Part shown: piece after piece, positions 1-64,000 of the stretch
How the letters are laid out: each line of letters starts with the position of its first letter
How positions within the stretch are numbered: the first letter of the stretch is position 1
Origin: Halorhabdus amylolytica
Lineage (GTDB): Archaea; Halobacteriota; Halobacteria; Halobacteriales; Haloarculaceae
Assembly (NCBI RefSeq): GCF_004944975.1
Contig: NZ_SPQG01000015.1
Location: forward strand, 1-64,000
Direction of reading: 5' to 3'
Length of the DNA: 64,000 bases
Translations under genes and position numbers: made by a program
Notes under the pieces: generated by a model
Told to the model about the DNA's origin: nothing
Databases searched by the model: none
The model's input: the letters and a program-made list of their open reading frames with translations, nothing else

Positions 1-23
1 GCGGTAGCACAGTATCGTATCGG

Positions 24-64
24 CTTCCTCCCCGCCGTGAACGGCGGGATTTCCGCCTCGGAGG
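24..64. repeat. Stem-loop immediately upstream of prs, resembling an IS200/IS605-type right-end hairpin
   Basis: CCCGCCGT (31-38) and ACGGCGGG (41-48) form a perfect 8-bp stem with a 2-nt loop, and CTTCCTCC/GGAGG segments outside it can extend the fold. Hairpins of this sequence type are common behind tnpB genes of haloarchaeal IS200/IS605 elements (from memory of the family). No tnpB is visible because the window begins here. The GGAGG at 60-64 could also serve as a ribosome binding site for prs. Confidence 0.35.
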
Positions 65-68
65 AAAG

Positions 69-917
69 ATGATCCTCAGCGGGTCGGCCTCCCAGACGCT
101 CGCGGCCAGGATCGCCGAAGCGACCGGCGAACCGCTCGGCGCAGCCGAAGTCGAGTACTTCCCCGACGGTGAGTTGAACGTGGAAGTCACCGAATCCATC
201 GCCGATCGGGCGATCGTGGTCATCTCGACGGTCTCGAACGACGCCCACATAGAGGCACTCCTTCTCCAGGACGCAGCGCGGCAAGCCGGCGCCGACGAGG
301 TGGTCACTGTCGTCCCGTACCCTGGATACGCGCGTCAGAACCGGAAGTACCAGCCCGGCGACATTGTCTCGTTGCGGACGGTCGCTCGGGCGCTGTCGCC
401 CGGGAGCGACCGGGTGATCACGGTCAACCCCCACGAGGAAGACGCCGAGGAGATGTTCGAGGTGCCCGCCACTGCCGTCGACGGCTCCCACCGACTGGCC
501 GAACCGCTACCGGACGGATTGGCCGATCCGCTGTTTTTAGGAACCGACGAACAGGCCCGCCCGCTCGCCGAATCCGTCCGGGACGCCTACGGTGCCGGCG
601 CGGTCGATCACCTCGTCCCGCCGGCCGGATCGGCCGACGCAGCGGAACTCGCTCCCGTCGAGTCGAGCGTCGCGGACCGAGACGTCGTATTCGTCGATGA
701 CTTCGTTGCCACGGGCGCGACGATGTCCACGGCGGCCCGGGCAGCAACCGACGCTGGGGCCGACCGGGTCTTTGCGACCTGTGTCCACCCGCTGCTAGCC
801 AGCGGGGCCTGGAGCAAACTCCTCCGGGCCGGCGTCGAGAACATGTACGCCACGGACACCTTGGAACGCATCGTCAGCGACGTCAGCGTCGCACCCGTCA
901 TCGCCGACGCGCTGTGA
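69..917 (+). CDS. prs: Ribose-phosphate pyrophosphokinase
   Basis: Makes PRPP from ribose 5-phosphate and ATP for nucleotide, histidine and tryptophan synthesis in the cytoplasm. The 282-residue product has the archaeal Prs length and layout. YFPDGELNVEV lies near residues 30-40, the PYPGYARQNRKY catalytic stretch near 83-94, an NPHEED motif near 120-125, and the PRPP-binding loop VFVDDFVATGATM near 207-219. The ATG at 69 is preceded by GGAGG at 60-64, which supports this start. The gene stands alone and reads toward a minus-strand regulator gene. All key motifs are present. Confidence 0.95.
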   Translation: MILSGSASQTLAARIAEATGEPLGAAEVEYFPDGELNVEVTESIADRAIVVISTVSNDAHIEALLLQDAARQAGADEVVTVVPYPGYARQNRKYQPGDIVSLRTVARALSPGSDRVITVNPHEEDAEEMFEVPATAVDGSHRLAEPLPDGLADPLFLGTDEQARPLAESVRDAYGAGAVDHLVPPAGSADAAELAPVESSVADRDVVFVDDFVATGATMSTAARAATDAGADRVFATCVHPLLASGAWSKLLRAGVENMYATDTLERIVSDVSVAPVIADAL

Positions 918-1028
918 CGCTGTAGGGCGATGCCTCGACAGTAGCCGTCACTCGACATCGCCGGGCTAGAGAACGTCGATCTCGAGGAAGCGAGAAGCGG
1001 GGCCAAGAGTCAGTAGAACGGAGGTATT

Positions 1029-1475
1029 TCAGGCCGAGAACACGTCGCATTCGGCCGCGGACGACGCCTCACAGTGATATCGGCAAGGCTGATCGGTGCG
1101 ATCGCCGATCGCGCGGATCTGCTCGCGGGACAACTCGAAGCCGATCCGGTAGGCGCGACTGTCGCTCAACGAGAGATCGAGTCCCTGTTCGAAGAACGTC
1201 TGTACCGCACACCGACGCCACAACACAGCCCGGGCAACACGCTCGCCACGGTCGGTCAACTCGACGCCATGGTAGCGCTCGTACTCGACCAGCTCTTGCT
1301 CGGCGAGTGACTCGACCATGCCGGTGACGCTCGCGCCACTGACGTCGAGATAGTCGGTGAGTTCACGGTTGCTCACCGGCGGTGAATCCACCAGCGTCCG
1401 GTAGAGGACGCCACAAAGGTATCGCCCCTCCCCAGGTGTGAGATCGTCCACCACATCGTGTGTGCGTAGACTCAT
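1029..1475 (-). CDS. DtxR/MntR-type metal-dependent transcriptional regulator
   Basis: A 148-residue protein with an N-terminal winged helix-turn-helix (about residues 12-70, including VSNRELTDYLDVSGASVTGM) and a dimerisation helix region rich in Cys and His (CAVQTFFEQG, QPCRYHCEASSAAECDVF). This is the pattern of DtxR/SirR/IdeR family repressors that sense Fe(II) or Mn(II). The ATG at 1475 was chosen because an in-frame start further up (1499) would run into the preceding gene. It lies 20 bp downstream of the 1496-1831 gene on the same strand, so the two are probably co-transcribed. The C-terminal SH3-like domain of longer DtxR proteins is absent. The metal specificity cannot be read from sequence. 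Confidence 0.8.
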   Translation of the reverse strand: MSLRTHDVVDDLTPGEGRYLCGVLYRTLVDSPPVSNRELTDYLDVSGASVTGMVESLAEQELVEYERYHGVELTDRGERVARAVLWRRCAVQTFFEQGLDLSLSDSRAYRIGFELSREQIRAIGDRTDQPCRYHCEASSAAECDVFSA

Positions 1476-1495
1476 GAATCGTACTCCGGAACCGT

Positions 1496-1831
1496 TCACT
1501 CGTCCCCTTCGCCTTTGTTCGTCGTCACTTGCCAGTAGACGATCGTCCGGCCGGTCTTGCGCCGACGGAGCGTCCCTTCGCCGACCTGCTCGTTCAGGTG
1601 CTGTCGGGCAGATTCCGTCGAGATGCCGAGCACGTCGGCGACGTCGGTGCTCGTCACGACTGGCCCTTCGACGGCGTCGAAGACCGAGAGGACGTCCGCC
1701 GGGTCGATCGAATCGGCGAACTGTCCGTTCTCGTTCCGGGCGCGCTCGCGGCGTCGATCACCTCGGCGACGATCGCCACCACAGCACCCTGCTCCGCGCG
1801 GGCCGCCACGTCCGCTCGTTTTCGGTGCCAT
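1496..1831 (-). CDS. Small winged helix-turn-helix protein
   Basis: A 111-residue protein. The first 40 residues are Arg/Gly-rich with a CC pair. Residues 45-105 look like a winged helix: PADVLSVFDAVEGPVVTSTD, then DVLGISTESARQHLNEQV as the recognition region, then a wing with LRRRKTGRTIVYW. The ATG at 1831 is preferred over upstream ATGs that would overlap the facing operator. It is probably co-transcribed with the DtxR-type gene and may work with it on the same metal or redox genes, which is inference from position. Its ligand is unknown. Confidence 0.75.
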   Translation of the reverse strand: MAPKTSGRGGPRGAGCCGGDRRRGDRRRERARNENGQFADSIDPADVLSVFDAVEGPVVTSTDVADVLGISTESARQHLNEQVGEGTLRRRKTGRTIVYWQVTTNKGEGDE

Positions 1832-1865
1832 CACGTTCGCTAGTAAATCCCCCGGCATAACCCTT

Positions 1866-1886
1866 TTGCCAGTACCCAATTGGCAA
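1866..1886. promoter_or_regulatory. Candidate operator (inverted repeat) upstream of the winged-helix/DtxR gene pair
   Basis: TTGCCA (1866-1871) and TGGCAA (1881-1886) form an inverted repeat with a 9-bp spacer, 35-55 bp upstream of the minus-strand start at 1831. Its position at the promoter suits autoregulation by one of the two regulators. No binding data are available. Confidence 0.45.
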
Positions 1887-1908
1887 GAATCGCCGCGCCC
1901 TTCGACAG

Positions 1909-2706
1909 TCACAGGTCGATCCGCGATCCCGCGCCCACGCGGACGAACCGTTCGCCGAAGCGATCCTCGAGTGCGCGCCTGGCGACGTGACCAGTACAAT
2001 GTGTCGGTGCGATCCGTTCGATCCGCCCGTCGAGCCACTCGACGATGGGGTCGATCTCGCGTCGATCGTCCGATCGGAGGTGGGTTCCACCGATCACGGT
2101 CTGCACCGGTGCGTCGAAGACGTCTTCGGCGTAGCTAATCGTGTTTCGGAGGCCGGCGTGACAACAACCTAGGACGAGGCTGATGCCATCGTCGACCTCG
2201 ATGGCCAGCGACTGGTCGTCCCGGACAGGGTCCTCGATGCGCTTGCCGTCCGCGACTATTTCGCCAGTTCGGCTGTCGGGATACTCCCGCGGGATCTCAC
2301 CGAGCGCGTGAATCCCTGGCGCGACCTCGACTGGATCGGTGTGTGTCGTGATCGAGACCCTCGCTTCGAGCCACGACCGGGCGTACGGCATCCCGATCTG
2401 CTCCTCGCCGTGGTACTTCGGCTCGAAGGCGTCGGGATGGCAGTACAGCCGTTCGGCGTCTCCGAGGAACGGTGGCAGGCCTTTGGTGTGGTCGTAGTGA
2501 CCGTGACTCAGGACGACCGTCTCGAAGGGACCGACGCCGAGCGTCCCGGCGTTGTCGGCGGCGACGCCCGTTTGTCCGGCGTCGAACAGCACGTCGTCGA
2601 TCGCCGTCGAAAAGCCCCACTCGGCGCGCAGTCCTTTCGGTCGTGAACCCGTCACTTCGTTGTCTGCGAGTATCGTGACTGTGGGCATGGGCATCGTCTG
2701 TTTCAC
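1909..2706 (-). CDS. MBL-fold metallo-hydrolase
   Basis: A 265-residue metallo-beta-lactamase-fold protein. The metal-binding motif SHGHYDH lies at residues 67-73, further ligand regions include GCCHAGLRNT near 180-190, and there is a C-terminal THCTGH. It resembles the MBL subgroup annotated as 7,8-dihydropterin-6-methyl-4-(beta-D-ribofuranosyl)aminobenzene-5'-phosphate synthase-like, whose members often sit beside NifX/NafY-domain genes. The GTG start at 2706 overlaps the stop of the NifX-domain gene (GTGA), so the pair is translationally coupled. ATG codons at 2694 and 2688 are alternatives. The substrate is unknown. Confidence 0.85.
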   Translation of the reverse strand: MKQTMPMPTVTILADNEVTGSRPKGLRAEWGFSTAIDDVLFDAGQTGVAADNAGTLGVGPFETVVLSHGHYDHTKGLPPFLGDAERLYCHPDAFEPKYHGEEQIGMPYARSWLEARVSITTHTDPVEVAPGIHALGEIPREYPDSRTGEIVADGKRIEDPVRDDQSLAIEVDDGISLVLGCCHAGLRNTISYAEDVFDAPVQTVIGGTHLRSDDRREIDPIVEWLDGRIERIAPTHCTGHVARRALEDRFGERFVRVGAGSRIDL

Positions 2707-3119
2707 TCCGCGTGGTGTTCGTGATCGTGCCCATGAGAATGGCCGTCGTCGTGGTCGTGGCTCTCGTGGCCTTCACAGTGGGTCCCGTCGGGAGTCGCTG
2801 CCTCGAGGTCGCCCGCTTCGAACTGTTCGATGGCGTCGCTGACAGTCCCCTCGGCCCCACAGTAGACCTCGATGTCCATCGCGTCGAACCGCTCGACGGC
2901 CCGCTGGCCGAGATTGCCGACGATCAGCGTGTCGGCGCCCGTCTCGGCGATGATCTTCGGTGGCGAGCGACGGCCACCGTGGTGCTGGCCGTCGTTGTCG
3001 ATCACCTCGACCTCCTCGGTATTGGAATCGTACACCGAGTAGTTCGGTGCTCGTCCGAAGTGCGGTGAGGTCGGTGCCTCAAGCGTCCCGTCGTCACGAC
3101 TGGGGATGCAAAGCAACAT
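2703..3119 (-). CDS. NifX/NafY-type (dinitrogenase FeMo-cofactor biosynthesis) domain protein with His-rich tail
   Basis: A 138-residue protein with a single NifX/NifB C-terminal-type domain (about residues 1-110: MLLCIPSRDD, FGRAPNYSVYD, GADTLIVGNLGQRAVERF, IEVYCGAEGTVSDAI). The tail, about residues 113-137, is very rich in His, Asp and Glu (HDHDDGHSHGHDHEHH). Domains of this type carry or bind metal clusters. The tail suggests metal buffering or delivery. The ATG at 3119 is chosen over the TTG at 3128. No nitrogenase genes are present, so a general Fe-S or metal-cofactor role with the coupled MBL protein is more likely than nitrogen fixation. Confidence 0.85.
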   Translation of the reverse strand: MLLCIPSRDDGTLEAPTSPHFGRAPNYSVYDSNTEEVEVIDNDGQHHGGRRSPPKIIAETGADTLIVGNLGQRAVERFDAMDIEVYCGAEGTVSDAIEQFEAGDLEAATPDGTHCEGHESHDHDDGHSHGHDHEHHAE

Positions 3120-3323
3120 TTGTTTCAAAAATGTATGTTCCAGTAGCTCTTGTGAGTTCTGATTCCGTTGTCAGGTTTTGGAACGGCAAAAACAGGAGAG
3201 ATTCTCAGTCCGGTCGGCCCATCGGTTTCCGGCAACCACACACGTTGGCCAAGTGCTTTTGCTGACGTCGCCCGTACGACGAGCGGCCACGAGTAGCCCG
3301 ACCGAGATCTGGATCCACCGATT

Positions 3324-4031
3324 ATGACAGAGCCAACCGTTACACTCCTCGATGCTTCGATCGGGCAGACGCCCGCAGAACGGAATGTCCGTCGGGAAAT
3401 CGACCTGCCCGTGACAGCCTGGAAAGTGAGCGACCACGATGTCCCGCCGGATCCAGACACCGACGCGTGGACGGACGAGAGTGTCGTCGTCTCCGGCTCA
3501 CAGACCGCTGTCTACGAGGAGCGAGCGTGGATCGACCGGACGGCCGAGTGGGTGGCCGACGCGGTGACCGCCGGCGTGCCGGTACTTGGCATCTGCTGGG
3601 GTCACCAGCTCCTCGCTCGGGCGCTGGGTGGAGCTGTCGAGCCGATGGGCGAGTACGAACTCGGTTACGCCACGATCGATCGCGTGGCGGCCGATCCGCT
3701 CTTGGAGGGGATCGACGAATCGTTTCTCGCATTCGAAAGCCATTCCGACGCCGTGGTCGACCTCCCGGAGGACGCGACGCTGCTCGCCGAGAACGAGTGC
3801 TCGATCCAGGCGTTTCGCGTCGAGAACGCACTCGGCGTCCAGTTCCATCCCGAGTACGACCTCGAGACCGCTCGGTGGGTCGTCCAGAACAAGGAGGGCG
3901 AAATCCCGGCTGCACGTCTCGATCGGATCCTCGACGCGATTATGCCCGCAACACACGCCGAAACGGCGGCGGCGAAACGCGTTTTCGAGAACTTCGAGGG
4001 ACTGATTCGCCAGCAGGCCAGAGTGCAGTGA
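3324..4031 (+). CDS. Class I glutamine amidotransferase (GMP synthase-like)
   Basis: A stand-alone class I glutamine amidotransferase of 235 residues. The nucleophile elbow GICWGHQ places Cys at 91, and QFHPEYD gives His175 and Glu177 of the triad. Proteins of this type hydrolyse glutamine and pass ammonia to a partner synthetase. No synthetase is adjacent, so the acceptor is unknown. It is longer than GuaA subunit A, and the ESHSDAV segment near 138-144 is typical of the uncharacterised GMP synthase-like group. It is convergent with the peroxiredoxin gene, with a gap of about 25 bp. Confidence 0.88.
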   Translation: MTEPTVTLLDASIGQTPAERNVRREIDLPVTAWKVSDHDVPPDPDTDAWTDESVVVSGSQTAVYEERAWIDRTAEWVADAVTAGVPVLGICWGHQLLARALGGAVEPMGEYELGYATIDRVAADPLLEGIDESFLAFESHSDAVVDLPEDATLLAENECSIQAFRVENALGVQFHPEYDLETARWVVQNKEGEIPAARLDRILDAIMPATHAETAAAKRVFENFEGLIRQQARVQ

Positions 4032-4055
4032 GTCGCGTTGTAGTGGCGTACTAAC

Positions 4056-4730
4056 CTACTGTTCGGAGAGGGTGAACCACCAGTCGTACTGCTCGTAACC
4101 CTCGTCTTCGGCTTCGGCTTCGCGGGTATCGACGTCCTCGCGGGTGCCCGGCGGCGGCAGGAGGACGCGATCGCCGAAGCGCTCGTTCTCAGGCCAGTTT
4201 GCCGGCGTGGCAACGCCCTCGTCGTCGCTCTTCTGGAGAGCGTCCAGCGAGCGCAGGATCTCGTCGATGTTGCGACCGATCTCTTCGGGGTAGTACAGTA
4301 CCTGCCGGACGACGCCCTCGGGATCGATGACGAAGACGGCCCGGACGGTACTCGTCCCGGCACCGGACTGGATCATACCCAGTTGTTCACCGACTCGACC
4401 GCTCTCGTCGGCGATGATCGGGAAGCCGATCTCGACGCCGAGTTCCTCCTCGATCCAATCGACCCACTTGAGGTGTGAGTGAACGCGATCGACCGAGAGG
4501 CCGATCAAGTTGGCATCGCGTGCCTCGAACTCCTCGCGTCGATCCTCGAAGGCGACAAACTCGCTCGTACAGACCGGCGTGAAGTCACCCGGATGGCTGA
4601 ACAGCACGACCCACTCGCCCGCGTAGTCCGCCGGCAGCGAGATCGTGCCGTGGGTCGTCTCGACCTCGAGATCGGGGAACGCATCGCCGATCAACGGGAT
4701 ACCGCTCGTGTCGTCTGTCTCGGATTCCAT
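4056..4730 (-). CDS. 1-Cys peroxiredoxin
   Basis: Reduces hydrogen peroxide and organic peroxides in the cytoplasm. The 224-residue product has the peroxidatic motif [13 protein letters not shown] with Cys54. That is the only cysteine in the protein, so this is a true 1-Cys (Prx6-type) enzyme without an internal resolving cysteine. The long C-terminal extension (about 150-224, with LPPPGTRED and the acidic [16 protein letters not shown]) is typical of archaeal Prx6-like proteins. A TATA-like TTTTTAATA at about 4757-4766 supports the ATG at 4730 rather than the upstream GTG at 4754, because the message would be nearly leaderless. Confidence 0.93.
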
Positions 4731-4839
4731 TGCATTGTCTTGTACCTTATTCACAATATTAAAAACTTCGATCTCTGAAAGAGAAATTCAATTCTCTATT
4801 CGGAAAATATAGCTAATGTCTGTGAACCTTGGCCGTCAC

Positions 4840-5706
4840 CTATCCCATCGCGAGAGCCTGCCACAGCACGAAAATCGCGCCGGCTCCGGCGAAAGTGCTC
4901 GCCACGGCGTACTGTCGGACGCGATGAATATTGCGCGAGCACTCGATGGATCCATGCCCGCTGGAATCGGCGTGAGAGCCGACGTGTGAGCACTCCGGCA
5001 ACATGTCGATCCCGACGTGGGCGAACACGCCCGTCGAGACGCCGTAGAACACCGCTTGGACAGTCGCCGAGAGGTCCGGCGTCAAGATCGACAGCGGGAT
5101 CGCCGCCAGGGCGACGGCCGACGCGGGGACGATCATGATTGTGCGTGGAATCCCCGACTGTTTCAGCGCCTCCGACCCCGTGAACCCGGCCGGGAACTTG
5201 TGTGCCAGGATGCCAAAGCCGAACAGCGCCGAGAGGTCGGGCAGCGAGCCGTAGACGACGCCCATGATCGACCCTGCTGCGAATGCGTGCAGCGTGAGCT
5301 CACTTACGGCAGCGTTCAGCGGGAGGTCGTAGTGAGTGACGAGGTGACCGAGTTCGTGGCCGGCGTATCCAGCCAGATAGCCCAGGGCGATGGCGAACCC
5401 GCCGTACTCCGGGTGGCGAGTGATCGCCTTCGGTGCGAGGAGGGCCGCGGCGCTGGCGAGCATCGCCCCACTGGCGAGGCCGTAGGCCCAGACCTGACGG
5501 TCGGGTGTCCCGAAGTCCACGAAGAGACTGATCGTCACCCCAGCGACCATCGCGAGGAAGCCGAAGGCCACGACGACCACGAGCGTCAGCCGGCCGGCGA
5601 CGATACCCCCTGCCACGACCGCGGCAAAGAGGATCGCGGTGACGGCGCTGACCACTACTGCGATATGCTCACGTCGTGTCCGTCCGGTTTCGATTTCCAC
5701 GTTCAT
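4840..5706 (-). CDS. ZIP-family divalent metal transporter
   Basis: A 288-residue polytopic membrane protein with about eight hydrophobic segments. ZIP signatures are present: GYAGHELGHLVTHYDLP, LTLHAFAAGSIMGVVYGS (transmembrane IV) and GILAHKFPAGFTGSEAL (transmembrane V). ZIP proteins import Zn(II), Fe(II) or Mn(II) into the cytoplasm. A His/Cys-rich loop (PECSHVGSHADSSGHGS, about residues 238-254) may bind metal. The ATG at 5706 is clear, and an inverted repeat at 5741-5761 lies just upstream. Its position next to a NikR-type regulator and an ABC metal importer fits a metal-homeostasis region. The exact metal is not readable. Confidence 0.88.
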   Translation of the reverse strand: MNVEIETGRTRREHIAVVVSAVTAILFAAVVAGGIVAGRLTLVVVVAFGFLAMVAGVTISLFVDFGTPDRQVWAYGLASGAMLASAAALLAPKAITRHPEYGGFAIALGYLAGYAGHELGHLVTHYDLPLNAAVSELTLHAFAAGSIMGVVYGSLPDLSALFGFGILAHKFPAGFTGSEALKQSGIPRTIMIVPASAVALAAIPLSILTPDLSATVQAVFYGVSTGVFAHVGIDMLPECSHVGSHADSSGHGSIECSRNIHRVRQYAVASTFAGAGAIFVLWQALAMG

Positions 5707-5740
5707 GGTGCGTGCATGTCGTCTGGGTCCCCGTACATTG

Positions 5741-5761
5741 GTTATTGACTCCAGTAATAAC
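5741..5761. promoter_or_regulatory. Candidate operator upstream of the ZIP transporter gene
   Basis: GTTATT (5741-5746) and AATAAC (5756-5761) form a perfect inverted repeat with a 9-bp spacer, 35-55 bp upstream of the minus-strand start at 5706. ATAACTAA (5757-5764) is mirrored again by TTAGTTAT at 5802-5809. This could be the site of a metal-responsive repressor such as the DtxR-type protein encoded in this window, which is inference. Confidence 0.4.
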
Positions 5762-5899
5762 TAATCTATCTAATTTAATAAAAATTGCTATTTAGAGGAT
5801 ATTAGTTATGAATTCGATCTTCGTTCTGCCAGACGAGTCCGTTCGCCGGAAAACAAGTCCGGTCTGAGCAGATAGACCCCCGGAGACCTGGGCGTTCAG

Positions 5900-6156
5900 T
5901 TGACCTCCAAGGACCTCGGCCTTCGGTCGTTTCCTACCCCCTCTGGAACGAGTAGATGTTCATACTACAGGGATGCACGACCGGCCGACGTAGTGACCAA
6001 GACGGTGCAACTCGCCGTCGAGATGGGACTGGACGTCAGGGGGTCCCCGACCGTGCCGACCACTCAACGGCGCCCGAGATCAGCGACACGCTGCTGGGTG
6101 ACGTGAGTACGGAATTCGACATACACACCGCGGAGCAAACGGCGAGTACTCGCTGA
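5900..6156 (+). pseudogene. Possible frameshifted gene remnant of unknown family
   Basis: The 5707-6228 interval has no intact gene. Two adjacent frames read protein-like sequence in succession: one gives ADVVTKTVQLAVEMGLDV (about 5985-6038), and the next gives APEISDTLLGDVSTEFDIHT (about 6070-6130) ending at a stop near 6156. This looks like one short reading frame broken by a frameshift near 6040-6065. I do not recognise the family. Codon usage is unremarkable and no ribosome binding site is seen, so a non-coding explanation is also possible. Confidence 0.25.
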
Positions 6157-6228
6157 GGGGCGACGCAGTATCGAAAGGGACCAAGGAGCGATGCCAACTG
6201 TTAATATCTGACGGCCGCGCCTTCAAGT

Positions 6229-6648
6229 ATGCCCATCGTCAGTGTCTCGATGCCGGAAGATCTGGTCGATCGACTGGATCAGTTCGCCGAGGAACACGGC
6301 TACAGCGGGCGAAGCGAGGTGATCCGCGACGCCAGCCGGGAGTTACTCGACGAGTTCGACGACCAGTCACTGGAAGGGCGTTTGTTGATGGCGACCGTGA
6401 CGGTTCTGTTCGACTATCAGGCCGGCGATGTCGAGGCCGAGATGATGGAGATCCGCCACGAGTTCGACGATATCGTCGAATCGAACTTCCACACCCACGT
6501 CGGCGAGAACGCCTGTCTCGAGTTGTTCGTCCTCGAAGGAACGCTCGAAGCGATCTCGACAGTCGTCGGCACGATCCGGGCGACCAAAGACGTCCAGACG
6601 GTCAGTTACTCCGTGCTGCCGATGGACGACGACCTGATCGTCGAGTGA
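6229..6648 (+). CDS. nikR: NikR-type nickel-responsive ribbon-helix-helix regulator
   Basis: A 139-residue protein with an N-terminal ribbon-helix-helix DNA-binding domain ([20 protein letters not shown], then [14 protein letters not shown]) and a C-terminal ACT-like metal-sensing domain. The high-affinity nickel ligands are all present with the spacing of Escherichia coli NikR: His77, His88, His90 and Cys96 (HEF, FHTH, ENAC). The ATG at 6229 has a TATA-like TTAATATC at 6201-6208. It is convergent with the metal ABC operon, which it may control. That link is inference, as no operator match was established. Confidence 0.92.
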
Positions 6649-6699
6649 ACGAGCCGGCGTCGGTCGCGACCTCCACGACACGGTCACGAACCGAACGCG

Positions 6700-7809
6700 T
6701 CACTTCCGGGGGTCGATCCGGGCCAGTCCACGGCCGTCCAGTTGAAGATACGACGCGTCCGCACAGTCCCGACAGCGCGTCTCACCGTCGCACTCGACCG
6801 TCTTCGGTGCCATGACCGACTCGCCACACACGCCACAGGTGGCGTCCTCGAAGATCGGCGCGCGGTCTGGCAAGTCGACAGAGACGGCCGTCTCGACGTC
6901 ACAAAGATCGTGTATCGGTCGATCGATCAGGTTGAAGGCGACCTCGGCCCACACTTCGGACAGTCGCTCGCGATCCGCGGCCGTCCCCTCCCCCTCGGCG
7001 ATCACGCGGTCGAACAACTCACTCGCTTCAGGATAGTCACGCTCGACGATCTCCTCGCGCTCTTTAACATGGACGCGGACGCCGTCGTCCGGTTCGTCCC
7101 GCGAGACGAGCGTCACGGCGGTCTTGCCGTAATCGCGATAGATCAGTGCGTTGTTCCCGAACGTACACCCCGTCACGACCTGGACACCGTCGGCGAAGCA
7201 GCTGTTCGTCTCGAGGACGGCCAGGTAGTCCTCCATTCCCTCGTTCGTTGCCCCGAGTTCCCGCATCGCGTGGACGCCGGACATCACTCCCAGCGCCAGA
7301 TACGGACAGAAGTGGCCGTGGATCTCACCCGCCCGCAGGAGGAGTTCCTCGCGTTCACGGTTTCGAACCCCGCGTTCGATCCGTTCCCGCGGCGCATCGC
7401 GGCGGTCCTCGTCGGTCTCCTCGGGTCGGTCGAGATTTGGGGCGTAGGGCTTGATATCCAGCACGGGCGTGCCGTCGATAGCGTCGAGACCCTGGACCCG
7501 CAACTCCTGACCGTCGCGTTCGATCAGTTCGACGGTTGTCGTGCCGATCGGGCTCGGCCGGTTGGGGCTTCGACAGGCGAAGGTCCCACGCTCGACGCCA
7601 TAGCGTCGCGGCCCTCTGAGGGTCGGCTCGTCAGCCTGATGAATGTAGAAGACGATCTTGAGGTGGTCGTTGTCCTCGATCCGGTAGAGCGCCTCCTCGT
7701 ACTCGGTGTCGACGACGATCGTACTCTCGGCGTCGCGCATCGCATCCGGATCGCTCGGTTCCTCGAAATCGCTGTGTACCGTTCCGACGTGTGTGCTGTC
7801 GTAGTCCAT
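6700..7809 (-). CDS. Fusion protein: TrmO/TsaA-like domain, FmdE domain and zinc ribbon
   Basis: A 369-residue fusion. Residues about 8-130 match the TsaA/TrmO fold (SAM-dependent N6-methylation of t6A37 in tRNA), with RRYGVERGTFACRSPNRPS and the P-I-G-T-T-T-V-E-L strand. Residues about 165-290 form an FmdE-type domain (GEIHGHFCPYLALGVMSG, NSCFADGVQVVTGCTFGNN). The last 45 residues hold a two-pair zinc ribbon (CGVCGESV, CRDCA). FmdE domains occur beside molybdenum or tungsten enzymes and metal ABC transporters. The ATG at 7809 is chosen because residues upstream of it would overlap the ATPase gene. It is last in the overlapping metal-transport operon, so the TsaA part may serve a metal-related role rather than tRNA modification. 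Confidence 0.85.
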   Translation of the reverse strand: MDYDSTHVGTVHSDFEEPSDPDAMRDAESTIVVDTEYEEALYRIEDNDHLKIVFYIHQADEPTLRGPRRYGVERGTFACRSPNRPSPIGTTTVELIERDGQELRVQGLDAIDGTPVLDIKPYAPNLDRPEETDEDRRDAPRERIERGVRNREREELLLRAGEIHGHFCPYLALGVMSGVHAMRELGATNEGMEDYLAVLETNSCFADGVQVVTGCTFGNNALIYRDYGKTAVTLVSRDEPDDGVRVHVKEREEIVERDYPEASELFDRVIAEGEGTAADRERLSEVWAEVAFNLIDRPIHDLCDVETAVSVDLPDRAPIFEDATCGVCGESVMAPKTVECDGETRCRDCADASYLQLDGRGLARIDPRK

Positions 7810-7822
7810 TGTCTCACCTCGA

Positions 7823-8668
7823 TCAGTCGTCGGTCGCGGTTCCCTCGACCGCTCCCGGGGCGTCCTCGGTCCGATCGGTCGATTGCACATCTGCCCTCGA
7901 ACCCGTCGCCGGTTGCTCGGGCACGACCAGCTGCCGGTCACGATGCTCCCGAACGGACGCCTCCACGCCGTAGACTGCCCGGACTGTTTCGGACGTCAGT
8001 ACGTCGGGGGCCCCGACCGCGTGGATCTGCCCGTCAGCCAGCAGCGCGACGCGGTCACAATAGCGGGCGGCCAGATTCAGGTCGTGAATGGCGAGCAGAC
8101 CCGTCACATCGCGTTCCCGGACGTGTTCGACCAGGAGGTCCATCACTTCCAGGCGGTGTTTCAGGTCGAGCGCACTCGTCGGTTCGTCGAGCAACAACAC
8201 GGACGGATCACCGACGATCGCCCGGCCCAGGCGGACCTTCTGGCGCTGTCCCCCGGAGAGTTCACTCACGTTTCGAGCCGCAAGTTCATCGATTCCGAGG
8301 CGTTCGATCGTCACCTCGACAGCTTCCCGATCGCGGACACTCGGCGTCCATCCGCCGTGGGGTCGTCGACCCTGCAGGACCGTCTCGAAGACCGACGCCG
8401 GAAACGTCCGGGATTCGGTCTGTGGAACGTATCCGATCCGGCGAGCGCGTTCGTCGGCTGGGAGGTCGCCCACCCGATCGCCTTCGAGAGTCTCTTCCCC
8501 GCCGTCCGGCTCCAACAGGCGAGTACAGCACTGCAGGAGCGTGCTCTTGCCCGATCCGTTCGGGCCGAGCAGGCCCAGCAACTCGCCCGACTCGGCCGTG
8601 AAGTCGATCCCGTCGAGGACAGACTCCTCGCCGTACGCGAACTGAAGTCCCCGAATTTCGAGTGTCAC
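7823..8668 (-). CDS. ABC transporter ATPase, BtuD/FecE type
   Basis: ATP-binding subunit of a cobalamin/iron-siderophore/metal-type importer. The 281-residue product has Walker A GPNGSGKST, the Q-loop region GYVPQTE, signature LSGGQRQKVRLGRAI, Walker B VLLLDEPTSALD and the switch His in AIHDLNL. An acidic C-terminal tail follows the core. The GTG at 8668 is the start because it overlaps the permease stop (GTGA), giving translational coupling. Third gene of the four-gene operon (binding protein, permease, ATPase, TrmO-FmdE fusion). Confidence 0.93.
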   Translation of the reverse strand: MTLEIRGLQFAYGEESVLDGIDFTAESGELLGLLGPNGSGKSTLLQCCTRLLEPDGGEETLEGDRVGDLPADERARRIGYVPQTESRTFPASVFETVLQGRRPHGGWTPSVRDREAVEVTIERLGIDELAARNVSELSGGQRQKVRLGRAIVGDPSVLLLDEPTSALDLKHRLEVMDLLVEHVRERDVTGLLAIHDLNLAARYCDRVALLADGQIHAVGAPDVLTSETVRAVYGVEASVREHRDRQLVVPEQPATGSRADVQSTDRTEDAPGAVEGTATDD

Positions 8669-9714
8669 CAGTAGTCCCTCCCCTCGATGACGAGGGAGAT
8701 GAAAAGCGGCGCGCCGATGAACGACGTGAGGATCCCGACCGGCAACACGACCGGTGTGAGGACCGTCCGAGCAACTGTGTCGGCCACGACCAGCAACGTC
8801 GCGCCGACCAGGACCGAAGCCGGCAGGAGGTATCGCTCGGTCCCACCGATGACCATTCGGACGATGTGTGGAGCGACCAGTCCGACGAACCCGATGATAC
8901 CTACGAACGAAACGATCAGCGCGGTCACGAGCGACGCGATCGCCATTCCCCGGATACGGAGCGACTCGACGTTTACGCCGAGACTCCTGGCCGTCGACGT
9001 CCCCGCGTCCAGTACGTCGTAATCCCAGCCGTGCCGGACGAAGTAGGCCGTCGCCACGAGGACGACCGCGAGCATGAGCCCGACGCGCGACCAGCCGACC
9101 AGTCCCACGTCGCCGAACGTCCAGTAGACGATCGCCGCGACCTCGGTGTCGCTGGCGAAGTACTGCAACAGCGTCAATCCAGCCTGGAACAACGACCCGA
9201 GCGCGACGCCGGTGAGAATCATCGTCTCCGGCGTAGCCCGACGATAGGTGACCAGCGCGAGGATCACGCCCGTCGAGACCATCCCGGCCATGAACGCCGC
9301 GATCGGCGTCAGCCACGTTGCGAGGAGTCCGCCCCGTGACGAGCCGGCTCCAACGCCGGTGAGCAGGATCGACAGTGCCGCACCGAAGGCCGCGGCCTGG
9401 GAGATGCCAAGAGTGTACGGCGCACCGAGGGGATTCCGGAGGATCGTCTGCATCGCTGCCCCCGCGACGGCGAGGCCGCCGCCGGCCGCGATCGCGGCGA
9501 GGACGCGTGGCAGCCGGTTCCGCCAGACGATGTTCCGATGTAGTTCAGTACCGCCGCCAGCCAGGGCCTCGAACAAGTCGGGGAGGGGCACACGAACGGA
9601 ACCGATCGCCAGGGCCACGACGGAGGTGATGAGGAGCAACGCGGCGACGCCGCCGAGAAAGCCGACTCGCCGCGGGGCCGACTCCCGGTGGCCTGACGTG
9701 ACGGTATCGGTCAT
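8665..9714 (-). CDS. ABC transporter permease, BtuC/FecCD type
   Basis: A 349-residue membrane protein with about ten hydrophobic segments and FecCD family signatures. These are LPRVLAAIAAGGGLAVAGAA with the following RNPLGAPYTLGIS, and GFVGLVAPHIVRMVIGGTER near the ATPase-coupling helices. It forms the homodimeric channel of a type II importer for cobalamin, haem, siderophores or free metal chelates. The ATG overlaps the stop of the binding-protein gene (ATGA), and the stop overlaps the ATPase start, so the operon is tightly coupled. The transported metal is not defined by this subunit. Confidence 0.93.
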   Translation of the reverse strand: MTDTVTSGHRESAPRRVGFLGGVAALLLITSVVALAIGSVRVPLPDLFEALAGGGTELHRNIVWRNRLPRVLAAIAAGGGLAVAGAAMQTILRNPLGAPYTLGISQAAAFGAALSILLTGVGAGSSRGGLLATWLTPIAAFMAGMVSTGVILALVTYRRATPETMILTGVALGSLFQAGLTLLQYFASDTEVAAIVYWTFGDVGLVGWSRVGLMLAVVLVATAYFVRHGWDYDVLDAGTSTARSLGVNVESLRIRGMAIASLVTALIVSFVGIIGFVGLVAPHIVRMVIGGTERYLLPASVLVGATLLVVADTVARTVLTPVVLPVGILTSFIGAPLFISLVIEGRDYW

Positions 9715-10820
9715 TGCAGATCGAGTCCCTGGAGGGCGTCGTATCTGTCGAGAAGGGGTTCGTACAGTCCCGTGCCGAGCATCGTCTCGAAGATTTCGTT
9801 CGTCTTCGCGCGGATATTGACATCGTCAAAGCGGTCGGGGTAGACCGTTTTCCCGACGAAGTAGGCATTTGCGAGGATCGATCCGTAGTTGTGATGGTAG
9901 CTCGCGTGTGGCAAAATCGCGTACGTTTCCTCGGTCTCGAAGGCACGAATCGAGGCGTATTCGGGGTGTGCACTCACGTCTTCGCGAACCCGTCCCAGGT
10001 TCGATGCGCTCACGAACACCGTTTCCGGATCCCAGCTGAGCAATTGTTCGTCACTCACGGCCACCGAAGCGGCGTCGGTGTCGATGGCGTCGGCGACGTT
10101 CTCGACACTGCACCAGTGAAACGGCGCGAAGCGCTTGCGCGTCGTCGCGATGCCGTGGGACCCCTTGTAGTTGATCGCACCAGCGTAGGCCCCCACTCTT
10201 TCGTGAACTGAAATCGCGTCTGTTCTCCCCTGAAGGTCGGTAATCGACTCACGGACGAACTCGATGATCGTCTCAGCACGGGTCGCCTTCCCGAGTACGT
10301 CACCGACGAGTCGCCACGTCTCAAACATCGTCTCTCGTGCACTCGCGTCGGTAATGTCGACGATTGCGAGGCCGACGACAGGCGTGTCGGTCTGGGATTG
10401 CAACGTTTCGGCACGCGAAGGCTCGCCGTAATAGAAGATTACGTCGGGATCGATGGCGAGAATCCGTTCGCTGTTCCCTCCCGCATTGGGACCAGCCGAA
10501 CCGATCACGGGTTTGTCCCGCAGTTCCGGATTCGCAAGGTTGTACGGAACGCGCCTCGCCCAGCCGTCTTCGGCGTCTTCGACGCCGACAACGAGATCGG
10601 TTGCACCCAGATACGCGAGCTGGCGGAGTGCTCCTGGCCCGACACCGACGACACGACCGACCGTCTCCGGGATGGCGACCGTCCGTCCGAACCCATCGGT
10701 AATCTCGTGTGTCTCCCGTTCGGTTCTGGCACTCGACGCCGGAAAGCCGTCCAGACAGCCGGATACTGCCCCCAGGGACCCAGCACCGAGTGCCTGGAGG
10801 ACTGACCGTCGCGATATCAT
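9711..10820 (-). CDS. Metal/siderophore ABC transporter substrate-binding lipoprotein (Tat)
   Basis: First gene of the metal importer operon. The 369-residue product begins with a twin-arginine signal (ISRRSVLQALGAGSLG) and a lipobox-like SGC at about residues 20-22, so it is probably anchored outside the membrane. The class III binding-protein fold follows: DGFGRTVAIPETVGRVVGVG, DLVVGVEDAE, ILAIDPDVIFYYGEP, and a C-terminal HASYHHNYGSILANAYFVGK. The paired His residues in that last segment and an FHWCSVENV motif could be metal ligands, which is inference. A palindrome at 10829-10849 sits between the TATA region and the ATG. Confidence 0.9.
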   Translation of the reverse strand: MISRRSVLQALGAGSLGAVSGCLDGFPASSARTERETHEITDGFGRTVAIPETVGRVVGVGPGALRQLAYLGATDLVVGVEDAEDGWARRVPYNLANPELRDKPVIGSAGPNAGGNSERILAIDPDVIFYYGEPSRAETLQSQTDTPVVGLAIVDITDASARETMFETWRLVGDVLGKATRAETIIEFVRESITDLQGRTDAISVHERVGAYAGAINYKGSHGIATTRKRFAPFHWCSVENVADAIDTDAASVAVSDEQLLSWDPETVFVSASNLGRVREDVSAHPEYASIRAFETEETYAILPHASYHHNYGSILANAYFVGKTVYPDRFDDVNIRAKTNEIFETMLGTGLYEPLLDRYDALQGLDLQ

Positions 10821-10828
10821 TACGTATC

Positions 10829-10849
10829 TTCCGGTACTTTCTACCGGAA
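10829..10849. promoter_or_regulatory. Palindromic operator candidate of the metal-import operon
   Basis: TTCCGGTA (10829-10836) and TACCGGAA (10842-10849) are perfect 8-bp arms around CTTTC, directly upstream of the minus-strand ATG at 10820. Just beyond it, AGTATTATT occurs twice in direct orientation about 20 bp apart (complement of 10848-10856 and about 10869-10877), and one copy is the likely TATA element. A repressor bound here would cover the transcription start. Confidence 0.55.
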
Positions 10850-11167
10850 TAATACTATTTCGGTTTCAAATAATACTCATAAGTCAGGGAACACCTCCGG
10901 CTATCACGGTCACGCCATTAGAACCATGAACCGCTCCATCATTGGGGGGAACGAGGATTTCACTTCCGTCTTTCCGAACGAATCAATGAAACGGTGGATA
11001 CGAGCGGTGGGATGTCGTCGTGGCGTTACTTCGCTCACGGCTTCTTCGAGCGGGTCAGCGACCCGATCGAATGGTCTGTAGAGCTTCGTTGCGCACTATC
11101 GCCGTTCGCGTCGTTCGCGCCGAGAGAAACGCGGCCAGAGGCCGCGTCTGCTCTTCAGCAGTCGGAA
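10850..11167. other. Intergenic region without a supported gene
   Basis: Past the promoter of the metal operon I find no reading frame with convincing protein features on either strand. A strong hairpin (ACGCGGCC, TCT, GGCCGCGT in minus-strand reading, about 11132-11150) followed by a pyrimidine run lies downstream of the duplicated ileS tail at 11168-11210 and looks like a terminator belonging to that duplicate. Confidence 0.4.
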
Positions 11168-11210
11168 TCAGACTTCTTCGACCGCGATCTCGGCCTCGAT
11201 ACCCTCGATC
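11168..11210 (-). repeat. Duplicated 3' tail of ileS
   Basis: The 43 bp from the stop codon complement at 11168 match the ileS 3' end at 11319-11361 with three mismatches. Read on the minus strand they encode IEGIEAEIAVEEV followed by a stop, against IEGVEAEIAVEEV in IleS. The copy lies 151 bp downstream of the real end, beyond the ileS terminator. It looks like a remnant of an unequal tandem duplication. Confidence 0.7.
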
Positions 11211-11280
11211 CCGCCACCACCTTTTTCTCCTCAGGTTGTGCTCACTCCGTTCGCACACCATTCGTCGAAAAAGCTGGACC

Positions 11281-11314
11281 AAAAAAAACCTGCTCGCTCG
11301 TCCCTCGCGAGCAG
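11281..11314 (-). terminator. ileS terminator: hairpin followed by T8
   Basis: On the minus strand CTGCTCGC (complement of 11307-11314) pairs with GCGAGCAG (complement of 11290-11297) around a 9-nt loop. It is followed two bases later by eight T (11281-11288). It begins 5 bp past the ileS stop codon. Confidence 0.75.
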
Positions 11315-11318
11315 CCTT

Positions 11319-14300
11319 TCAGACCTCTTCGACCGCGATCTCGGCCTCGACGCCCTCGATCTCCCAGGTCTTGGGATAGCCGTCCTCGACATCGCCGAAC
11401 GCATCGGCCCGGACTTCATCGGCGATCAGGTCCTCGTGCGCTTCGACCAGCCCAGCGACGCGCTCGTCATCTATGGCGTACTCGACGCGAATCCGGGCGT
11501 CCATCTCCAGGTCGAGATCTTTCCGCATCTCCTGGACGCGCCGGATGAGCTCCCGGGCGTAGCCCTCGCTCTCGATGTCCTCGGTCAGCGTGGTGTCGAC
11601 GTAGACGACGCCACCGCCGTCGAGCGCCTCGAACTCCGTGCTCGCGACACCCTCGGGCGTGTTACGGACGAACTCGACCATTTCCTCGTCGAGATCGACA
11701 CCCCGGCCGAGTTCGCTCGCGACGGCGGACTCCAGGGCCTCGATCGTGGGTTCGGCGACGCTGGCGTCGTTGAGGGCATTCATGATCGCACCGGCGTCGT
11801 CGCCGAAGGCAGGGCCGAGTTTGCTCATGTCGGCCGCGGCGCTGTAGGTGAGTTCACCCCACTCCTCGTCGGGACCGACGACCTCAATCGCGCGGGCGTT
11901 GAGTCGCTCGGCCAGCAGATCGGACTGGAGTTCGATCGACCCGCCGACCTCTTGGTCGTCGACGTCGACGACGACGCGCTTGACCGGCCAGCGGAGTTTG
12001 CGCTCGGCCTGCTGACGGGCGTTCGAGCCCGCCTCTTCGACGGCCCGGACGACCGAAATCTCGTCTTCGAGGCCGACGTCCCGGAGCGCGTCGTCGGGTT
12101 CGGGCCAGTCGCACATGTGGACCGTGTCGTAGCCGGCGTCGCCGGTGAGATACTGGTAGATCTCCTCGGCAACGAAAGGCGTGAAGGGGGCCAACAGTGC
12201 GACGGTCTCCTCCAGAACGCGATAGAGGGTAGCGTAGGCCGCTTCCTTCGAGCCGTCCTCGCCCTCCTCCCAGACGCGATCGCGGACGGCCTGGACGTAA
12301 AAGCGGGAGACGTCCTCGACGACGAACTCCATCAGCGTCTCGATGGCGCGGTCCTGGCGTCGCTCCTCGAAGTGCTCGCCCATCTCGCTCTCGACGGTCT
12401 GCAGCCTGGAGAGGACCCACTCGTCAATTTCTTCGAGGGAAACGTCCTCGACGGTGGTTTCCGCTGGATCGAAACCATCCATCCGCATGTACGGCAGCGG
12501 GAACCGGAAGACGTTCCAGAGGATGTTGAGGTTCCGTTGCATCGAGTCCATCCCCTCCCAGGAGAATCGCATGTCCTCTCCCTGAGGGTTCTGAGAAAGC
12601 AGGAACGCCCGCATCGGGTCCGCCCCGCCTTCCTCGATGGCCTCCTGTGGCTCGACGGTGATGCCTTTGGATTTGGACATCCCGCGGCCGTCGGGCATCA
12701 GTGCGTAGCCGTGCATCAACACCTCGTCGTAGGGGATCTCTCCGACCGCCGCGGTCCCCATGCCGAGTTGCGACCAGAACCATCCGCGGGTCTGGTCGTG
12801 GGCCTCCATGATGAGATCGGCGGGCCACAGCTCCTCGAAGTCGTCCTCGTTCTCGGGGTAATCGAGGGTCCCCCACGAGGCGACCGAGGAGTCCAGCCAG
12901 ACGTCGAAGACGTCCGGAACGCGCTCGTAAGTCCGGCCGTCCTGGGTGATCGTCAGGTCGTCGACGGTTCCCTTGTGGAGGTCGACGGCTTCAGGATCGA
13001 TATCTTGATCGACTCGCTCGGCGAGTTCCTCGCGGTCGCCGATCACGATGGCTTCCTCCATCGAGCCGTCCCAGTCAACCGGCGATCCGTCGGCGTCTTC
13101 CGTGAGGATCCAGATCGGGATCGGGATCCCCCAATAGCGCTGCCGGGAAACGTTCCAGTCGGGAGCCTCCTCGACGAAATCCCGGAAGCGATTGTCCCGC
13201 GCCCAGTCGGGATGCCACTCGCTGTCCTCGATGTTCTCGAGCATCTCGTCTTTGATGTCCGTGACCGTGATGAACCACTGGTCGGTGACGATCTGGATGA
13301 TCCCGGTGTCACAGCGCCAACAGTGGCCGTAACTGTGGTGGGTCGTCCCCCGAGAGAGGAGATTGCCGTTAGCCTCGAGGTCGTCCATGATCGCCTCGTC
13401 GGCGTCCTTGACGAACTCGCCGGCGTACTCGCCGGCCGACTCGTCGTAAACGCCGTCGCCGCCGACCGGACAGAACACGTCCAGGCCGAGTGCCTGGCCG
13501 CGCTCGAAGTCCTCTTCACCGTGACCGGGCGCGGAGTGAACCAGTCCCGTCCGGTCGGCCTCGACGTACTGGGCAGTATAGACCTGCAACGCACCCTCGC
13601 CGTCGGGGGCCTCCGGGACTGCAGCCCGCAGCGGGTGCTCGTAGGTCCAGCCGACCATCTCCTCGCCGATCGCCTCGTCGATGACCTCGTAGTCATCGTA
13701 ACGCCCCTTCGAAAGGACATCCTCGACGCAGGACTCGGCGATCCAGAGGACCTCTGTCTCGCCGTCCTTCTCCGCCTTGACACCCTGGTAGGTCAGCTCC
13801 TCGTCGACGGCGACGAACGTGTTGGCGGGGATCGTCCAGGGGGTTGTCGTCCAGATGACGAGGCTCCCCTCGCGATCAGTCAGCGAAAATTTGACGTAGA
13901 TCGAGGGGTCGGAGACGTCCTCGTACTCGACCTCGTTGTTGGCGATGGCAGTCTCACACCGCGGGCATTGGGAGATCGAGCGCTTGCCCTGTTCGACCAG
14001 ACCGCGCTCGTGGGCCTGGGCGAAGCCCCACCAGGCGGCTTCCATGTACTCGGGAGAGACCGTCTTGTAGGGGTTGTCCCAGTCCATCCAGACGCCGAAG
14101 GACGTGAAGTCAGACTGGAGTCCTTCCAGTTGCTCCTCGGCGAAGTCCTTGCACTCCTCGATGAACGCCTCCTCGCCAAAGGCCTCGATGTCCTTCTTGT
14201 TCTGGAAATCAAGACGCTCCTCGACTTTGGTCTCGATTGGCAGGCCGTGCATGTCATAGCCCGGCCGATCGGTGACGTCGTAGCCCCGCATGCGGAGATA

Positions 14301-14558
14301 CCGGATGTAGGCGTCTTTCAGCGTCTTGTTCCAGGTCGTCCCCATATGGGCCGCCCCAGAGGTATATGGCGGGCCATCGACGAAGAAGAAATCCTCGCCG
14401 TCGGCACGGTGCTCTTTGGTCTGCTCGTAGGCCTCGACGGCGTCCCAGTGGGCGAACACCCGATCGCGGACGCTATCGGGGTCGTACTGGTCGGCCACCT
14501 CACCGAACCGGTCGTACTGCGGGGGCGAGGCGTCGGCGTGGTCCTCGGCGTCTGTCAT
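11319..14558 (-). CDS. ileS: Isoleucyl-tRNA synthetase
   Basis: Charges tRNA-Ile in the cytoplasm. The 1079-residue class I synthetase has the HIGH-type signature as GAAHMGTTWNKTLKD near residues 48-62, the CP1 editing domain (VIWTTTPWTIPANTFVA near 214-230), and the KMSKS loop as GMSKSKGITVEPQE near 635-648. An anticodon-binding domain and a C-terminal extension ending VEAEIAVEEV complete it. Length and order agree with archaeal IleS. The ATG at 14558 is clear. It is transcribed alone and ends in a hairpin-T8 terminator, and its last 40 bp are duplicated downstream at 11168-11210. Confidence 0.97.
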   Translation of the reverse strand: MTDAEDHADASPPQYDRFGEVADQYDPDSVRDRVFAHWDAVEAYEQTKEHRADGEDFFFVDGPPYTSGAAHMGTTWNKTLKDAYIRYLRMRGYDVTDRPGYDMHGLPIETKVEERLDFQNKKDIEAFGEEAFIEECKDFAEEQLEGLQSDFTSFGVWMDWDNPYKTVSPEYMEAAWWGFAQAHERGLVEQGKRSISQCPRCETAIANNEVEYEDVSDPSIYVKFSLTDREGSLVIWTTTPWTIPANTFVAVDEELTYQGVKAEKDGETEVLWIAESCVEDVLSKGRYDDYEVIDEAIGEEMVGWTYEHPLRAAVPEAPDGEGALQVYTAQYVEADRTGLVHSAPGHGEEDFERGQALGLDVFCPVGGDGVYDESAGEYAGEFVKDADEAIMDDLEANGNLLSRGTTHHSYGHCWRCDTGIIQIVTDQWFITVTDIKDEMLENIEDSEWHPDWARDNRFRDFVEEAPDWNVSRQRYWGIPIPIWILTEDADGSPVDWDGSMEEAIVIGDREELAERVDQDIDPEAVDLHKGTVDDLTITQDGRTYERVPDVFDVWLDSSVASWGTLDYPENEDDFEELWPADLIMEAHDQTRGWFWSQLGMGTAAVGEIPYDEVLMHGYALMPDGRGMSKSKGITVEPQEAIEEGGADPMRAFLLSQNPQGEDMRFSWEGMDSMQRNLNILWNVFRFPLPYMRMDGFDPAETTVEDVSLEEIDEWVLSRLQTVESEMGEHFEERRQDRAIETLMEFVVEDVSRFYVQAVRDRVWEEGEDGSKEAAYATLYRVLEETVALLAPFTPFVAEEIYQYLTGDAGYDTVHMCDWPEPDDALRDVGLEDEISVVRAVEEAGSNARQQAERKLRWPVKRVVVDVDDQEVGGSIELQSDLLAERLNARAIEVVGPDEEWGELTYSAAADMSKLGPAFGDDAGAIMNALNDASVAEPTIEALESAVASELGRGVDLDEEMVEFVRNTPEGVASTEFEALDGGGVVYVDTTLTEDIESEGYARELIRRVQEMRKDLDLEMDARIRVEYAIDDERVAGLVEAHEDLIADEVRADAFGDVEDGYPKTWEIEGVEAEIAVEEV

Positions 14559-14660
14559 ACCTGATCACACCGTCGCCGGGATTATAGGGGAATCGATTAC
14601 TCGACGGCGACTGGTGGGTCTACCCCCGCCTTTTTCGCGTCGCCACCCGATCGTACGCGC

Positions 14661-15650
14661 ATGGAGTATCGCACACTCGGTTCGACGGAAGTAGACGTCT
14701 CGGCGGTCGGTCTAGGCACCTGGAACGTCGGTCCCTCTTGGGGCGACGTCAGCGACGAACAGGCCAGAGACGCGATCCGGACCGCACTCGATGCGGACGT
14801 CAACCTGATCGACACCGCCGAAGTCTACGGGGACGGCCGGGCCGAACGGCTCATTGGCGAGGTCCTCGACGAACGAGGGCGCGATGGCGTCTTCGTCCCG
14901 ACGAAGGCCGCGCCCGACGAGGACGGTGGCCACTCTGGGGCAGGACTTCGGGAATCCATCGACGGCTCGAAGGAACGTCTCGGCGTCGAGACCGTCGACC
15001 TCCTGCAGTTGCATTGCCCGGAGACACAGGCGTTCTACGACCCAAGCACGTTCGAGACGCTAGAGGAACTACAAGAGGAGGGTGAGATCGCCCACGCCGG
15101 CGTCAGCGTCGAGAAAGTCGAAGAGGCGGACAAAGCCATCGAGTATCCGGTGGTCGAGACGGTCCAGTTGATATTCAACCCGTTCCGACACCGACCAGCC
15201 GAGCGGTTCTTCGAACGCGCGGCCGCTGAAGACGTGGGTATCATCGTCCGCGTCCCACTGGCCTCCGGTCTGCTTGCCGACGCCTTCGACAGCAGTGAGG
15301 ACTTCGAGGAAGGGGACCACCGCAAGAGTGCCACAGAGGGTGGCGTCGACGCCGGGATCGGTCGGGCCGGTGGGGAGACCTTCGCTGGCGTGCCCTTCGA
15401 GACAGGACTGGACGCCGTTGCGGACCTGCGGCCGTACGTCCCCGAAGAGATGTCGATGGCCCAGTTTACCCTCCGGTGGATCCTCGATCACGACGCCGTC
15501 TCGACGGTCATCCCCGGCTCGACGACGCCCGATCACGTCGAGGCGAACGCCGCAGCGGCTGACTTCCCCGAACTCTCACACGAGACCCACGGTGCAGTCA
15601 GAGACAGTTACGAGGAACACCTCTACGAGCACGTCCACCACCGCTGGTGA
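14661..15650 (+). CDS. Aldo/keto reductase
   Basis: NAD(P)H-dependent reductase of the aldo/keto reductase superfamily, 329 residues. The catalytic tetrad is visible: Asp51 and Tyr56 (NLIDTAEVYG), Lys82 (PTKAAP) and His118 (LLQLHCPE). The C-terminal nucleotide-binding segment reads VSTVIPGSTTPDHVEANAAA near 278-297. The overall form is that of the YccK/AKR11-13-like bacterial and archaeal proteins that act on diverse aldehydes or ketoses. The physiological substrate is unknown. Divergent from ileS, it probably has its own promoter in the 100-bp gap. Confidence 0.9.
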   Translation: MEYRTLGSTEVDVSAVGLGTWNVGPSWGDVSDEQARDAIRTALDADVNLIDTAEVYGDGRAERLIGEVLDERGRDGVFVPTKAAPDEDGGHSGAGLRESIDGSKERLGVETVDLLQLHCPETQAFYDPSTFETLEELQEEGEIAHAGVSVEKVEEADKAIEYPVVETVQLIFNPFRHRPAERFFERAAAEDVGIIVRVPLASGLLADAFDSSEDFEEGDHRKSATEGGVDAGIGRAGGETFAGVPFETGLDAVADLRPYVPEEMSMAQFTLRWILDHDAVSTVIPGSTTPDHVEANAAAADFPELSHETHGAVRDSYEEHLYEHVHHRW

Positions 15651-15670
15651 CGGAAGCGTCTGCTCGGAAC

Positions 15671-15892
15671 TCAGGCCTCGGCACGGCTGGCCAGCACTTT
15701 CTCGCGGATCAGTTTCGCGGCGGCGATCAACATGAGGAGACCGACGACGGTCTCCCAGGCGCCGAGGACGTTCTGGCCCGCCATGAGTGTCTCCAGTCCT
15801 GCCGATTCGGCGAGGAACCCGGCCACGCCGAGGGCTCCCGCCAGGATCGTGTACACGATCACGGACAGCTGTTCGACGACGATATCGAGCAT
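15671..15892 (-). CDS. Small two-helix membrane protein
   Basis: A 73-residue hydrophobic protein with two predicted membrane segments (about residues 8-30 and 42-62) and a basic C-terminus (KLIREKVLASRAEA). No catalytic motif is visible. It is convergent with the aldo/keto reductase gene and divergent from another small membrane protein at 15982. The hydrophobic pattern and clean start support a real gene of unknown function. Confidence 0.65.
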   Translation of the reverse strand: MLDIVVEQLSVIVYTILAGALGVAGFLAESAGLETLMAGQNVLGAWETVVGLLMLIAAAKLIREKVLASRAEA

Positions 15893-15981
15893 ACGTCGAT
15901 TTGATCGCCGAGGGCTATGACCGTTTCTATCGCGCTTCGTCGAGACGAAACGGTTTTCTCCGCCCTATCGAAGAAGGAAGT

Positions 15982-16197
15982 ATGTCAGGCTATCGTGACA
16001 TGGACTACGTGAAACTGGCTCGCTGGGGGTTCGTCCTCGGCGCAGCGATGTTCCTGATCGGCGGCGTCGGCCAAGCGGTCGTCCCCGGACTCCCGGGATG
16101 GGAAAAAGGACTGCTCCTCGACCTCGAGGTGGGTGGTATTTTCGTCGGTCTACTCGCACCGCTGACCTTTGGGATCGTCCTGCCGTTGACGGAGTGA
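15982..16197 (+). CDS. Small two-helix membrane protein
   Basis: A 71-residue protein beginning MSGYRDMDYVKLARWGF, with two membrane segments (about 16-38 and 47-66) that end near the stop. GAAGGAAG six bases upstream of the ATG at 15982 resembles a ribosome binding site and selects this start over longer in-frame possibilities. Family not recognised. It is convergent with the GalT-like gene (12-bp gap). Confidence 0.7.
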   Translation: MSGYRDMDYVKLARWGFVLGAAMFLIGGVGQAVVPGLPGWEKGLLLDLEVGGIFVGLLAPLTFGIVLPLTE

Positions 16198-16209
16198 GGA
16201 CGAGCGCAC

Positions 16210-17217
16210 TCAGAACCACTCGGCAGCTTCTTCGGCGTAGATCTCGGGCGGCACGTCGACGACGCTTTCGTCGTGCAACGTGACGAAGAACGGCGAATCC
16301 GACCAGTAATACCGGTCGAACACCGATCGCGCGACGAGATCGACCACTGGCGGGTTCGCCGGATCGTCATCCTGTAGTGTCATAGCGAGGTTGAAGCTAT
16401 TGTGGCCCGCCGAGCCGTAATACTCGAGGACGGTCACGATTCCGGCCGCCAGATCCTCGACGATCGGATCCTCGGGATGCGGGACGGTCGCTTCGGGTGC
16501 GATCGCGCGAACGTGGCGGTGATGCTTGGGCGCGTAGGGCGCAATCCATTCGACGTCGCCGGTCGAGCCGATATGGCGGTCGGTGTCGGCCGTCTCTTCG
16601 AGGAGCGTTGCCCAGTATGATTCGCCGTGTTCCTGACGGTACTGGCGGGCAGCTTCCGCACGCTCGGCCTGGCGATTCGTCCCGCACTCGTCGACCAACG
16701 TCTGCATGTGCGGGTGGATGATACTGCTTCCCGCCGGCCGCAGGAAGTTCATGTTGATCGAGGCATACTCGTCGGCGGCGTCCGATTCTAGTGCCACGTC
16801 GACGAACTCCAGGGCTGCGGCGAGGCCGTCTGTGAACTGCCGGACAGTGAACGCTTCGATCGGAACGTAGTGGTCCTCAGTGAGAACGACGACGTTGGAA
16901 TGGTCGCCGTAGGGATTGAGGTTCGGGAACGACATCGCCTCGCCCCACGACCCGCGGTCGAACCCGACCCAGTCGGGATAGGTCGGGGTCGCGTCGGCCA
17001 CCATGTCGGGACAAAAGAAACACCCCTCGCTGTCTCCGACGACCGACTCGATGTCGGGGTCGCCCTCCGGACGGATGAAGTTCTCCGAGACGATTCGACT
17101 CTGTCGGCCGGTGAGCGGATCCCGGCGGACCTCCGTCTCGACTGAAACTTCCTCGAAGTCCTCGAGAGGACTGTGGAACCACGTCGCCTGGACCTCGGGA
17201 TCGAACTGGAAAGACAT
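16210..17217 (-). CDS. Galactose-1-phosphate uridylyltransferase-like protein (HIT superfamily)
   Basis: A 335-residue GalT-like nucleotidyl transferase. The N-terminal zinc pair is CFFC (Cys66, Cys69). The catalytic histidine triad is SIIHPHMQTL with His168, His170 and Gln172, in place of the HPHGQ of bacterial GalT. The second half includes HHRHVRA and HNSFNLAM, as in the GalT C-terminal domain. GalT moves UMP from UDP-glucose to galactose 1-phosphate, but archaeal members may instead act as ADP/GDP-sugar or diadenosine-phosphate transferases. The ATG at 17217 was chosen because upstream codons overlap the divergent HIT gene's promoter. No other galactose genes are nearby. Confidence 0.8.
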   Translation of the reverse strand: MSFQFDPEVQATWFHSPLEDFEEVSVETEVRRDPLTGRQSRIVSENFIRPEGDPDIESVVGDSEGCFFCPDMVADATPTYPDWVGFDRGSWGEAMSFPNLNPYGDHSNVVVLTEDHYVPIEAFTVRQFTDGLAAALEFVDVALESDAADEYASINMNFLRPAGSSIIHPHMQTLVDECGTNRQAERAEAARQYRQEHGESYWATLLEETADTDRHIGSTGDVEWIAPYAPKHHRHVRAIAPEATVPHPEDPIVEDLAAGIVTVLEYYGSAGHNSFNLAMTLQDDDPANPPVVDLVARSVFDRYYWSDSPFFVTLHDESVVDVPPEIYAEEAAEWF

Positions 17218-17299
17218 GCTACTCTGCTGTTCGGAGAGAGAACTCAAAAAGGTACCCGCGACCCCGCGGTTTTTGGATCGCGGAGCCGTTCGGTCACGT

Positions 17300-17722
17300 A
17301 TGACCGACTGCGTCTTCTGTGCGATCGTCGACGACGACCTGCCGAGCCACACCGTCCACGAGACCGAGAACGCGCTGGCCTTCCTTGACGCCAACCCCCT
17401 CGCCGAAGGACATACGCTCGTCATCCCGAAAGATCACCACGAACGACTCGCGGACGTGCCCGCCGAGACAGCCCGGGACTTCTACGCCGCAGTGCAGGAA
17501 GTCGTTCCCGCCGTCGAGGCGGCCGTCGACGCGCCGGCGACCACCGTCGCGGTCAACAACGGCGAGGCTGCCGGTCAGGAAGTCCCTCACGTTCACGCTC
17601 ACGTCGTCCCGCGGTTCGAAAACGACAGTGCCGGTCCGATCCACGCGCTGTTCCGTGATCGACCGTCCGTCTCCGAGAGTCGCCAGGAGGAACTCGTGGC
17701 CGACATCGATACACGACTGTGA
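17300..17722 (+). CDS. HIT-family hydrolase
   Basis: A 140-residue histidine-triad protein. It has an N-terminal CVFCAI zinc-type motif, the strand HTLVIPKDHHERLADVP near 39-55, and the HxHxHxx active site in EVPHVHAHVVPR near 97-108. HIT proteins hydrolyse dinucleoside polyphosphates or nucleoside phosphoramidates. The ATG at 17300 gives the usual length of the family. It is divergent from the GalT-like gene (83-bp gap), and both encode HIT-superfamily nucleotide enzymes. Confidence 0.92.
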   Translation: MTDCVFCAIVDDDLPSHTVHETENALAFLDANPLAEGHTLVIPKDHHERLADVPAETARDFYAAVQEVVPAVEAAVDAPATTVAVNNGEAAGQEVPHVHAHVVPRFENDSAGPIHALFRDRPSVSESRQEELVADIDTRL

Positions 17723-17789
17723 GGATATTTGGACAACGAGAAATGATTTCAGCAGATTAATTACGTGCAAGTTATTTGTTCCGGCAACC

Positions 17790-18680
17790 GTGCACGCACC
17801 AGAAACGGCCGGGCAGTGCCCGGAGTGTGGGGGTGAACTGACGCGTGACGGCCGCGAGGGGATCTGTCGCGAGTGTGGGCTGGTCGTCGCCGAATCGAGA
17901 ATCGATCACGGACCGGAGTGGCGGAGTTTCGAAGACGACACTACGGATCGCCGTCGGACCGGCCCGCCGCTCTCGCGGGCGCGACACGATCGGGGGCTTT
18001 CGACGCGGATCGGCAGGGATCGTGGAATGGCGCCCAGACGGCGCCGGCGGATTGCCCGACTCCGTCGGCAACATCGCCGTTCACGTACCGCCTCGAAGAC
18101 CGAACGAAACCTGATGTACGGCATGATGGAAGTCCGCCGGATCGTCGACCAGCTATCTCTCTCGGAGCGGTTTCGTGACGACGCCTGCGTGTTGTTCGAA
18201 TCCGGCCAGGACGCTGGATTGCTACACGGGCGGACGATCGAGGGGATGGCGGCAGCCGCCGTCTACGCCGTCTGCCGGTCCGCTGACGTCTCCCGGATGA
18301 TCGAAGAAGTTACGTCCGTCGCTCAGGCCGACAGCGACGAGTTGACCGTCGCCTACGCCGCGCTCAACCGCGAACTCGGTCTCGAGACCGGACCGATCGA
18401 TCCACGTGAGTACCTGCCCCGGTTCGCCGATCGACTCGACCTGGGGCCGGAGATCGAGCGACGAGCGCGGGAGTTCGCCGCGATCGTCGTGGATCGGAAC
18501 CTCGCCGGCGGGCGCGCGCCTAGCGGTGTCGCCGCCGCCTGTCTGTACACTGCCGCCAGAGAACACGGCGGCGATCTCACCCAGCGGGACGCCGCGACGG
18601 TAGCCGGCGTGGCGTCGGCGACGCTCCGGTCGACCTACCAGGACATCAACGATCGCCAAGGGGAGGTCGCGTCCGATTGA
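17790..18680 (+). CDS. Transcription initiation factor TFB
   Basis: A general transcription factor that bridges TBP-TATA and RNA polymerase. The 296-residue product has an N-terminal zinc ribbon (CPECGGEL, CRECGLVV), a B-finger/linker region rich in Arg (GLSTRIGRDRGMAPRRRRR), and two cyclin folds (about 105-195 and 205-290). The GTG at 17790 is chosen because a TATA-like GATTAATTA lies at 17756-17763, the distance expected for a leaderless message. Haloarchaea encode several TFBs. Which one this is cannot be told, although the Arg-rich linker is unusually basic for a halophile. Confidence 0.9.
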   Translation: MHAPETAGQCPECGGELTRDGREGICRECGLVVAESRIDHGPEWRSFEDDTTDRRRTGPPLSRARHDRGLSTRIGRDRGMAPRRRRRIARLRRQHRRSRTASKTERNLMYGMMEVRRIVDQLSLSERFRDDACVLFESGQDAGLLHGRTIEGMAAAAVYAVCRSADVSRMIEEVTSVAQADSDELTVAYAALNRELGLETGPIDPREYLPRFADRLDLGPEIERRAREFAAIVVDRNLAGGRAPSGVAAACLYTAAREHGGDLTQRDAATVAGVASATLRSTYQDINDRQGEVASD

Positions 18681-18692
18681 CGACCGGTCCCT

Positions 18693-21600
18693 TCAGGTCG
18701 TCCGCAGGTGATCCGTCCGGGGCTCGTAAACCTCACCCTGCTGTTTGAGTTTCTCGATCTCGTGTTCGGCCTTTGAGGCCTCCATGCCGACTTCTTCGGC
18801 GCGCTCGATTACGACGTCGACGGGCGCACCCTCGTCGTACTCCTCCTCGATGTCGGAGATGATGCCGCGGATGTTCTTGATCCGATCGCGCTGGGACTTC
18901 GAGGTCCCCGTCTCGACCACGTCGGCGTCGAGTTCACCCGTCTCGGGGTCGATGCCGATGTCTTCCAGCGACGACCGGACGATCCCGATGACGCGCTCTG
19001 CGTCTGCCTCCTCGACGGTATCCGAGAGCCGAACGCGAGCGCTCGCTTCGGCGAGACGCACCAGCGCCTCCAGTTTCCGGGCCGTGACGGGGACCGGCGC
19101 GTCCTCGCCCGACCCCTTCGTCCGCAACTCGACGTAGAAGTCCCGGATGGCCGCCTTGGCCTCCTCGGTCATCGTCGGGAAGCAACTCCGCTTGGCGTAG
19201 GCGACGTACTTCCGGAGGAGTTCGGGATCGATCTCCGGGGCCACCGTATCGGTGACGTTGTCGACCTCCTCGGCGCTGTAATCGGGCGTACTGTTTTGCT
19301 CCCGGTGAGTGTTGAGTTCGCCCGCGTAGTTCGTCCGCAAGATGTGTTCGGCCAGTTTGGCGTCCTCCTCCTCGTCGGGCTGGTCGGTGACGGTGAAGAT
19401 GAGGTCAAAGCGCGAGATCAGCGCCGGTTCGAGATCGATCTGCTCGCCAATGGGCTCGTACTGGTCGAAACGGCCGTACTTGGGGTTTGCCGCCCCAAGG
19501 AGCGAGCACCTGGATTTGAGCGTGGCATTTATTCCAGCCTTGGAGATGCTTATCGAGTTGTGCAGGACGACACCCTGACTCACGAACGTGTTGGTCGGTT
19601 CGACCGTCACGTCGTAGACCCAATCTGTGGCGTGCTCACCTTCGTTGGGGAGCGTTTCGACGTCGGTGATCGTCTCCGTCCCCATTCCGGTCGCAGAACC
19701 GGGACTTTGCGCAACTGAACCGCCATCGGAAGCGACCGGAGCCGGGACAGGAGTTCCAACTGAAACGTCACTGGCAGGGACTGTGTCCCACTCATCATCA
19801 CTCTCGACGAACATCGGATGCTCAGGTGTGACGACCACCTCTCGTCCGTTCGAGAACGAGACACGGACGAACTCCTCGGGAGCCTCGTGGCGACTGACCC
19901 GATCGACTGGGAGCTTCTGTACGTCGTTGTCGTCCAGATCAGCAGAATGGACTCGCACGTCCTCAACGGGCAAGATTTCACAATCGACGCCGTCGATCAC
20001 GTCTTCGGAACGCTCGGCCATCCGCTCGTCCACAAACTCCCCGATCTCGACCCGTCGACCGTCTGCGAGGAGGAGTTCAAAATCGGGATGGTAGGACTGC
20101 TGTTCGAGCGCTTCGTGCATTGCCGAGCGATCTTCCGAATTATGGACGACCATGCCGTTGGCGAGGAAATTGTGGGTGCCTTCGACAGTCAGGTCGTAAA
20201 CTGAATCGTAGTCGTGGTCCGGGACGCTCTCGACGTGTTCTACCGTTCGAAGCCCGATATCGTCGGACTCAGATTCCACTGGGGAAAAACGATCGGACGC
20301 GGTATCGATTTGGGCTGTTCCACCGTCAGTCGCCTTTGCGGAGCGTTCCGGAACGTAAACCTGATCGCCCGGTTGCAATTCTTCGGCAGGCGTCTCGACT
20401 CTCCCACCCGCCTGCTCGATGAAGAACGGATGATCCGGCGTGACAGTCACGGCCTCCCCGGTCGAAAGTGTCACCTCGTAGAGTGTCTCGGGTGCGTCGT
20501 ACTCGTGGATGGCCGTCACCGGGCGTCGCGTCAACGTCTCGTCGTCGGTCATCGTCCACACGTCGAGATCGACATCCCGTATCGTGCGCCCGTTCGGGAG
20601 TTCCTCGATGGATCCCGCTTTGGCAGCTTCGATAGCCAGTTTGCGTATCCGTCGTTGTCCATCAGCCGCCTGCACGAGGGTATCGCCCGCCACGCAACGC
20701 ATTTTGTCGAGTTCGTCGACAGCAGCGATCCCGCGGTCGGCCAACACCAGCGCGCCGGCTTCCAGCGTCCACTGCTGGCCGTCACCGAAGTCATCTCTCA
20801 CAGCCGCAGCGGTGTTGTGCGTGACCAGTCCGTTGCCGAGGAAGTTGTGCGTCTCCGGGACGGTCAGATCGAAGACTTCCTTCTCGCCGGTATCAACGGC
20901 AGCGACGACCTCCTCCCACCGGAGGTCGGCCTCGACGGCCTCCTCGACGAGCGGTTCGACCGGCCCGCGGTCGATATCCGCGAGCATCGATCTGGCGCGA
21001 GCACGCCCCGGGTTGTCGCCGCGGTTGACGTTCTGATAGTAGTCGCCGGCGACGCCCTCGACGGCGGCGAGCGCCGATCCGACCGGGACCGTCTCGCGCT
21101 GGCGTCGCTCCTCGCGGACGATCTCCTCGAGGGCAGTCTGCTTCTCGACGCTCTCAAAGCCGATCGCCTCGGCGTAGCGGTCGATGTCCGCGCCGTACAG
21201 CTCCAGGAAGTACTGGACGTGGCCGGATTCGATCTTGTGCCCATTGGCCAACTCGGACGTTCCGCGCCGATCACGCTCCCGTCGTCGTGCCTTCACGCCG
21301 TAGGACTCCAGCATGAGCTGGACCTGTTCCGCCAGCCTTTCGCTGATCGTCGACAGCAGGACGCTCGACCCACCCCTCTCTCCACGGACCGAAACCGATC
21401 CGTCGGCGTCCATTAGCCCGCGGAGGAACGCGTCTCCGTGTTCGGCGGCAGTGAGTTCAGAGGCGAGCGCCAGATCTTCTTTCGGCGTCTCCATCCCGGC
21501 GTTTTCGAACAACCGGGCGATGGTGACGCTGTTGACCCGAATACACGGCACGCGGTCGTCCTGGCGTTCGATCTCCGGGCGCTTGTCGAACTTCGATTCG

Positions 21601-24404
21601 AAGATATCGGCGGCCCGTTCGAGCAGCGCCTCGTCACCGTTGGAGAGCCGGACCATCCCGCGGTTGCCGTCCCGGTGGTCCAACGAGATGTCGCCATCGC
21701 CGAAGACCAGCCCGAGTAGATACATGAGATCCGCGTCGAACGTCTCCGGGATCGTGATGCTCTCACCGTGACGCACCATCAACCGCTCAAAGTCGACATC
21801 CGAACGCATCGCGTCGATGCCCTCAAGCATCCGATCGAGTTTCTCCAGCGGAACGTGGCGGTTCTTCAGGTGGAGATAGATGAAGTCCTCCGAGAGGTCG
21901 AGGGCGGCGGCCGCATCCCGGAGCGTGCCGAATTCCTCGGTGAGTTCTGTCCGGAAGAACTCGATGGATTCCTCGGTGAGCCGGACCTTCTCCGTCGAGA
22001 GCGCCAGGAACTCCCGAACGTCTACCTCAGTGCGATCGAGGTCTTCGAAGCGCGGTGCGGCGATGAAATCGCCAGCCTCGACGTCCGAGATTTCGGTCCA
22101 CTCGATGCCGTCGCCCCCGCAGGTCAACACCGGCGTGTTCACCGAAGCCTCGAGTTCCTTGCCGTACTCGGTCTCGATCCGGCGGGTCGGCTTCTCGGGC
22201 ATCCGCCAGACGTGACTCGACGCCCGGGCATCCATCTCGCCGTCCTCCCGATCGAAGGTCTGGACGTCGACCTCTCGCTCGGCCGCTGTTTCAGTGGCGA
22301 CTGGCTCCGGGAGGTCTTCCGCCACGAGATCCCGGATCTCTCTGAATCCGTCCTCGGTATGGATCCGCGTGTCTCCAGTGACGCACAGCCCTGCCGAACT
22401 GGACCCCTTCCCCGACGTGAAAACTGACCGCGGCGCGATGTGACGAATGTACTGGAGGATCTGGGAGTTGTGAGAGACGACGCCGTTGGAAACGTAGCTG
22501 TGGGTGCCCTCGACTTCGAGATCGTACACCCACTCGTCGTCGGGTTCGACCGTCTCGATCGACGCAATGCGATCCCATCGAACGTCGTTCGTCGCGAGGT
22601 CCCGCAAGCGGTCGACGGTGGATTCGACGGCAAGCGCCTCCCCAAGTCGGTCACGGACGACCCCACTGGCGGCGACCGTCTCACCGCCATCAGGTGCGAC
22701 CTTATTGCGCTCGTAGTAGCTGATCGCCGTCTGGGTGACGTCCATCCCATCGGCGAGCGATTGCTGTGAGATCCCGAGTTCGTCCCGCAGTTCGACGATC
22801 GTCTCCCAGTCCTCGCCAGCCAGCCCGTCGCGCTGGTCTTTCAGCCACGCTAATCGCTCCTCGAACGCATCGACGGCGGCTCGAAGGGACTTGCGACTGG
22901 GGTTTCGGTCGCCGCGCTCGTAATGCTGGTACTTCTCACGAGATACACCACAGTCAGATTGTGAAAGTGCAAGTGATTCGCGAATTTCGTGAAGGGTTTC
23001 ACCGGACATAGGGACGACATCGCGGGAATCCACCTCGATTCGATCGTCTCCAGCCGCCGGAAGCGATCGCGGCGTGGCGACGAACTGCCCTTCCTCGAGC
23101 TTTTCAGCCTCTACCGCCGTCGGCGTCCCGTTCTGCTGGACGAACAGCGGATGGGACGGCGTTACATCGAGTTCTCTCCCACTCTCGGTCCGGATCCGGT
23201 ACAAGTGCTCAGGAGTCTCCCGCTTCCAGACTTTGGTCGCTTCGGCCGTCGTGAGCGACCCATCGGGGGCGAGCGTGGGGAGCGGGATCGACGCGTGATC
23301 CCAGACGCCGTCGTCAACGGGCTTGGGATCGTCGAGGTTCGATTCGACGATGTCTCCGATCAACTTCGTCGTTCCGTCGGCGAGTTGTACGTTCGTGTCG
23401 GCGTCGAGGCACTTTCCGGTGCCAGGGTCCCCGATCAGGAGCACGTGCAGATCCCCACGTATCCGGGACTCATCAGGCAAGTGTTTTGTCACCCCTGAGA
23501 AAAGTTGGAGTGCGATTGCGAGTTTCTCCTGATCGTAGCCGTAGATCGAGGGCGCGATGGAGGCGGTCATCTGCTCGTAAATGTCCCCTTGCTCCGAGAG
23601 GGCGACGATCTCCTTTTTGTCGTCCTCGTCGATGTCCATCTCCTCGAACTCCTCGTCCTCGATCTCGACGTCGACGCCGTCCATGTAGACGTCGAACATC
23701 GGAGACTTCTCGCGGTCGTTGCCACGCTGGTCGAGTTTGAGAACGCCCGTTACCCGGACGTGATCGCCGGCGGTAACCTCGCCGGTGATGTCGTCCTCGA
23801 TGTTGACGTCGATGTTCTGTGGTGTCTCACCGCCGCGCAGTCCCTCGGGGGATTCCTGAACCCGGAGTTTCTGGGCATCGATGAATTCGGACTGGTCGAA
23901 GTTGATCCGGAACGGGCCCTGGCGTTCACACCCCTGGCACTCGTGGGGTTCCTGAAAGTCTCCCGTCGACTGGGGAATGCGTGAGAGGGTGCCACACCGC
24001 TGGCACTCGAAGGCGGCGTCAGTGATCTTCGGCCGGACTTCGGTGGCCTTCCGGATGATGCCCTGAATGCTGACGAGCTGGCCGCGGTGGTCGGCCCGGA
24101 TCTCCCGGATGTCCGTCGACTCCGGGAGGTTGGTCATCCGGACGTGGGCCTGCCCGAGTTTCACGTCGATCGGCAGGTCAAAGAGCCGGAGCGCTTCCTC
24201 GGCGTACTCCTGGAGCTGTTCGGGTTTGTTACGGTAGTCCTCGGCCAGATCGGGGTCGAAGCGATAGAGGTCCTGCCAGTCGACAAAGAGCGACTTCTGG
24301 TCGTTGGGGTACTTCTGGGCGAGTTCGCCGATCTCGTTGCGGTAGTAATCCCGATAGAACTCCTCGAAGAGATCGACGAACTCCGTGTTCTCCGCGCGAG
24401 CCAT
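18693..24404 (-). CDS. mcm: Replicative helicase MCM interrupted by four inteins
   Basis: Hexameric 3'-5' DNA helicase of chromosome replication. The translated precursor is 1903 residues. Removing four inteins (residues 332-646, 674-1197, 1237-1422, 1437-1616) leaves a 698-residue MCM, the usual haloarchaeal length. Extein features: zinc motif Cys134, Cys137, Cys156, Cys159; Walker A GDPGTGK-S, split by intein 1; Walker B AAVDELDKM; arginine-finger region LISRFDLIF; C-terminal winged helix. All four junctions have a Ser or Thr as first C-extein residue. The ATG at 24404 starts the conserved MARAENTEF; longer in-frame codons fall in the repeated upstream region. Every reading frame is intact, so splicing is presumably needed for viability. 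Confidence 0.95.
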   Translation of the reverse strand: MARAENTEFVDLFEEFYRDYYRNEIGELAQKYPNDQKSLFVDWQDLYRFDPDLAEDYRNKPEQLQEYAEEALRLFDLPIDVKLGQAHVRMTNLPESTDIREIRADHRGQLVSIQGIIRKATEVRPKITDAAFECQRCGTLSRIPQSTGDFQEPHECQGCERQGPFRINFDQSEFIDAQKLRVQESPEGLRGGETPQNIDVNIEDDITGEVTAGDHVRVTGVLKLDQRGNDREKSPMFDVYMDGVDVEIEDEEFEEMDIDEDDKKEIVALSEQGDIYEQMTASIAPSIYGYDQEKLAIALQLFSGVTKHLPDESRIRGDLHVLLIGDPGTGKCLDADTNVQLADGTTKLIGDIVESNLDDPKPVDDGVWDHASIPLPTLAPDGSLTTAEATKVWKRETPEHLYRIRTESGRELDVTPSHPLFVQQNGTPTAVEAEKLEEGQFVATPRSLPAAGDDRIEVDSRDVVPMSGETLHEIRESLALSQSDCGVSREKYQHYERGDRNPSRKSLRAAVDAFEERLAWLKDQRDGLAGEDWETIVELRDELGISQQSLADGMDVTQTAISYYERNKVAPDGGETVAASGVVRDRLGEALAVESTVDRLRDLATNDVRWDRIASIETVEPDDEWVYDLEVEGTHSYVSNGVVSHNSQILQYIRHIAPRSVFTSGKGSSSAGLCVTGDTRIHTEDGFREIRDLVAEDLPEPVATETAAEREVDVQTFDREDGEMDARASSHVWRMPEKPTRRIETEYGKELEASVNTPVLTCGGDGIEWTEISDVEAGDFIAAPRFEDLDRTEVDVREFLALSTEKVRLTEESIEFFRTELTEEFGTLRDAAAALDLSEDFIYLHLKNRHVPLEKLDRMLEGIDAMRSDVDFERLMVRHGESITIPETFDADLMYLLGLVFGDGDISLDHRDGNRGMVRLSNGDEALLERAADIFESKFDKRPEIERQDDRVPCIRVNSVTIARLFENAGMETPKEDLALASELTAAEHGDAFLRGLMDADGSVSVRGERGGSSVLLSTISERLAEQVQLMLESYGVKARRRERDRRGTSELANGHKIESGHVQYFLELYGADIDRYAEAIGFESVEKQTALEEIVREERRQRETVPVGSALAAVEGVAGDYYQNVNRGDNPGRARARSMLADIDRGPVEPLVEEAVEADLRWEEVVAAVDTGEKEVFDLTVPETHNFLGNGLVTHNTAAAVRDDFGDGQQWTLEAGALVLADRGIAAVDELDKMRCVAGDTLVQAADGQRRIRKLAIEAAKAGSIEELPNGRTIRDVDLDVWTMTDDETLTRRPVTAIHEYDAPETLYEVTLSTGEAVTVTPDHPFFIEQAGGRVETPAEELQPGDQVYVPERSAKATDGGTAQIDTASDRFSPVESESDDIGLRTVEHVESVPDHDYDSVYDLTVEGTHNFLANGMVVHNSEDRSAMHEALEQQSYHPDFELLLADGRRVEIGEFVDERMAERSEDVIDGVDCEILPVEDVRVHSADLDDNDVQKLPVDRVSRHEAPEEFVRVSFSNGREVVVTPEHPMFVESDDEWDTVPASDVSVGTPVPAPVASDGGSVAQSPGSATGMGTETITDVETLPNEGEHATDWVYDVTVEPTNTFVSQGVVLHNSISISKAGINATLKSRCSLLGAANPKYGRFDQYEPIGEQIDLEPALISRFDLIFTVTDQPDEEEDAKLAEHILRTNYAGELNTHREQNSTPDYSAEEVDNVTDTVAPEIDPELLRKYVAYAKRSCFPTMTEEAKAAIRDFYVELRTKGSGEDAPVPVTARKLEALVRLAEASARVRLSDTVEEADAERVIGIVRSSLEDIGIDPETGELDADVVETGTSKSQRDRIKNIRGIISDIEEEYDEGAPVDVVIERAEEVGMEASKAEHEIEKLKQQGEVYEPRTDHLRTT
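19557..20096 (-). other. MCM intein 4: mini-intein, Ser1 type, at ALEQQ/S
   Basis: Precursor residues 1437-1616 (180 aa). Block A begins SYHPDFELLLADGRR with Ser instead of Cys as first residue. Block B is REVVVTPEHPMF with the TxxH motif. The C-terminus is FVSQGVVLHN followed by Ser of SISISKAGI. There is no endonuclease domain between blocks B and F. It sits in the region after Walker B, only 14 residues past intein 3. Confidence 0.92.
20139..20696 (-). other. MCM intein 3: mini-intein, Cys1 type, at DKMR/S
   Basis: Precursor residues 1237-1422 (186 aa). It begins CVAGDTLVQAADG, has block B EAVTVTPDHPFF, and ends HNFLANGMVVHN before Ser of SEDRSAMHEALEQQ. No LAGLIDADG motif is present. The insertion point directly follows the Walker B DELDKM of the helicase. 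Confidence 0.94.
20814..22385 (-). other. MCM intein 2: full-length intein with LAGLIDADG endonuclease, at SSAGL/T
   Basis: Precursor residues 674-1197 (524 aa). It begins CVTGDTRIHTEDG and ends HNFLGNGLVTHN before Thr of TAAAVRDDFG. Two LAGLIDADG motifs are visible: LLGLVFGDGDISLD (about 895-908) and FLRGLMDADGSVSV (about 993-1006), so a homing endonuclease is probably intact. Block B reads ELEASVNTPVLT, where the usual TxxH histidine position is Thr. An extra helical region (about 803-890) precedes the nuclease and may bind DNA. Confidence 0.94.
22467..23411 (-). other. MCM intein 1: Cys1 intein carrying tandem XRE-type helix-turn-helix domains, at GDPGTGK/S
   Basis: Precursor residues 332-646 (315 aa). 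It begins CLDADTNVQLADG, has block B ELDVTPSHPLF, and ends HSYVSNGVVSHN before Ser of SQILQYIRH. No LAGLIDADG motif is visible. The space where a nuclease would sit holds two XRE-like helix-turn-helix segments: GETLHEIRESLALSQSDCGV with KYQHYERGDRNPSRKSL (about 467-506), and ETIVELRDELGISQQSLADG with TQTAISYYERNKVAP (about 534-571). The intein interrupts the ATP-binding P-loop. Confidence 0.93.
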
Positions 24405-24420
24405 TCTGGTAGCGTCTATT

Positions 24421-24502
24421 GTGCGCACTGCCTCAAGAAGGTTCCCAAACCGGGGTGAAAGTACTCCCAGCAACCAGCGCGACGCGAGGCCGACTACATC
24501 GG
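24421..24502 (+). repeat. Direct repeat, left copy (mcm upstream region)
   Basis: This 82-bp stretch begins 17 bp before the mcm start codon. It recurs at 28622-28703 in the same orientation with one mismatch (GTGCGC here, GTACGC there). Similarity fades gradually over the next 45 bp. It marks the left boundary of the AT-rich island. Confidence 0.9.
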
Positions 24503-24570
24503 CCTAGTTCGAGATGAGAATCTCGGCCGTGCATAGACCTGAACAGCGACGAATATTATCACTTCTAAAG

Positions 24571-24744
24571 TCAGTTACTATCATAGACAGATGAATACAA
24601 CGAACCGACATACCCAAATGTTGCAAGAAGCAGGCCAAATACCGCAAAAGCGCTTGCATTATCTAAATTCAGTGGTGGCAGCCCGTAAAGTGCTGAGTAG
24701 TATATCACTAATCCATAGATAATCGTATCAGTCGTAATGCTCAT
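24571..24744 (-). CDS. 57-residue membrane protein in the AT-rich island
   Basis: The reading frame begins MSITTDTIIYGLVIYYSALY and has two hydrophobic segments (about residues 7-21 and 32-50) joined by a short GLPPLNLDN loop. The stop is at 24571-24573. It is too short for family recognition. The well-formed two-helix pattern argues for a genuine gene. Function unknown. Confidence 0.5.
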   Translation of the reverse strand: MSITTDTIIYGLVIYYSALYGLPPLNLDNASAFAVFGLLLATFGYVGSLYSSVYDSN

Positions 24745-24821
24745 ACTATCATTAGTATCTCACCATATTATTCTGTTTTGGTGTTTTCTAGCTCTGTTTG
24801 ACCGTGTCACAGCTTGAGCAT

Positions 24822-24941
24822 CTAACGGCCAGAATCATCTGCCCATTCGAAGTTGATGAGTGCAACGACGATCCGAATATACAGCGCAAGGAATATGCAG
24901 TACCATCGGCAGTTCCGTAAAATCGTCCTCCTGTTTGTCAT
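24822..24941 (-). CDS. Possible 39-residue single-helix membrane peptide
   Basis: The frame starts MTNRRTILRNCRWYCIFLAL, giving a positively charged N-terminus, one hydrophobic helix (about residues 13-31) and an acidic tail (EWADDSGR). An AGGAAATG sequence sits at the start. Without homology information this is only a candidate. It may equally be a remnant. Confidence 0.25.
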   Translation of the reverse strand: MTNRRTILRNCRWYCIFLALYIRIVVALINFEWADDSGR

Positions 24942-24944
24942 TTC

Positions 24945-25221
24945 CTACATAGAACTGCCCTAGAAAGCACTCTAACAGTGACTCACTATCTATTCAACAC
25001 AGCAATCTCTTCGGTCGTGTAAGAGGGTGTCGTTGAGAGTTTCTTCCAAAGCGATACCCTCTCGGTCCGACCGGGAAGACTAACGATGCAACCGCCCGAA
25101 GCACGCCGATAATCTCGCCGACGTAAGCTGCTTGATCCATGAGACAACATTCAATCTCGAACGGAAACAACTCGACGCGAGCGAGCACGCGCGCGAGAAG
25201 CGTAACCAATTTGTCTATGGG
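24945..25221. other. Island stretch without a supported intact gene
   Basis: A minus-strand frame at 24994-25209 reads protein-like text (MDQAAYVGEIIGVLRAVASL) but ends in an implausible Arg-rich tail and has no recognisable motif. I regard it as a decayed fragment. Nothing else stands out. Confidence 0.3.
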
Positions 25222-25238
25222 ATGTTCTAAAAGAACAT
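25222..25238. promoter_or_regulatory. Perfect palindrome abutting a start codon
   Basis: ATGTTCT (25222-25228), AAA, AGAACAT (25232-25238) is a perfect 7-bp-arm palindrome that ends at the base before the ATG of the 74-residue membrane protein gene. On a leaderless message this would overlap the transcription start and could be a repressor site. Confidence 0.45.
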
Positions 25239-25463
25239 ATGTCCTACACTTTCCCCACCCTGAAAGTCATCACCGGGATCATCATCGTCATCCTGATTAC
25301 ATGGTTTGGTCCGACAGAGGGAGACTACTTTACCGAGTTTCTTTTCTTTGGTATTATATTCGCCATGGGGCTGTTCGTCGCGGTTCACGGCCTGTTTCAG
25401 GGTATCGAGACCGCAGTCGCCGCTGCCACAGAGACGGACGGGGAAGAAACTATGGCCGAGTGA
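25239..25463 (+). CDS. 74-residue two-helix membrane protein
   Basis: The product starts MSYTFPTLKVITGIIIVILI and has two membrane helices (about 8-22 and 34-55) and an acidic C-terminus (ATETDGEETMAE). The start is fixed by the palindrome directly before it. It lies in the AT-rich island. No family is recognised, and small proteins of this form are common in haloarchaeal plasmids and proviruses. Confidence 0.65.
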   Translation: MSYTFPTLKVITGIIIVILITWFGPTEGDYFTEFLFFGIIFAMGLFVAVHGLFQGIETAVAAATETDGEETMAE

Positions 25464-25719
25464 CAGCAGGGACTCCCACGTAACCACACCAAGACGGGAC
25501 TGTGCCTAGATAAACCACGAAGGCACAGATACCTCTTCGCCGGCAGACCGATTGGACTGACCGTTGTCGATATCTAACGACTCACAGCCGTCTCCTCGCG
25601 GCCCATCTCTCCAAGCATCTGCTGGCAATAACCGGCTGCAACGGGAGAACCGATGATGCCACGAATCCGGAAAACAACGATAGGGGGGGGGAGACGACGC
25701 CCAATGTCTGCCAGGGATC
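25464..25719. other. Island stretch without a gene
   Basis: No coding sequence or RNA is supported here. A G9 homopolymer at about 25683-25691 may fall inside the decayed transposase continuation. Confidence 0.3.
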
Positions 25720-26100
25720 GGCTGACACCACCCTCATGTCGGCCGAATTGAGGCAAGAGGCAAGTCAAGCAGACTGCGGCAGGCAGCCTGCTGGACAAAG
25801 TGCATAAAAGCTTCGTCATGACGTATTCACGGTTGGAGAGTAAACGATCGATTGTGCCTCTAGACGGCGGTCAATCAAAGCTACAAGTCAAACAGAAGAC
25901 CGCGTTCCAAAACTCTCGTTCAATGGGGCGGACAAAGATGTCTCGGTAGTAACGGTGGAGAAAGACGCGCATCATCTCTAGTGGTTCGTGGTCTCGTGTT
26001 CGCCACGACGCAGACGGTGCGAACACGTCGAACTCTTCGAGAAACTCGAAAGGGAATTACTCGAACAGCGTGGCGTCTCTGTCTCCACGACATTGAAAAA
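25720..26100 (-). pseudogene. Decayed transposase fragment (IS5/ISH-type N-terminal region)
   Basis: Minus-strand reading gives FLEEFDVFAPSASWRTRD, then HEPLEMMRVFLHRYYRDI, RPIEREFWNAVFCLTCSFD and, after an in-frame stop, PPSRGTIDRLLSN. After a frameshift it gives FVQQAACRSLLDLPLASI. This order resembles the N-terminal region of haloarchaeal DDE transposases with MMRVFLH, CGFDRPPSRDA and EQAA-GLLD segments (from memory of the family). Stops at about 25871 and 26060 and at least one frameshift show that it is dead. The catalytic half is missing. Confidence 0.65.
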
Positions 26101-26300
26101 CGAATCTTCAGAAGAATTATCTTGTAGGGTCCTTCGACTCATTTTCCTCAGCGTTCCCCTGCTTTTGGTGTACTTCGTTCTATGGAGTCCTCCGTTACAG
26201 CTACTGCTCAGCAGTATCCATAATACATAAATGGAAAAGTACATCCAATATAGAAGTACAAAACAAAAACATTATAATAGATAACGTTCTCCTCCAAAAC

Positions 26301-27476
26301 ATGAGGCGCAGAACTTACCTCAAAGGTATTGTAGCATCAACCAGCCTGCTCGGATTTTCCGGATTCGGTCAGGCAAAAAGCAAGAGTGAGAAACAGACAA
26401 ACAACCCAGAAGAGGTCCAAGTTCTAAAAGGGACACCAGACGAACCAATTAGCTCAGAAGGGATCCAAAACGCGAACCAAAAGTTATTAGATAATGAGAA
26501 TGGAAAAATACAGGCTCAAAATAATAGAAGGCTAGTACTACCAGATCCGAAGATTCCGGACAGTCGAAAGGCGGTGAGTTATATGATTGGAACTACCGTG
26601 TCTGGGCAAGTCAAATACTTCTGCGGAACGATTCCCGAAGACACTCATCATCCAAAGGCTGCAAAAGCCAATCACAAAAAAATGGATCAGTATATTACTG
26701 AAGTGAATTCTACTGATTCATTCACGACCGATTCGATCAGTACACAGAGTACTTGTTCAGACGAGGAGGTTCCCAGTATGGCCCAGATGGATGGTTCAAA
26801 ACAAGCGGTAGAAGGTTTTGGCTGTCCGCAGATTGGGGGACGGAGAATTGACGAAGGGTCATATGATGGGCCTGACTCCTACAAAGAAACCATGCCAGAA
26901 GGGGAGGTTACTGTAGAAGAAAAATTCTACCACGACTATCTGGAGGGTTACGATGATGAAACAGCAGACCAGTGGTGTGGGGCCCTTACCGCAGTCAGAG
27001 TTACTCCTGGATCTGAATTAACTTCTTCATCTGCTAAAGACGAATTCGTCCTTGGACATTGTAACACATCGCATAATTGGGACCAAAATGCGTACATGAG
27101 CCCAGAATCTGGCCATGATGATCAATCTAATGCAATATATGGGAATAATAAAAACTCAGGAGGAACCAAAATATCCTCCGTGAGTATATCTGCCGGGCCA
27201 AAGAGCTTCGGATTCGGAATTGGCTGGACGCCGGAAGATACGAAGATAACCACTAGCATTGACTCCAGCCGTGCAAGGTGGGAAGTCAATTATAATAGTC
27301 CTCGAGATCGAACTGCAACCCACACTTGGGGAAGTGTCTGCCAATATGAAGAGAAGGCAAACAGTGGAGATAAAGTTCTAACTTCCCGTGTTGACACACA
27401 ATTTGCAGACTTTGTGGGGCCCATGGTGATTTCAAGGGCGAACAGTCACACAGAGGTCGACTATACCTTTAATTGA
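26301..27476 (+). CDS. Tat-exported protein of unknown function (AT-rich island)
   Basis: A 391-residue protein with a twin-arginine signal (MRRRTYLKGIVASTSLLGFS) and no lipobox, so it is probably released or wall-bound. The mature part is polar and rich in Ser, Asn, Asp and Gly, with at least five Cys (FCGTI, STCSDEE, GCPQ, WCGAL, GHCNT) that could form disulfides outside the cell. A TATA-like TTATAATA at 26272-26279 supports the ATG at 26301. Codon use is much more AT-rich than in the chromosomal neighbours. No enzymatic motif is recognised. It may be paired functionally with the next exported protein at 27610. Confidence 0.8.
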   Translation: MRRRTYLKGIVASTSLLGFSGFGQAKSKSEKQTNNPEEVQVLKGTPDEPISSEGIQNANQKLLDNENGKIQAQNNRRLVLPDPKIPDSRKAVSYMIGTTVSGQVKYFCGTIPEDTHHPKAAKANHKKMDQYITEVNSTDSFTTDSISTQSTCSDEEVPSMAQMDGSKQAVEGFGCPQIGGRRIDEGSYDGPDSYKETMPEGEVTVEEKFYHDYLEGYDDETADQWCGALTAVRVTPGSELTSSSAKDEFVLGHCNTSHNWDQNAYMSPESGHDDQSNAIYGNNKNSGGTKISSVSISAGPKSFGFGIGWTPEDTKITTSIDSSRARWEVNYNSPRDRTATHTWGSVCQYEEKANSGDKVLTSRVDTQFADFVGPMVISRANSHTEVDYTFN

Positions 27477-27609
27477 TATAATCGCGTAGTAGAATTGACG
27501 TTTGTATAACTATCCCCATCAATGAGACATGATTATTATATTTTTGAATGTTCTTTATAGACATTATGATTTAGAAATACTTATTTTTGTATAACACTTT
27601 CTGTGCGAT

Positions 27610-28236
27610 ATGGGTGAAATGACCCCTACCCGGCGAACCGTAATTAAGAGCCTTGGAATTGTCACCGCTGGTGCTCTATCCGCAACAACCGCAACAGCAG
27701 CGTCCCGTAGAGAAGTCGAGTTAGGCGCTCGTTATTCCGGCAACGAAGTTGATTTTGAAGCTTGGTTCACATCAACTGATGTGGAGGGCGAAAATGATGT
27801 TGCTCGGGACAACACAATTGGCACCAAAAATAAAAATAACGAGTCTTATGGCTATGTTAGCGTAAATACTTCCTCAGACAGCTTGTGTCAGTATTCTATT
27901 CCTAGTGACTCATTCGTTCATCTTATAAGGGTAAATTCAGGAAAGCTTCAATTCGAAACTGGAAATATTTCTGACTCTAATACTGAATCTGATGTAGAGT
28001 TGCACTCTATGAGTGAGGATAAAGCTGATTATCATGTTTCCGTTTCAGGTGATGTTTCTCCTCGAGATAACGTTGAAAATGGATCCCCCCTTGGTAATGA
28101 CAAAGTGGTAACTGATGTGAACGGGAATAAGCGAATGAATGGAAGAGTTATAGATGGTGAAGACACATATGATATTAGTGGTCAATTCGTGCAAATGTAT
28201 CTAGATCCAGACGTACAACTAGAGCGCTACGCATGA
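27610..28236 (+). CDS. Tat-exported protein of unknown function (AT-rich island)
   Basis: A 208-residue protein with a twin-arginine signal (TPTRRTVIKSLGIVTAGALS) and an ALA-type cleavage region (ATTATAAS). The mature part is about 180 residues, acidic, predicted beta-rich, with one cysteine (SLCQYS). TTATTTTT at 27581-27588 is a fitting TATA element for the ATG at 27610. The 133-bp spacer from the preceding gene has its own promoter, so the two are not strictly an operon. Family unknown. AT-rich codon use marks it as acquired. Confidence 0.75.
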   Translation: MGEMTPTRRTVIKSLGIVTAGALSATTATAASRREVELGARYSGNEVDFEAWFTSTDVEGENDVARDNTIGTKNKNNESYGYVSVNTSSDSLCQYSIPSDSFVHLIRVNSGKLQFETGNISDSNTESDVELHSMSEDKADYHVSVSGDVSPRDNVENGSPLGNDKVVTDVNGNKRMNGRVIDGEDTYDISGQFVQMYLDPDVQLERYA

Positions 28237-28266
28237 GTGGTTGATTACCCAGAAAACCATTTGTCT

Positions 28267-28560
28267 TTAGGTAAGACACATCCCAGTTGCGTAGCGTTGG
28301 CGAGCGTCTCTTAGAAATCGGTCGGTATTGTGAATCTTCTGTGCGTCTTCGATCAATTCCTTTTCACAACTGCGGTGGTGAGTAGCCAAAATACTCGCCG
28401 AGTTCATGGAGGACAAACTGGATGTACGACGGTAAGTTCGCCGCCTAGCGTTCCGGCGGAAACACGATCTCATCGTCAACCTAGTCGGTGACGAGATCCA
28501 AGGTCACGGCTTACTAACAGTGACAGTAATGCCGCGTAAGACAGATTTTTCATGACATCC
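28267..28560 (-). pseudogene. Decayed reading frame of unknown family
   Basis: Two minus-strand frames read protein-like text in turn. The first has VDDEIVFPPER, stop, then AANLPSYIQFVLHELGEYFG, and the second has CEKELIEDAQKIHNTDRFLR and DARQRYATG. In-frame stops and the frame change indicate a broken gene. I do not recognise the family. Confidence 0.35.
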
Positions 28561-28579
28561 GGGTTGCTCGTGTCGAACT

Positions 28580-28613
28580 CATCCGGACGTGGGCCTGCCC
28601 CAGTTTCACGTCG
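28580..28613 (-). pseudogene. Scrap of mcm coding sequence (codons 79-90)
   Basis: These 34 bp match 24135-24168 inside mcm with one mismatch, in the same orientation. They are followed, after 8 bp, by the copy of the mcm upstream region. About 250 bp of mcm 5' sequence present at the functional locus are missing between the two. The piece is therefore the remnant of a second mcm 5' end with an internal deletion. Confidence 0.85.
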
Positions 28614-28621
28614 CTTCAATC

Positions 28622-28703
28622 GTACGCACTGCCTCAAGAAGGTTCCCAAACCGGGGTGAAAGTACTCCCAGCAACCAGCGCGACGCGAGGCCGACTACAT
28701 CGG
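28622..28703 (+). repeat. Direct repeat, right copy (mcm upstream region)
   Basis: 82 bp identical to 24421-24502 apart from one base. The sequence diverges after CATCGG but scattered similarity continues to about 28745. Together with the mcm scrap at 28580 it marks the right edge of the AT-rich island. Confidence 0.9.
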
Positions 28704-28785
28704 ACCGGCCCGAGACGATAATCTCGCCTGTGGCTACCCCGAACCAATCCAGTTCCAAGTGACGATTCCCATCAGGACATCACCC

Positions 28786-28828
28786 GTAAAACTTATTTTA
28801 CTACGTCAAATGCGTTTTACTGTAAAAC
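28786..28828. promoter_or_regulatory. Tandem palindromic operators of the XRE micro-operon
   Basis: GTAAAA-CTTA-TTTTAC spans 28786-28801 and GTTTTAC-T-GTAAAAC spans 28814-28828. Both are perfect inverted repeats built from the same half-site. They lie 37-79 bp upstream of the first start codon (28865), with a weak TATA-like TCTTTACG at 28831-28838. Autoregulation by the XRE protein of the operon is the simplest reading. Confidence 0.6.
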
Positions 28829-28864
28829 ACTCTTTACGACAAGAGCGTTTGACGGATCTAAACA

Positions 28865-29002
28865 ATGACAACGGCACAACACACACAAGATTCGAACGCA
28901 TCGATGCGTGCAGGACTGTTATTCGGCGTTAGAGCGGTTGCACTGGGCATCCTGTCGTCGTTCCGGCCGCTCGCTGAGTCGTTACGCACGGGGGAACTAT
29001 GA
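28865..29002 (+). CDS. 45-residue protein, first gene of the DUF2178/XRE micro-operon
   Basis: The frame reads MTTAQHTQDSNASMRAGLLF and continues with a hydrophobic stretch to about residue 31, ending RTGEL. Its stop overlaps the ATG of the next gene (ATGA at 28999-29002), the same coupling as between the next two genes. One membrane-associated helix is likely. Function unknown. The coupling and the operator upstream support it. Confidence 0.6.
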   Translation: MTTAQHTQDSNASMRAGLLFGVRAVALGILSSFRPLAESLRTGEL

Positions 29003-29394
29003 GTGAGTTCCTCGTACGGCCTTCCCGGACCCGACGTGTAGTCGGCGCATTGACAGTCCTCGGCGCGGTTGCTCTTGCCGGTTTCACCGTGCTCGAACGG
29101 CCGCTGGTCGGTGTCGCCGTCTTCGTCCTGGCCATGGTCGGTACGGCACTCGTCCAGTCCCGGGCAGCGGGGCCGGTGTTCGACGAACGCGACGAACATA
29201 TTTCCCAGGAAGCCGCCGCGTTGACGCTGACGCTAGTCGGGATAAGTTCCGCGGTCGTGTTCCCTGCTCTGACAGTCGCGTGGGGACTGAATCACTTCAC
29301 TTGGAAGCCCTGGAGTACCGCGATCGCGATGTTTGTCGCCGTCATCTACCTGATCTACGGCGCGTTTCTCGTCGCGCTCGGTAGCCGGAGGTGA
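28999..29394 (+). CDS. DUF2178-like four-helix membrane protein
   Basis: A 131-residue membrane protein with four helices (about 13-30, 32-50, 75-95, 102-124). The segment VFDERDEHISQEAAALTLTL between helices two and three is characteristic of the DUF2178 family, which is regularly encoded next to a small XRE repressor in archaea and bacteria. Its role is not known, though involvement in membrane stress or toxin-like control has been suggested by context in other genomes. Start and stop both overlap the neighbouring genes. Confidence 0.8.
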   Translation: MSEFLVRPSRTRRVVGALTVLGAVALAGFTVLERPLVGVAVFVLAMVGTALVQSRAAGPVFDERDEHISQEAAALTLTLVGISSAVVFPALTVAWGLNHFTWKPWSTAIAMFVAVIYLIYGAFLVALGSRR

Positions 29395-29627
29395 CTGACG
29401 TGGACAACTCACTCAAGGAGTATCGTGAGGAGAACGGACTCAGCCAGCGGGCCCTCGCCGAACACGTTGCGGTCACCCGACAGACGATCAACGCCGTCGA
29501 GGGTGACCGATACGATCCGTCGGTCGAACTCGTCTTCAAACTGGCAGCGTTCTTCGAGGTGCCTGTCGAAGATCTGTTTCACCCCGATATCGAACTCGAA
29601 ACCAGCGTCTCCGAGACCACCGACTGA
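29391..29627 (+). CDS. XRE-family transcriptional regulator
   Basis: A 78-residue single-domain repressor. The helix-turn-helix covers YREENGLSQRALAEHVAVTR followed by QTINAVEGDRYDPS, and the C-terminal FFEVPVEDLFHPD is typical of the small YozG/HTH-XRE group that partners DUF2178 proteins. The GTG at 29391 overlaps the preceding stop (GTGA). A GTG at 29400 is a possible alternative. It probably binds the tandem palindromes at 28786-28828. Confidence 0.88.
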   Translation: MTDVDNSLKEYREENGLSQRALAEHVAVTRQTINAVEGDRYDPSVELVFKLAAFFEVPVEDLFHPDIELETSVSETTD

Positions 29628-29708
29628 TACGGATTATTGTCGTGATGTACCGGTATCCGTCGACCCCCGGGTCGGCGTCATCCGGGAATAATCGACAATA
29701 ATCCGTAT
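29627..29708. repeat. 16-bp perfect inverted repeat forming a long hairpin between convergent genes
   Basis: The sequence beginning ATACGGATTATTGTCG (29627-29642) is exactly reverse-complemented at 29693-29708. The 50-bp interior holds a smaller hairpin (CGACCC, CC, GGGTCG). The left arm begins on the last base of the XRE stop codon. It may be a bidirectional terminator or a miniature inverted-repeat element. Confidence 0.75.
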
Positions 29709-29768
29709 GAGACGTTACGCGTACAGAGACGTTTACATGTCTCCGGCGGACGGTGTCTGGTTCGTTCA

Positions 29769-29774
29769 AAAAAG
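29769..29774 (-). terminator. T-tract terminator of the pha operon
   Basis: Six T in minus-strand reading, eight bases after the phaC stop codon, fit the U-rich archaeal termination signal. No strong hairpin accompanies it apart from the inverted repeat further on. Confidence 0.4.
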
Positions 29775-29781
29775 GGTGCCG

Positions 29782-31122
29782 TCACTCGATCGCGTCGAAC
29801 CAGTCCTCGACGCGGCCCGGCGGGGCCTCGGCGATCTCGGCGACCGTCTCGGGATCGGACTCCCGGAGGTCCTCAATCGTCTCGATGCCCGCCGCGCGCA
29901 GGCGTTCGGCGTAGGTCGGGCCGATGCCATCGACCGTCTCGATGTCTGGCGAGTCAACGACTTCTTCGGTCGTTTCCTCGGCGTCCTCGGGCCCTGTATC
30001 CGCCGATTCCTCTTCGATCCGCGAGCGCTCGCTGAACCACTCGGCGACCTGCGGCCAGACGTCCTCGTGGGTACTCGAGGAGACGGCCATGCCGACGTGG
30101 CCCGTCGAGTACTCGATGATCCCGGTGTCCCCACTGGGGATGACGTCGTTGAACGGCTTGCTCGCCGACGGCGGGACGAGGTGGTCGTACTCGCCGACGA
30201 TCTGCAGGACCGGCATGTCGATGTTGTCGATGTCGACGTGCTGATCGCCCAGGTAGAGTTCGTTCTCGTAGAGCTTGTTGCTCTGATAGATGTCCTCTAA
30301 GAACTGCGCGTAGGTCGCGCCAGCGACGTCGACGCCCTCCTCGAGCCACCGTTCCATCCGCGCGAAGTTCTTCACGAAGTCCTCATTGTCGAGGTTCTCG
30401 GCGAAGCGGACGTACTTGGTGACGTAGTTGTCGATGGGGTCCATCAACGCGAACCCTTCGTCTAAGAACTCCGAGGGGACGTTCCCGAACGTCTCGATCA
30501 CCTGTCCGGGATCGTAATACTCCTCGTCTCCCCACCGTTCGAGGACGCCGCCCGATTCCTCGAAGTACAGCCCGGTCGCCATCAACCCGAGGGCGTTGAC
30601 TTTCGCCGGATGAAGAGCACTGTACATCACGCTCATCGTCCCGCCCATGCAGTACCCCAGGATGTTGATAGCGTCCTGGCTCGATCGCTCCCGCACCACG
30701 TCGACGCAGTTGTCGATGTAGCGATCGACGTAGTCCTCCAGGGTCAGATGCCGGTCGAGCCGCGAAGGCTCGTTCCAGTCGATGAGGTAGACGTCGTGGC
30801 CCGCTTCGAGAAGCCGACGAACGACTGATCGGTTGGGCTGCAGGTCGAGGATATAGGGCTTGTTGATCAGCGCGTAGACGATCAGGATCGGGACGTCCTC
30901 GCGTTCGTCCTCGGGGATGTCGATGCCCGCCGCCTCGGGATCGTAATGGAGGAGTTCGAGTTTGTTCTCCTCGTAGACGACATCAGCGGGTGTGGTCCCT
31001 ACCTCGACATCGGCCATGGTCTCGAGGCGATCGTCGAGCACCTCGGCGGTCTCGCCCGCCTCTTGGATCTCCTCGAGTGCTTGGCGCTGGACGTCCAGCG
31101 CGGCACTCAGTGGGTCTGCCAT
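29782..31122 (-). CDS. phaC: Class III polyhydroxyalkanoate synthase subunit PhaC with C-terminal helix-hairpin-helix domain
   Basis: Polymerises 3-hydroxyacyl-CoA into PHA granules together with PhaE. The 446-residue product has the lipase-like box GYCMGG with catalytic Cys158, Asp313 (GEYDHLVPP) and His342 (GHVGMA). The last 54 residues ([20 protein letters not shown] and on) form a helix-hairpin-helix of the kind seen in DNA- or protein-binding proteins. That part is separated from the enzyme by an acidic linker (about 370-392). The ATG at 31122 is preferred; a GTG at 31131 overlaps the phaE stop. It is last in the phaR-phaP-phaE-phaC operon. Confidence 0.95.
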
Positions 31123-31127
31123 GGCGA

Positions 31128-31676
31128 TCACTCCTCTATGGCCTCGAGAATCCGGTCGAGCTTTTCCTCGACCTCGTGCTGACGGCGTTCGAGTTCGACC
31201 AGCCGTTCGCCGACCTCGTCTACGTCATCGCGTGTGGGAAATCCGAGTTCGGCGATGGTCTCCTGGCCCACGTCGTCGGCCTGCTGGCGCATCTCGAGCA
31301 TTGACTGGATGAGCTGGCCGTTGGCCGCCGCGAAGGCGCTGGTGCCCATGATCTCCTTTGCAGCCTCGTTGGCCGACTGCAGCCAGATGTCTCGGAACTC
31401 GGTGGGGTCGACCTCCTCGCCCTGGGCCGCGTCGGCGGAACGCTCGAACATCCGCTCGGCGGCGTCCATCCAGACCTCCGTCGCCTGGTTGTACCCTTCA
31501 ACCCCCTCCGCGAGTTCGTTCTCCTCGGCCATCGAATCCGACATCGCCTCGGTCCAGGACTCGACGAACGCCGCCTGGGACTTCATATTCTGCTCGATCG
31601 ACTCCGCGACGGCCTCGTTCATCTCCTCGATCATCTCGCTGTACTCCGCCCCGATGTCTGCGTTCTTGTCGCTCAT
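31128..31676 (-). CDS. phaE: PHA synthase subunit PhaE
   Basis: Partner subunit needed for activity of class III PhaC in haloarchaea. The 182-residue protein is almost wholly alpha-helical and acidic, with the haloarchaeal PhaE segments [40 protein letters not shown] and a C-terminal coiled coil ([20 protein letters not shown]). It lies between phaP and phaC, and its stop overlaps the possible GTG start of phaC. Confidence 0.93.
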
Positions 31677-31719
31677 GGTTTATCACGTGTGCGCTGGGGA
31701 GAAAAAACTACGTACTCCT

Positions 31720-32271
31720 TCAGGCGTCGACGGCCTCGGCGGCCTGCTCCTGGACGTCCTGGATCTGGTCGCTGACTTCCTCGACCTGGGCCTGGAGCTC
31801 CTCGACCTGGTCGGCCATGCCCTCAACGGCCTCGACCGACTGGGTCTCTAGGTCCTCATGGGCCTCGATGAGCATCGAGATCTGCTCGTCGAGGGCCTCG
31901 AGGGAGTTAGCGCTCAGATCGTCATAGGCGTCGACGCCCTCGCCGAGTTCCTCCTCGACGGCGTCGAAGGCCTCGGCGTGGTTCTCCAGCAGGAACTCGA
32001 ACTGCTCGTCGACGCTGCTCCGTAACTCCTCGACAGCCGGCTCGACGCCGGGGGCGCTCGATTCGAGCGTGTCGAGGTACGTGTGGATCGCCGTCTGGCT
32101 CAACTCGACGCCCCGGCGCTGGACGGACTCCTGGCTCTCGAGGCTGCCGAGGACGACGTCGTTCATCCGCTTCTGGAACTCGACGCCCTGTTCGAGGGCC
32201 TTCTGACTCTGTTCGATGGTCGCGCGCTGTGCTTCGAATGCGGTCGTGACGGGTGTGGTATAGTCTGCCAT
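31720..32271 (-). CDS. phaP: Phasin-like PHA granule protein
   Basis: A 183-residue, strongly acidic helical protein with long heptad patterns (for example EGMADQVEELQAQVEEVSDQ) and the N-terminal TPVTTAFEAQRATIEQSQKA typical of haloarchaeal PhaP. Phasins coat PHA granules and set their size. It is second in the operon, two bases after the phaR stop codon, as in the phaRP-phaEC arrangement known from Haloferax mediterranei. Confidence 0.9.
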   Translation of the reverse strand: MADYTTPVTTAFEAQRATIEQSQKALEQGVEFQKRMNDVVLGSLESQESVQRRGVELSQTAIHTYLDTLESSAPGVEPAVEELRSSVDEQFEFLLENHAEAFDAVEEELGEGVDAYDDLSANSLEALDEQISMLIEAHEDLETQSVEAVEGMADQVEELQAQVEEVSDQIQDVQEQAAEAVDA

Positions 32272-32273
32272 AG

Positions 32274-32564
32274 TTATTCACTCCGGTTGCGTTTGACCGG
32301 CAGGACGACGGCCTGGACGATGTCGCCTTCCTCGATGTCGAGCGCCTCACGCTCGGCGTCAGGGATCGACAGCCGCCCGCCGCTCTGGACACGGGTCTTG
32401 AACGTTGCCAACTGACTCATCGTCCCGAGCTGGTTCATGTCCAGGCCGGCTGACGTCCCCCCCATCATCTGGCGGAGCATCTCCTGCTGTTGTTCGAGCG
32501 CCTTCTCGCTCGCTTCCGTGAACATCGCGGGCGGCCATGGAAAGCCGTCGTCCTCGTCTGTCAT
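32274..32564 (-). CDS. phaR: AbrB-domain regulator of PHA synthesis
   Basis: A 96-residue protein. Residues 1-50 are helical and Met/Gln-rich (EKALEQQQEMLRQMMGGTSA). Residues 55-96 form a SpoVT/AbrB-type swapped-hairpin domain (RVQSGGRLSIPDAEREALDI, then GDIVQAVVLPVKR). Its place before phaP matches PhaR of haloarchaeal pha clusters, a PHA-responsive regulator of its own operon. The ATG at 32564 is the only start that gives a sensible N-terminus. A palindrome lies upstream at 32607-32621. Confidence 0.88.
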   Translation of the reverse strand: MTDEDDGFPWPPAMFTEASEKALEQQQEMLRQMMGGTSAGLDMNQLGTMSQLATFKTRVQSGGRLSIPDAEREALDIEEGDIVQAVVLPVKRNRSE

Positions 32565-32606
32565 CGGTCGACTATACATACAGCCTACAGATACATAAGC
32601 TTTCCT

Positions 32607-32621
32607 CTCAATACCATTGAG
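32607..32621. promoter_or_regulatory. Candidate PhaR operator
   Basis: CTCAAT-ACC-ATTGAG is a perfect palindrome with 6-bp arms, 43-57 bp upstream of phaR, just upstream of the TATA-like CTTATGTATC (complement of 32592-32601). Binding of PhaR is inferred from position only. Confidence 0.5.
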
Positions 32622-32788
32622 TACCATCAGATGGCACCACTTGTTGTACTGTCCGGTACCGACGGCTCGGGACCGCTCAATAATCCAGTGATAACGACGA
32701 GGTCGTCGAATGAGTCCTCCCGTAGGAGTGGCTTCAGAGCGGTCCACGCCACACAGTTTAGTAGCGGGCCGCCGAACCGTCGAACGCA

Positions 32789-33265
32789 ATGAGCGACAAT
32801 CCGGATTCGACACTCGAGGGCGGTACCGACCTCCCCGGGTGGGAGTGGGAACGCACAGTCGAGGACAGCGACGCGATCGACGTCGGAGACAGCGTCACGT
32901 TCAGCAAGGAGATCAGCGACGAAGACGTGAACAGTTTCGCGCAAGCTAGCGGCGACACCAATCCCCTCCACCTCGAGAACGACTACGCGGAAGGCACGCG
33001 CTTTGGCGGCCGGATCGCCCACGGCATGCTTGTCGGTGGCCTCATCAGCGCCGCCCTTGCGCGCTTCCCGGGCACGGTTGTCTATCTCTCTCAGGACTTC
33101 GAATTCAAAGGACCCGTCCGCATCGGTGACCGGGCCACAGCGGAGGTCGAGGTGGTTGATACCCTCGAAGGAGGACGATACCGGCTGTCGACACAGGTCG
33201 TCGACGACGACGAGGTAGTCATCGACGGCGAGGCCGTCGTCCTGATCGACGAGGAACCCACCTGA
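32789..33265 (+). CDS. phaJ: (R)-specific enoyl-CoA hydratase, MaoC type
   Basis: Converts enoyl-CoA to (R)-3-hydroxyacyl-CoA, the PHA monomer, linking beta-oxidation to PHA synthesis. The 158-residue hot-dog-fold protein has the hydratase-2 motif ASGDTNPLHLENDYAEGTRF followed by GGRIAHGML, with the catalytic Asp and His. A TATA-like GTTTAG at about 32756-32761 suits the ATG at 32789 on a leaderless message. It is divergent from phaR, so the 225-bp spacer serves both sides of the pha cluster. Confidence 0.92.
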   Translation: MSDNPDSTLEGGTDLPGWEWERTVEDSDAIDVGDSVTFSKEISDEDVNSFAQASGDTNPLHLENDYAEGTRFGGRIAHGMLVGGLISAALARFPGTVVYLSQDFEFKGPVRIGDRATAEVEVVDTLEGGRYRLSTQVVDDDEVVIDGEAVVLIDEEPT

Positions 33266-33292
33266 GTTGCGGCGGGGAGACCGGCGGACCTG

Positions 33293-33829
33293 TTACTTCT
33301 CGACGACGAGCATCGCGACGCGTTCGAGGACGATTTCCGACAGCGTCGCGTCGGTCGCGGCCCGCTCAGCGTCGGTGATATCGAAGAACTCAGCGATACG
33401 TTCGGGATCGGACTTCCCCAGCGTCTCTGTCGGTTCGAGACACTCCATCGCTTCGACGACTTCGCAGGCCGCCTGTTCGCGTGCGGCCACGCTGTCGTCA
33501 GCGACCTCGCTTTCACGATCGCCCGCCGCGTGACAGACGACGATCACCGAGTGTTCACCCCGGGAGACTCCCATCGCCAGGGCGTCCTCGATCTGACGTC
33601 GACCCGCCGCGTACAGCAGGATCTCCACCGCCGGCTCCCTGGCGATCATCTCCCCGCGCTCGTGAGACCGATCCGCCAGTTCACAGGCCCGACGGAGGTG
33701 GTCACGATCGGTGACGTATCGCGCGTCGAAGGCCTGGACCGCTACACCATGCTCGGCCCCGATGGCGTCGAGCCGATCGAGAAACCCGTCCAGATCGTCG
33801 ATCCGGAGTGTCCCTTCGACCACCTCCAT
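33293..33829 (-). CDS. cgi121: KEOPS complex subunit Cgi121
   Basis: Subunit of the KEOPS/EKC complex, which makes N6-threonylcarbamoyladenosine at tRNA position 37; Cgi121 binds tRNA and the Bud32 kinase. The 178-residue protein carries AVQAFDARYVTDRDHLRRAC, PAVEILLYAAGRRQIEDALA and the acidic C-terminal region of the family. The ATG at 33829 overlaps the hel308 stop by one base, and this helicase-Cgi121 coupling is common in haloarchaea. Confidence 0.92.
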   Translation of the reverse strand: MEVVEGTLRIDDLDGFLDRLDAIGAEHGVAVQAFDARYVTDRDHLRRACELADRSHERGEMIAREPAVEILLYAAGRRQIEDALAMGVSRGEHSVIVVCHAAGDRESEVADDSVAAREQAACEVVEAMECLEPTETLGKSDPERIAEFFDITDAERAATDATLSEIVLERVAMLVVEK

Positions 33830-36201
33830 CAGAAGTCACCCAGACTAGACTGATCAGCCAGGTCGCCGTCCTCGTCCTCGGCACCGTCCCGTTCGACGGA
33901 ACCAGCGCCCTTCGCGGCCGTTTCTCCGTCGTTTCCCCCTGTTGGCGAGGTGGCCCCGTCCGGTTCAACCGGCGTCACGCCATCCATCGAGGGGTCGCGG
34001 TGGCCGGCGTTCTCCAGAATGTTTTCGGCAGTCTTCTCCCGGCCACGGAGCGCCCCCAGCACGACGCCTTTCTCGGCCTCCCGGAGGTCCTCCCGGGATT
34101 CGATTCCGGCAGCGAACAGTCGACGGGCACGCTTGCGTCCCACACCGCGCACCCCCGCGAGATCGACGAGTTCCGCCCGGACGCCGTGTTCGACGCGCAC
34201 GCGTGCCTCCCTGATCGTCGACGTTACGTCCAGGCCGACCTCGCCGGCTAGCCGCTCGGCGGCGTTGAGCAACCACGACGCCGTCTCGACCTTTCCACGG
34301 ATGTCGCCCGGCCCGACGCCGTACCGGTCCGTGATGACACCTTCCTCGACCTCGTCGGCCCAGTCTTCCAGCAAGCGGGCGGTCTTCAGCGCCGACAGCC
34401 AGTCCTCGAAGCGTCCCTCCTCGAACTCGCTGGGCATCGCTCCGAGGAACTCCTCTTCGCGCTCGTAGGCCTCCATCGTGTACTCCTCCTCGTCGCCCGA
34501 TCGGAGATAGAGTTCGTACATGTCCGGCGTCCGGGAGACCAGATGATAGAGCCCCATCGCGGTCGGATCCTGGGCGCCTTCCAGCCCGTCGAGGATCGTC
34601 GCCGCACTCATCGGATCGAGATACAGCCGCGAGACTGTCTGACCGATGGAAGTCGCCCGCAGTCTTTCGTTCTCGCCGTCTCCGCGCGTAAGGAAATCGT
34701 TTGTTTCGAGGTAAGCGATGACCTCGTCGACGACCGTCTCCAGGCGACCCCCCTCGGTCGTCTGGCTGGCGTACAGCGTGGCTTCGAGAAAGTCGAGCAG
34801 GCCGTCCCGGGAGTTCGCGAAGCCCGAGGCGACCGTCGAAAGAATGTGCGTCCGGAGGGCTGGTTCGGCCGCGAGTTTCGAGCGGACCGGTTCGGGATCG
34901 GCCCAGACGTAGCGTTCGAACAGTTCGTCGAGTTCGTCGTGGCTGCTCGCCAGGAGAAGCGCCTCACCGTAGGGGTCCAGCCCCGGACGGCCAGCCCGCC
35001 CCATCATCTGGTGGACTTCCAGCACGGAGAGGGGCTGCATCCCGCCTGCGGTCCCGTCGTAGCGCCGCCAGTCCCGGACGACGACGCGCCGTGAAGGGGT
35101 ATTGACGCCCGCTGCCAACGTCGGCGTCGCCGCGATAACCTTCACCAGCCGCTCCTGAAACGCGTCCTCGACGAGCGAGCGGTGTTCCCGGGAGAGCCCG
35201 GCGTGGTGGAAGGCCGCGCCCCCCTCGACGGCCTCGGCGAGATCGTCGCTGGTTTCGGTGTCGCTGACCTCGCGGATCTCCGTGGCGATGTCGGCGAGTC
35301 GATCACGTTCATCACCCTCGAGATGGGGCTCTGTCGTCGATGCGAGTCGCCGGGCGGCCGCCTCGGCGTTCCGCCGTGAGTTGACGAACACCAGCGTCGA
35401 ACCGTCGTCTTCGAGGGTGTCCCGGACGATGGCCGCCGTCTGTTTCTCGCTGTCTCTGACCGGGAGGCGCTTCTGATTGCCGTCCTCTAAATGGAGGGCC
35501 TGCCCGTAGTGGACCCCCTTCTTCAGGTCGATCGGTCGCCACGTCGAGTCGACGAGTTCCGCGTCCAGCCATTCCGCGAGCGCGTCGGCGTTGCCGATCG
35601 TCGCCGACAGTGCGACCGTCTGGAGATCCGGGTTGCGCTTGCGCAACTTCGCGAGCGTGACCTCCAGGGTCGGCCCCCGCTCGCCGTCGTCGACGAGATG
35701 GACCTCGTCGGCCACAACACAATCGAGATCGTCGATCCAGGGCGCGTCGTTTCGCACGAGGGAATCGACCTTCTCGCTGGTGGCGACAACGACGTCTTTG
35801 CCGGCGAGCCACCCGCCGTCACTCTCGTAGTTGCCCGTCGAAACGCCGACATCCAGACCGTAGGACTCGAACTGTTCGAACTCCGTGCGTTTTTCGCTGG
35901 CGAGCGCACGCAACGGGACGATATAGAGGGCGGTACCGGCAGTGTCACCCTCGTGAGGGGCATCCGTGTCCTCGCCGTCGACATCCTCGTCGCTGTCACC
36001 GCCCCTGATCGCCGAGAACATCGCGAGTTCAGCGATGAGGGTCTTCCCGCTGGCCGTGGGGACGCTCGCCACGAGATTGCCACCGTCGGTGACGCCCCGC
36101 TCGACGGCCTCGGTCTGGGGCGGATACAGTTCCTCGATTCCCTCCTCACGGAGGTGCTCGGGCAACCACGCCGGAACCCCCGGGATGTCCGCAACGTCCA
36201 T
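33829..36201 (-). CDS. hel308: ATP-dependent DNA helicase Hel308
   Basis: Superfamily 2 3'-5' helicase that acts at stalled replication forks. The 790-residue protein has the Q-motif region [12 protein letters not shown], Walker [10 protein letters not shown] near 45-53, DEVH near 141-144 ([12 protein letters not shown]), the SAT motif LSATIGNAD, motif [12 protein letters not shown], a ratchet domain and a C-terminal helix-hairpin-helix ([20 protein letters not shown]). An acidic insertion (about 68-85) and an acidic tail are halophilic additions. The tail ends in QSSLGDF, close to a C-terminal partner-binding peptide such as a PIP or RPA-type motif. Confidence 0.95.
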
Positions 36202-36645
36202 TGGGCATGTGTTGGGTCGGCCCCCGGTTTAAGGGTTCGTTCGCGGGCCGATCCGACCGCAGCCCCGACTACCGGTCCATCCCCCGAAACCCCTCGAACT
36301 CGTAGTCGATCGCCCAGACGTTCCACTCGTCGTCCTCGGAGAGCGACTATAGCCGTGGACGATCCTCCGTCTCCGGCCATCGGAATCTCGTAGGACATGT
36401 CCGCGAGGACTCCCTATCCCGCCCTGTCCCGGACTGCCAATCCCCTGGTACCTGATGTCCCACGCTATCCCTATCTATTGACGCGCCACACTGACGACGG
36501 AACCGATACTCGTGCCCGACTGGCACACCACACGCCAGACATTCCCCGGAGTGACGCCCGAAGACATCGACGTAGCTATCGTCATGTATACACACTGCAG
36601 TACCTGGGCTAGAGATCCGAACGACATTCGTCCGGGAACGGACCC
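36202..36645. other. Intergenic region with a gene remnant
   Basis: The only protein-like text is on the minus strand at 36269-36350, where SLSEDDEWNVWAIDYEFEGF is followed by RGMDR and a stop. It looks like the 3' end of a lost gene. Other frames are Arg/Pro-rich and not credible. The remaining sequence is 3' flank of the GH5 gene. Confidence 0.35.
36269..36350 (-). pseudogene. 3' remnant of an unidentified gene
   Basis: About 27 codons with plausible protein composition (DDEWNVWAIDYEFEGFRGMD) end in a stop codon at 36269-36271. No start or upstream body is present. Confidence 0.35.
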
Positions 36646-37962
36646 TCAACTGTCGACGATGATACAGTCGATATCGTAGTACCCCCACCCTTTCTCAACC
36701 GTGATAGTGTTGGTCCCTGAATCGAACGAAAACGTCCCAACAGTAGTTGTCCGGAACGTGCCCGTCTGTTCGAGGAGTGGCTCGGCCACCTGAGTCCCGT
36801 TAATGGAGAGTTCACACTTTTTATCGCCGTATTCCGAAGCGTACCGGAGTTTGACGGCTCGATCGCCACTGGCAGCCGAATCAAAGGAGACCGTCACAGT
36901 GTCACCGCTGTCGTGGAACTCGGTGACGTAGCTGTCCCCCCAGTAACCCGACCGTGTCGTCGACGTAGTGACACCATCGAGAGTGTGGTATTCGGCGTTG
37001 AGATACTGGGTTTCCGTGTCGCTGTCGCCGCCGTCTCCGAGTTTATCTTCGATCGTGCTGAAGTAATCCGTCGTCGAATACGAACTAGCACAACTGTCGC
37101 CCCAGAACGGCGTCATCATGTTCATGTCTTCACCGTCACCGTTCCAGGCCCACCCGAGAACTGGCCACCCCAGTGAGGAGGCGTGATCAACCAGCCCAGA
37201 CCAGTCCGCGTCCCCGTCGCGGCGACTCCCGAATTCACCGATCATGCAGGGGTACCCACCGTCGTTGTCGTCGAGGTCGTCGAGGTCGCTCGTCTCGACC
37301 CACCGCCCCTGATCGGAGTTCCATGCACTCGGATACACGTGTCCCGAGAGAATGACGTTATCGTCCGTGATGTCGCCGGCCGCGTCGGCCGCTATCTGAT
37401 ACTCCTGGGCGTAGCCCGGAATGTCACAGACGATCGGACCGCTGTAGTCGGTCTCGTCACGGACCGTACCCAATGCGTCGTTGTACGCGTCGGCGTATTC
37501 GCTCCGAGTCGTGTCGTGGCTCCCCCACTCGTTGTGGAGGTTGACAGTGAACGACGAGTTCGCCGACAGGTAACTGTAGTTGTCCGTCCACCACTGTGCT
37601 GCATCGAGGAGGTCCTGTTTGGTGTTCGAACCGTTATTCGGATAGTGATGACAGGTTGCGATGACCTCGTATCCGTTGTCGTTCGCTTCGTCGATCCATC
37701 GCCGCGCGTCGGAAAGTGTCGCCTGGCTTTCTCCCCACGAAGGCGGCTCTATCTCGATTCGAACCGTCCGAATATCGGGGTAATCGCCCATCGAATCCCA
37801 CCCGATATCTTGATCGCCGTTACAGAAATACGACGGTTGCAAGTTCACGCCGTCGCCCATTGACGCCCCCTCCGCGCGTGATTGCTCCGAACCGACTACT
37901 AATCCAGCCCCGATCGTTACACTGATCGCCGATGTCTGTAAAATTTCACGTCGAGTTAACAT
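36646..37962 (-). CDS. Tat-exported GH5-type glycoside hydrolase with C-terminal carbohydrate-binding module
   Basis: A 438-residue exported enzyme. The N-terminal Tat signal is MLTRREILQTSAISVTIGAG. The catalytic TIM-barrel part (about 37-305) shows the GH5/clan A acid-base in NLHNEWG (Glu145) and the probable nucleophile in MIGEFGS (Glu243), with HVYP between them, a set usual for mannanases and endoglucanases. After an acidic linker (DGGDSDTETQ), residues about 315-438 form a beta-sandwich of the galactose-binding-like CBM6/35 type (VKLRYASEYGDKKCELSING). The ATG at 37962 is preferred to the TTG at 37971. The substrate is probably beta-mannan or beta-glucan, unproven. Confidence 0.78.
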   Translation of the reverse strand: MLTRREILQTSAISVTIGAGLVVGSEQSRAEGASMGDGVNLQPSYFCNGDQDIGWDSMGDYPDIRTVRIEIEPPSWGESQATLSDARRWIDEANDNGYEVIATCHHYPNNGSNTKQDLLDAAQWWTDNYSYLSANSSFTVNLHNEWGSHDTTRSEYADAYNDALGTVRDETDYSGPIVCDIPGYAQEYQIAADAAGDITDDNVILSGHVYPSAWNSDQGRWVETSDLDDLDDNDGGYPCMIGEFGSRRDGDADWSGLVDHASSLGWPVLGWAWNGDGEDMNMMTPFWGDSCASSYSTTDYFSTIEDKLGDGGDSDTETQYLNAEYHTLDGVTTSTTRSGYWGDSYVTEFHDSGDTVTVSFDSAASGDRAVKLRYASEYGDKKCELSINGTQVAEPLLEQTGTFRTTTVGTFSFDSGTNTITVEKGWGYYDIDCIIVDS

Positions 37963-38194
37963 ATTATTCAAGAATTACATTGAAGACAACGATTATAAAA
38001 GTTATTGCTAGAGATTATTTATCAGCTGTCTCATTTTTCTCGGCGATACAGACCCACGAGACCATAGTTTTACGTACATCGAATCCGGGAAAAGTGACTT
38101 CTCATCCCTTTTTGAACGGGTTTCGCGATCTTGGATAGCCTTTGCCACGAGACGTGACCCGCATATCTATTGTCTTCGCAGTCAAACGACCACT

Positions 38195-38440
38195 ATGAGG
38201 GTCGAATTCGATCGTGACACCTGCATCGGGATGTTCCAGTGCGTCGCCGAGTACGACGCCTTCGAACGCGACGAAGACGCAGGCAAGGCGGTGCTCGTCG
38301 GCGGCGAGGAAGCCGGCGACGGGATCGTCTCCCTAGAGGTGTCCGAAAGCGACGAACTCGACGCGAAGTTCGCCGCCCGAACCTGTCCCGTGGACGCGAT
38401 TCGGATTCTCGACGACGAGGACGAGCAGTTGGTACCGTGA
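38195..38440 (+). CDS. Ferredoxin with probable [3Fe-4S] cluster
   Basis: An 81-residue acidic ferredoxin. The cluster motif is CIGMFQC (Cys10, Met13, Cys16) with the last ligand in RTCPVDAI. The second cysteine of the normal CxxCxxC is replaced by Met, which typically gives a three-iron cluster, as in ferredoxins serving cytochrome P450. A CATATCT element about 30 bp upstream fits the ATG at 38195. No partner oxidase lies next to it. Confidence 0.88.
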   Translation: MRVEFDRDTCIGMFQCVAEYDAFERDEDAGKAVLVGGEEAGDGIVSLEVSESDELDAKFAARTCPVDAIRILDDEDEQLVP

Positions 38441-38609
38441 GGGACGGATGTTCATTCGGTTCGGGCACCGCCTCGAGAGACACGTGACGAAGACACGGAA
38501 GCACGATACCGTAGCCCTACAGGGGTGAACGTAACGTCGGATCTATTGCGGTGTTGATGGGTGAGAAGAGGATGACGACCAGAACCACGAACGATCGAGA
38601 CAGAATGGC

Positions 38610-39251
38610 CTATCCAGTGATCCAGTCGATCGTTTCTTCAGTATCCATCAACGCCACTCCGATGTTCTCCAGTTCATCTAGACCTCTATTGTATGTCTTC
38701 GATGTCGCATCCGGAACGAAAACGATCCGATAGTCACGTTCGCTTGCCTCGTAAACGGTCGTTCTGGGACAGTTCGGAAAGTTACACCCACAAATGACGA
38801 CTGTATTTACTGATAGCGTACCCAAGAAGTCGTCGAGGCCGGTCGAATAAAACGCGCCCCACCGTGGCTTGTAGCGTATCCATTCGTTGGAATCAATTTT
38901 CTGGAACGCACCCGCAAGTAGCTGGGTCGCGTCCAGAGACACGCCACCAGACGGTTTCAGTTCCGCGACTAATTCGGCACCCTCGGTACCGGGACGGACG
39001 ATCTCGGCACCGTCCTCGACCGCCTGTCTTCGGCACTGATCTACGTTTGATCCATCGTCACGATACAGGCGAACCACATGGATGACCGGGCGCGCCTCAG
39101 AACGAAACGCCTCAACGAGACACTTCATTTGTGGCACGACAGCAGCTGTGCCGGCGATTCTCGCCGACGCGTCAGGAAGGGTGAAATCGTTTTGCGTATC
39201 GATCGTCAGGAGAGCCGCTTGCTCTGGATCGGGGCGTGTGTACGTATCCAT
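38610..39251 (-). CDS. Isochorismatase-family cysteine hydrolase
   Basis: A 213-residue member of the isochorismatase/nicotinamidase superfamily. The catalytic triad is visible: Asp18 (TIDTQNDF), Lys128 (YKPRWGAFYST) and Cys161 (CNFPNCPRTT). The family hydrolyses isochorismate, nicotinamide, ureidoacrylate or N-carbamoyl compounds. The NCPRTT context with a second Cys (GCNFPNC) is not diagnostic of a known member. Transcribed alone. Confidence 0.85.
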   Translation of the reverse strand: MDTYTRPDPEQAALLTIDTQNDFTLPDASARIAGTAAVVPQMKCLVEAFRSEARPVIHVVRLYRDDGSNVDQCRRQAVEDGAEIVRPGTEGAELVAELKPSGGVSLDATQLLAGAFQKIDSNEWIRYKPRWGAFYSTGLDDFLGTLSVNTVVICGCNFPNCPRTTVYEASERDYRIVFVPDATSKTYNRGLDELENIGVALMDTEETIDWITG

Positions 39252-39464
39252 GTGAAAACAAGATCACAGTGTCTTTTCAAATCTCCGTTCGTTCGGACCT
39301 CAGTAGACATTCCAGCTCGCTACCCGGGCTCGGGGCTTCGCCGTTCGCCGTTCGAGACGCTCTCCCGTCGCGTCTCGCTACGCTGTGCGAGCTGTGGCTT
39401 CCAGGGTTCAAATCCTCACTCTTCCGTTTGGGGGCGCTCGGGAATTTGCTCGCGCCACGCAAAG

Positions 39465-39537
39465 TGGGACCGCGCGGATTTGAACCGCGGTCAACGGCAC
39501 CCAAGGCCGCAAGGATACCAAGCTACCCCACGGTCCC
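39465..39537 (-). tRNA. tRNA-Pro (anticodon TGG)
   Basis: On the minus strand the 73 nt begin GGGACCG and end CGGTCCC plus discriminator A, a 7-bp acceptor stem. The D arm contains GTAGCTTGGTAT, the anticodon stem-loop is GCGGC-CTTGGGT-GCCGT with anticodon TGG, and the T arm is CCGCG-GTTCAAA-TCCGCG-like. No CCA is encoded and no intron is present. Confidence 0.95.
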
Positions 39538-39619
39538 GCGTGATACCGTTACGTCGACACGAGCTAAAGCGTTTCGTTCCGGCCAGAAAGCACATACCGG
39601 CCGGGAGAGCAGTCCGAAC

Positions 39620-39898
39620 ATGGTAACAACATTCGAAATCGCCGCACTCCTCCTCGTCCTGGGGGCCGTCCTCGGTGCGTACTGGATCGTCAAGGCGGTC
39701 AAGCCGTTCATCTGGAACGCGATCGTCGGTCTGGTCGTCCTCCTGCTAGTCGAGATGGTCCTGGGGATCGAGGTCGCGATCACGCCGCTGGTGGTGTTGA
39801 TCGTCGCCATCGGCGGCCTGCCGGGCGCGATCCTCGTGATCTTGCTGGCGGTCCTGGAAGTCGCGTTCGTCCCCGGCGCGATCGTCTTCCTGCTGTAA
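39620..39898 (+). CDS. BofA-family-like membrane protein
   Basis: A 92-residue protein made almost entirely of three hydrophobic segments (about 5-22, 30-50, 57-88). The N-terminal segment VLGAYWIVKAVKPFIWNAIVGL resembles the archaeal proteins annotated as pro-sigmaK processing inhibitor BofA family, although archaea have no sigmaK. The function in archaea is unknown. The ATG at 39620 follows the tRNA gene divergently by about 80 bp. Confidence 0.75.
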   Translation: MVTTFEIAALLLVLGAVLGAYWIVKAVKPFIWNAIVGLVVLLLVEMVLGIEVAITPLVVLIVAIGGLPGAILVILLAVLEVAFVPGAIVFLL

Positions 39899-39962
39899 CA
39901 CGGGCTCGCATCCGGGTTCGCTGGTCCGCGTCCAGAAAGTTGACGTCGAGAACCGCGGTCGG

Positions 39963-42644
39963 TCAGTGTTCGGGCTCGTCGGGTGCCGAGCTCTCGGCAG
40001 TCGCTGCGAACACGTCCTCGTAATCGAGTCGGACCTCTCCTTCCACAGCTGGATCACTCACGTCGAAGGCCGCGAACTGTGGGGCCTCGCCACGCTCGGA
40101 CTCGTGGGTTCCCCACATCGGTTCGTCCGACCAGTCCCAGGCGCTGAACCGGTAGGATACCGGCGCGTCCTCGGGGTTCCAGACGACGATTCGATCCTCG
40201 CCGTCGTGATCGAGCAAGTCGACGCCGGCCCCGGTGATCGTCTCGGCCAGCGCACGGAGCTGGGCGTCGGTCAGCGGCCGGACGTAGTCTGCCAGCCACT
40301 CGATCCCGTCGGGCTCGAAGTCCTCGAGGATGGCTTCTTTGACAGTGACGTGGGTCTTGAACGACCACAGGAGATCCTCGACGTGCGTTTTCGTCCGATC
40401 ACGACGGTCGACCAGCGATTCGGCGTCCGTCTCGATGACGATCGTGACCGCCTCCTCGACTGCAACGGGGTCGAGATCGATGACGAGCGTCGCGTCCTTC
40501 GCGCGATAGGTCATCTCGTAGTCAGCCCCGCCCTCGATTTCGATGCTCGTCGGCTCGGTCACGCCGCGGAATTGGAGTTCGTACTCGCGCTTCTCGGGGA
40601 GTTGCGAACGGTCGCCTTCGGCCCCTTCGATCTCGAAGGTCAGCCGATCGCCGTCGAAGGTCTGGGCGAGTTCGGTGGTCGCGTAGGCACCGTCGCGGTG
40701 GGCCATCGTGGTCCCGTCGTCCTCGTAGAGTTCGAACCTGTTGTCGGCCCCGGGGAACGTGACGATCCGCATGCGCTCGGGGTTGGAAACGTCCCCGTTC
40801 GCATCGGCGTCCATCGGCACGATCCCACCGGCTTTCGCGTAGACCGGCAGGTCTTCGAGGTCGCCATAGCGGGCAAGCCACCGCCCACCCTCGTGGTACT
40901 CTCCGGAGCAGAAGTCGAACCACTCGCCCTCCGGCAGCCAGACCGAGCGACGTGCGAGGTTCGTCTCGTCGTCGCGCTCGCTCAGGTGTGGGGCGGCGAG
41001 AAGTTCGCTCCCGAAGTAGTACTGGTGGACGGTCTCGTAGGCCGCCTCGGCCTCGGGGTGGTGGTAGTACATCGGCCGGACCAGCGGGACGCTCTCGGTG
41101 TGATCTCGCCACGCCATCGTGTAGAGATAGGGGATCAACTCGTGGCGCAGCGTGAGCGCGTCTTCGAGCGTCGCGGAGATCGTATCGTCGAACGCCCAGG
41201 GCCGTTTCTCGACGAAGCGGTGTTTCGTCGTGTGGATCCGGTTGATCGGCGAGAAGACGCCGAACTGGGCCCAGCGGGCGTATAACTCGGCGAACTCCCG
41301 GGAGTCGCCTTCGCCACCCATGTGCCCGCCGATGTCGTGACTCCACCAGCCGTAGGCGACGTTCGCCGAGGTGGCCGTCAGGTGGGGCTGGAAGCGGAGA
41401 GACTCCCAGCTAATGTACGAATCCCCGGAGAAGCCGATCGGATAGCGATGGCCGCCCAGACCGGGCCACCGAGAGAAGATGAACGGACGTTTGCCGGTCC
41501 GCGTCCGGTCGAGGGCGTGGAGGTGATTCAGCGCCCACAGCGGATCCAACCCGTCCATTTCGGGCGATTCCTCCCACTGCTGCCAGTCGATCCACCAGAA
41601 GTCGATTCCGTCCTCGTCTTCCATCGGGTCGATCAGATGTTCGAAGTACCCACGAAGGAACTGTTGGTCACTCGCGTCGAACTCGATCGGTTCCTCATTT
41701 TCCGGGTTGCTCCCCATGAACGCCGCGAAGTCCTCGTACTGGGCCTCGTGAGGGTGGACGCCCTCGGCGGGATGGAGATTGAGCGTCGTCCGGACGTCGT
41801 TGTCGTGCAGCCACTCGATGAAGCCCTCCGGATCGGGGAAGTACTCGTCGTTCCACGTCCAGCCCGTCCAGCCGTCGTGGTAGTCGTTCTCGACGACGTG
41901 CCAGTCCATGTCGATCACGCAGACCGACAGCGGGATATCCCGTTCCTGGAACCCTTCGACCACGCCGCGGAGTTCCTCCTGAGTGTATTCCCAGTAGCGA
42001 CTCCACCAGTTCCCCAGGGCCCATCGCGGGATCATGGGCACATCGCCCGTGATCGCCCGGAAATCTTCGAGACGACGCTGGTAATCGTTCCCGTCGCCGA
42101 AGAAATACAGGTCCTCGTAGGCCTCCGGCGCGTCACGGGGCTGGACCCATTCGTCGTCGAACACCAGTCGCTCGGTGTCGTCGACGAGCGCCCAACCGTC
42201 CCGCGAGACCAGCCCATCCTCTAGGGGGGCGGCCCCGTCGACCTGGTCGACCGTCCGTAGCGCGCCGCCGAGGTTGCCGTCGTCTTCGTCGCCGTACGTC
42301 CAGACTGTGCCATCGGCGAGTTCCACCGAGAGTGTCTCGGCGGTAAACCCGTCGTCTGCGTGGTCGTATTCGAGAACCAATGCGTCAGTCTCGACGACCA
42401 GGCGGTCCTCGCCCCGGACAACCTCGAAATCCGGGACCGGCTGGTCGCGATACCACACGAGTTGGCTCGGGCGGTCCTCGAAGGCCCCCGTCGGGTCGTA
42501 CTCCAAACGGAGGGTCCGGGGCGTCAGAACCGTGATACGGACGTTCGGTCCGCGGACGATCGCCTCATCGGCGGCGACCGGATCGAAGTCGGGAACGTGT
42601 CTGTCTGCCAATCCGTCTTTTCGATTGCTGTCTGTCGATGTCAT
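39963..42644 (-). CDS. GH31 alpha-glucosidase/alpha-xylosidase family enzyme
   Basis: An 893-residue intracellular glycoside hydrolase (no signal peptide). An N-terminal beta-sandwich (about 30-190) precedes the barrel. The nucleophile motif is DFWWIDWQQW (Asp353) and the acid-base is FSGDSYISWE (Asp408). Other GH31 signatures are RWALGNWWSRYWEY and AYGWWSHDIGGHMGG. A C-terminal extension of about 200 residues follows the two distal beta domains and has no known motif. The ATG at 42644 lies 35 bp after the TrmB stop and is preferred to the overlapping GTG at 42683. Co-transcription with trmB implies control by its sugar. Alpha-glucoside or alpha-xyloside are the likely substrates. Confidence 0.92.
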   Translation of the reverse strand: MTSTDSNRKDGLADRHVPDFDPVAADEAIVRGPNVRITVLTPRTLRLEYDPTGAFEDRPSQLVWYRDQPVPDFEVVRGEDRLVVETDALVLEYDHADDGFTAETLSVELADGTVWTYGDEDDGNLGGALRTVDQVDGAAPLEDGLVSRDGWALVDDTERLVFDDEWVQPRDAPEAYEDLYFFGDGNDYQRRLEDFRAITGDVPMIPRWALGNWWSRYWEYTQEELRGVVEGFQERDIPLSVCVIDMDWHVVENDYHDGWTGWTWNDEYFPDPEGFIEWLHDNDVRTTLNLHPAEGVHPHEAQYEDFAAFMGSNPENEEPIEFDASDQQFLRGYFEHLIDPMEDEDGIDFWWIDWQQWEESPEMDGLDPLWALNHLHALDRTRTGKRPFIFSRWPGLGGHRYPIGFSGDSYISWESLRFQPHLTATSANVAYGWWSHDIGGHMGGEGDSREFAELYARWAQFGVFSPINRIHTTKHRFVEKRPWAFDDTISATLEDALTLRHELIPYLYTMAWRDHTESVPLVRPMYYHHPEAEAAYETVHQYYFGSELLAAPHLSERDDETNLARRSVWLPEGEWFDFCSGEYHEGGRWLARYGDLEDLPVYAKAGGIVPMDADANGDVSNPERMRIVTFPGADNRFELYEDDGTTMAHRDGAYATTELAQTFDGDRLTFEIEGAEGDRSQLPEKREYELQFRGVTEPTSIEIEGGADYEMTYRAKDATLVIDLDPVAVEEAVTIVIETDAESLVDRRDRTKTHVEDLLWSFKTHVTVKEAILEDFEPDGIEWLADYVRPLTDAQLRALAETITGAGVDLLDHDGEDRIVVWNPEDAPVSYRFSAWDWSDEPMWGTHESERGEAPQFAAFDVSDPAVEGEVRLDYEDVFAATAESSAPDEPEH

Positions 42645-42679
42645 GGTATTTGGTTCTGTTATGATTGCATCAAAGTGTC

Positions 42680-43732
42680 TCACCGCTCGGGCGAGAGCGT
42701 GATCGACTCGACCTCGTAGTCTTCGAGGAACGCGCCCGGGCCGCCGAGGCTGACCGATTTCTCCGCAGTATCGAGGACGATACTGTTCTGGAGGGGAAAC
42801 CGACCGGTCCTGGGTTCGAGGAACTGTTGGTTGACTTCCGTGACTGTCCCCGAGATGTGGTTGCCCTTATCGGTGTCGACCTCGGCGTGGAGCGTCGTTC
42901 CCTCCCGCTCGTGTAGCGTAGCCTGGAACGTCGCGTCCCTGAACCACTCGAACGTGCGGGGCAGTGGATCCGGATCCGTCTCGTAGAGGACCTCCGAGGA
43001 GGGCCAGTACGCGCCGATGAAGACGCTGAAGATCGAGCCTGCGAGGTTTTCCTCGGAAACGTCCACGACGTGTTCCTTGCCGTGTGGCCCGGTCACGACG
43101 GTCGAATCACCGATCATCGCGTCGGTGTCGTCAGTGGTGTACAGGAGCGGAAGCTGTTCGTCCCAGTATCGGACGGCATCGGCCAGGCCGGCGAACTCCT
43201 CGGGGACGGGATCCGACGAATCCACGAGCAACAGGAGCACGAACGCGTCACGTTCTTTGGCCTCTCGCAACACGGACTTGACCTCGGAGAAAACGTTGGC
43301 CGGAACGGCGAGGGCCACCTCGTGTTCGGCGGCGGCAATCGCCTCACGGAGATGTTTGATCGCCGTCTCCCGGGATCTGACGACCTGAATCTCCGGCGAT
43401 TCGGTCGTCGTTTCGTTGTACGTCTCCTCGAGTTCGGGCTGAATCGATTCGAGCCGTTCGGAGAGGTTCTCGATCGCTTCGGCGGGCGGGAGCGCCCGGA
43501 TCGTGGTCGGCGAGGCGTGCTCGTTGACCTGGACCAGTCCACGATCCTCGAGTCGTTCGGCGATGCCGTAGACCGCCCGCTGGGTGACGTCCGCCTCCTC
43601 GGAGATCGTACGGGTCGTCGTCGCGTCCTGGGCGAGGATCGCGAGATACGTGTCGATCTCCGTCTCGGAAAACCCGAAGACCGAAAGCTCCTCTCGGATA
43701 TCTGTCTCGTTTGGTGACGACGATTGGGTCAT
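42680..43732 (-). CDS. TrmB-family sugar-sensing transcriptional regulator
   Basis: A 350-residue TrmB protein. The N-terminal winged helix (about 10-85: GFSETEIDTYLAILAQDATT, VTQRAVYGIAERLEDRGLV) is followed by a coiled-coil linker and the PLD-like effector domain (EIQVVRSRETAIKHLREAIA), then the C-terminal beta sugar-binding domain ending DYEVESITLSPER. TrmB proteins repress or activate sugar transport and glycolytic genes depending on bound maltose, trehalose, glucose or others. It leads the GH31 gene. The likely wider targets are the importer and GH13 genes downstream. Confidence 0.93.
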   Translation of the reverse strand: MTQSSSPNETDIREELSVFGFSETEIDTYLAILAQDATTTRTISEEADVTQRAVYGIAERLEDRGLVQVNEHASPTTIRALPPAEAIENLSERLESIQPELEETYNETTTESPEIQVVRSRETAIKHLREAIAAAEHEVALAVPANVFSEVKSVLREAKERDAFVLLLLVDSSDPVPEEFAGLADAVRYWDEQLPLLYTTDDTDAMIGDSTVVTGPHGKEHVVDVSEENLAGSIFSVFIGAYWPSSEVLYETDPDPLPRTFEWFRDATFQATLHEREGTTLHAEVDTDKGNHISGTVTEVNQQFLEPRTGRFPLQNSIVLDTAEKSVSLGGPGAFLEDYEVESITLSPER

Positions 43733-43789
43733 TGTCTCACACTTGGAGGGACGCGTTGAATGTGTTTTCGTTCCGCTCGAGCGGCACGG

Positions 43790-44002
43790 TCACGAATGCC
43801 CGTTCTCGATGATCTCCTCGAAAGGATCCCAGTCGACGTAGATGAGAACGGCCGATCCCACCAGCATTGTCAGGAGCATGCCACCGCTGAGCACTGCGAT
43901 CACGAACGTCGGACTTCCGGGCTCGATCGTCGGTACAGAGAGTCCCAGAAAGACGAGCAAAACCACGCTCGCGACGAAAAACGCCCGTAAGACGTCAGTC
44001 AT
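43790..44002 (-). CDS. 70-residue two-helix membrane protein at the end of the Dpp-type operon
   Basis: The product begins MTDVLRAFFVASVVLLVFLG and has two membrane helices (about 5-22 and 32-55), then an acidic tail (DWDPFEEIIENGHS). It starts 9 bp after the preceding 43-residue gene and so is probably the last gene of the importer operon. No family is recognised. It could assist transporter assembly, which is inference from position. Confidence 0.7.
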   Translation of the reverse strand: MTDVLRAFFVASVVLLVFLGLSVPTIEPGSPTFVIAVLSGGMLLTMLVGSAVLIYVDWDPFEEIIENGHS

Positions 44003-44011
44003 TGCCGTTCG

Positions 44012-44143
44012 TCACGCTCCATGTGTCAGTGACAGCTTTCCGTCCCGATACGGTGTAGCTGTTTCGATGGGCTGACTGACGACGGGAGCCGTCGAGACTG
44101 CGCGGAAAGGCGACATTCCGTCCCGATCGACCCATTCTGTCAT
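44012..44143 (-). CDS. 43-residue protein overlapping the importer ATPase gene
   Basis: The frame starts MTEWVDRDGMSPFRAVSTAP and ends LSLTHGA. Its ATG shares one base with the stop of the fused ATPase gene (TGATG), the classical sign of translational coupling. The peptide is soluble and unlike any family I know. The next gene follows after 9 bp. Confidence 0.5.
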   Translation of the reverse strand: MTEWVDRDGMSPFRAVSTAPVVSQPIETATPYRDGKLSLTHGA

Positions 44144-46347
44144 CAGTCGTCGGCCTCGGCGACCATCGGTTGCTCCTCCGGTAGCGGCTTGCTGTCCCAG
44201 TAGGCGTGATCCTCCTCGGTTCGATGACAGGCCGCCGCCCGGACCTGGGGTGTGGATTCGTCGTTCCCGAGATCCGGCGCCGCCCGAGTACACACCTCAC
44301 GCGCCTCGGGACAGCGCGTGTGGAACCGACAGCCAGCGGGCGGATCAACCGGGTCGGGAATGTCGATCGAGCGCACCGGCGGCTCCTCTATCTCCTGGGC
44401 GCTCGGGTCGAGATCGGCGGTCGCCCAGCGCAAGACCTTGGTGTAGGGGTGTTGAGGATTCCCAAGGACCTCCTCGGGCGGGCCGATCTCGACGATCTCG
44501 CCGAGATACATGATGCCGATCCGGCCGTCGGCCTTCTCGGCCAGATAGCGGGCGTTCGAAAGCGTATGGGAGATGAACACGAAGGATGTGTTGAACTCCT
44601 GTTGGAGTTCCAGCAGCAGGTCCATCGTCTCGACGCGTAGTGAGACGTCAAGCGCCGAGACCGCCTCGTCGGCCAGGATGACGTCCGGGTTCATCAACAG
44701 TGCCCGGACGAGCGCCACGCGTTGCTGTTCGCCACCAGAAAGCTGGTGTGGAAACCGGTGAGCGTAATCCTGTGGCGGCTGCATTCCGACCCGATCGAGC
44801 AAGCCGAAGATGCGTGCACGGCGGTCCTCGATCGACATGTCGGGTTCCCACTTCTTGAGCGGAGCTTCGAGGCTCGTCAGGACTTTCTTGTTCGGGTTCA
44901 GTGCCGCACCCGGATCCTGGTGGATGATCTGCAGTGCTCGCCGGATCTCGCTGTGTGGGATGTCGAGGTCGCCACGGCCGTCTTTGGCGTCCCAGACGTC
45001 TTGCCCGCGATAGGAGACCGAACCGTGGGTGGGTCGCTGGACGCCGATGACGGTCTTGCCAAGCGTCGTCTTGCCACACCCGGACTCGCCGACGAGCGCG
45101 ACGACGTCGTTCTCCCGGATGTCCAGGGAGACATCGTCGACCGCCCGGACCGGCTGGGACTCGCCGAACATCGAACTGACCAACCCCTCGTTCTGGTCGA
45201 AGTGGACCGACACGTCCTCTAAGGACATCACGACGTCCTCGTCGGATGCAAACGACCAGCCGTCGGAGTCCGGCCCTTCCTCGCCCGCCATCTCGGCCAG
45301 GGCCGTCTCCGTCACGTCGAAGGGGACGGCCTCAGCGGCCTCGTCGTGGTGGAAACACGCCGAGCGCTGGTCCTCGGCGACTTCGAACCACGGTGGGTCG
45401 TCCGTGTGACACTCCTCGGTCGACAGCGGGCACCGCGGCGCGTAGTGACACCCCTGAGGGACGTGGGCCGGGTTCGGTGCGGTACCGCCGATCGGCTGCA
45501 TCGTTTCTAGTGGGGCATCCAGGTTCGGAACAGCGCGCAACAACGCCCGGGTGTAGGGATGCTCGGAGTTCCGAACCAGCTGTTCGCTAGGGCCGACTTC
45601 GACCAGTTCGAAGGCATAGAGGATCGCCAGCCGGTCGGCCATCCCGGCCACCAGCGGGAGGTCGTGGGTGATGAACAGCAGGGTGAGGTCGTACTTCTCC
45701 TTGAGATCCTCCAGCAGGCTCAAGATCGAGCGCTGCATCAACAGGTCCAGCGCCCCAGTCGGCTCGTCCATGAGCAGGACCTTCGGTTCCAGGACGAGGC
45801 TGAGAGCGATCAGCGCCCGCTGGCTCATCCCGCCGGAGAGTTCGTGAGAATACGATTCAAGTACCCGATCGGGTTCCAGATACAGATCAGAGAGAAGTTG
45901 TCGGGCTCGTTCCATCCCTTCCTCGACGTCGTACCCGTGGGCCTCCAGCGTTTCCTCGAAGTGCCCGCCGATCGTCAACGTCGGGTTGAACGACGACAGC
46001 GCACCCTGGAAGACCATCGAAATTTCCTCCCAACGTAGCGAGCGAAGTTCCTCGTCTGAGAGTTCCAGGACGTGGATCGGATCGGCGTCGGGTTCCGGGT
46101 GATAGCGGATCTCGCCGGTGGTGATCCCAGGCTGCTGGACGGCGTCCATCATGCTGTTTGCGAGCATCGACTTGCCCGACCCCGACTCGCCGACGACACC
46201 CAGGACCTCCTCCCGTCGGAGGTCGACGTCCACGTCGTCTAGGACCATCGCGTCCTGGTTTTCGAGATCGTACGTGACGTTGACGTTGCGCGCTTCGATA
46301 ATCGGGTCGTTCGATCCGGCCGGCATCGAGATCGTATCCTGACTCAT
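44143..46347 (-). CDS. Fused DppD-DppF ATPase of a peptide/oligosaccharide-type ABC importer
   Basis: A single 734-residue protein with both ATPase modules that are usually separate subunits. Module 1 (about 14-330) has Walker A GESGSGKS, signature LSGGMSQRALIA and Walker B LLMDEPTGALD. Module 2 (about 380-734) has GESGCGKTT, LSGGEQQRVALVRA and LADEAVSALD. Each ends in the Cys-rich oligopeptide-transporter tail (CHYAPRCPLSTEEC; CRFHTRCPEAREVC) that may hold an Fe-S cluster. In module 2 the usual DEP of Walker B is DEA. The ATG at 46347 lies one base after the DppC stop codon. Confidence 0.93.
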   Translation of the reverse strand: MSQDTISMPAGSNDPIIEARNVNVTYDLENQDAMVLDDVDVDLRREEVLGVVGESGSGKSMLANSMMDAVQQPGITTGEIRYHPEPDADPIHVLELSDEELRSLRWEEISMVFQGALSSFNPTLTIGGHFEETLEAHGYDVEEGMERARQLLSDLYLEPDRVLESYSHELSGGMSQRALIALSLVLEPKVLLMDEPTGALDLLMQRSILSLLEDLKEKYDLTLLFITHDLPLVAGMADRLAILYAFELVEVGPSEQLVRNSEHPYTRALLRAVPNLDAPLETMQPIGGTAPNPAHVPQGCHYAPRCPLSTEECHTDDPPWFEVAEDQRSACFHHDEAAEAVPFDVTETALAEMAGEEGPDSDGWSFASDEDVVMSLEDVSVHFDQNEGLVSSMFGESQPVRAVDDVSLDIRENDVVALVGESGCGKTTLGKTVIGVQRPTHGSVSYRGQDVWDAKDGRGDLDIPHSEIRRALQIIHQDPGAALNPNKKVLTSLEAPLKKWEPDMSIEDRRARIFGLLDRVGMQPPQDYAHRFPHQLSGGEQQRVALVRALLMNPDVILADEAVSALDVSLRVETMDLLLELQQEFNTSFVFISHTLSNARYLAEKADGRIGIMYLGEIVEIGPPEEVLGNPQHPYTKVLRWATADLDPSAQEIEEPPVRSIDIPDPVDPPAGCRFHTRCPEAREVCTRAAPDLGNDESTPQVRAAACHRTEEDHAYWDSKPLPEEQPMVAEADD

Positions 46348-46348
46348 G

Positions 46349-47581
46349 TTAGATTCCTCCCGTTGTTGTACCACCGGCGTTCTTCTCCATCGCGTCCGTC
46401 GTCGAGGTGCCGTCACCCGGATCGCCGTCGCCGCCTTCTCCTTCTCCCTCGATCGTCTCGGCGTGGCGGGCGCGGACGCGTGGGTTGAAGATGCGGTCGG
46501 CTCCCTGGGCGAGTAGCGTGAGACCGAACGCGAGAGCGATGACGGTGAACATCGGCACCAGCAGCCAGTGGATGGCGAGCAACGAGGAAGTCGCCCCGGC
46601 ACGGTGAACGGCGGCGTCCATCATGACGCCCCAATTTGTGCTCGTGTAGGGCAACACGCCCAGGAAGTACAGTCCGACCGAGCCGAAGATGACCATCCGA
46701 GCCTGCTGGACGAAATTCATCGTGATGTACGGCATCAGGTTGGGAACGATGTCCCCGAGAACGATCTTCGGCGTGGAGATCCCCATGATCCGGGAGGCCT
46801 CGACGTACTCCGACTCCCGGAGAGTCAGTACCTGCGAGCGGATCGCCCTGGCCAGTCCAGCCCAGGCGTTGATCGTGATGAGAATCCCGATGACGATGGG
46901 ATGGCCCTCTATCTGGAGGACCGAGGCAAGGACGATCGTCAGCGGGAGCCCCGGGATCGTCATCGCCATGTCGTTGATCGTCATCGCGATGCTGTCGAAG
47001 CGGCCGCCTTTGTACCCGCTGGTGGTCCCGATCGCAGTACCGAGAACGACCGAGAACACGGCACCAGAGGCAAGCATTAGCAGCATCGCTGGCGTCGCGT
47101 GGACCGTCTGTGAGAGGAGGTCCACGCCCGAGGCGGTCGTCCCGAACGGATGTTCGAGCGACCTGAACGCGCCGAGTAGGCGCCTCCCCTGGTTTGGACT
47201 GGGAGCGGCGACGACGTGGGGACCGACGATCCCCATCAGCAGGTAGAAGCTGACGACGAGCAGGCCCGTACGGGCGCGCCAGTCGCTCCAGACGATCCGG
47301 GCCGGCGCGAGCAGTTTCTCCTCGAGCCACTGCCGTCGCCGTTCGCCCTTGCTCATCGTGAACTCGGCCGTCTGCTCGAACTGCGAGACTGCCTCGCCGC
47401 CATCGGTCACAGCCTGTCCGTGACGATCGTGGCCGGTAATCGCCGAACGCTTTCTGGCGTCGGCCGGGCGAACATCCGCACCGCCGACGGCGTCGACGAG
47501 CGGATCCTTGACCGCTCCGTCCGAGCCGGCGTCCTCGGCGTCTACAGACGCCCTGTCATCAGTAGGATTCACGCGAACCAC
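46349..47581 (-). CDS. DppC-type ABC importer permease
   Basis: A 410-residue permease of the peptide/nickel/oligosaccharide class. About 90 acidic N-terminal residues precede six membrane helices. The EAA coupling loop reads EYVEASRIMGISTPKIVLGDIVPNL in overlapping segments (about 255-280). The C-terminal tail is long and Gly/Asp-rich. The GTG at 47581 overlaps the end of dppB by 23 bp. A GTG at 47572 is an alternative start. Second permease of the importer. Confidence 0.9.
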   Translation of the reverse strand: MVRVNPTDDRASVDAEDAGSDGAVKDPLVDAVGGADVRPADARKRSAITGHDRHGQAVTDGGEAVSQFEQTAEFTMSKGERRRQWLEEKLLAPARIVWSDWRARTGLLVVSFYLLMGIVGPHVVAAPSPNQGRRLLGAFRSLEHPFGTTASGVDLLSQTVHATPAMLLMLASGAVFSVVLGTAIGTTSGYKGGRFDSIAMTINDMAMTIPGLPLTIVLASVLQIEGHPIVIGILITINAWAGLARAIRSQVLTLRESEYVEASRIMGISTPKIVLGDIVPNLMPYITMNFVQQARMVIFGSVGLYFLGVLPYTSTNWGVMMDAAVHRAGATSSLLAIHWLLVPMFTVIALAFGLTLLAQGADRIFNPRVRARHAETIEGEGEGGDGDPGDGTSTTDAMEKNAGGTTTGGI

Positions 47582-48569
47582 CTCCTCTGGCCCGCGGGTC
47601 GATCCAGCCGTAGGTCAGATCGGCGATGGTGATCCCGATGACCATGGCGACTGTTATGAGAATGAACGCGCCCATCATCAGCGGATAATCCCGGGAGTTG
47701 ATCGACTGGATCATGTAGAAGCCGACCCCGGGATAGGCGAAGATGTTCTCGATGATGATCGCCCCGCCGAAGGCAGTCCCGATGGCGATCATCAGACCGG
47801 TGTACATCGGCAGGATGGCGTTGCGCGCGACGTATCGGATCGCGATCCGGCGGGTGGAGAGGCCCCGGAGGCGAGCCACACGGAGGAAGTCCTCGCCGAG
47901 GATCCGGATGGAGTTGCCACGCATGTTCAGTGCCCAGCCGCCGAAGGCGACGATCGCCATCGAAAGGATCGGCAAGGCGCCGTGATGAAGGACGCTCAAG
48001 AGGAACGGAAGGTTGAATCCCACGGTGAGCTCCGACGCGTATCGCCCGCCGGTCGGGAACAGTTCGAGCTGGTAACCCAGGAACGTCAGCCCCAGCAGGG
48101 CAACGACGTAGTTAGGCGTCGAGTTCAGGAACAGACCGACGCCGGTCGCACCCACGTCGAAGCGCGATCCTTCCTTGTACGCCATGAACGCGCCCAGCGA
48201 GATCCCGACGAGGAACCCGAGGAACAGGGCCGTTCCCGTGAGGAAGACCGTCCACGGGATAGCCGGCCCGATGATCTCCGCGACGGGATCGCCGAACCAG
48301 ACGGACTGACCGAAGTCACCCTGCAGGAGACCGGTCATGTAGTCGACGTACTGGACGTAAATCGGTTCGTCGGTCGTGATCCCCGTCTGGGCCTCGATCC
48401 GCATATTGATTGCCTCCTGGGAGAGGTCGCTGCCACCCTGTTCGATTATTTTGGCGCGCAGGTAGTCCATGGGGCCCCCCGGAAGGAGTCTGATCAAGGC
48501 GAAACTGAACGACACCACGACGAGCACCGTGAGGACGGCTTGGCCGAGGCGTTTGAGTACGTAATTCAT
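47559..48569 (-). CDS. DppB-type ABC importer permease
   Basis: A 336-residue permease with the family start MNYVLKRLGQAVLTVLVVVS, a periplasmic-side loop (about 30-100) and six membrane helices. The EAA loop is EDFLRVARLRGLSTRRIAIR (about 218-237). GDFGQSVWFGDPV is the conserved loop motif of DppB/OppB. The ATG at 48569 is chosen by the conserved N-terminus. It lies between the binding-protein gene and dppC. Confidence 0.93.
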   Translation of the reverse strand: MNYVLKRLGQAVLTVLVVVSFSFALIRLLPGGPMDYLRAKIIEQGGSDLSQEAINMRIEAQTGITTDEPIYVQYVDYMTGLLQGDFGQSVWFGDPVAEIIGPAIPWTVFLTGTALFLGFLVGISLGAFMAYKEGSRFDVGATGVGLFLNSTPNYVVALLGLTFLGYQLELFPTGGRYASELTVGFNLPFLLSVLHHGALPILSMAIVAFGGWALNMRGNSIRILGEDFLRVARLRGLSTRRIAIRYVARNAILPMYTGLMIAIGTAFGGAIIIENIFAYPGVGFYMIQSINSRDYPLMMGAFILITVAMVIGITIADLTYGWIDPRARGGGSRESY

Positions 48570-48745
48570 GGGTAATCGGTGACGTAATTGGTGGACGAGG
48601 TTGGTGGTGATGATCGATGTATCGTGGACGTGGTTTTGCACGTGGGTGACTGGTGGTCGAGCACTGAGCGACCACGGGGGACGCCGGGTGGTGGACGATG
48701 GTAGCCGAACGGTGGACGTCCGCCCTCAGTGGTCGCCGGTCGCGA

Positions 48746-50650
48746 TCACTCCTCGGGCGTCGCCAGCTCCGAGATCAGGTTGGTTGGCGTGACCGTCTCG
48801 CTATCGCGTACCTGATCGTGCAGGATCGGAGCCTCGTACTCGGTCGGGACGTTCCAGTAGTCCGTCGCGTCCCCGCTGTTGTAGATCCAGTCGAAGTGGA
48901 AGTATGGGTGAGCGTGGTCGTAGGAGGCCCAGCCCTGTAGGGCAAGTTTGAAGTCGCCCTCGATGTAGTCGCCGCCCCAGTAGGTCGCCGAGTCCTGCAT
49001 GACGGGTTCTGATTCGATCCCGAAATCCTGGAGGTGGCTGACAATCGTCTCGACGCCGGAGACCCAGTCGGAGAAACCCGCCGGCCCCTTGATCGGGAGT
49101 TCGAGCGGTTGACCGTCCTGCTGCCAGGTGCCATCCTGCTTCTCGTAGCCGGCGTCTTCGAGGAGTGCAGCAGCCTCGTCGGTCTGCTGTTCGGCACGTC
49201 CGTAGGTGTCGAACTCGTCGACGACGCCTTCGAGCCAGTGCCCTTCGATGTTACCGGTGAACTCGCCGGTCAGACCGCTGGGATAGGTGACACCGATCTT
49301 CGACCCGGTGCCCGCACCGGAGTTCTTGGCTGCAGCCTCGCGATCAATGACGTGAGCGATCGCCTTCCGAACGCGTGGATCGTCGACCGGTTCCTGCTCG
49401 TGGTTGAAGACGATTCCCATCCCCCAGTGGCGAGAGACCAATGCAGTCTGCATGTAGTCGGGCAGCCGACGGGTCTGGTTCTCGGGCATGAACAGCGTCG
49501 CCGAGCCGTCCGTCTCGCCGTTGATGAGCGACTGCCACCGACCGGAGTTGTTGGGCTTGTAGAGGTACTCGATCTCCGGGATGTTGATCCGATCGGCGTC
49601 AGGATGGTCCTCGAACTTCGTGACGAGCGTCCGCTGGCTATCTGCGTCTTCCCACTGCCAGGGCCCGTTGCCGACAGGTTCCTCGTCGGTGAAGTCAGTG
49701 AGGTCGCCCAGCGCCTGGGAACGCTCCTCCTCGGTTTCGGCGTCGTCCAGCCCCCGAACGAACTCGCCGTAGGTACCTTCGTAGGCACGGAGCTGGATCG
49801 GCGCGAGCAACGAGAGAATGACGTCCTCGTTGACCGGGTGTGCCAGTTCGATCTCGGCCGTTCGATCGCCGGTTCCCTGGATGCGATCGGGTATCGCGTT
49901 CATGTCGCCGTCCGGGACAACATACGGACCGAGTCCACCGGCTCCGCCGCTGTTGTACAGATCCAGCTTGAGATGGTCGGCGACTTCCTGACCGGTGACC
50001 GGATCGCCGTTGTGCCAGGTCTGGCCCTCTCGGACAGTCAGCGTGACGGTCGTCCCGTCGATCTCCCAGTCGCTGATGAGGTAGGGGTGGTACTCCCTGG
50101 TTGCGAGATTGTACCGCATGAAGCGGTCGAACATCGCACGGCGTGCCTCCCCGTCGTTGGTCCCGTTCCAGACATTGTACTGTGAGTCCGACGGGACCGC
50201 CCACTGTGCGAAGGTCAACCGTTCGTCCTCGGTGCCTTCCTTGCGGGTCCACTCGCCCTGGCGCGGGAGCCAGCTGGTCGGCCAGTAGACCTGCATCTTC
50301 TCACTGTCGGCCGGCGGAACGTTCCAGTCGTCGGTCGCCTGGAAGGACTGAGCCAGCTTCTCCATGATCGGCAACACCGGCAGCGTCTGATTGGTTATGT
50401 ACGCCAACTCCTGGATGGTCGCCCGCGAGACACTTTCGATCTGTTCGGGCGTCGTCGTCTCTGTCCCCTCGCCACCTCCAGCAGTGTCTCCGTCACCGCC
50501 GGAATCGCCAGCAGGCGTGTCTTCTTCCGTCTGTCCTGTGCCGCCACAGCCGGCGAGCGTAGTCGTGACCCCCACTGCGCCGAGGCCCTGGACGAACCGT
50601 CGGCGCGAAAGCGGCGAATCGTGCGAGTGTCTGTCTTTGGGACCGGACAT
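48746..50650 (-). CDS. Family 5 solute-binding lipoprotein (Tat), probably for oligosaccharides
   Basis: First gene of the Dpp-type operon. The 634-residue product carries a Tat signal with lipobox (LSRRRFVQGLGAVGVTTTLA then GCGG), an acidic Gly/Thr linker, and the DppA/OppA fold (VTLTVREGQTWHNGDPVTGQ, DPRVRKAIAHVIDREAAAKN). In archaea several such proteins bind cello-, xylo- or maltooligosaccharides rather than peptides. Its setting between GH31, GH13 and TrmB genes supports sugar binding, which is inference. Promoter direct repeats at 50690-50738 are shared with the divergent GH13 gene. Confidence 0.9.
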   Translation of the reverse strand: MSGPKDRHSHDSPLSRRRFVQGLGAVGVTTTLAGCGGTGQTEEDTPAGDSGGDGDTAGGGEGTETTTPEQIESVSRATIQELAYITNQTLPVLPIMEKLAQSFQATDDWNVPPADSEKMQVYWPTSWLPRQGEWTRKEGTEDERLTFAQWAVPSDSQYNVWNGTNDGEARRAMFDRFMRYNLATREYHPYLISDWEIDGTTVTLTVREGQTWHNGDPVTGQEVADHLKLDLYNSGGAGGLGPYVVPDGDMNAIPDRIQGTGDRTAEIELAHPVNEDVILSLLAPIQLRAYEGTYGEFVRGLDDAETEEERSQALGDLTDFTDEEPVGNGPWQWEDADSQRTLVTKFEDHPDADRINIPEIEYLYKPNNSGRWQSLINGETDGSATLFMPENQTRRLPDYMQTALVSRHWGMGIVFNHEQEPVDDPRVRKAIAHVIDREAAAKNSGAGTGSKIGVTYPSGLTGEFTGNIEGHWLEGVVDEFDTYGRAEQQTDEAAALLEDAGYEKQDGTWQQDGQPLELPIKGPAGFSDWVSGVETIVSHLQDFGIESEPVMQDSATYWGGDYIEGDFKLALQGWASYDHAHPYFHFDWIYNSGDATDYWNVPTEYEAPILHDQVRDSETVTPTNLISELATPEE

Positions 50651-50689
50651 CGTCGTGAACAATAAATCATATCGAAATAAAAGTTGTGG

Positions 50690-50738
50690 TAGAATAGCTT
50701 CTTCAATAATTTGGTTAGAATTCCTTCTTCAAGAATTT
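50690..50738. promoter_or_regulatory. Imperfect 23-bp direct repeat between divergent importer and GH13 genes
   Basis: The two units (50690-50712 and 50716-50738) start TAGAAT and share TTCTTCAA and AATTT, with 20 of 23 bases identical and 26 bp from start to start. They lie about 40-88 bp from each of the two divergent start codons (50650 and 50776). A TrmB-type regulator is the natural candidate to bind. Confidence 0.5.
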
Positions 50739-50775
50739 AGACAGAATTAAGTGATCTGTTCGCGATTATCCATCC

Positions 50776-52506
50776 ATGGGACACAATCGATCCACACAGT
50801 CGCCGGACACAGAGCAATCCGACGGTGACGATCGTCCATGGTGGAAGGAAGCAGTCGTCTACCAGATCTACCCCAAAAGTTTCAACGACACCGACGCCGA
50901 CGGCATCGGTGATATCCCCGGTATCGTCCAGAAGGTCGACTATCTGGATGAGTTGGGCGTCGACGCCGTCTGGCTCTCGCCAGTCTACCAGTCCCCACAG
51001 GCCGACAACGGCTACGACATCAGTGACTACCGCGCCATCGACGACCAGTATGGCGAACTGGGCGACTGGGAGGCACTGCTCGGGGACTTACACGACCGTG
51101 ATATCCGCCTGCTGATGGACCTCGTCGTCAACCACACTTCCGACGAACACGAGTGGTTCCAGCGTTCACGCCGTGGCGAGGAACCCTACGACGACTATTA
51201 CTACTGGCGGGAAGGCGACCCCGACGACCCCCCGAACAACTGGGAGTCGTTTTTCGGCGGGTCGGCCTGGTCCTACGACGATGAACGCGAGGCGTGGTAC
51301 CTCCATCTGTTCGACGAGAAACAGCCCGACCTCAACTGGCGCAATCCCGCCGTCCGCGAGGACGTCTACGAGATGATGCGATGGTGGCTCGATCGTGGCA
51401 TCGACGGCTTCCGGATGGACGTCATCAACCTCATCTCCAAGACCGAGGGCCTGCCGGACGGCGATCCTCATGGCGGGCTTGTCGGGGCCGAACACGTCAT
51501 GAACGGACCACGCGTTCACGAATACCTCTCGGAAATGATGGAAGAGACCGTCGACACCGTCGACCGGGAGATCATGACCGTCGGTGAGACGCCTGGCGTC
51601 TCCGTCGAGGACGCACGACAGTACGTCGGCGAGGACGGCGATGGCCTCTCGATGGTGTTCCAGTTCGAGCACGTCAACGTCGACGACGGTGACAGCAAGT
51701 GGGACCTCGGGGAGTTCGACCTCGTCGCGTTCAAGGAGATCTTCGACCGCTGGCAAACCGGATTGGCGGATGACGGCTGGAACAGCGTTTACCTCTCGAA
51801 TCACGACCAGCCCCGGTCGGTCTCGCAGTTCGGCAACGACGGCGAGTATCGACGGAAGTCCGCCAAACTCCTGGGGACGTTTACCCACACGCTGGGTGGG
51901 ACACCCTACGTCTACCAGGGCGAGGAACTCGGCATGACGAACACGAGCTTCGAGTCGGTCGAGCAACTGCGCGACGTCGAAGCGATCAACTTCGTCGAAG
52001 AGGCACTGGCGAGCGGTGGGGCCGAGGATTACGACGACGTTCGCGACGCGGTCGAGGCGGTCGCGCGGGACAACGCCCGGACGCCGATGCAGTGGGACGG
52101 GGGTCCAAACGCCGGGTTCACCGACGGCGATCCCTGGCTGAAAGTCACCGACAACTACACCGAGATCAACGTCGCAGACGAACTGGAGGATACGGATTCA
52201 GTCTGGCAGTATTACCGCAAACTGATCGATCTCAGACACGACAACGACGTCCTCGTGTACGGCGACTTCGAGTTACACTATCCCGATCACGAGTCGATGT
52301 TCGCCTACACCCGGACCCTCGGTGACGACCGTGCGCTGATCGTCCTCAACTGGACGGACGATCCCACGACTGTCGAGGTGCCCGACGAGATCCCGACTGA
52401 TGACCTCGAACTCGCGCTCGCAAACGACGACGTGCAGCCCAGTCCCGACGCACAGTTCGAACTCCAGCCCTGGGAAGCACGGGTCTACCTCACTGGAAAC
52501 CGATGA
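50776..52506 (+). CDS. GH13 alpha-glucosidase (oligo-1,6-glucosidase type)
   Basis: A 576-residue cytoplasmic GH13 enzyme. Conserved regions: DLVVNHTSDEH (region I), DGFRMDVIN with nucleophile Asp215, TVGE with acid-base Glu271, and NHDQPR with Asp344. QIYPKSFNDTDADGIGDIPG near 30-50 carries the calcium-site motif of oligo-1,6-glucosidases and sucrose isomerases. It hydrolyses short alpha-1,4 or alpha-1,6 glucosides or sucrose. Its stop overlaps the start of a 572-residue paralogue (ATGA), so the pair is a tandem duplication in one operon. Confidence 0.95.
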   Translation: MGHNRSTQSPDTEQSDGDDRPWWKEAVVYQIYPKSFNDTDADGIGDIPGIVQKVDYLDELGVDAVWLSPVYQSPQADNGYDISDYRAIDDQYGELGDWEALLGDLHDRDIRLLMDLVVNHTSDEHEWFQRSRRGEEPYDDYYYWREGDPDDPPNNWESFFGGSAWSYDDEREAWYLHLFDEKQPDLNWRNPAVREDVYEMMRWWLDRGIDGFRMDVINLISKTEGLPDGDPHGGLVGAEHVMNGPRVHEYLSEMMEETVDTVDREIMTVGETPGVSVEDARQYVGEDGDGLSMVFQFEHVNVDDGDSKWDLGEFDLVAFKEIFDRWQTGLADDGWNSVYLSNHDQPRSVSQFGNDGEYRRKSAKLLGTFTHTLGGTPYVYQGEELGMTNTSFESVEQLRDVEAINFVEEALASGGAEDYDDVRDAVEAVARDNARTPMQWDGGPNAGFTDGDPWLKVTDNYTEINVADELEDTDSVWQYYRKLIDLRHDNDVLVYGDFELHYPDHESMFAYTRTLGDDRALIVLNWTDDPTTVEVPDEIPTDDLELALANDDVQPSPDAQFELQPWEARVYLTGNR

Positions 52507-54221
52507 GCAAGGGAGGTTCACCGGACGAGTCCGTCCGAACGACAGACGAACGAATCGATCGCGAGTGGTGGAAGGAAGCGGTCGTCTACCAGATCTACCC
52601 CAAAAGTTTCAACGACACCGACGCCGACGGCATCGGCGATATCCCCGGTATCGTCCAGAAGGTCGACTATCTGGATGAGTTGAGCGTCGACGCCGTCTGG
52701 CTCTCGCCAGTCTACCAATCCCCGCAGGCCGACAACGGCTACGACATCAGCGACTACCGCGCTATCGACGAGCGCTACGGCAATCTCGACGACTTTGAAG
52801 CGCTACTGTCCGCACTCCACGACCGAGACATCCGCCTCATCATGGATCTCGTGGTCAATCACACCTCCGACGAACACGAGTGGTTCCAGCGCTCACGCCG
52901 CGGCGAGGAACCCTACGACGACTATTACTACTGGCGGGAAGGCGATCCCGGCGACCTCCCGAACAACTGGAATTCCATTTTCGGCGGGTCGGCATGGAGT
53001 TATGACGACGAACGCGAAGCCTGGTATCTCCATCTGTTCGACGAGAAACAGCCCGACCTCAACTGGCGCAATCCCGCCGTCCGCGAGGACGTCTATGACA
53101 TGGTGAACTGGTGGCTCGAAAAGGGTATCGACGGGTTCCGCCTCGATGCCGTCAATCTCCTTTCGAAGGCCGAGGGACTCCCGGACGGCGACCCGACCGA
53201 CGGGATCACCGGCCGCGAGCACTTCTTCAACGGCCCGGAGATCCACGCGTATCTCGGCGAACTTCATGATCGAACCGTCGACCGATACGATGCGATGACC
53301 GTCGCCGAGATGGGCGCGATCACTCACGAGGACGCCCTGGAGTACTGCGGTGAGGACGGCGACGGCATCGACATGGTCTTTCAGTTCCTCCGTGACGAGT
53401 TGCGGAGTGAAGATGATCCGAAGTGGGAGCCGATGGACTGGACGCTTCCCGAACTAGCCTCGATCGTCACGGACTGGCAGACCGGCCTCGCTGGCGAGGC
53501 CTGGGTCGCCCCGGTACTGGAGAATCACGACCAGCCCCGGAGTGTCTCGTGGTGGGGCAGTGAGGAGTACCGCCGTCAATCGGCCACGATGCTCGGCACC
53601 TTCCTGTTGACAATGCGGGGGACGCCGTTCCTGTATCAGGGCCAGGAACTCGGCATGACGAACGTCGAGTTCGATAGTCTCGACGAACTCGAAGACCCGG
53701 CAACGAAACAGCGCGTCGAGAACGCGATCGCTGACGGCGACATCGATGGTTTCGAGGATGCGCGGACGGTGATAAACCTGGAGAGTCGCGACCACGGCCG
53801 GACGCCGATGCAATGGACCGACGGTCCGAGCGCCGGGTTCACTGATGGCGAGCCCTGGATCGTAGTGAACCCTAATCACACCGAGATCAACGTCGAGAGT
53901 GAACGCGACGATCCAGATTCGGTACTCCGGTATTACCGTGAACTCATCGATATCCGCCACGACAGCGACGTCCTCGTCTACGGCGACTTCGAATTCCTCG
54001 TCGCGGGAGACGAGCAGGTGTTCGCCTACGTTCGAGCCCACGACGAGGAACGGCTACTGGTCGTCCTCAACTGGTCGTCCGATTCATGCCACCTCGACCT
54101 GTCCGAACACACTGAACGCGAGGCTGAATACAGGCTGGGTAACTACGGCGATACCGGCGAAGACCTCGCCGATCTCGACTTACGGCCCTGGGACGCTCGC
54201 ATCTATCGCCTTGTCCAGTAG
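52503..54221 (+). CDS. GH13 alpha-glucosidase, second tandem copy
   Basis: A 572-residue paralogue of the preceding enzyme. The first 200 residues are nearly identical to it, and the C-terminal half differs more. Catalytic residues are present: Asp215 (DGFRLDAVN), Glu269 (TVAEMG) and Asp343 (NHDQPR). The changes around the acid-base (VAEMGAI against VGETPGV) and in the loop before NHD (VAPVLE against NSVYLS) suggest a different linkage or chain-length preference. The ATG overlaps the upstream stop. No signal peptide, so it acts on imported sugars. Confidence 0.95.
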   Translation: MSKGGSPDESVRTTDERIDREWWKEAVVYQIYPKSFNDTDADGIGDIPGIVQKVDYLDELSVDAVWLSPVYQSPQADNGYDISDYRAIDERYGNLDDFEALLSALHDRDIRLIMDLVVNHTSDEHEWFQRSRRGEEPYDDYYYWREGDPGDLPNNWNSIFGGSAWSYDDEREAWYLHLFDEKQPDLNWRNPAVREDVYDMVNWWLEKGIDGFRLDAVNLLSKAEGLPDGDPTDGITGREHFFNGPEIHAYLGELHDRTVDRYDAMTVAEMGAITHEDALEYCGEDGDGIDMVFQFLRDELRSEDDPKWEPMDWTLPELASIVTDWQTGLAGEAWVAPVLENHDQPRSVSWWGSEEYRRQSATMLGTFLLTMRGTPFLYQGQELGMTNVEFDSLDELEDPATKQRVENAIADGDIDGFEDARTVINLESRDHGRTPMQWTDGPSAGFTDGEPWIVVNPNHTEINVESERDDPDSVLRYYRELIDIRHDSDVLVYGDFEFLVAGDEQVFAYVRAHDEERLLVVLNWSSDSCHLDLSEHTEREAEYRLGNYGDTGEDLADLDLRPWDARIYRLVQ

Positions 54222-54315
54222 CGACAGGTGATACACTACCCAGAGAGTCGGTGACACGTAGCGAGCGAAAGCCCACCTTTCAGGGGTGAGAGGATGTCAA
54301 GTCCGTCTCGGTCGT

Positions 54316-55914
54316 CTATTGCCCCGAAAGGCGCCAGGCGTACTCGTACCCATCGAGTGCAACGCCGTCGACAGTGCGTGGCTCCGTGGTCACATTGTTG
54401 TACGTGCGTAGCGTCCGATCGCCGTGCGTTCGCGTCGAGACGAAGACGCCGTTCTCGGCCCGGTAGGTCGGCTGCTCGTTGAACAGTGTCGGGTTGTTCG
54501 TTCGCGTCTCGATCATCTCCCGGAGACCAGTCCAGATCGTGTGGGCATTCGAGTCCTCGTCAGTCATCGCTGCAGCCTTGCGATTCTCGTCGAATGGGCC
54601 GCGATGGAGATAGCGACTGTCGTCGTAGCCGAGTTGCTCGTTCATCTCCTCGAAGAACGCGCGATCGTTCGCCATCCCGATCTCGTCGCCGTAATAGATG
54701 ATCGGCGTCCCCTCGACGGAGAAAAGCAGCGAGTACGCAAGCAGGACGCGCTCGGGATCTTCCTCGAGGAGGTTGTACAGCCGCCCGGAGATGCCCTCGC
54801 CGTCGCGGAACTCCCAGTCGTCGTCCCGGCGGTACTCGTCGTTGAGGAGTCGACGCTCGTCCGGGCTGACGAACTCCAGGGTCAACTCGTCGTGGACGCG
54901 CAGGAACGTGAACCACTGGGCGGTGTCGGGAACGTCGAGATCCGCCAAGCTCGCAAGCTCGTCTGTGATGTAGGTGGGATCGTTCTCGGCGAGAGCCAGG
55001 AAGAACGTCGGCATGATCGGGAAGTTATATGCGACGTGGCACTCGTCGCCGTCACCGAAGTAGTCGACGACGTCGGCGGGCTCCTGGTTCGCCTCGGCAA
55101 TCATGATTGTCCCCTCGGCGATGTAATCGAAAGCCGCCCGGAAGAGCTGCAAGATTGTATGGGTTTCCGGGAGGTTCTCGCAGTTCGTGCCCTCGCGCTT
55201 CCAGAGGAACGGCGCGGCGTCCATCCGGAACCCGTCGACGCCCTCGACCTGCCAGCGAGTGAGGATCCGGACCATGTCGATCAGGACGTCCGGATTCTTG
55301 TAGTTGAGATCCGGCTGAACGTCGTAAAATCGATGGAAGTAGTAGTCGTCAGTTGGTTCGTTGTACGTCCAGTTGGAGTCCGAGACGCCTTTCAAGAGGA
55401 GACGCGTCTCCTCGTATTTCTCGGTGTCGTCGTTCCAGATGTAGTAGTCGCGATACGCGGCGTCCTCGCTCTCTCGGGCGTCCTGAAACCACTCGTGCTG
55501 GTCGGACGTGTGGTTGATCGGGACGTCGAAGACGACCTTGATGCCGCGGTCGTGGGCCGCTTCGACGAAATGCAGGAACGCATCGGTCCCGCCGAGTTCG
55601 TCACGGACCCGAGAGAAGTCAGAGACGTCAAACCCCTGATCGACCATCGGCGATTCGAGGACTGGCAACAGCCAGAGGACCGTCACGCCCAGTTCCTCGA
55701 TGTAGTCGAGTCGCTCGATCAGACCGTCGAAATCGTCGGCGAACAGATCGACGTACAGAGAGTAGACGACGCCGGTCTGATACCAGTCAGTCTCTGTGGA
55801 GGTGTTGGTAGCCTGGTCGCTACGCTCCTCGAGTAATTCGAGTAACGTGTCCTTCTCGTCTGGATACGCTGTTCCATAGATGTCTTCCCAAAGGGTTTCG
55901 ATTTCATTTGTCAT
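54316..55914 (-). CDS. GH13 trehalose-synthase-like enzyme
   Basis: A 532-residue cytoplasmic GH13 protein. Catalytic residues: Asp232 (DGFRMDAAPFLW), Glu274 (IAEANQEPADV) and Asp342 in VHDELTLE. The EANQ, YFGDGDECHVAYNFP and HDELTLE sequences are those of trehalose synthases (GH13_16), which interconvert maltose and trehalose. The N-terminal 45 residues are unrelated to the bacterial enzymes and there is no maltokinase domain. It is convergent with the tandem GH13 pair. Alternatives are sucrose hydrolase or amylosucrase-like specificity. Confidence 0.85.
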   Translation of the reverse strand: MTNEIETLWEDIYGTAYPDEKDTLLELLEERSDQATNTSTETDWYQTGVVYSLYVDLFADDFDGLIERLDYIEELGVTVLWLLPVLESPMVDQGFDVSDFSRVRDELGGTDAFLHFVEAAHDRGIKVVFDVPINHTSDQHEWFQDARESEDAAYRDYYIWNDDTEKYEETRLLLKGVSDSNWTYNEPTDDYYFHRFYDVQPDLNYKNPDVLIDMVRILTRWQVEGVDGFRMDAAPFLWKREGTNCENLPETHTILQLFRAAFDYIAEGTIMIAEANQEPADVVDYFGDGDECHVAYNFPIMPTFFLALAENDPTYITDELASLADLDVPDTAQWFTFLRVHDELTLEFVSPDERRLLNDEYRRDDDWEFRDGEGISGRLYNLLEEDPERVLLAYSLLFSVEGTPIIYYGDEIGMANDRAFFEEMNEQLGYDDSRYLHRGPFDENRKAAAMTDEDSNAHTIWTGLREMIETRTNNPTLFNEQPTYRAENGVFVSTRTHGDRTLRTYNNVTTEPRTVDGVALDGYEYAWRLSGQ

Positions 55915-56093
55915 CGTGGTATCCTCCGTTCGCGGCGTCAGCCAGGACGGTCACTACCCAATACGTCACGATGTGAGAGGTGTGTACAAAGGTTCGCCGA
56001 TTGATCGCCGAAATTTCGAGTGAACGAATATCAGAGAGTCCCCGGATTGGTTCCGAAGGGGGATTTAACTCTGTCTGCCCGTAAGATGACCCA

Positions 56094-56684
56094 ATGAGCG
56101 ACTCGACACAGCCGAGTCAGGGCGACGGATTGCCGAACAGGACACGAGCGCATCGAGGGGGTGGACGCAGTCCAAGACGTGGCCCGCCCGGTCGAGAGAC
56201 GAGCGCAGCCACGTCCACGTATCGCCGCGAGTTTCTGGCCATTGGGAATCGAACTGGGAGCGAGAAAGGACAGATTGGCGTTCTTCTCGGCGATATCGGT
56301 CGGATCGCCGGTGAGATCGGTGTTCTGACGCTTCCGGTGATGCTGTCTCTCCCGGTCGCTCAGGTCTGGGACCCGGTCGCCCTTTTCGAAACGTGGCTTG
56401 TAGCCCTGATTACGATGATCGTCCTCGGCACGCTCGTTAGGAGCGGGTTGATCGCGCCTCCGTTCACAGACGCACCAGGGTGGGCTCGCCTGTTTCCCAC
56501 GCTGATCCTGCTGAGAGTGATCTACTTTAACGGGACTCTCCTCGTGGCAGTTTTGGGGGGTGGTGCCGTCGCGGGCGGAACAGGTGTCGTGGCGACTGGA
56601 CTGGTATGGTCGCTCGCCGTCAGCGCAACGGCGACGTTGCTATTTCCGCGCGTGGTCGACGAGTGGATGGCCGGACGGGCGTGA
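56094..56684 (+). CDS. Four-helix membrane protein of unknown function
   Basis: A 196-residue protein. The first 65 residues are polar and probably disordered (Arg/Gly-rich), followed by four hydrophobic helices (about 73-92, 98-118, 130-155, 160-182). A TATA-like GATTTAAC 24-32 bp upstream of the ATG at 56094 supports this start for a leaderless message. No family is recognised. It lies between the trehalose-synthase-like gene and the sugar importer but has its own promoter. Confidence 0.6.
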   Translation: MSDSTQPSQGDGLPNRTRAHRGGGRSPRRGPPGRETSAATSTYRREFLAIGNRTGSEKGQIGVLLGDIGRIAGEIGVLTLPVMLSLPVAQVWDPVALFETWLVALITMIVLGTLVRSGLIAPPFTDAPGWARLFPTLILLRVIYFNGTLLVAVLGGGAVAGGTGVVATGLVWSLAVSATATLLFPRVVDEWMAGRA

Positions 56685-56864
56685 CGCGATCGATGCGATC
56701 ATGATGGATATGTCGAGTGCAGATGCCTTCCGACGGGTGTTGAGACGATGTAACCGACCGCTTGTTGTGGGTCACGTGCGCGTGTCATCCATCGGTTCGT
56801 GTTAACAACATCTGTAGTTACCACGGGAAAACATTTAAGCATTCACGAAACACTTTGATAGAAT

Positions 56865-58349
56865 ATGCCCAAAGACAGTCAGGGCAGTTCGTCAAGCGTG
56901 TCCCGACGGCGATTCATCCAAGCAGCTGGCGCAGTAGGCGTGACAGCCGGCCTCGCAGGGTGTGGTGGTGGAGATAGCACGACAGAAAGCGGCGGCGAGA
57001 CGACAAGTAGTGATGGACAAACCGGCGGAGGTGCCACGACCGGAGAGCCCAGTGGTGACGAGATCAGCGGCAAAGTCTCGGTGTTCGCGGGCAAAGTGTG
57101 GAATCAGAACGAGGAGAAGTTCACAAAAGTCCTCCACGAACAGGGCGTCCCGGATTCCGTCGATATCCAACTCAACTCCGCTGCCCAGCAGACGGGCAGC
57201 AAACAGCAGCGGCTCAGAACACAGATCAATGCGGAGTCGACAGATCCCGACCTCGTGTTGACAGACAACGGGTGGACGATTCCGTTCATCGCCCGGGGTG
57301 ACCTCGTCAACCTGACCGAGACGATGAGCGACGACTTCATCTCACAGGTCAGAGAAGAAGGCGTCCAGTCGATGGTACAGACGGGAGAGCACCCGGAAAC
57401 GGGTGACCTGTATTCGATCCCTGTCTTCCCGGACTTCCCGACTGTGCAGTACCGCAAGGACCTCTTCAAAGAGGTCGGCTACACCGAGTCCGACTTCCAG
57501 CAGTGGCAGTCGAACCCGATCGGCTGGGACAAGTTTTCGAACATTGTCGCAGAAGCCAAACAGGCCGGCGACGTGGAGTACGGTCACGTCTGGCAAGGCA
57601 AAAACTACGGCGGGCTGTCGTGTTGTACGTTCAACGAGTTCCTGACGAGCATGGGCGGGTACTTCTTCGGTGGCGAGGACAACCTCTTTGGTCCGATCGG
57701 AGCCCGCCCGGTCACGATCGGGGACGAAAAGGCCATCGACGGTATCGAACTGGCGCGTGACCTGATATACGGCGAGGGCGAATCGCCGATGGACGTCAAG
57801 GGCGTCTCACCCAAGGAAGTCGCCGGATGGATCGAACCCGACACGAAGAGCATCTTCGAAGCCCAGAACGCCGTCACCCAGCGTAACTGGACGTACGCCA
57901 TCGGTGGCGCAGCGAACAAGTTCGAGGGGACGGACGCGGAACTCGGCGTGATGCCGTTACCGAAAGGGCCCAACGGCTCCTGGCACGCCCAGGGCGGCTG
58001 GATCCTCTCGATGAATCCCTACAGCGACAACAAGGCCGCGGCCAAGGAAGTCATCAAGGCCTGGTGGAGCGACGCGATGCACAAGAAGCAACTTGACGTC
58101 GCAAACTACATGCCGCCGAAGCCGTCGCTGTACGATTACGTCAAGGAACACCCGACTTACGGCCCGTACTTCAAGCCACTCAATTACGCCGCCGAGAACC
58201 TCATGCCACGGCCGACGACGTCTGTCTGGCCTACCGAGTCGACCATCATCGCGAAGCAGGTCAACGCCGCGCTCACGAAAAGCAAGTCGGCAGCCAAAGC
58301 GGCCCAGCAGATGGAAACCAAGATCAAGGCTATCGAAAACCAGGCCTAG
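56865..58349 (+). CDS. CUT1-type sugar ABC transporter substrate-binding lipoprotein (Tat)
   Basis: A 494-residue family 1 solute-binding protein. The Tat signal and lipobox are VSRRRFIQAAGAVGVTAGLA then GCGG, followed by a Ser/Thr/Gly-rich linker (about 38-65). The binding fold includes DPDLVLTDNGWTIPFIARGD, DLYSIPVFPDFPTVQYRKDL and SWHAQGGWILSMNPYSDNK. ATTTAAG at 56833-56839 is a good TATA element. It is followed by two permeases and a MalK-type ATPase and so delivers a mono- or oligosaccharide. The nearby GH32 gene points to a fructoside as one possible ligand. Confidence 0.92.
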   Translation: MPKDSQGSSSSVSRRRFIQAAGAVGVTAGLAGCGGGDSTTESGGETTSSDGQTGGGATTGEPSGDEISGKVSVFAGKVWNQNEEKFTKVLHEQGVPDSVDIQLNSAAQQTGSKQQRLRTQINAESTDPDLVLTDNGWTIPFIARGDLVNLTETMSDDFISQVREEGVQSMVQTGEHPETGDLYSIPVFPDFPTVQYRKDLFKEVGYTESDFQQWQSNPIGWDKFSNIVAEAKQAGDVEYGHVWQGKNYGGLSCCTFNEFLTSMGGYFFGGEDNLFGPIGARPVTIGDEKAIDGIELARDLIYGEGESPMDVKGVSPKEVAGWIEPDTKSIFEAQNAVTQRNWTYAIGGAANKFEGTDAELGVMPLPKGPNGSWHAQGGWILSMNPYSDNKAAAKEVIKAWWSDAMHKKQLDVANYMPPKPSLYDYVKEHPTYGPYFKPLNYAAENLMPRPTTSVWPTESTIIAKQVNAALTKSKSAAKAAQQMETKIKAIENQA

Positions 58350-58627
58350 TAAAGACCGCGTCGTCGACACCCGACCGGAGGTCGACACTGGAACGAACTC
58401 GAAGGTGTGCCCGGAGTGTGAGCAGGTATCCGTGATTCGGCATCTGGGCTGTCCGGCATATCGTCGACCTCGGTGATCGGTCTGGAACTAACCCATCGGC
58501 AAGTGGGTATGACCCGGAGCCAGAATGTACATAAAAAACCACAATATTCAAATGATATACTTGAGGATAATCAGACGTATGGTTGAGTGTCAATTACACG
58601 CAAGCGCCAACAGGAGTGCCTCGACCC

Positions 58628-59626
58628 ATGGCAGTTGAGGAAGCACAATCGGCGAACAGGGGTGGCATCGTCTCGCGCCTGGCGACGTGGACAGAGAACC
58701 TGAGCGAGCAGACCTACGCGTTGTTGCTACTGGCTCCAGGATTCCTGATCTTGCTGCTGTTCGCCTTCTGGCCGCTGGCGTCGTCGTTCCGAATGTCGTT
58801 CTTCAAGGACGTCGTCGTCGGTCCGGAGAGTCTCGGCGGATTCGTCGGGTTCGAAAATTACGTCAAGTTGCTCACCGACTCGAACCCCTTCGCGACTTTG
58901 ACCTTCTTGGATCCGGCGATGGAAACGGGGATCTTCCAGCAAGCACTTATTCTGACGCTGTTGTTCGCGATCATCAGCGTCGCCGGGGAGACCATCCTCG
59001 GATTCGCGTATGCGATGTTGATGAAAGCGGAGTACCGGGGTCAGCGATTCGTCCGTGTGCTGATTATCATCCCGTGGGCCATTCCGATCGTCATCCAGGG
59101 CATGATCTTCTTCCTGCTGTTCCGGCCCGGGTACGGACTGTTGACTGGCCCGCTCCATCAGTTGGGAATCTTCCCGCAGTTGCCACTGGGTGACGCGTTC
59201 AGTGGATTTGTCATCGTCACAGTAGCCGACGTCTGGAAGACGTCGGCGTTCATGGCATTGTTGATCCTGGCCGGGATGGAAAGCGTCAATCAGGACCTCT
59301 ATGACGTGGCCGACGTCATGGGTGCCTCGACCTGGCAGCGGTTCCGGTACATCACGTTCCCGCTGGTCTTTCCCGCACTCATGGTCGCGATGCTGTTCCG
59401 GACGATGGGCGCACTCCGCGTGTACGGGATCATCGAGTCCACCGGAGTCGGCTGTTCGACGGTACCATCGATGACGTGTTTGGTGACGCAGTTCACGTTC
59501 GGATCGACGACACTGTACGGATCAGCAGCAGCGGTGAGCGTGCTCATCGCCATCACAGTCGGCGTATTCATCTCGATATACCTGCTGTTCATCCGGTACA
59601 GCAATCAAAGCCTGGGGTTAGCATAG
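58628..59626 (+). CDS. CUT1 sugar ABC permease, MalF/UgpA type
   Basis: A 332-residue permease with six helices. It starts MAVEEAQSANRGG and shows APGFLILLLFAFWPLASSFR (first helix) and the EAA loop DLYDVADVMGASTWQRFRYI (about 222-241). The ATG at 58628 is chosen over an in-frame TTG at 58583. The 278-bp gap after the binding-protein gene shows no convincing gene, only a short Cys-containing frame rejected below. Its stop is one base before the next permease start. Confidence 0.92.
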   Translation: MAVEEAQSANRGGIVSRLATWTENLSEQTYALLLLAPGFLILLLFAFWPLASSFRMSFFKDVVVGPESLGGFVGFENYVKLLTDSNPFATLTFLDPAMETGIFQQALILTLLFAIISVAGETILGFAYAMLMKAEYRGQRFVRVLIIIPWAIPIVIQGMIFFLLFRPGYGLLTGPLHQLGIFPQLPLGDAFSGFVIVTVADVWKTSAFMALLILAGMESVNQDLYDVADVMGASTWQRFRYITFPLVFPALMVAMLFRTMGALRVYGIIESTGVGCSTVPSMTCLVTQFTFGSTTLYGSAAAVSVLIAITVGVFISIYLLFIRYSNQSLGLA

Positions 59627-59627
59627 T

Positions 59628-60587
59628 ATGAGTATCGACGCGCAAGACCACGACGACGCAGAAACGCTCGACGATCAGGACGAGGAGTCGAAAAATCGAG
59701 TCCAAGCGTGGGCAGCCGACTGGATACGCAATCCACAAAAGGCCTACACGGTGATGGGAGTGTTCCTGGGCGGCGTCTTGCTGACGACGACGTTGTTCCC
59801 ACTGTACTGGCTGTTCGCGGTCGCGATGGCACCGCCGGGCCAGACGAACATCCCGCTGATCCCCACGCGGATCGACCTCTACGCCTTCGTCGATATCTTC
59901 CAGCAAGTGCCGTTCGCGCGATTCATGTTCAACAGCCTGTTCTACGCGACCACGGTCACTGTCGTCGTAATTCTCGTCGCGAGTCTGGCGGGGTACGCGT
60001 TCGGCCGTCTGGATTTCCGCGGCAAACTTCCGCTGTTGTTCTCACTGCTGGTGCTTAGCTGGTTCCCGCCCGCGACGCTGTTCTTGCCGTTGTTCCGTGC
60101 GTTCAACCAGCAGGTGAAGATGCTCGGACTCTTCACGCTCCCGACAGAGATATACGGGACCCCGGGCGCCGTCATCGCCCCACTCAGTGCGTTCACGATG
60201 CCGCTTGCGGTCTTCATTCTCATGACGTTCTACGCACAGATTCCTGACGGTCTCGAGGACGCCGCCCGAGTCGAAGGATCGAGCCGGATCGGTGCGCTAT
60301 TCAGGGTCATCATGCCGTTGTCTGCACCCGGAGTCGCCACGGCCGGTATTCTGACCTTTATCACGGTCTACACGGAGTTTTTCTTCTCGTTCCTCATGAC
60401 GGGCGACAAGGCCAGTGAGTGGGCACCGATCGTCAATGGTGTCCTCGCATTCCAGTCGCGGTACACTGTCCGGTACGACCTACAGGCCGCCGCGAGTCTC
60501 GTCGCGATCGTGCCGGTCGCGATCCTCGTCGTCCTCGCACAGGATAAGATCGTAAGCGGACTGACGCAAGGAGCACTCAAGGAGTAA
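59628..60587 (+). CDS. CUT1 sugar ABC permease, MalG/UgpE type
   Basis: A 319-residue permease with six helices and an acidic N-terminal tail of about 30 residues (DDAETLDDQDEESK). The EAA loop is GLEDAARVEGSSRIGALFRV (about 206-225). FPLYWLFAVAMAPPGQ near 58-73 is the usual start of the periplasmic loop in MalG proteins. The gene starts one base after the MalF-type stop codon, so the pair is coupled. Confidence 0.93.
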   Translation: MSIDAQDHDDAETLDDQDEESKNRVQAWAADWIRNPQKAYTVMGVFLGGVLLTTTLFPLYWLFAVAMAPPGQTNIPLIPTRIDLYAFVDIFQQVPFARFMFNSLFYATTVTVVVILVASLAGYAFGRLDFRGKLPLLFSLLVLSWFPPATLFLPLFRAFNQQVKMLGLFTLPTEIYGTPGAVIAPLSAFTMPLAVFILMTFYAQIPDGLEDAARVEGSSRIGALFRVIMPLSAPGVATAGILTFITVYTEFFFSFLMTGDKASEWAPIVNGVLAFQSRYTVRYDLQAAASLVAIVPVAILVVLAQDKIVSGLTQGALKE

Positions 60588-60593
60588 CTAACG

Positions 60594-61784
60594 ATGGCAC
60601 GAGTCAAACTCGACGACGTATCGAAATCATACGAGGACGTAGTGGCAGTCAAGAACATGAACCTCGATCTGCAGGACGGCGAGTTCATCACGCTCGTCGG
60701 TCCCTCCGGCTGTGGGAAATCGACGACGCTCGAGACAGTCGCCGGGCTCACCAAGCCAACGTCGGGGACCATTCACATCGGTGACAGGGAGGTCACGAAC
60801 CTCCCGCCAAAGGACCGTGGGATCGCGATGGTGTTCCAGAACATCGCGCTGTTCCCTCACATGGACGTCTATGACAACATCTCCTTTGGCCTTCGACTTC
60901 GAGATTTCCCGAAAGAAGAGATAGACGAGCGCGTCGAAAATGCAGCCGACATCGTCGAACTGGGAGGGATGCTCGACCGGATGCCGGACGAGTTGTCCGG
61001 CGGCCAGCGTCAGCGCGTCGCGATTGCCCGCTCGATCGTCCGGAACCCAGACGTATTCCTGATGGACGAACCGCTGGCGAACCTGGATGCCAAACTCCGG
61101 GTCAACATGCGGACTGAACTCCAGCGGTTGCACAAGCAACTGGAGACGACGATCATCTACGTTACCCACAACCAGGCCGAGGCGATGACGATGTCCGACC
61201 GGATCGCCGTCATCAACGGGGGCGAACTACAACAGATCGCCCCGCCGCTGACCTGTTACAACGAACCGGCCAACCGGTTCGTCGCGGGATTCATCGGCTC
61301 GCCGTCGATGAATTTCGTTCCCGCAACGGTGGGAGACGGCGAGTTGCAGGCGAACGGATACTCCCTGTCCTACGATACGGCCGCCGTCGAGGAGCTTACC
61401 TCCCGCGAGGAAGTCGAGATCGGGGTCCGTCCCGAGGATATCTATCTCGTCCAAAACGAGTCGGAAGCGGACAAGCCGAGTGCCCCCGTCGAGGTTGTCA
61501 CCGACGTACTCGAGCCGATGGGCGACGAGATCTTCGTCTATCTCAAGCCGATCGGCTCGGGAGAGGAAGACGGAATGGGAAGCGTCGAGGAGCGCGAGGG
61601 GCTATTGATGAGCGTCGACCCAGCGACCGATATCACCGAAGACCAAACGGTCGAGATCGTCTTCGATCGCGCTCGAATCCACCTCTTTGACAGAGGGACC
61701 GGCGATGCGATCACACACGGTGTGATCGAGGGTGCGAAGATGGATACCGGATCCAGCGAAGGCGAAGCGCAGGCCGACGATTGA
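60594..61784 (+). CDS. Sugar ABC transporter ATPase, MalK/UgpC type
   Basis: A 396-residue ATPase of the CUT1 importer. Walker A is GPSGCGKST (about 38-46), the Q-loop VFQNIALFPHM, the signature LSGGQRQRVAIARSI and Walker B FLMDEPLANLD, with the switch His in YVTHNQAEAM. The C-terminal TOBE-type regulatory domain (about 240-375) carries an acidic insertion (GSGEEDGMGSVEEREG). It may energise more than one CUT1 permease, as MsiK-type ATPases do. Six bases separate it from the permease gene. Confidence 0.95.
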   Translation: MARVKLDDVSKSYEDVVAVKNMNLDLQDGEFITLVGPSGCGKSTTLETVAGLTKPTSGTIHIGDREVTNLPPKDRGIAMVFQNIALFPHMDVYDNISFGLRLRDFPKEEIDERVENAADIVELGGMLDRMPDELSGGQRQRVAIARSIVRNPDVFLMDEPLANLDAKLRVNMRTELQRLHKQLETTIIYVTHNQAEAMTMSDRIAVINGGELQQIAPPLTCYNEPANRFVAGFIGSPSMNFVPATVGDGELQANGYSLSYDTAAVEELTSREEVEIGVRPEDIYLVQNESEADKPSAPVEVVTDVLEPMGDEIFVYLKPIGSGEEDGMGSVEEREGLLMSVDPATDITEDQTVEIVFDRARIHLFDRGTGDAITHGVIEGAKMDTGSSEGEAQADD

Positions 61785-61822
61785 TCGAGGACCGCTTTTC
61801 CAGGAGACCGTCGTACTGTCGA

Positions 61823-63304
61823 TCAATGGTCGTATTGCCAGATGTCGGCCATCGTCCAGACATCGAGCGAGTGGAGGTGTGCCGAGCCACGGCGGGCGAG
61901 CAGTGAGATGTCTGTAGACTCTTCGCTCGGGTATACCCGCGTCGTGAGTGTCTCGCGCCCGTTGGCAAACACTTCGACGATGGTTTTATCGACGAACACC
62001 CGGAGGTTCAATAACTCATCGTCGTCGAGTTCGAGCGATCCGACCTCCGGCGGGCGCACCAGGATGTCATCGTCGGTGCTCGACCGGCCGGTGTCGATCC
62101 CGAGGGAGTCACTTCCGCGCCAATAGGAGATCGTCGTTCGTTCTGAACCGTCCGGGGAACCCAACACCGCGAGATCGAGTTGGTCGGCATCACCGGGATC
62201 GACCGTCGCGCGGAGTTCGATACTCCGGCCACCGGACGCGGGAAATTGCCACTCGTTTTCGGGCGGGAGTGAGACAGATTCGACGCGTCGATGGTTCCGT
62301 CGTAACTTTGTAATCTCTCCGATAGGTTCGAGACGGAGATGACCGTCCTCGATCGAAAGATCACGAGGCAGTCCGATTATGCCCGTCCATCCCTCAGTGG
62401 GGCGATCCTGCCAGTCCTCTCGCCCTTCGACCACGTTGAAGAAAGCAACGCGCCGATCGCCTTCGTGAAGAACAGACGGCGCGTGAAGGTTCGCCAGATC
62501 GACCGGACCGTGGTTCAGGCGGCCGTGCGTTTCGATGTCGAAGGTCGACGCTTCTTCGTCGTACTCGCCGATGTAGTATTGGGGCCCTCGCGAATGGGAG
62601 AAAAAGAGAAGGACGTGTTTCTCGTCGAGGGCGAAGAAATTCGGGACGGCCCCGTCCTCGTCAGGATCGGTGTAGAAGCCGTCTTCGAGTAGTGGCCCGC
62701 GATAGGTCCACTCACGGAGATCGGCGGATTCGAAGAGAAACTCCGTGGTCCGTCGGTCAGTTTTCCAGCCCGAGAGCGATCGATAGGTCTCACCGTCCCT
62801 CCACAGGCAGGGGTCGAAGATCTCGTAGGGTGCATCCTCGTCGAGCGGAACGACCGGATTCTCCTCGAATTTCTGAAAATCGAGGAGATAGTCGTCGGTT
62901 CCCGTCGCGATGCAATTGCCCGCGTCCGTGCCGAAGTACAGCAGGATCGCTCGATCATCCTCGACCAGTGCCTGTCCGCTGTAACATCCGCTTTCGGGCC
63001 CGCCGTCGGGTGTAAGTGCGATCGGGAGATCCCGCCAGTGGACGAGATCGTCGCTGACAGCGTGTCCCCAGTGCATGGCTTGCTCCCAGTCGCGGGTTTC
63101 GGAGACGTCTGGGGGCCAAAACTGATAGAAGAGGTGATACCGGCCCTTCCAGTACAAAGCCCCGTTCGGGTCGTGGAGGAGTCCGCCCGGTGGGAAAAAG
63201 TGAAAATTCGGACGGTACGGGTCGTCGTAGAATCGTCGCCGCCGGGCACGCGCCTCGGACGTTCGTCCCTCGATCGCGTCCGGGAGTTCCGTCACGTGGT
63301 CCAT
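61823..63304 (-). CDS. GH32 family enzyme (beta-fructosidase-like)
   Basis: A 493-residue cytoplasmic enzyme. The five-blade propeller begins FFPPGGLLHDPNGALYWKGR, with the nucleophile in HDPNG. The RDP region reads YEIFDPCLWRDG. In place of the ECPD acid-base motif the sequence has EDGAVPNFFALDEKHVLLFF, where the Glu position is Ala and a Glu sits a few residues earlier. A C-terminal beta-sandwich (about 340-493) follows the propeller, with LRVFVDKTIVEVFANGRETL, as in GH32. It hydrolyses or transfers fructosyl units in characterised relatives. Activity of this variant form is uncertain. Convergent with the ATPase gene. Confidence 0.88.
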   Translation of the reverse strand: MDHVTELPDAIEGRTSEARARRRRFYDDPYRPNFHFFPPGGLLHDPNGALYWKGRYHLFYQFWPPDVSETRDWEQAMHWGHAVSDDLVHWRDLPIALTPDGGPESGCYSGQALVEDDRAILLYFGTDAGNCIATGTDDYLLDFQKFEENPVVPLDEDAPYEIFDPCLWRDGETYRSLSGWKTDRRTTEFLFESADLREWTYRGPLLEDGFYTDPDEDGAVPNFFALDEKHVLLFFSHSRGPQYYIGEYDEEASTFDIETHGRLNHGPVDLANLHAPSVLHEGDRRVAFFNVVEGREDWQDRPTEGWTGIIGLPRDLSIEDGHLRLEPIGEITKLRRNHRRVESVSLPPENEWQFPASGGRSIELRATVDPGDADQLDLAVLGSPDGSERTTISYWRGSDSLGIDTGRSSTDDDILVRPPEVGSLELDDDELLNLRVFVDKTIVEVFANGRETLTTRVYPSEESTDISLLARRGSAHLHSLDVWTMADIWQYDH

Positions 63305-63384
63305 ACGACGCTAGCGAGCGAGCGACGGTATAAATCCGACGGGAGGCCGAGTCGTATCGTCGGCGAATCCGTCCCGGGGCGGGC

Positions 63385-64000
63385 TCAGTTTTCGATCGAT
63401 TCGACGACGATACGGGTCGCCTCGTAATCTTCGATGACCGCGCCCCAGCCGCCGATCGTGTTTTCTCTGTCGCCGTTGTCCAGGACGATCGTCGCTTGCC
63501 CGCCGTGATACAGGAACGGTGCGTCAGCTGTGTATTCCTCAAGCCCGGTATAGTACACGTCGACGATCGTCCCTTCAAGCGAGACCGACGCCCCGTTGTT
63601 GACGTCGACAGCGTCGATCGTCGCAGTGATCGTCGCCCCGTCCGAGAGAGGTGTGGCAATGTCGCGGATACACTCACGAACGTTTACATATGTCATTGGC
63701 GGGGTATCGTCTCCCGTCACGAGCTGTTCTAAATTCGACTCCCAGAGACCCGCGAGGAAAAACCAGTGGAAAATATAGGCGTGGGTCCGATCCTCAACGA
63801 TCATCCCGTAGCGGTTCGTCGAGAGTTCGTGGGGCGCAAAACAGGTCGTCGTCCGATCGACGATCGCGACCAATGGCATCGGGACCGTCCGGTAGCCCAC
63901 TTCCGATGCGAGCGTTTGTAACTCGTCCTCCTCTGGGAGTTGCTCCCCGTTGTCCTCATCGATATAGATCCCAATCCGGACGTGAACGTCGTTCTCGTGG
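63385..64000 (-). CDS. TrmB-family regulator, C-terminal part (gene runs off the window)
   Basis: The frame is open to the window edge, giving about 204 residues of the C-terminal effector region. It contains RYGMIVEDRTHAYIFHWFFL, TYVNVRECIRDIATPLSDGA and an ending GGWGAVIEDYEATRIVVESI that parallels GGPGAFLEDYEVESITLSPE of the complete TrmB at 42680. The N-terminal winged helix lies beyond the window. Adjacent to the GH32 gene on the same strand, it may regulate that enzyme and the CUT1 importer. Confidence 0.85.
   Translation of the reverse strand, partial: HENDVHVRIGIYIDEDNGEQLPEEDELQTLASEVGYRTVPMPLVAIVDRTTTCFAPHELSTNRYGMIVEDRTHAYIFHWFFLAGLWESNLEQLVTGDDTPPMTYVNVRECIRDIATPLSDGATITATIDAVDVNNGASVSLEGTIVDVYYTGLEEYTADAPFLYHGGQATIVLDNGDRENTIGGWGAVIEDYEATRIVVESIEN

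Follow-up and report, generated by a model that had tools for sequence, protein, structure and literature searches.

Between mcm, the gene encoding the MCM helicase of Halorhabdus amylolytica, and the neighboring phaC gene lies an AT-rich island. Its ends carry two copies of the mcm 5' region, and 4047 bp (4.05 kb) separate the repeats. The window, i.e., the whole 64,000-nucleotide stretch of contig NZ_SPQG01000015.1 analyzed here, was placed in context by comparing its genome (G000) with six other species of the genus (G001-G006). The locus possesses the following features:

18696-24404, minus strand: mcm, MCM helicase, intact native copy of 1902-1903 aa with four inteins
24134-24168, minus strand: mcm codons 79-91, the source of the fragment at 28579-28613
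24409-24531: left copy of the leader repeat, the native mcm promoter region, 88.6% identical to 28610-28732
24532-24800: AT-rich stretch (39% GC) with no identified homolog, containing a 57-aa open reading frame at 24571-24744 on the minus strand
24805-24893, minus strand: remnant of an ISH11-type (IS5 family) transposase, C-terminal end, 70-76% DNA identity, tblastn E 0.002
24905-25008: end of a second IS5-family element, preserved as a relic, 72% identical to a transposase end on the Natrinema zhouii plasmid NZ_CP084885
25239-25463, plus strand: gene for a small membrane protein of 74 aa; a diverged paralog lies elsewhere in the genome
25716-26202, minus strand: relic of an ISH11-type insertion sequence (IS), N-terminal half and end, 75-79% DNA identity to an IS in several haloarchaeal plasmids
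26301-27476, plus strand: cargo gene 1, intact, 391 aa, Tat-type signal, no known domain, 62% to its Haloferax larsenii homolog
27610-28236, plus strand: cargo gene 2, intact, 208 aa, Tat-type signal, predicted all-beta, 58% to its Haloferax larsenii homolog
28257-28585, minus strand: shortened ISH8-type (IS4 family) transposase relic, C-terminal part, 73% DNA identity to the ISH8A locus
28579-28613, minus strand: decayed copy of mcm codons 79-91, meeting the ISH8-type relic in a GGATGA overlap
28610-28732: right copy of the leader repeat, running into ancestral DNA and colinear with G006 from 28622
28733-29627, plus strand: ancestral right flank, a DUF2178 membrane protein and an HTH_3 regulator (28999-29627) recognized by Pfam and shared with G006

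The resident mcm gene translates without an internal stop, and its Pfam matches comprise MCM_N, MCM_OB, MCM, MCM_lid, MCM_WH, and four Intein_splicing stretches. One of the four inteins has a LAGLIDADG domain, and the precursor is approximately 1900 aa long. The leader block at 24404-24462 is conserved in all six genus relatives, and the mcm-proximal half of the leader is conserved across the family. The motif CTCAAGAAGGTTC(C/G)CAAACCGGGGTG (24404-24462 and 28627-28663) is conserved in several of the family's genera, where it precedes the mcm start codon by approximately 30-40 nt. The same motif also occurs upstream of a different gene, of 215 aa, in two genomes (L084 and L085) and at a site in G015 (L087). 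The motif may be a shared operator.

The two leader copies form a direct, not inverted, duplication, with resident sequence flanking both and its outward order preserved. The original prediction, made from the letters of this DNA, reported an 82-bp repeat with one mismatch. Its coordinates are exact (24421-24502 versus 28622-28703, mismatch at 24423, copies offset by 4201 bp), and the similarity extends further, to 123 bp at 88.6% identity (24409-24531 versus 28610-28732; BLAST within the window, E 2e-40). At its core is a 79-bp run, 24424-24502, that is identical in the two copies. A second recurrence adjoins the right leader copy: the 35 bp at 24134-24168 reappear at 28579-28613 with 34 positions identical (E 6e-10), corresponding to codons 79-91 when numbering starts at the ATG at 24404. 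Chance is excluded as the origin of both the leader repeat and the mcm-fragment repeat. The prediction further held that a piece of mcm sits beside the right copy, that a deletion separates the two, and that one mcm is functional while the other decays. All three points stand: the piece measures 35 bp (codons 79-91), approximately 240 bp of mcm (24169-24408) are missing from the right copy between fragment and leader, and an intact gene on the left is paired with a decayed 5' fragment on the right.

Identity between the leader copies is mosaic. Specifically, 5 of the 13 positions just left of the core (24411-24423) and 9 of the 26 just right of it (24503-24528) differ, i.e., the edges of the core are more than 30% diverged. 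In simulations that scattered 14 mismatches randomly across the 123 bp, the probability of a run of 82 bp or more containing no more than one of them was 5.5e-5. G006 differs from the leader core at approximately 10 positions, and within this core the copies resemble each other more than G006 resembles either of them; thus, they were made alike after the G006 split. An exact core with diverged edges fits recombination between related mcm regions. The source of the mosaic could be either an exchange inside the core, with the edges coming from a diverged donor, or later gene conversion of the core. Selection may also contribute on the mcm-proximal half of the leader, though not evidently on the remainder. 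The mismatches at 24411, 24414, 24417, 24420, and 24423 are spaced at strictly 3 bp; they precede the start codon and correspond to third positions when the mcm frame is extended. A coding leader, considered on account of this spacing, was rejected, as relatives vary at all three positions there.

The genus comparison establishes when the island was acquired. A search of G001-G006 found it absent from all six. G006, the nearest of them, presents the empty site: its mcm and leader run straight into the sequence found to the right of the island, and 28622-29627 is colinear in G006 at 80%, followed by phaC. The empty site in G006, together with the presence of the island in no other member of the genus, indicates a gain in the window lineage after the G006 split. 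Looking for an empty site in relatives was the check proposed with the original prediction; it turned up in G006, and the relatives do not carry the island genes beside mcm. In G001-G005, phaC directly follows the mcm leader, without the HTH/DUF2178 operon; the DUF2178 and HTH_3 genes occur between mcm and phaC only in G000 and G006. Because that operon is common only to G006, the island is possibly the second insertion at the mcm-phaC gap, and, judging from gene order, the gap may be an insertion hot spot.

The island differs from its surroundings in composition, as the description of an AT-rich stretch of approximately 4.1 kb with alien-looking genes had implied. GC content is 0.39-0.53 across the island pieces versus 0.62 in mcm and 0.63 in phaC, and GC3 is 0.41 and 0.33 in the cargo genes versus 0.77 in mcm. 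No Rfam family was found in 23800-29800. The paralog of the 74-aa gene lies at G000:C20:346066-346169 (78% over 104 bp), and the alignment spans 25204-25479 in the window.

Approximately one-quarter of the island (about 1.0 of 4.05 kb) consists of decayed IS relics, a component absent from the original prediction. These are nested remains of at least three elements. The two ISH11-type halves (24805-24893 and 25716-26202) have the same orientation and lie 0.8 kb apart, with the end of the second IS5-family element and the 74-aa gene between them. Every coding-strand frame of the large ISH11- and ISH8-type relics is interrupted by stops (5-8 per frame in 25716-26202), and no second ISH8-like copy besides 28257-28585 was found in the genome. 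Together, the relics bracket the cargo pair, the ISH11-type reaching to approximately 26202 and the ISH8-type starting at approximately 28257. The ISH8-type relic ends mid-gene, exactly at the start of the mcm fragment, and the 6-bp sequence GGATGA is common to both sides. From its sequence, this junction looks like a microhomology deletion rather than an IS end. Given this deletion and the loss of codons 1-78, the right mcm copy was probably once longer. As the IS relics show, the original junctions were overwritten by several later events.

The intact genes between the relics encode two proteins whose Tat-type N-termini were judged by eye from the sequence. Neither belongs to a family in Pfam, NCBIfam, PHROGs, or the PDB sequences. 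Homologs are sporadic: in the order, matches occur in 7 of 392 genomes for the 391-aa protein and in 10 of 293 for the 208-aa protein, own genome included, and most are weak. The best match comes from another family, in Haloferax larsenii JCM 13917, where the pair is adjacent, in the same order, and likewise in an AT-rich stretch. In genome G065, both homologs are adjacent but divergently oriented, with 30-33% identity. Conservation at codon positions 1, 2, and 3 is 0.73, 0.79, and 0.40 for the 391-aa gene and 0.65, 0.80, and 0.39 for the 208-aa gene. Positions 1 and 2 are kept far better than position 3; thus, the cargo genes have been under selection as proteins. Structure prediction yielded a moderate all-beta model for the 208-aa protein (pLDDT 67), for which a fold search returned no credible match (best E 0.11), and a pLDDT of 28 for the 391-aa protein. 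A halocin identity, considered from PMC12893001, was set aside, as no sequence link or family match was found. The notion that the two Tat-type proteins form a mobile secreted module, for example an antagonist and its immunity protein or partner, that spreads between haloarchaeal families and entered here by homologous capture at the mcm promoter is a conjecture to which we assign little credence.

How did the island arrive? Direct observation covers the duplication, the empty site, the mosaic identity, the junctions, and the presence of IS relics to either side of the cargo. We favor, with a probability of roughly 0.5, an old additive insertion at the mcm promoter by homologous recombination, which duplicated the leader and was followed by decay of the redundant copy. 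The donor DNA would have carried an mcm 5' region, at least from codon 91 through the leader, joined to the foreign cargo. Its likely source is this lineage or a related one, and it would have taken the form of a circle or a partner chromosome. With one exchange in the leader that both DNAs share, all that lies between the duplicated homologous stretches would be added. Of these stretches, the left one would stay with the working mcm, and the right one with the former upstream neighbor, the HTH/DUF2178 operon and then phaC. Such an arrangement is what Campbell-type integration leaves, and the locus displays it: a direct duplication surrounds the insert, and the resident order is kept outward. 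The redundant right mcm copy would then decay, partly through IS-linked deletions. One microhomology deletion would have joined it to the shortened ISH8-type IS, and another would have removed codons 1-78. We infer that a single event brought both cargo and duplication, that the exchange was homologous and took place within the 79-bp core, and in what order the IS events occurred. A search of plasmid records and of 146 family genomes found no donor in which the mcm stretch is joined to the cargo, although one may have existed outside these collections, and the donor's homologous stretch is too short for placement in a tree.

A possible but rather unlikely alternative is that the mcm 5' region was duplicated in tandem in place, by replication error or unequal exchange, with the IS elements and the Tat pair entering afterward and conversion homogenizing the core. 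The nested, decayed relics of at least three IS elements do testify to repeated insertion at this spot, and the mcm-phaC gap had already gained the HTH/DUF2178 genes in the ancestor of G000 and G006, unless the other species lost them. However, this route requires the duplication and the cargo to have arisen in different events, and it must invoke conversion at a later stage to account for a mismatch-free core of 79 bp next to edges that are more than 30% diverged.

Improbable, in our judgment, is an origin driven by the IS elements themselves, in which the cargo moved as an ISH11...ISH8 composite or through recombination between IS elements and repair of the target produced the mcm duplication as a side effect. 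The close bracketing of the cargo by ISH11- and ISH8-type relics and the joining of the mcm fragment to the ISH8-type relic are in its favor. However, those relics belong to different families, where a composite transposon would have two copies of one IS, and the sequence duplicated at the flanks is a long mcm 5' region. IS transposition yields target duplications of a few bases, whereas the duplication here is approximately 400 bp. Moreover, no ISH8- or ISH11-type relics were found near the pair in Haloferax larsenii or G065.

Least probable, and very doubtful, is integration, site-specific or homologous, of a plasmid or virus with its own mcm gene, including a cryptic plasmid that has since lost its hallmark genes: haloarchaeal plasmids and viruses can carry mcm genes, and the direct repeats at the two ends resemble attachment sites or Campbell integration, but the island has no replication gene, its main open reading frames include no integrase or recombinase beyond dead IS transposase relics, the cargo has no match in phage records, viral contigs, PHROGs, or plasmid records (plasmids match the IS relics only), and the mcm fragment and leader are those of this genus rather than of a diverged viral mcm type. 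The absence of a visible integrase had been noted from the start; the plasmid or virus proposed as the captured DNA found no support in these searches. Of the broader claim that an element with mcm sequence recombined into the mcm locus, the insertion and the decaying copy are upheld, homologous capture is plausible rather than proven, and the plasmid or virus is unsupported.

The locus resembles several known systems in part. In Streptococcus pneumoniae, a transformable bacterium, transformation generates merodiploids with duplications of approximately 100-900 kb via IS repeats (PMC3784515). As in merodiploidy or Campbell integration, a partial duplication of resident sequence surrounds acquired DNA here, leaving one working and one redundant copy; unlike in the pneumococcal case, the traceable mcm 5' sequence amounts to about 0.4 kb, and the event is known only by reconstruction. 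The island shares low GC, degenerate IS relics, and sporadic cargo with the IS-rich, AT-rich islands of haloarchaea (ISH8/IS4, ISH11/IS5), yet it is bounded by the duplicated promoter region of an essential replication gene. Like integrative elements with att sites, it is flanked on both sides by direct repeats, and a relative has the site empty. Unlike them, it has no integrase and no tRNA target, it sits at a promoter, and its repeat is long and unevenly diverged, comprising 123 bp plus the mcm fragment. A tRNA attachment site was rejected, as the window's only tRNA lies far away, at 39464.

The island is thus a fairly clear fossil of gene gain beside an essential archaeal gene, with the empty site preserved in a sister species. 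As a genome scar it is of a known kind, and the co-traveling secreted gene pair might be the only part that is surprising. That pair of predicted secreted proteins, with no known domain, is the unexplained part. For the haloarchaea, the locus suggests that AT-rich islands of alien genes can arise without an integrase.
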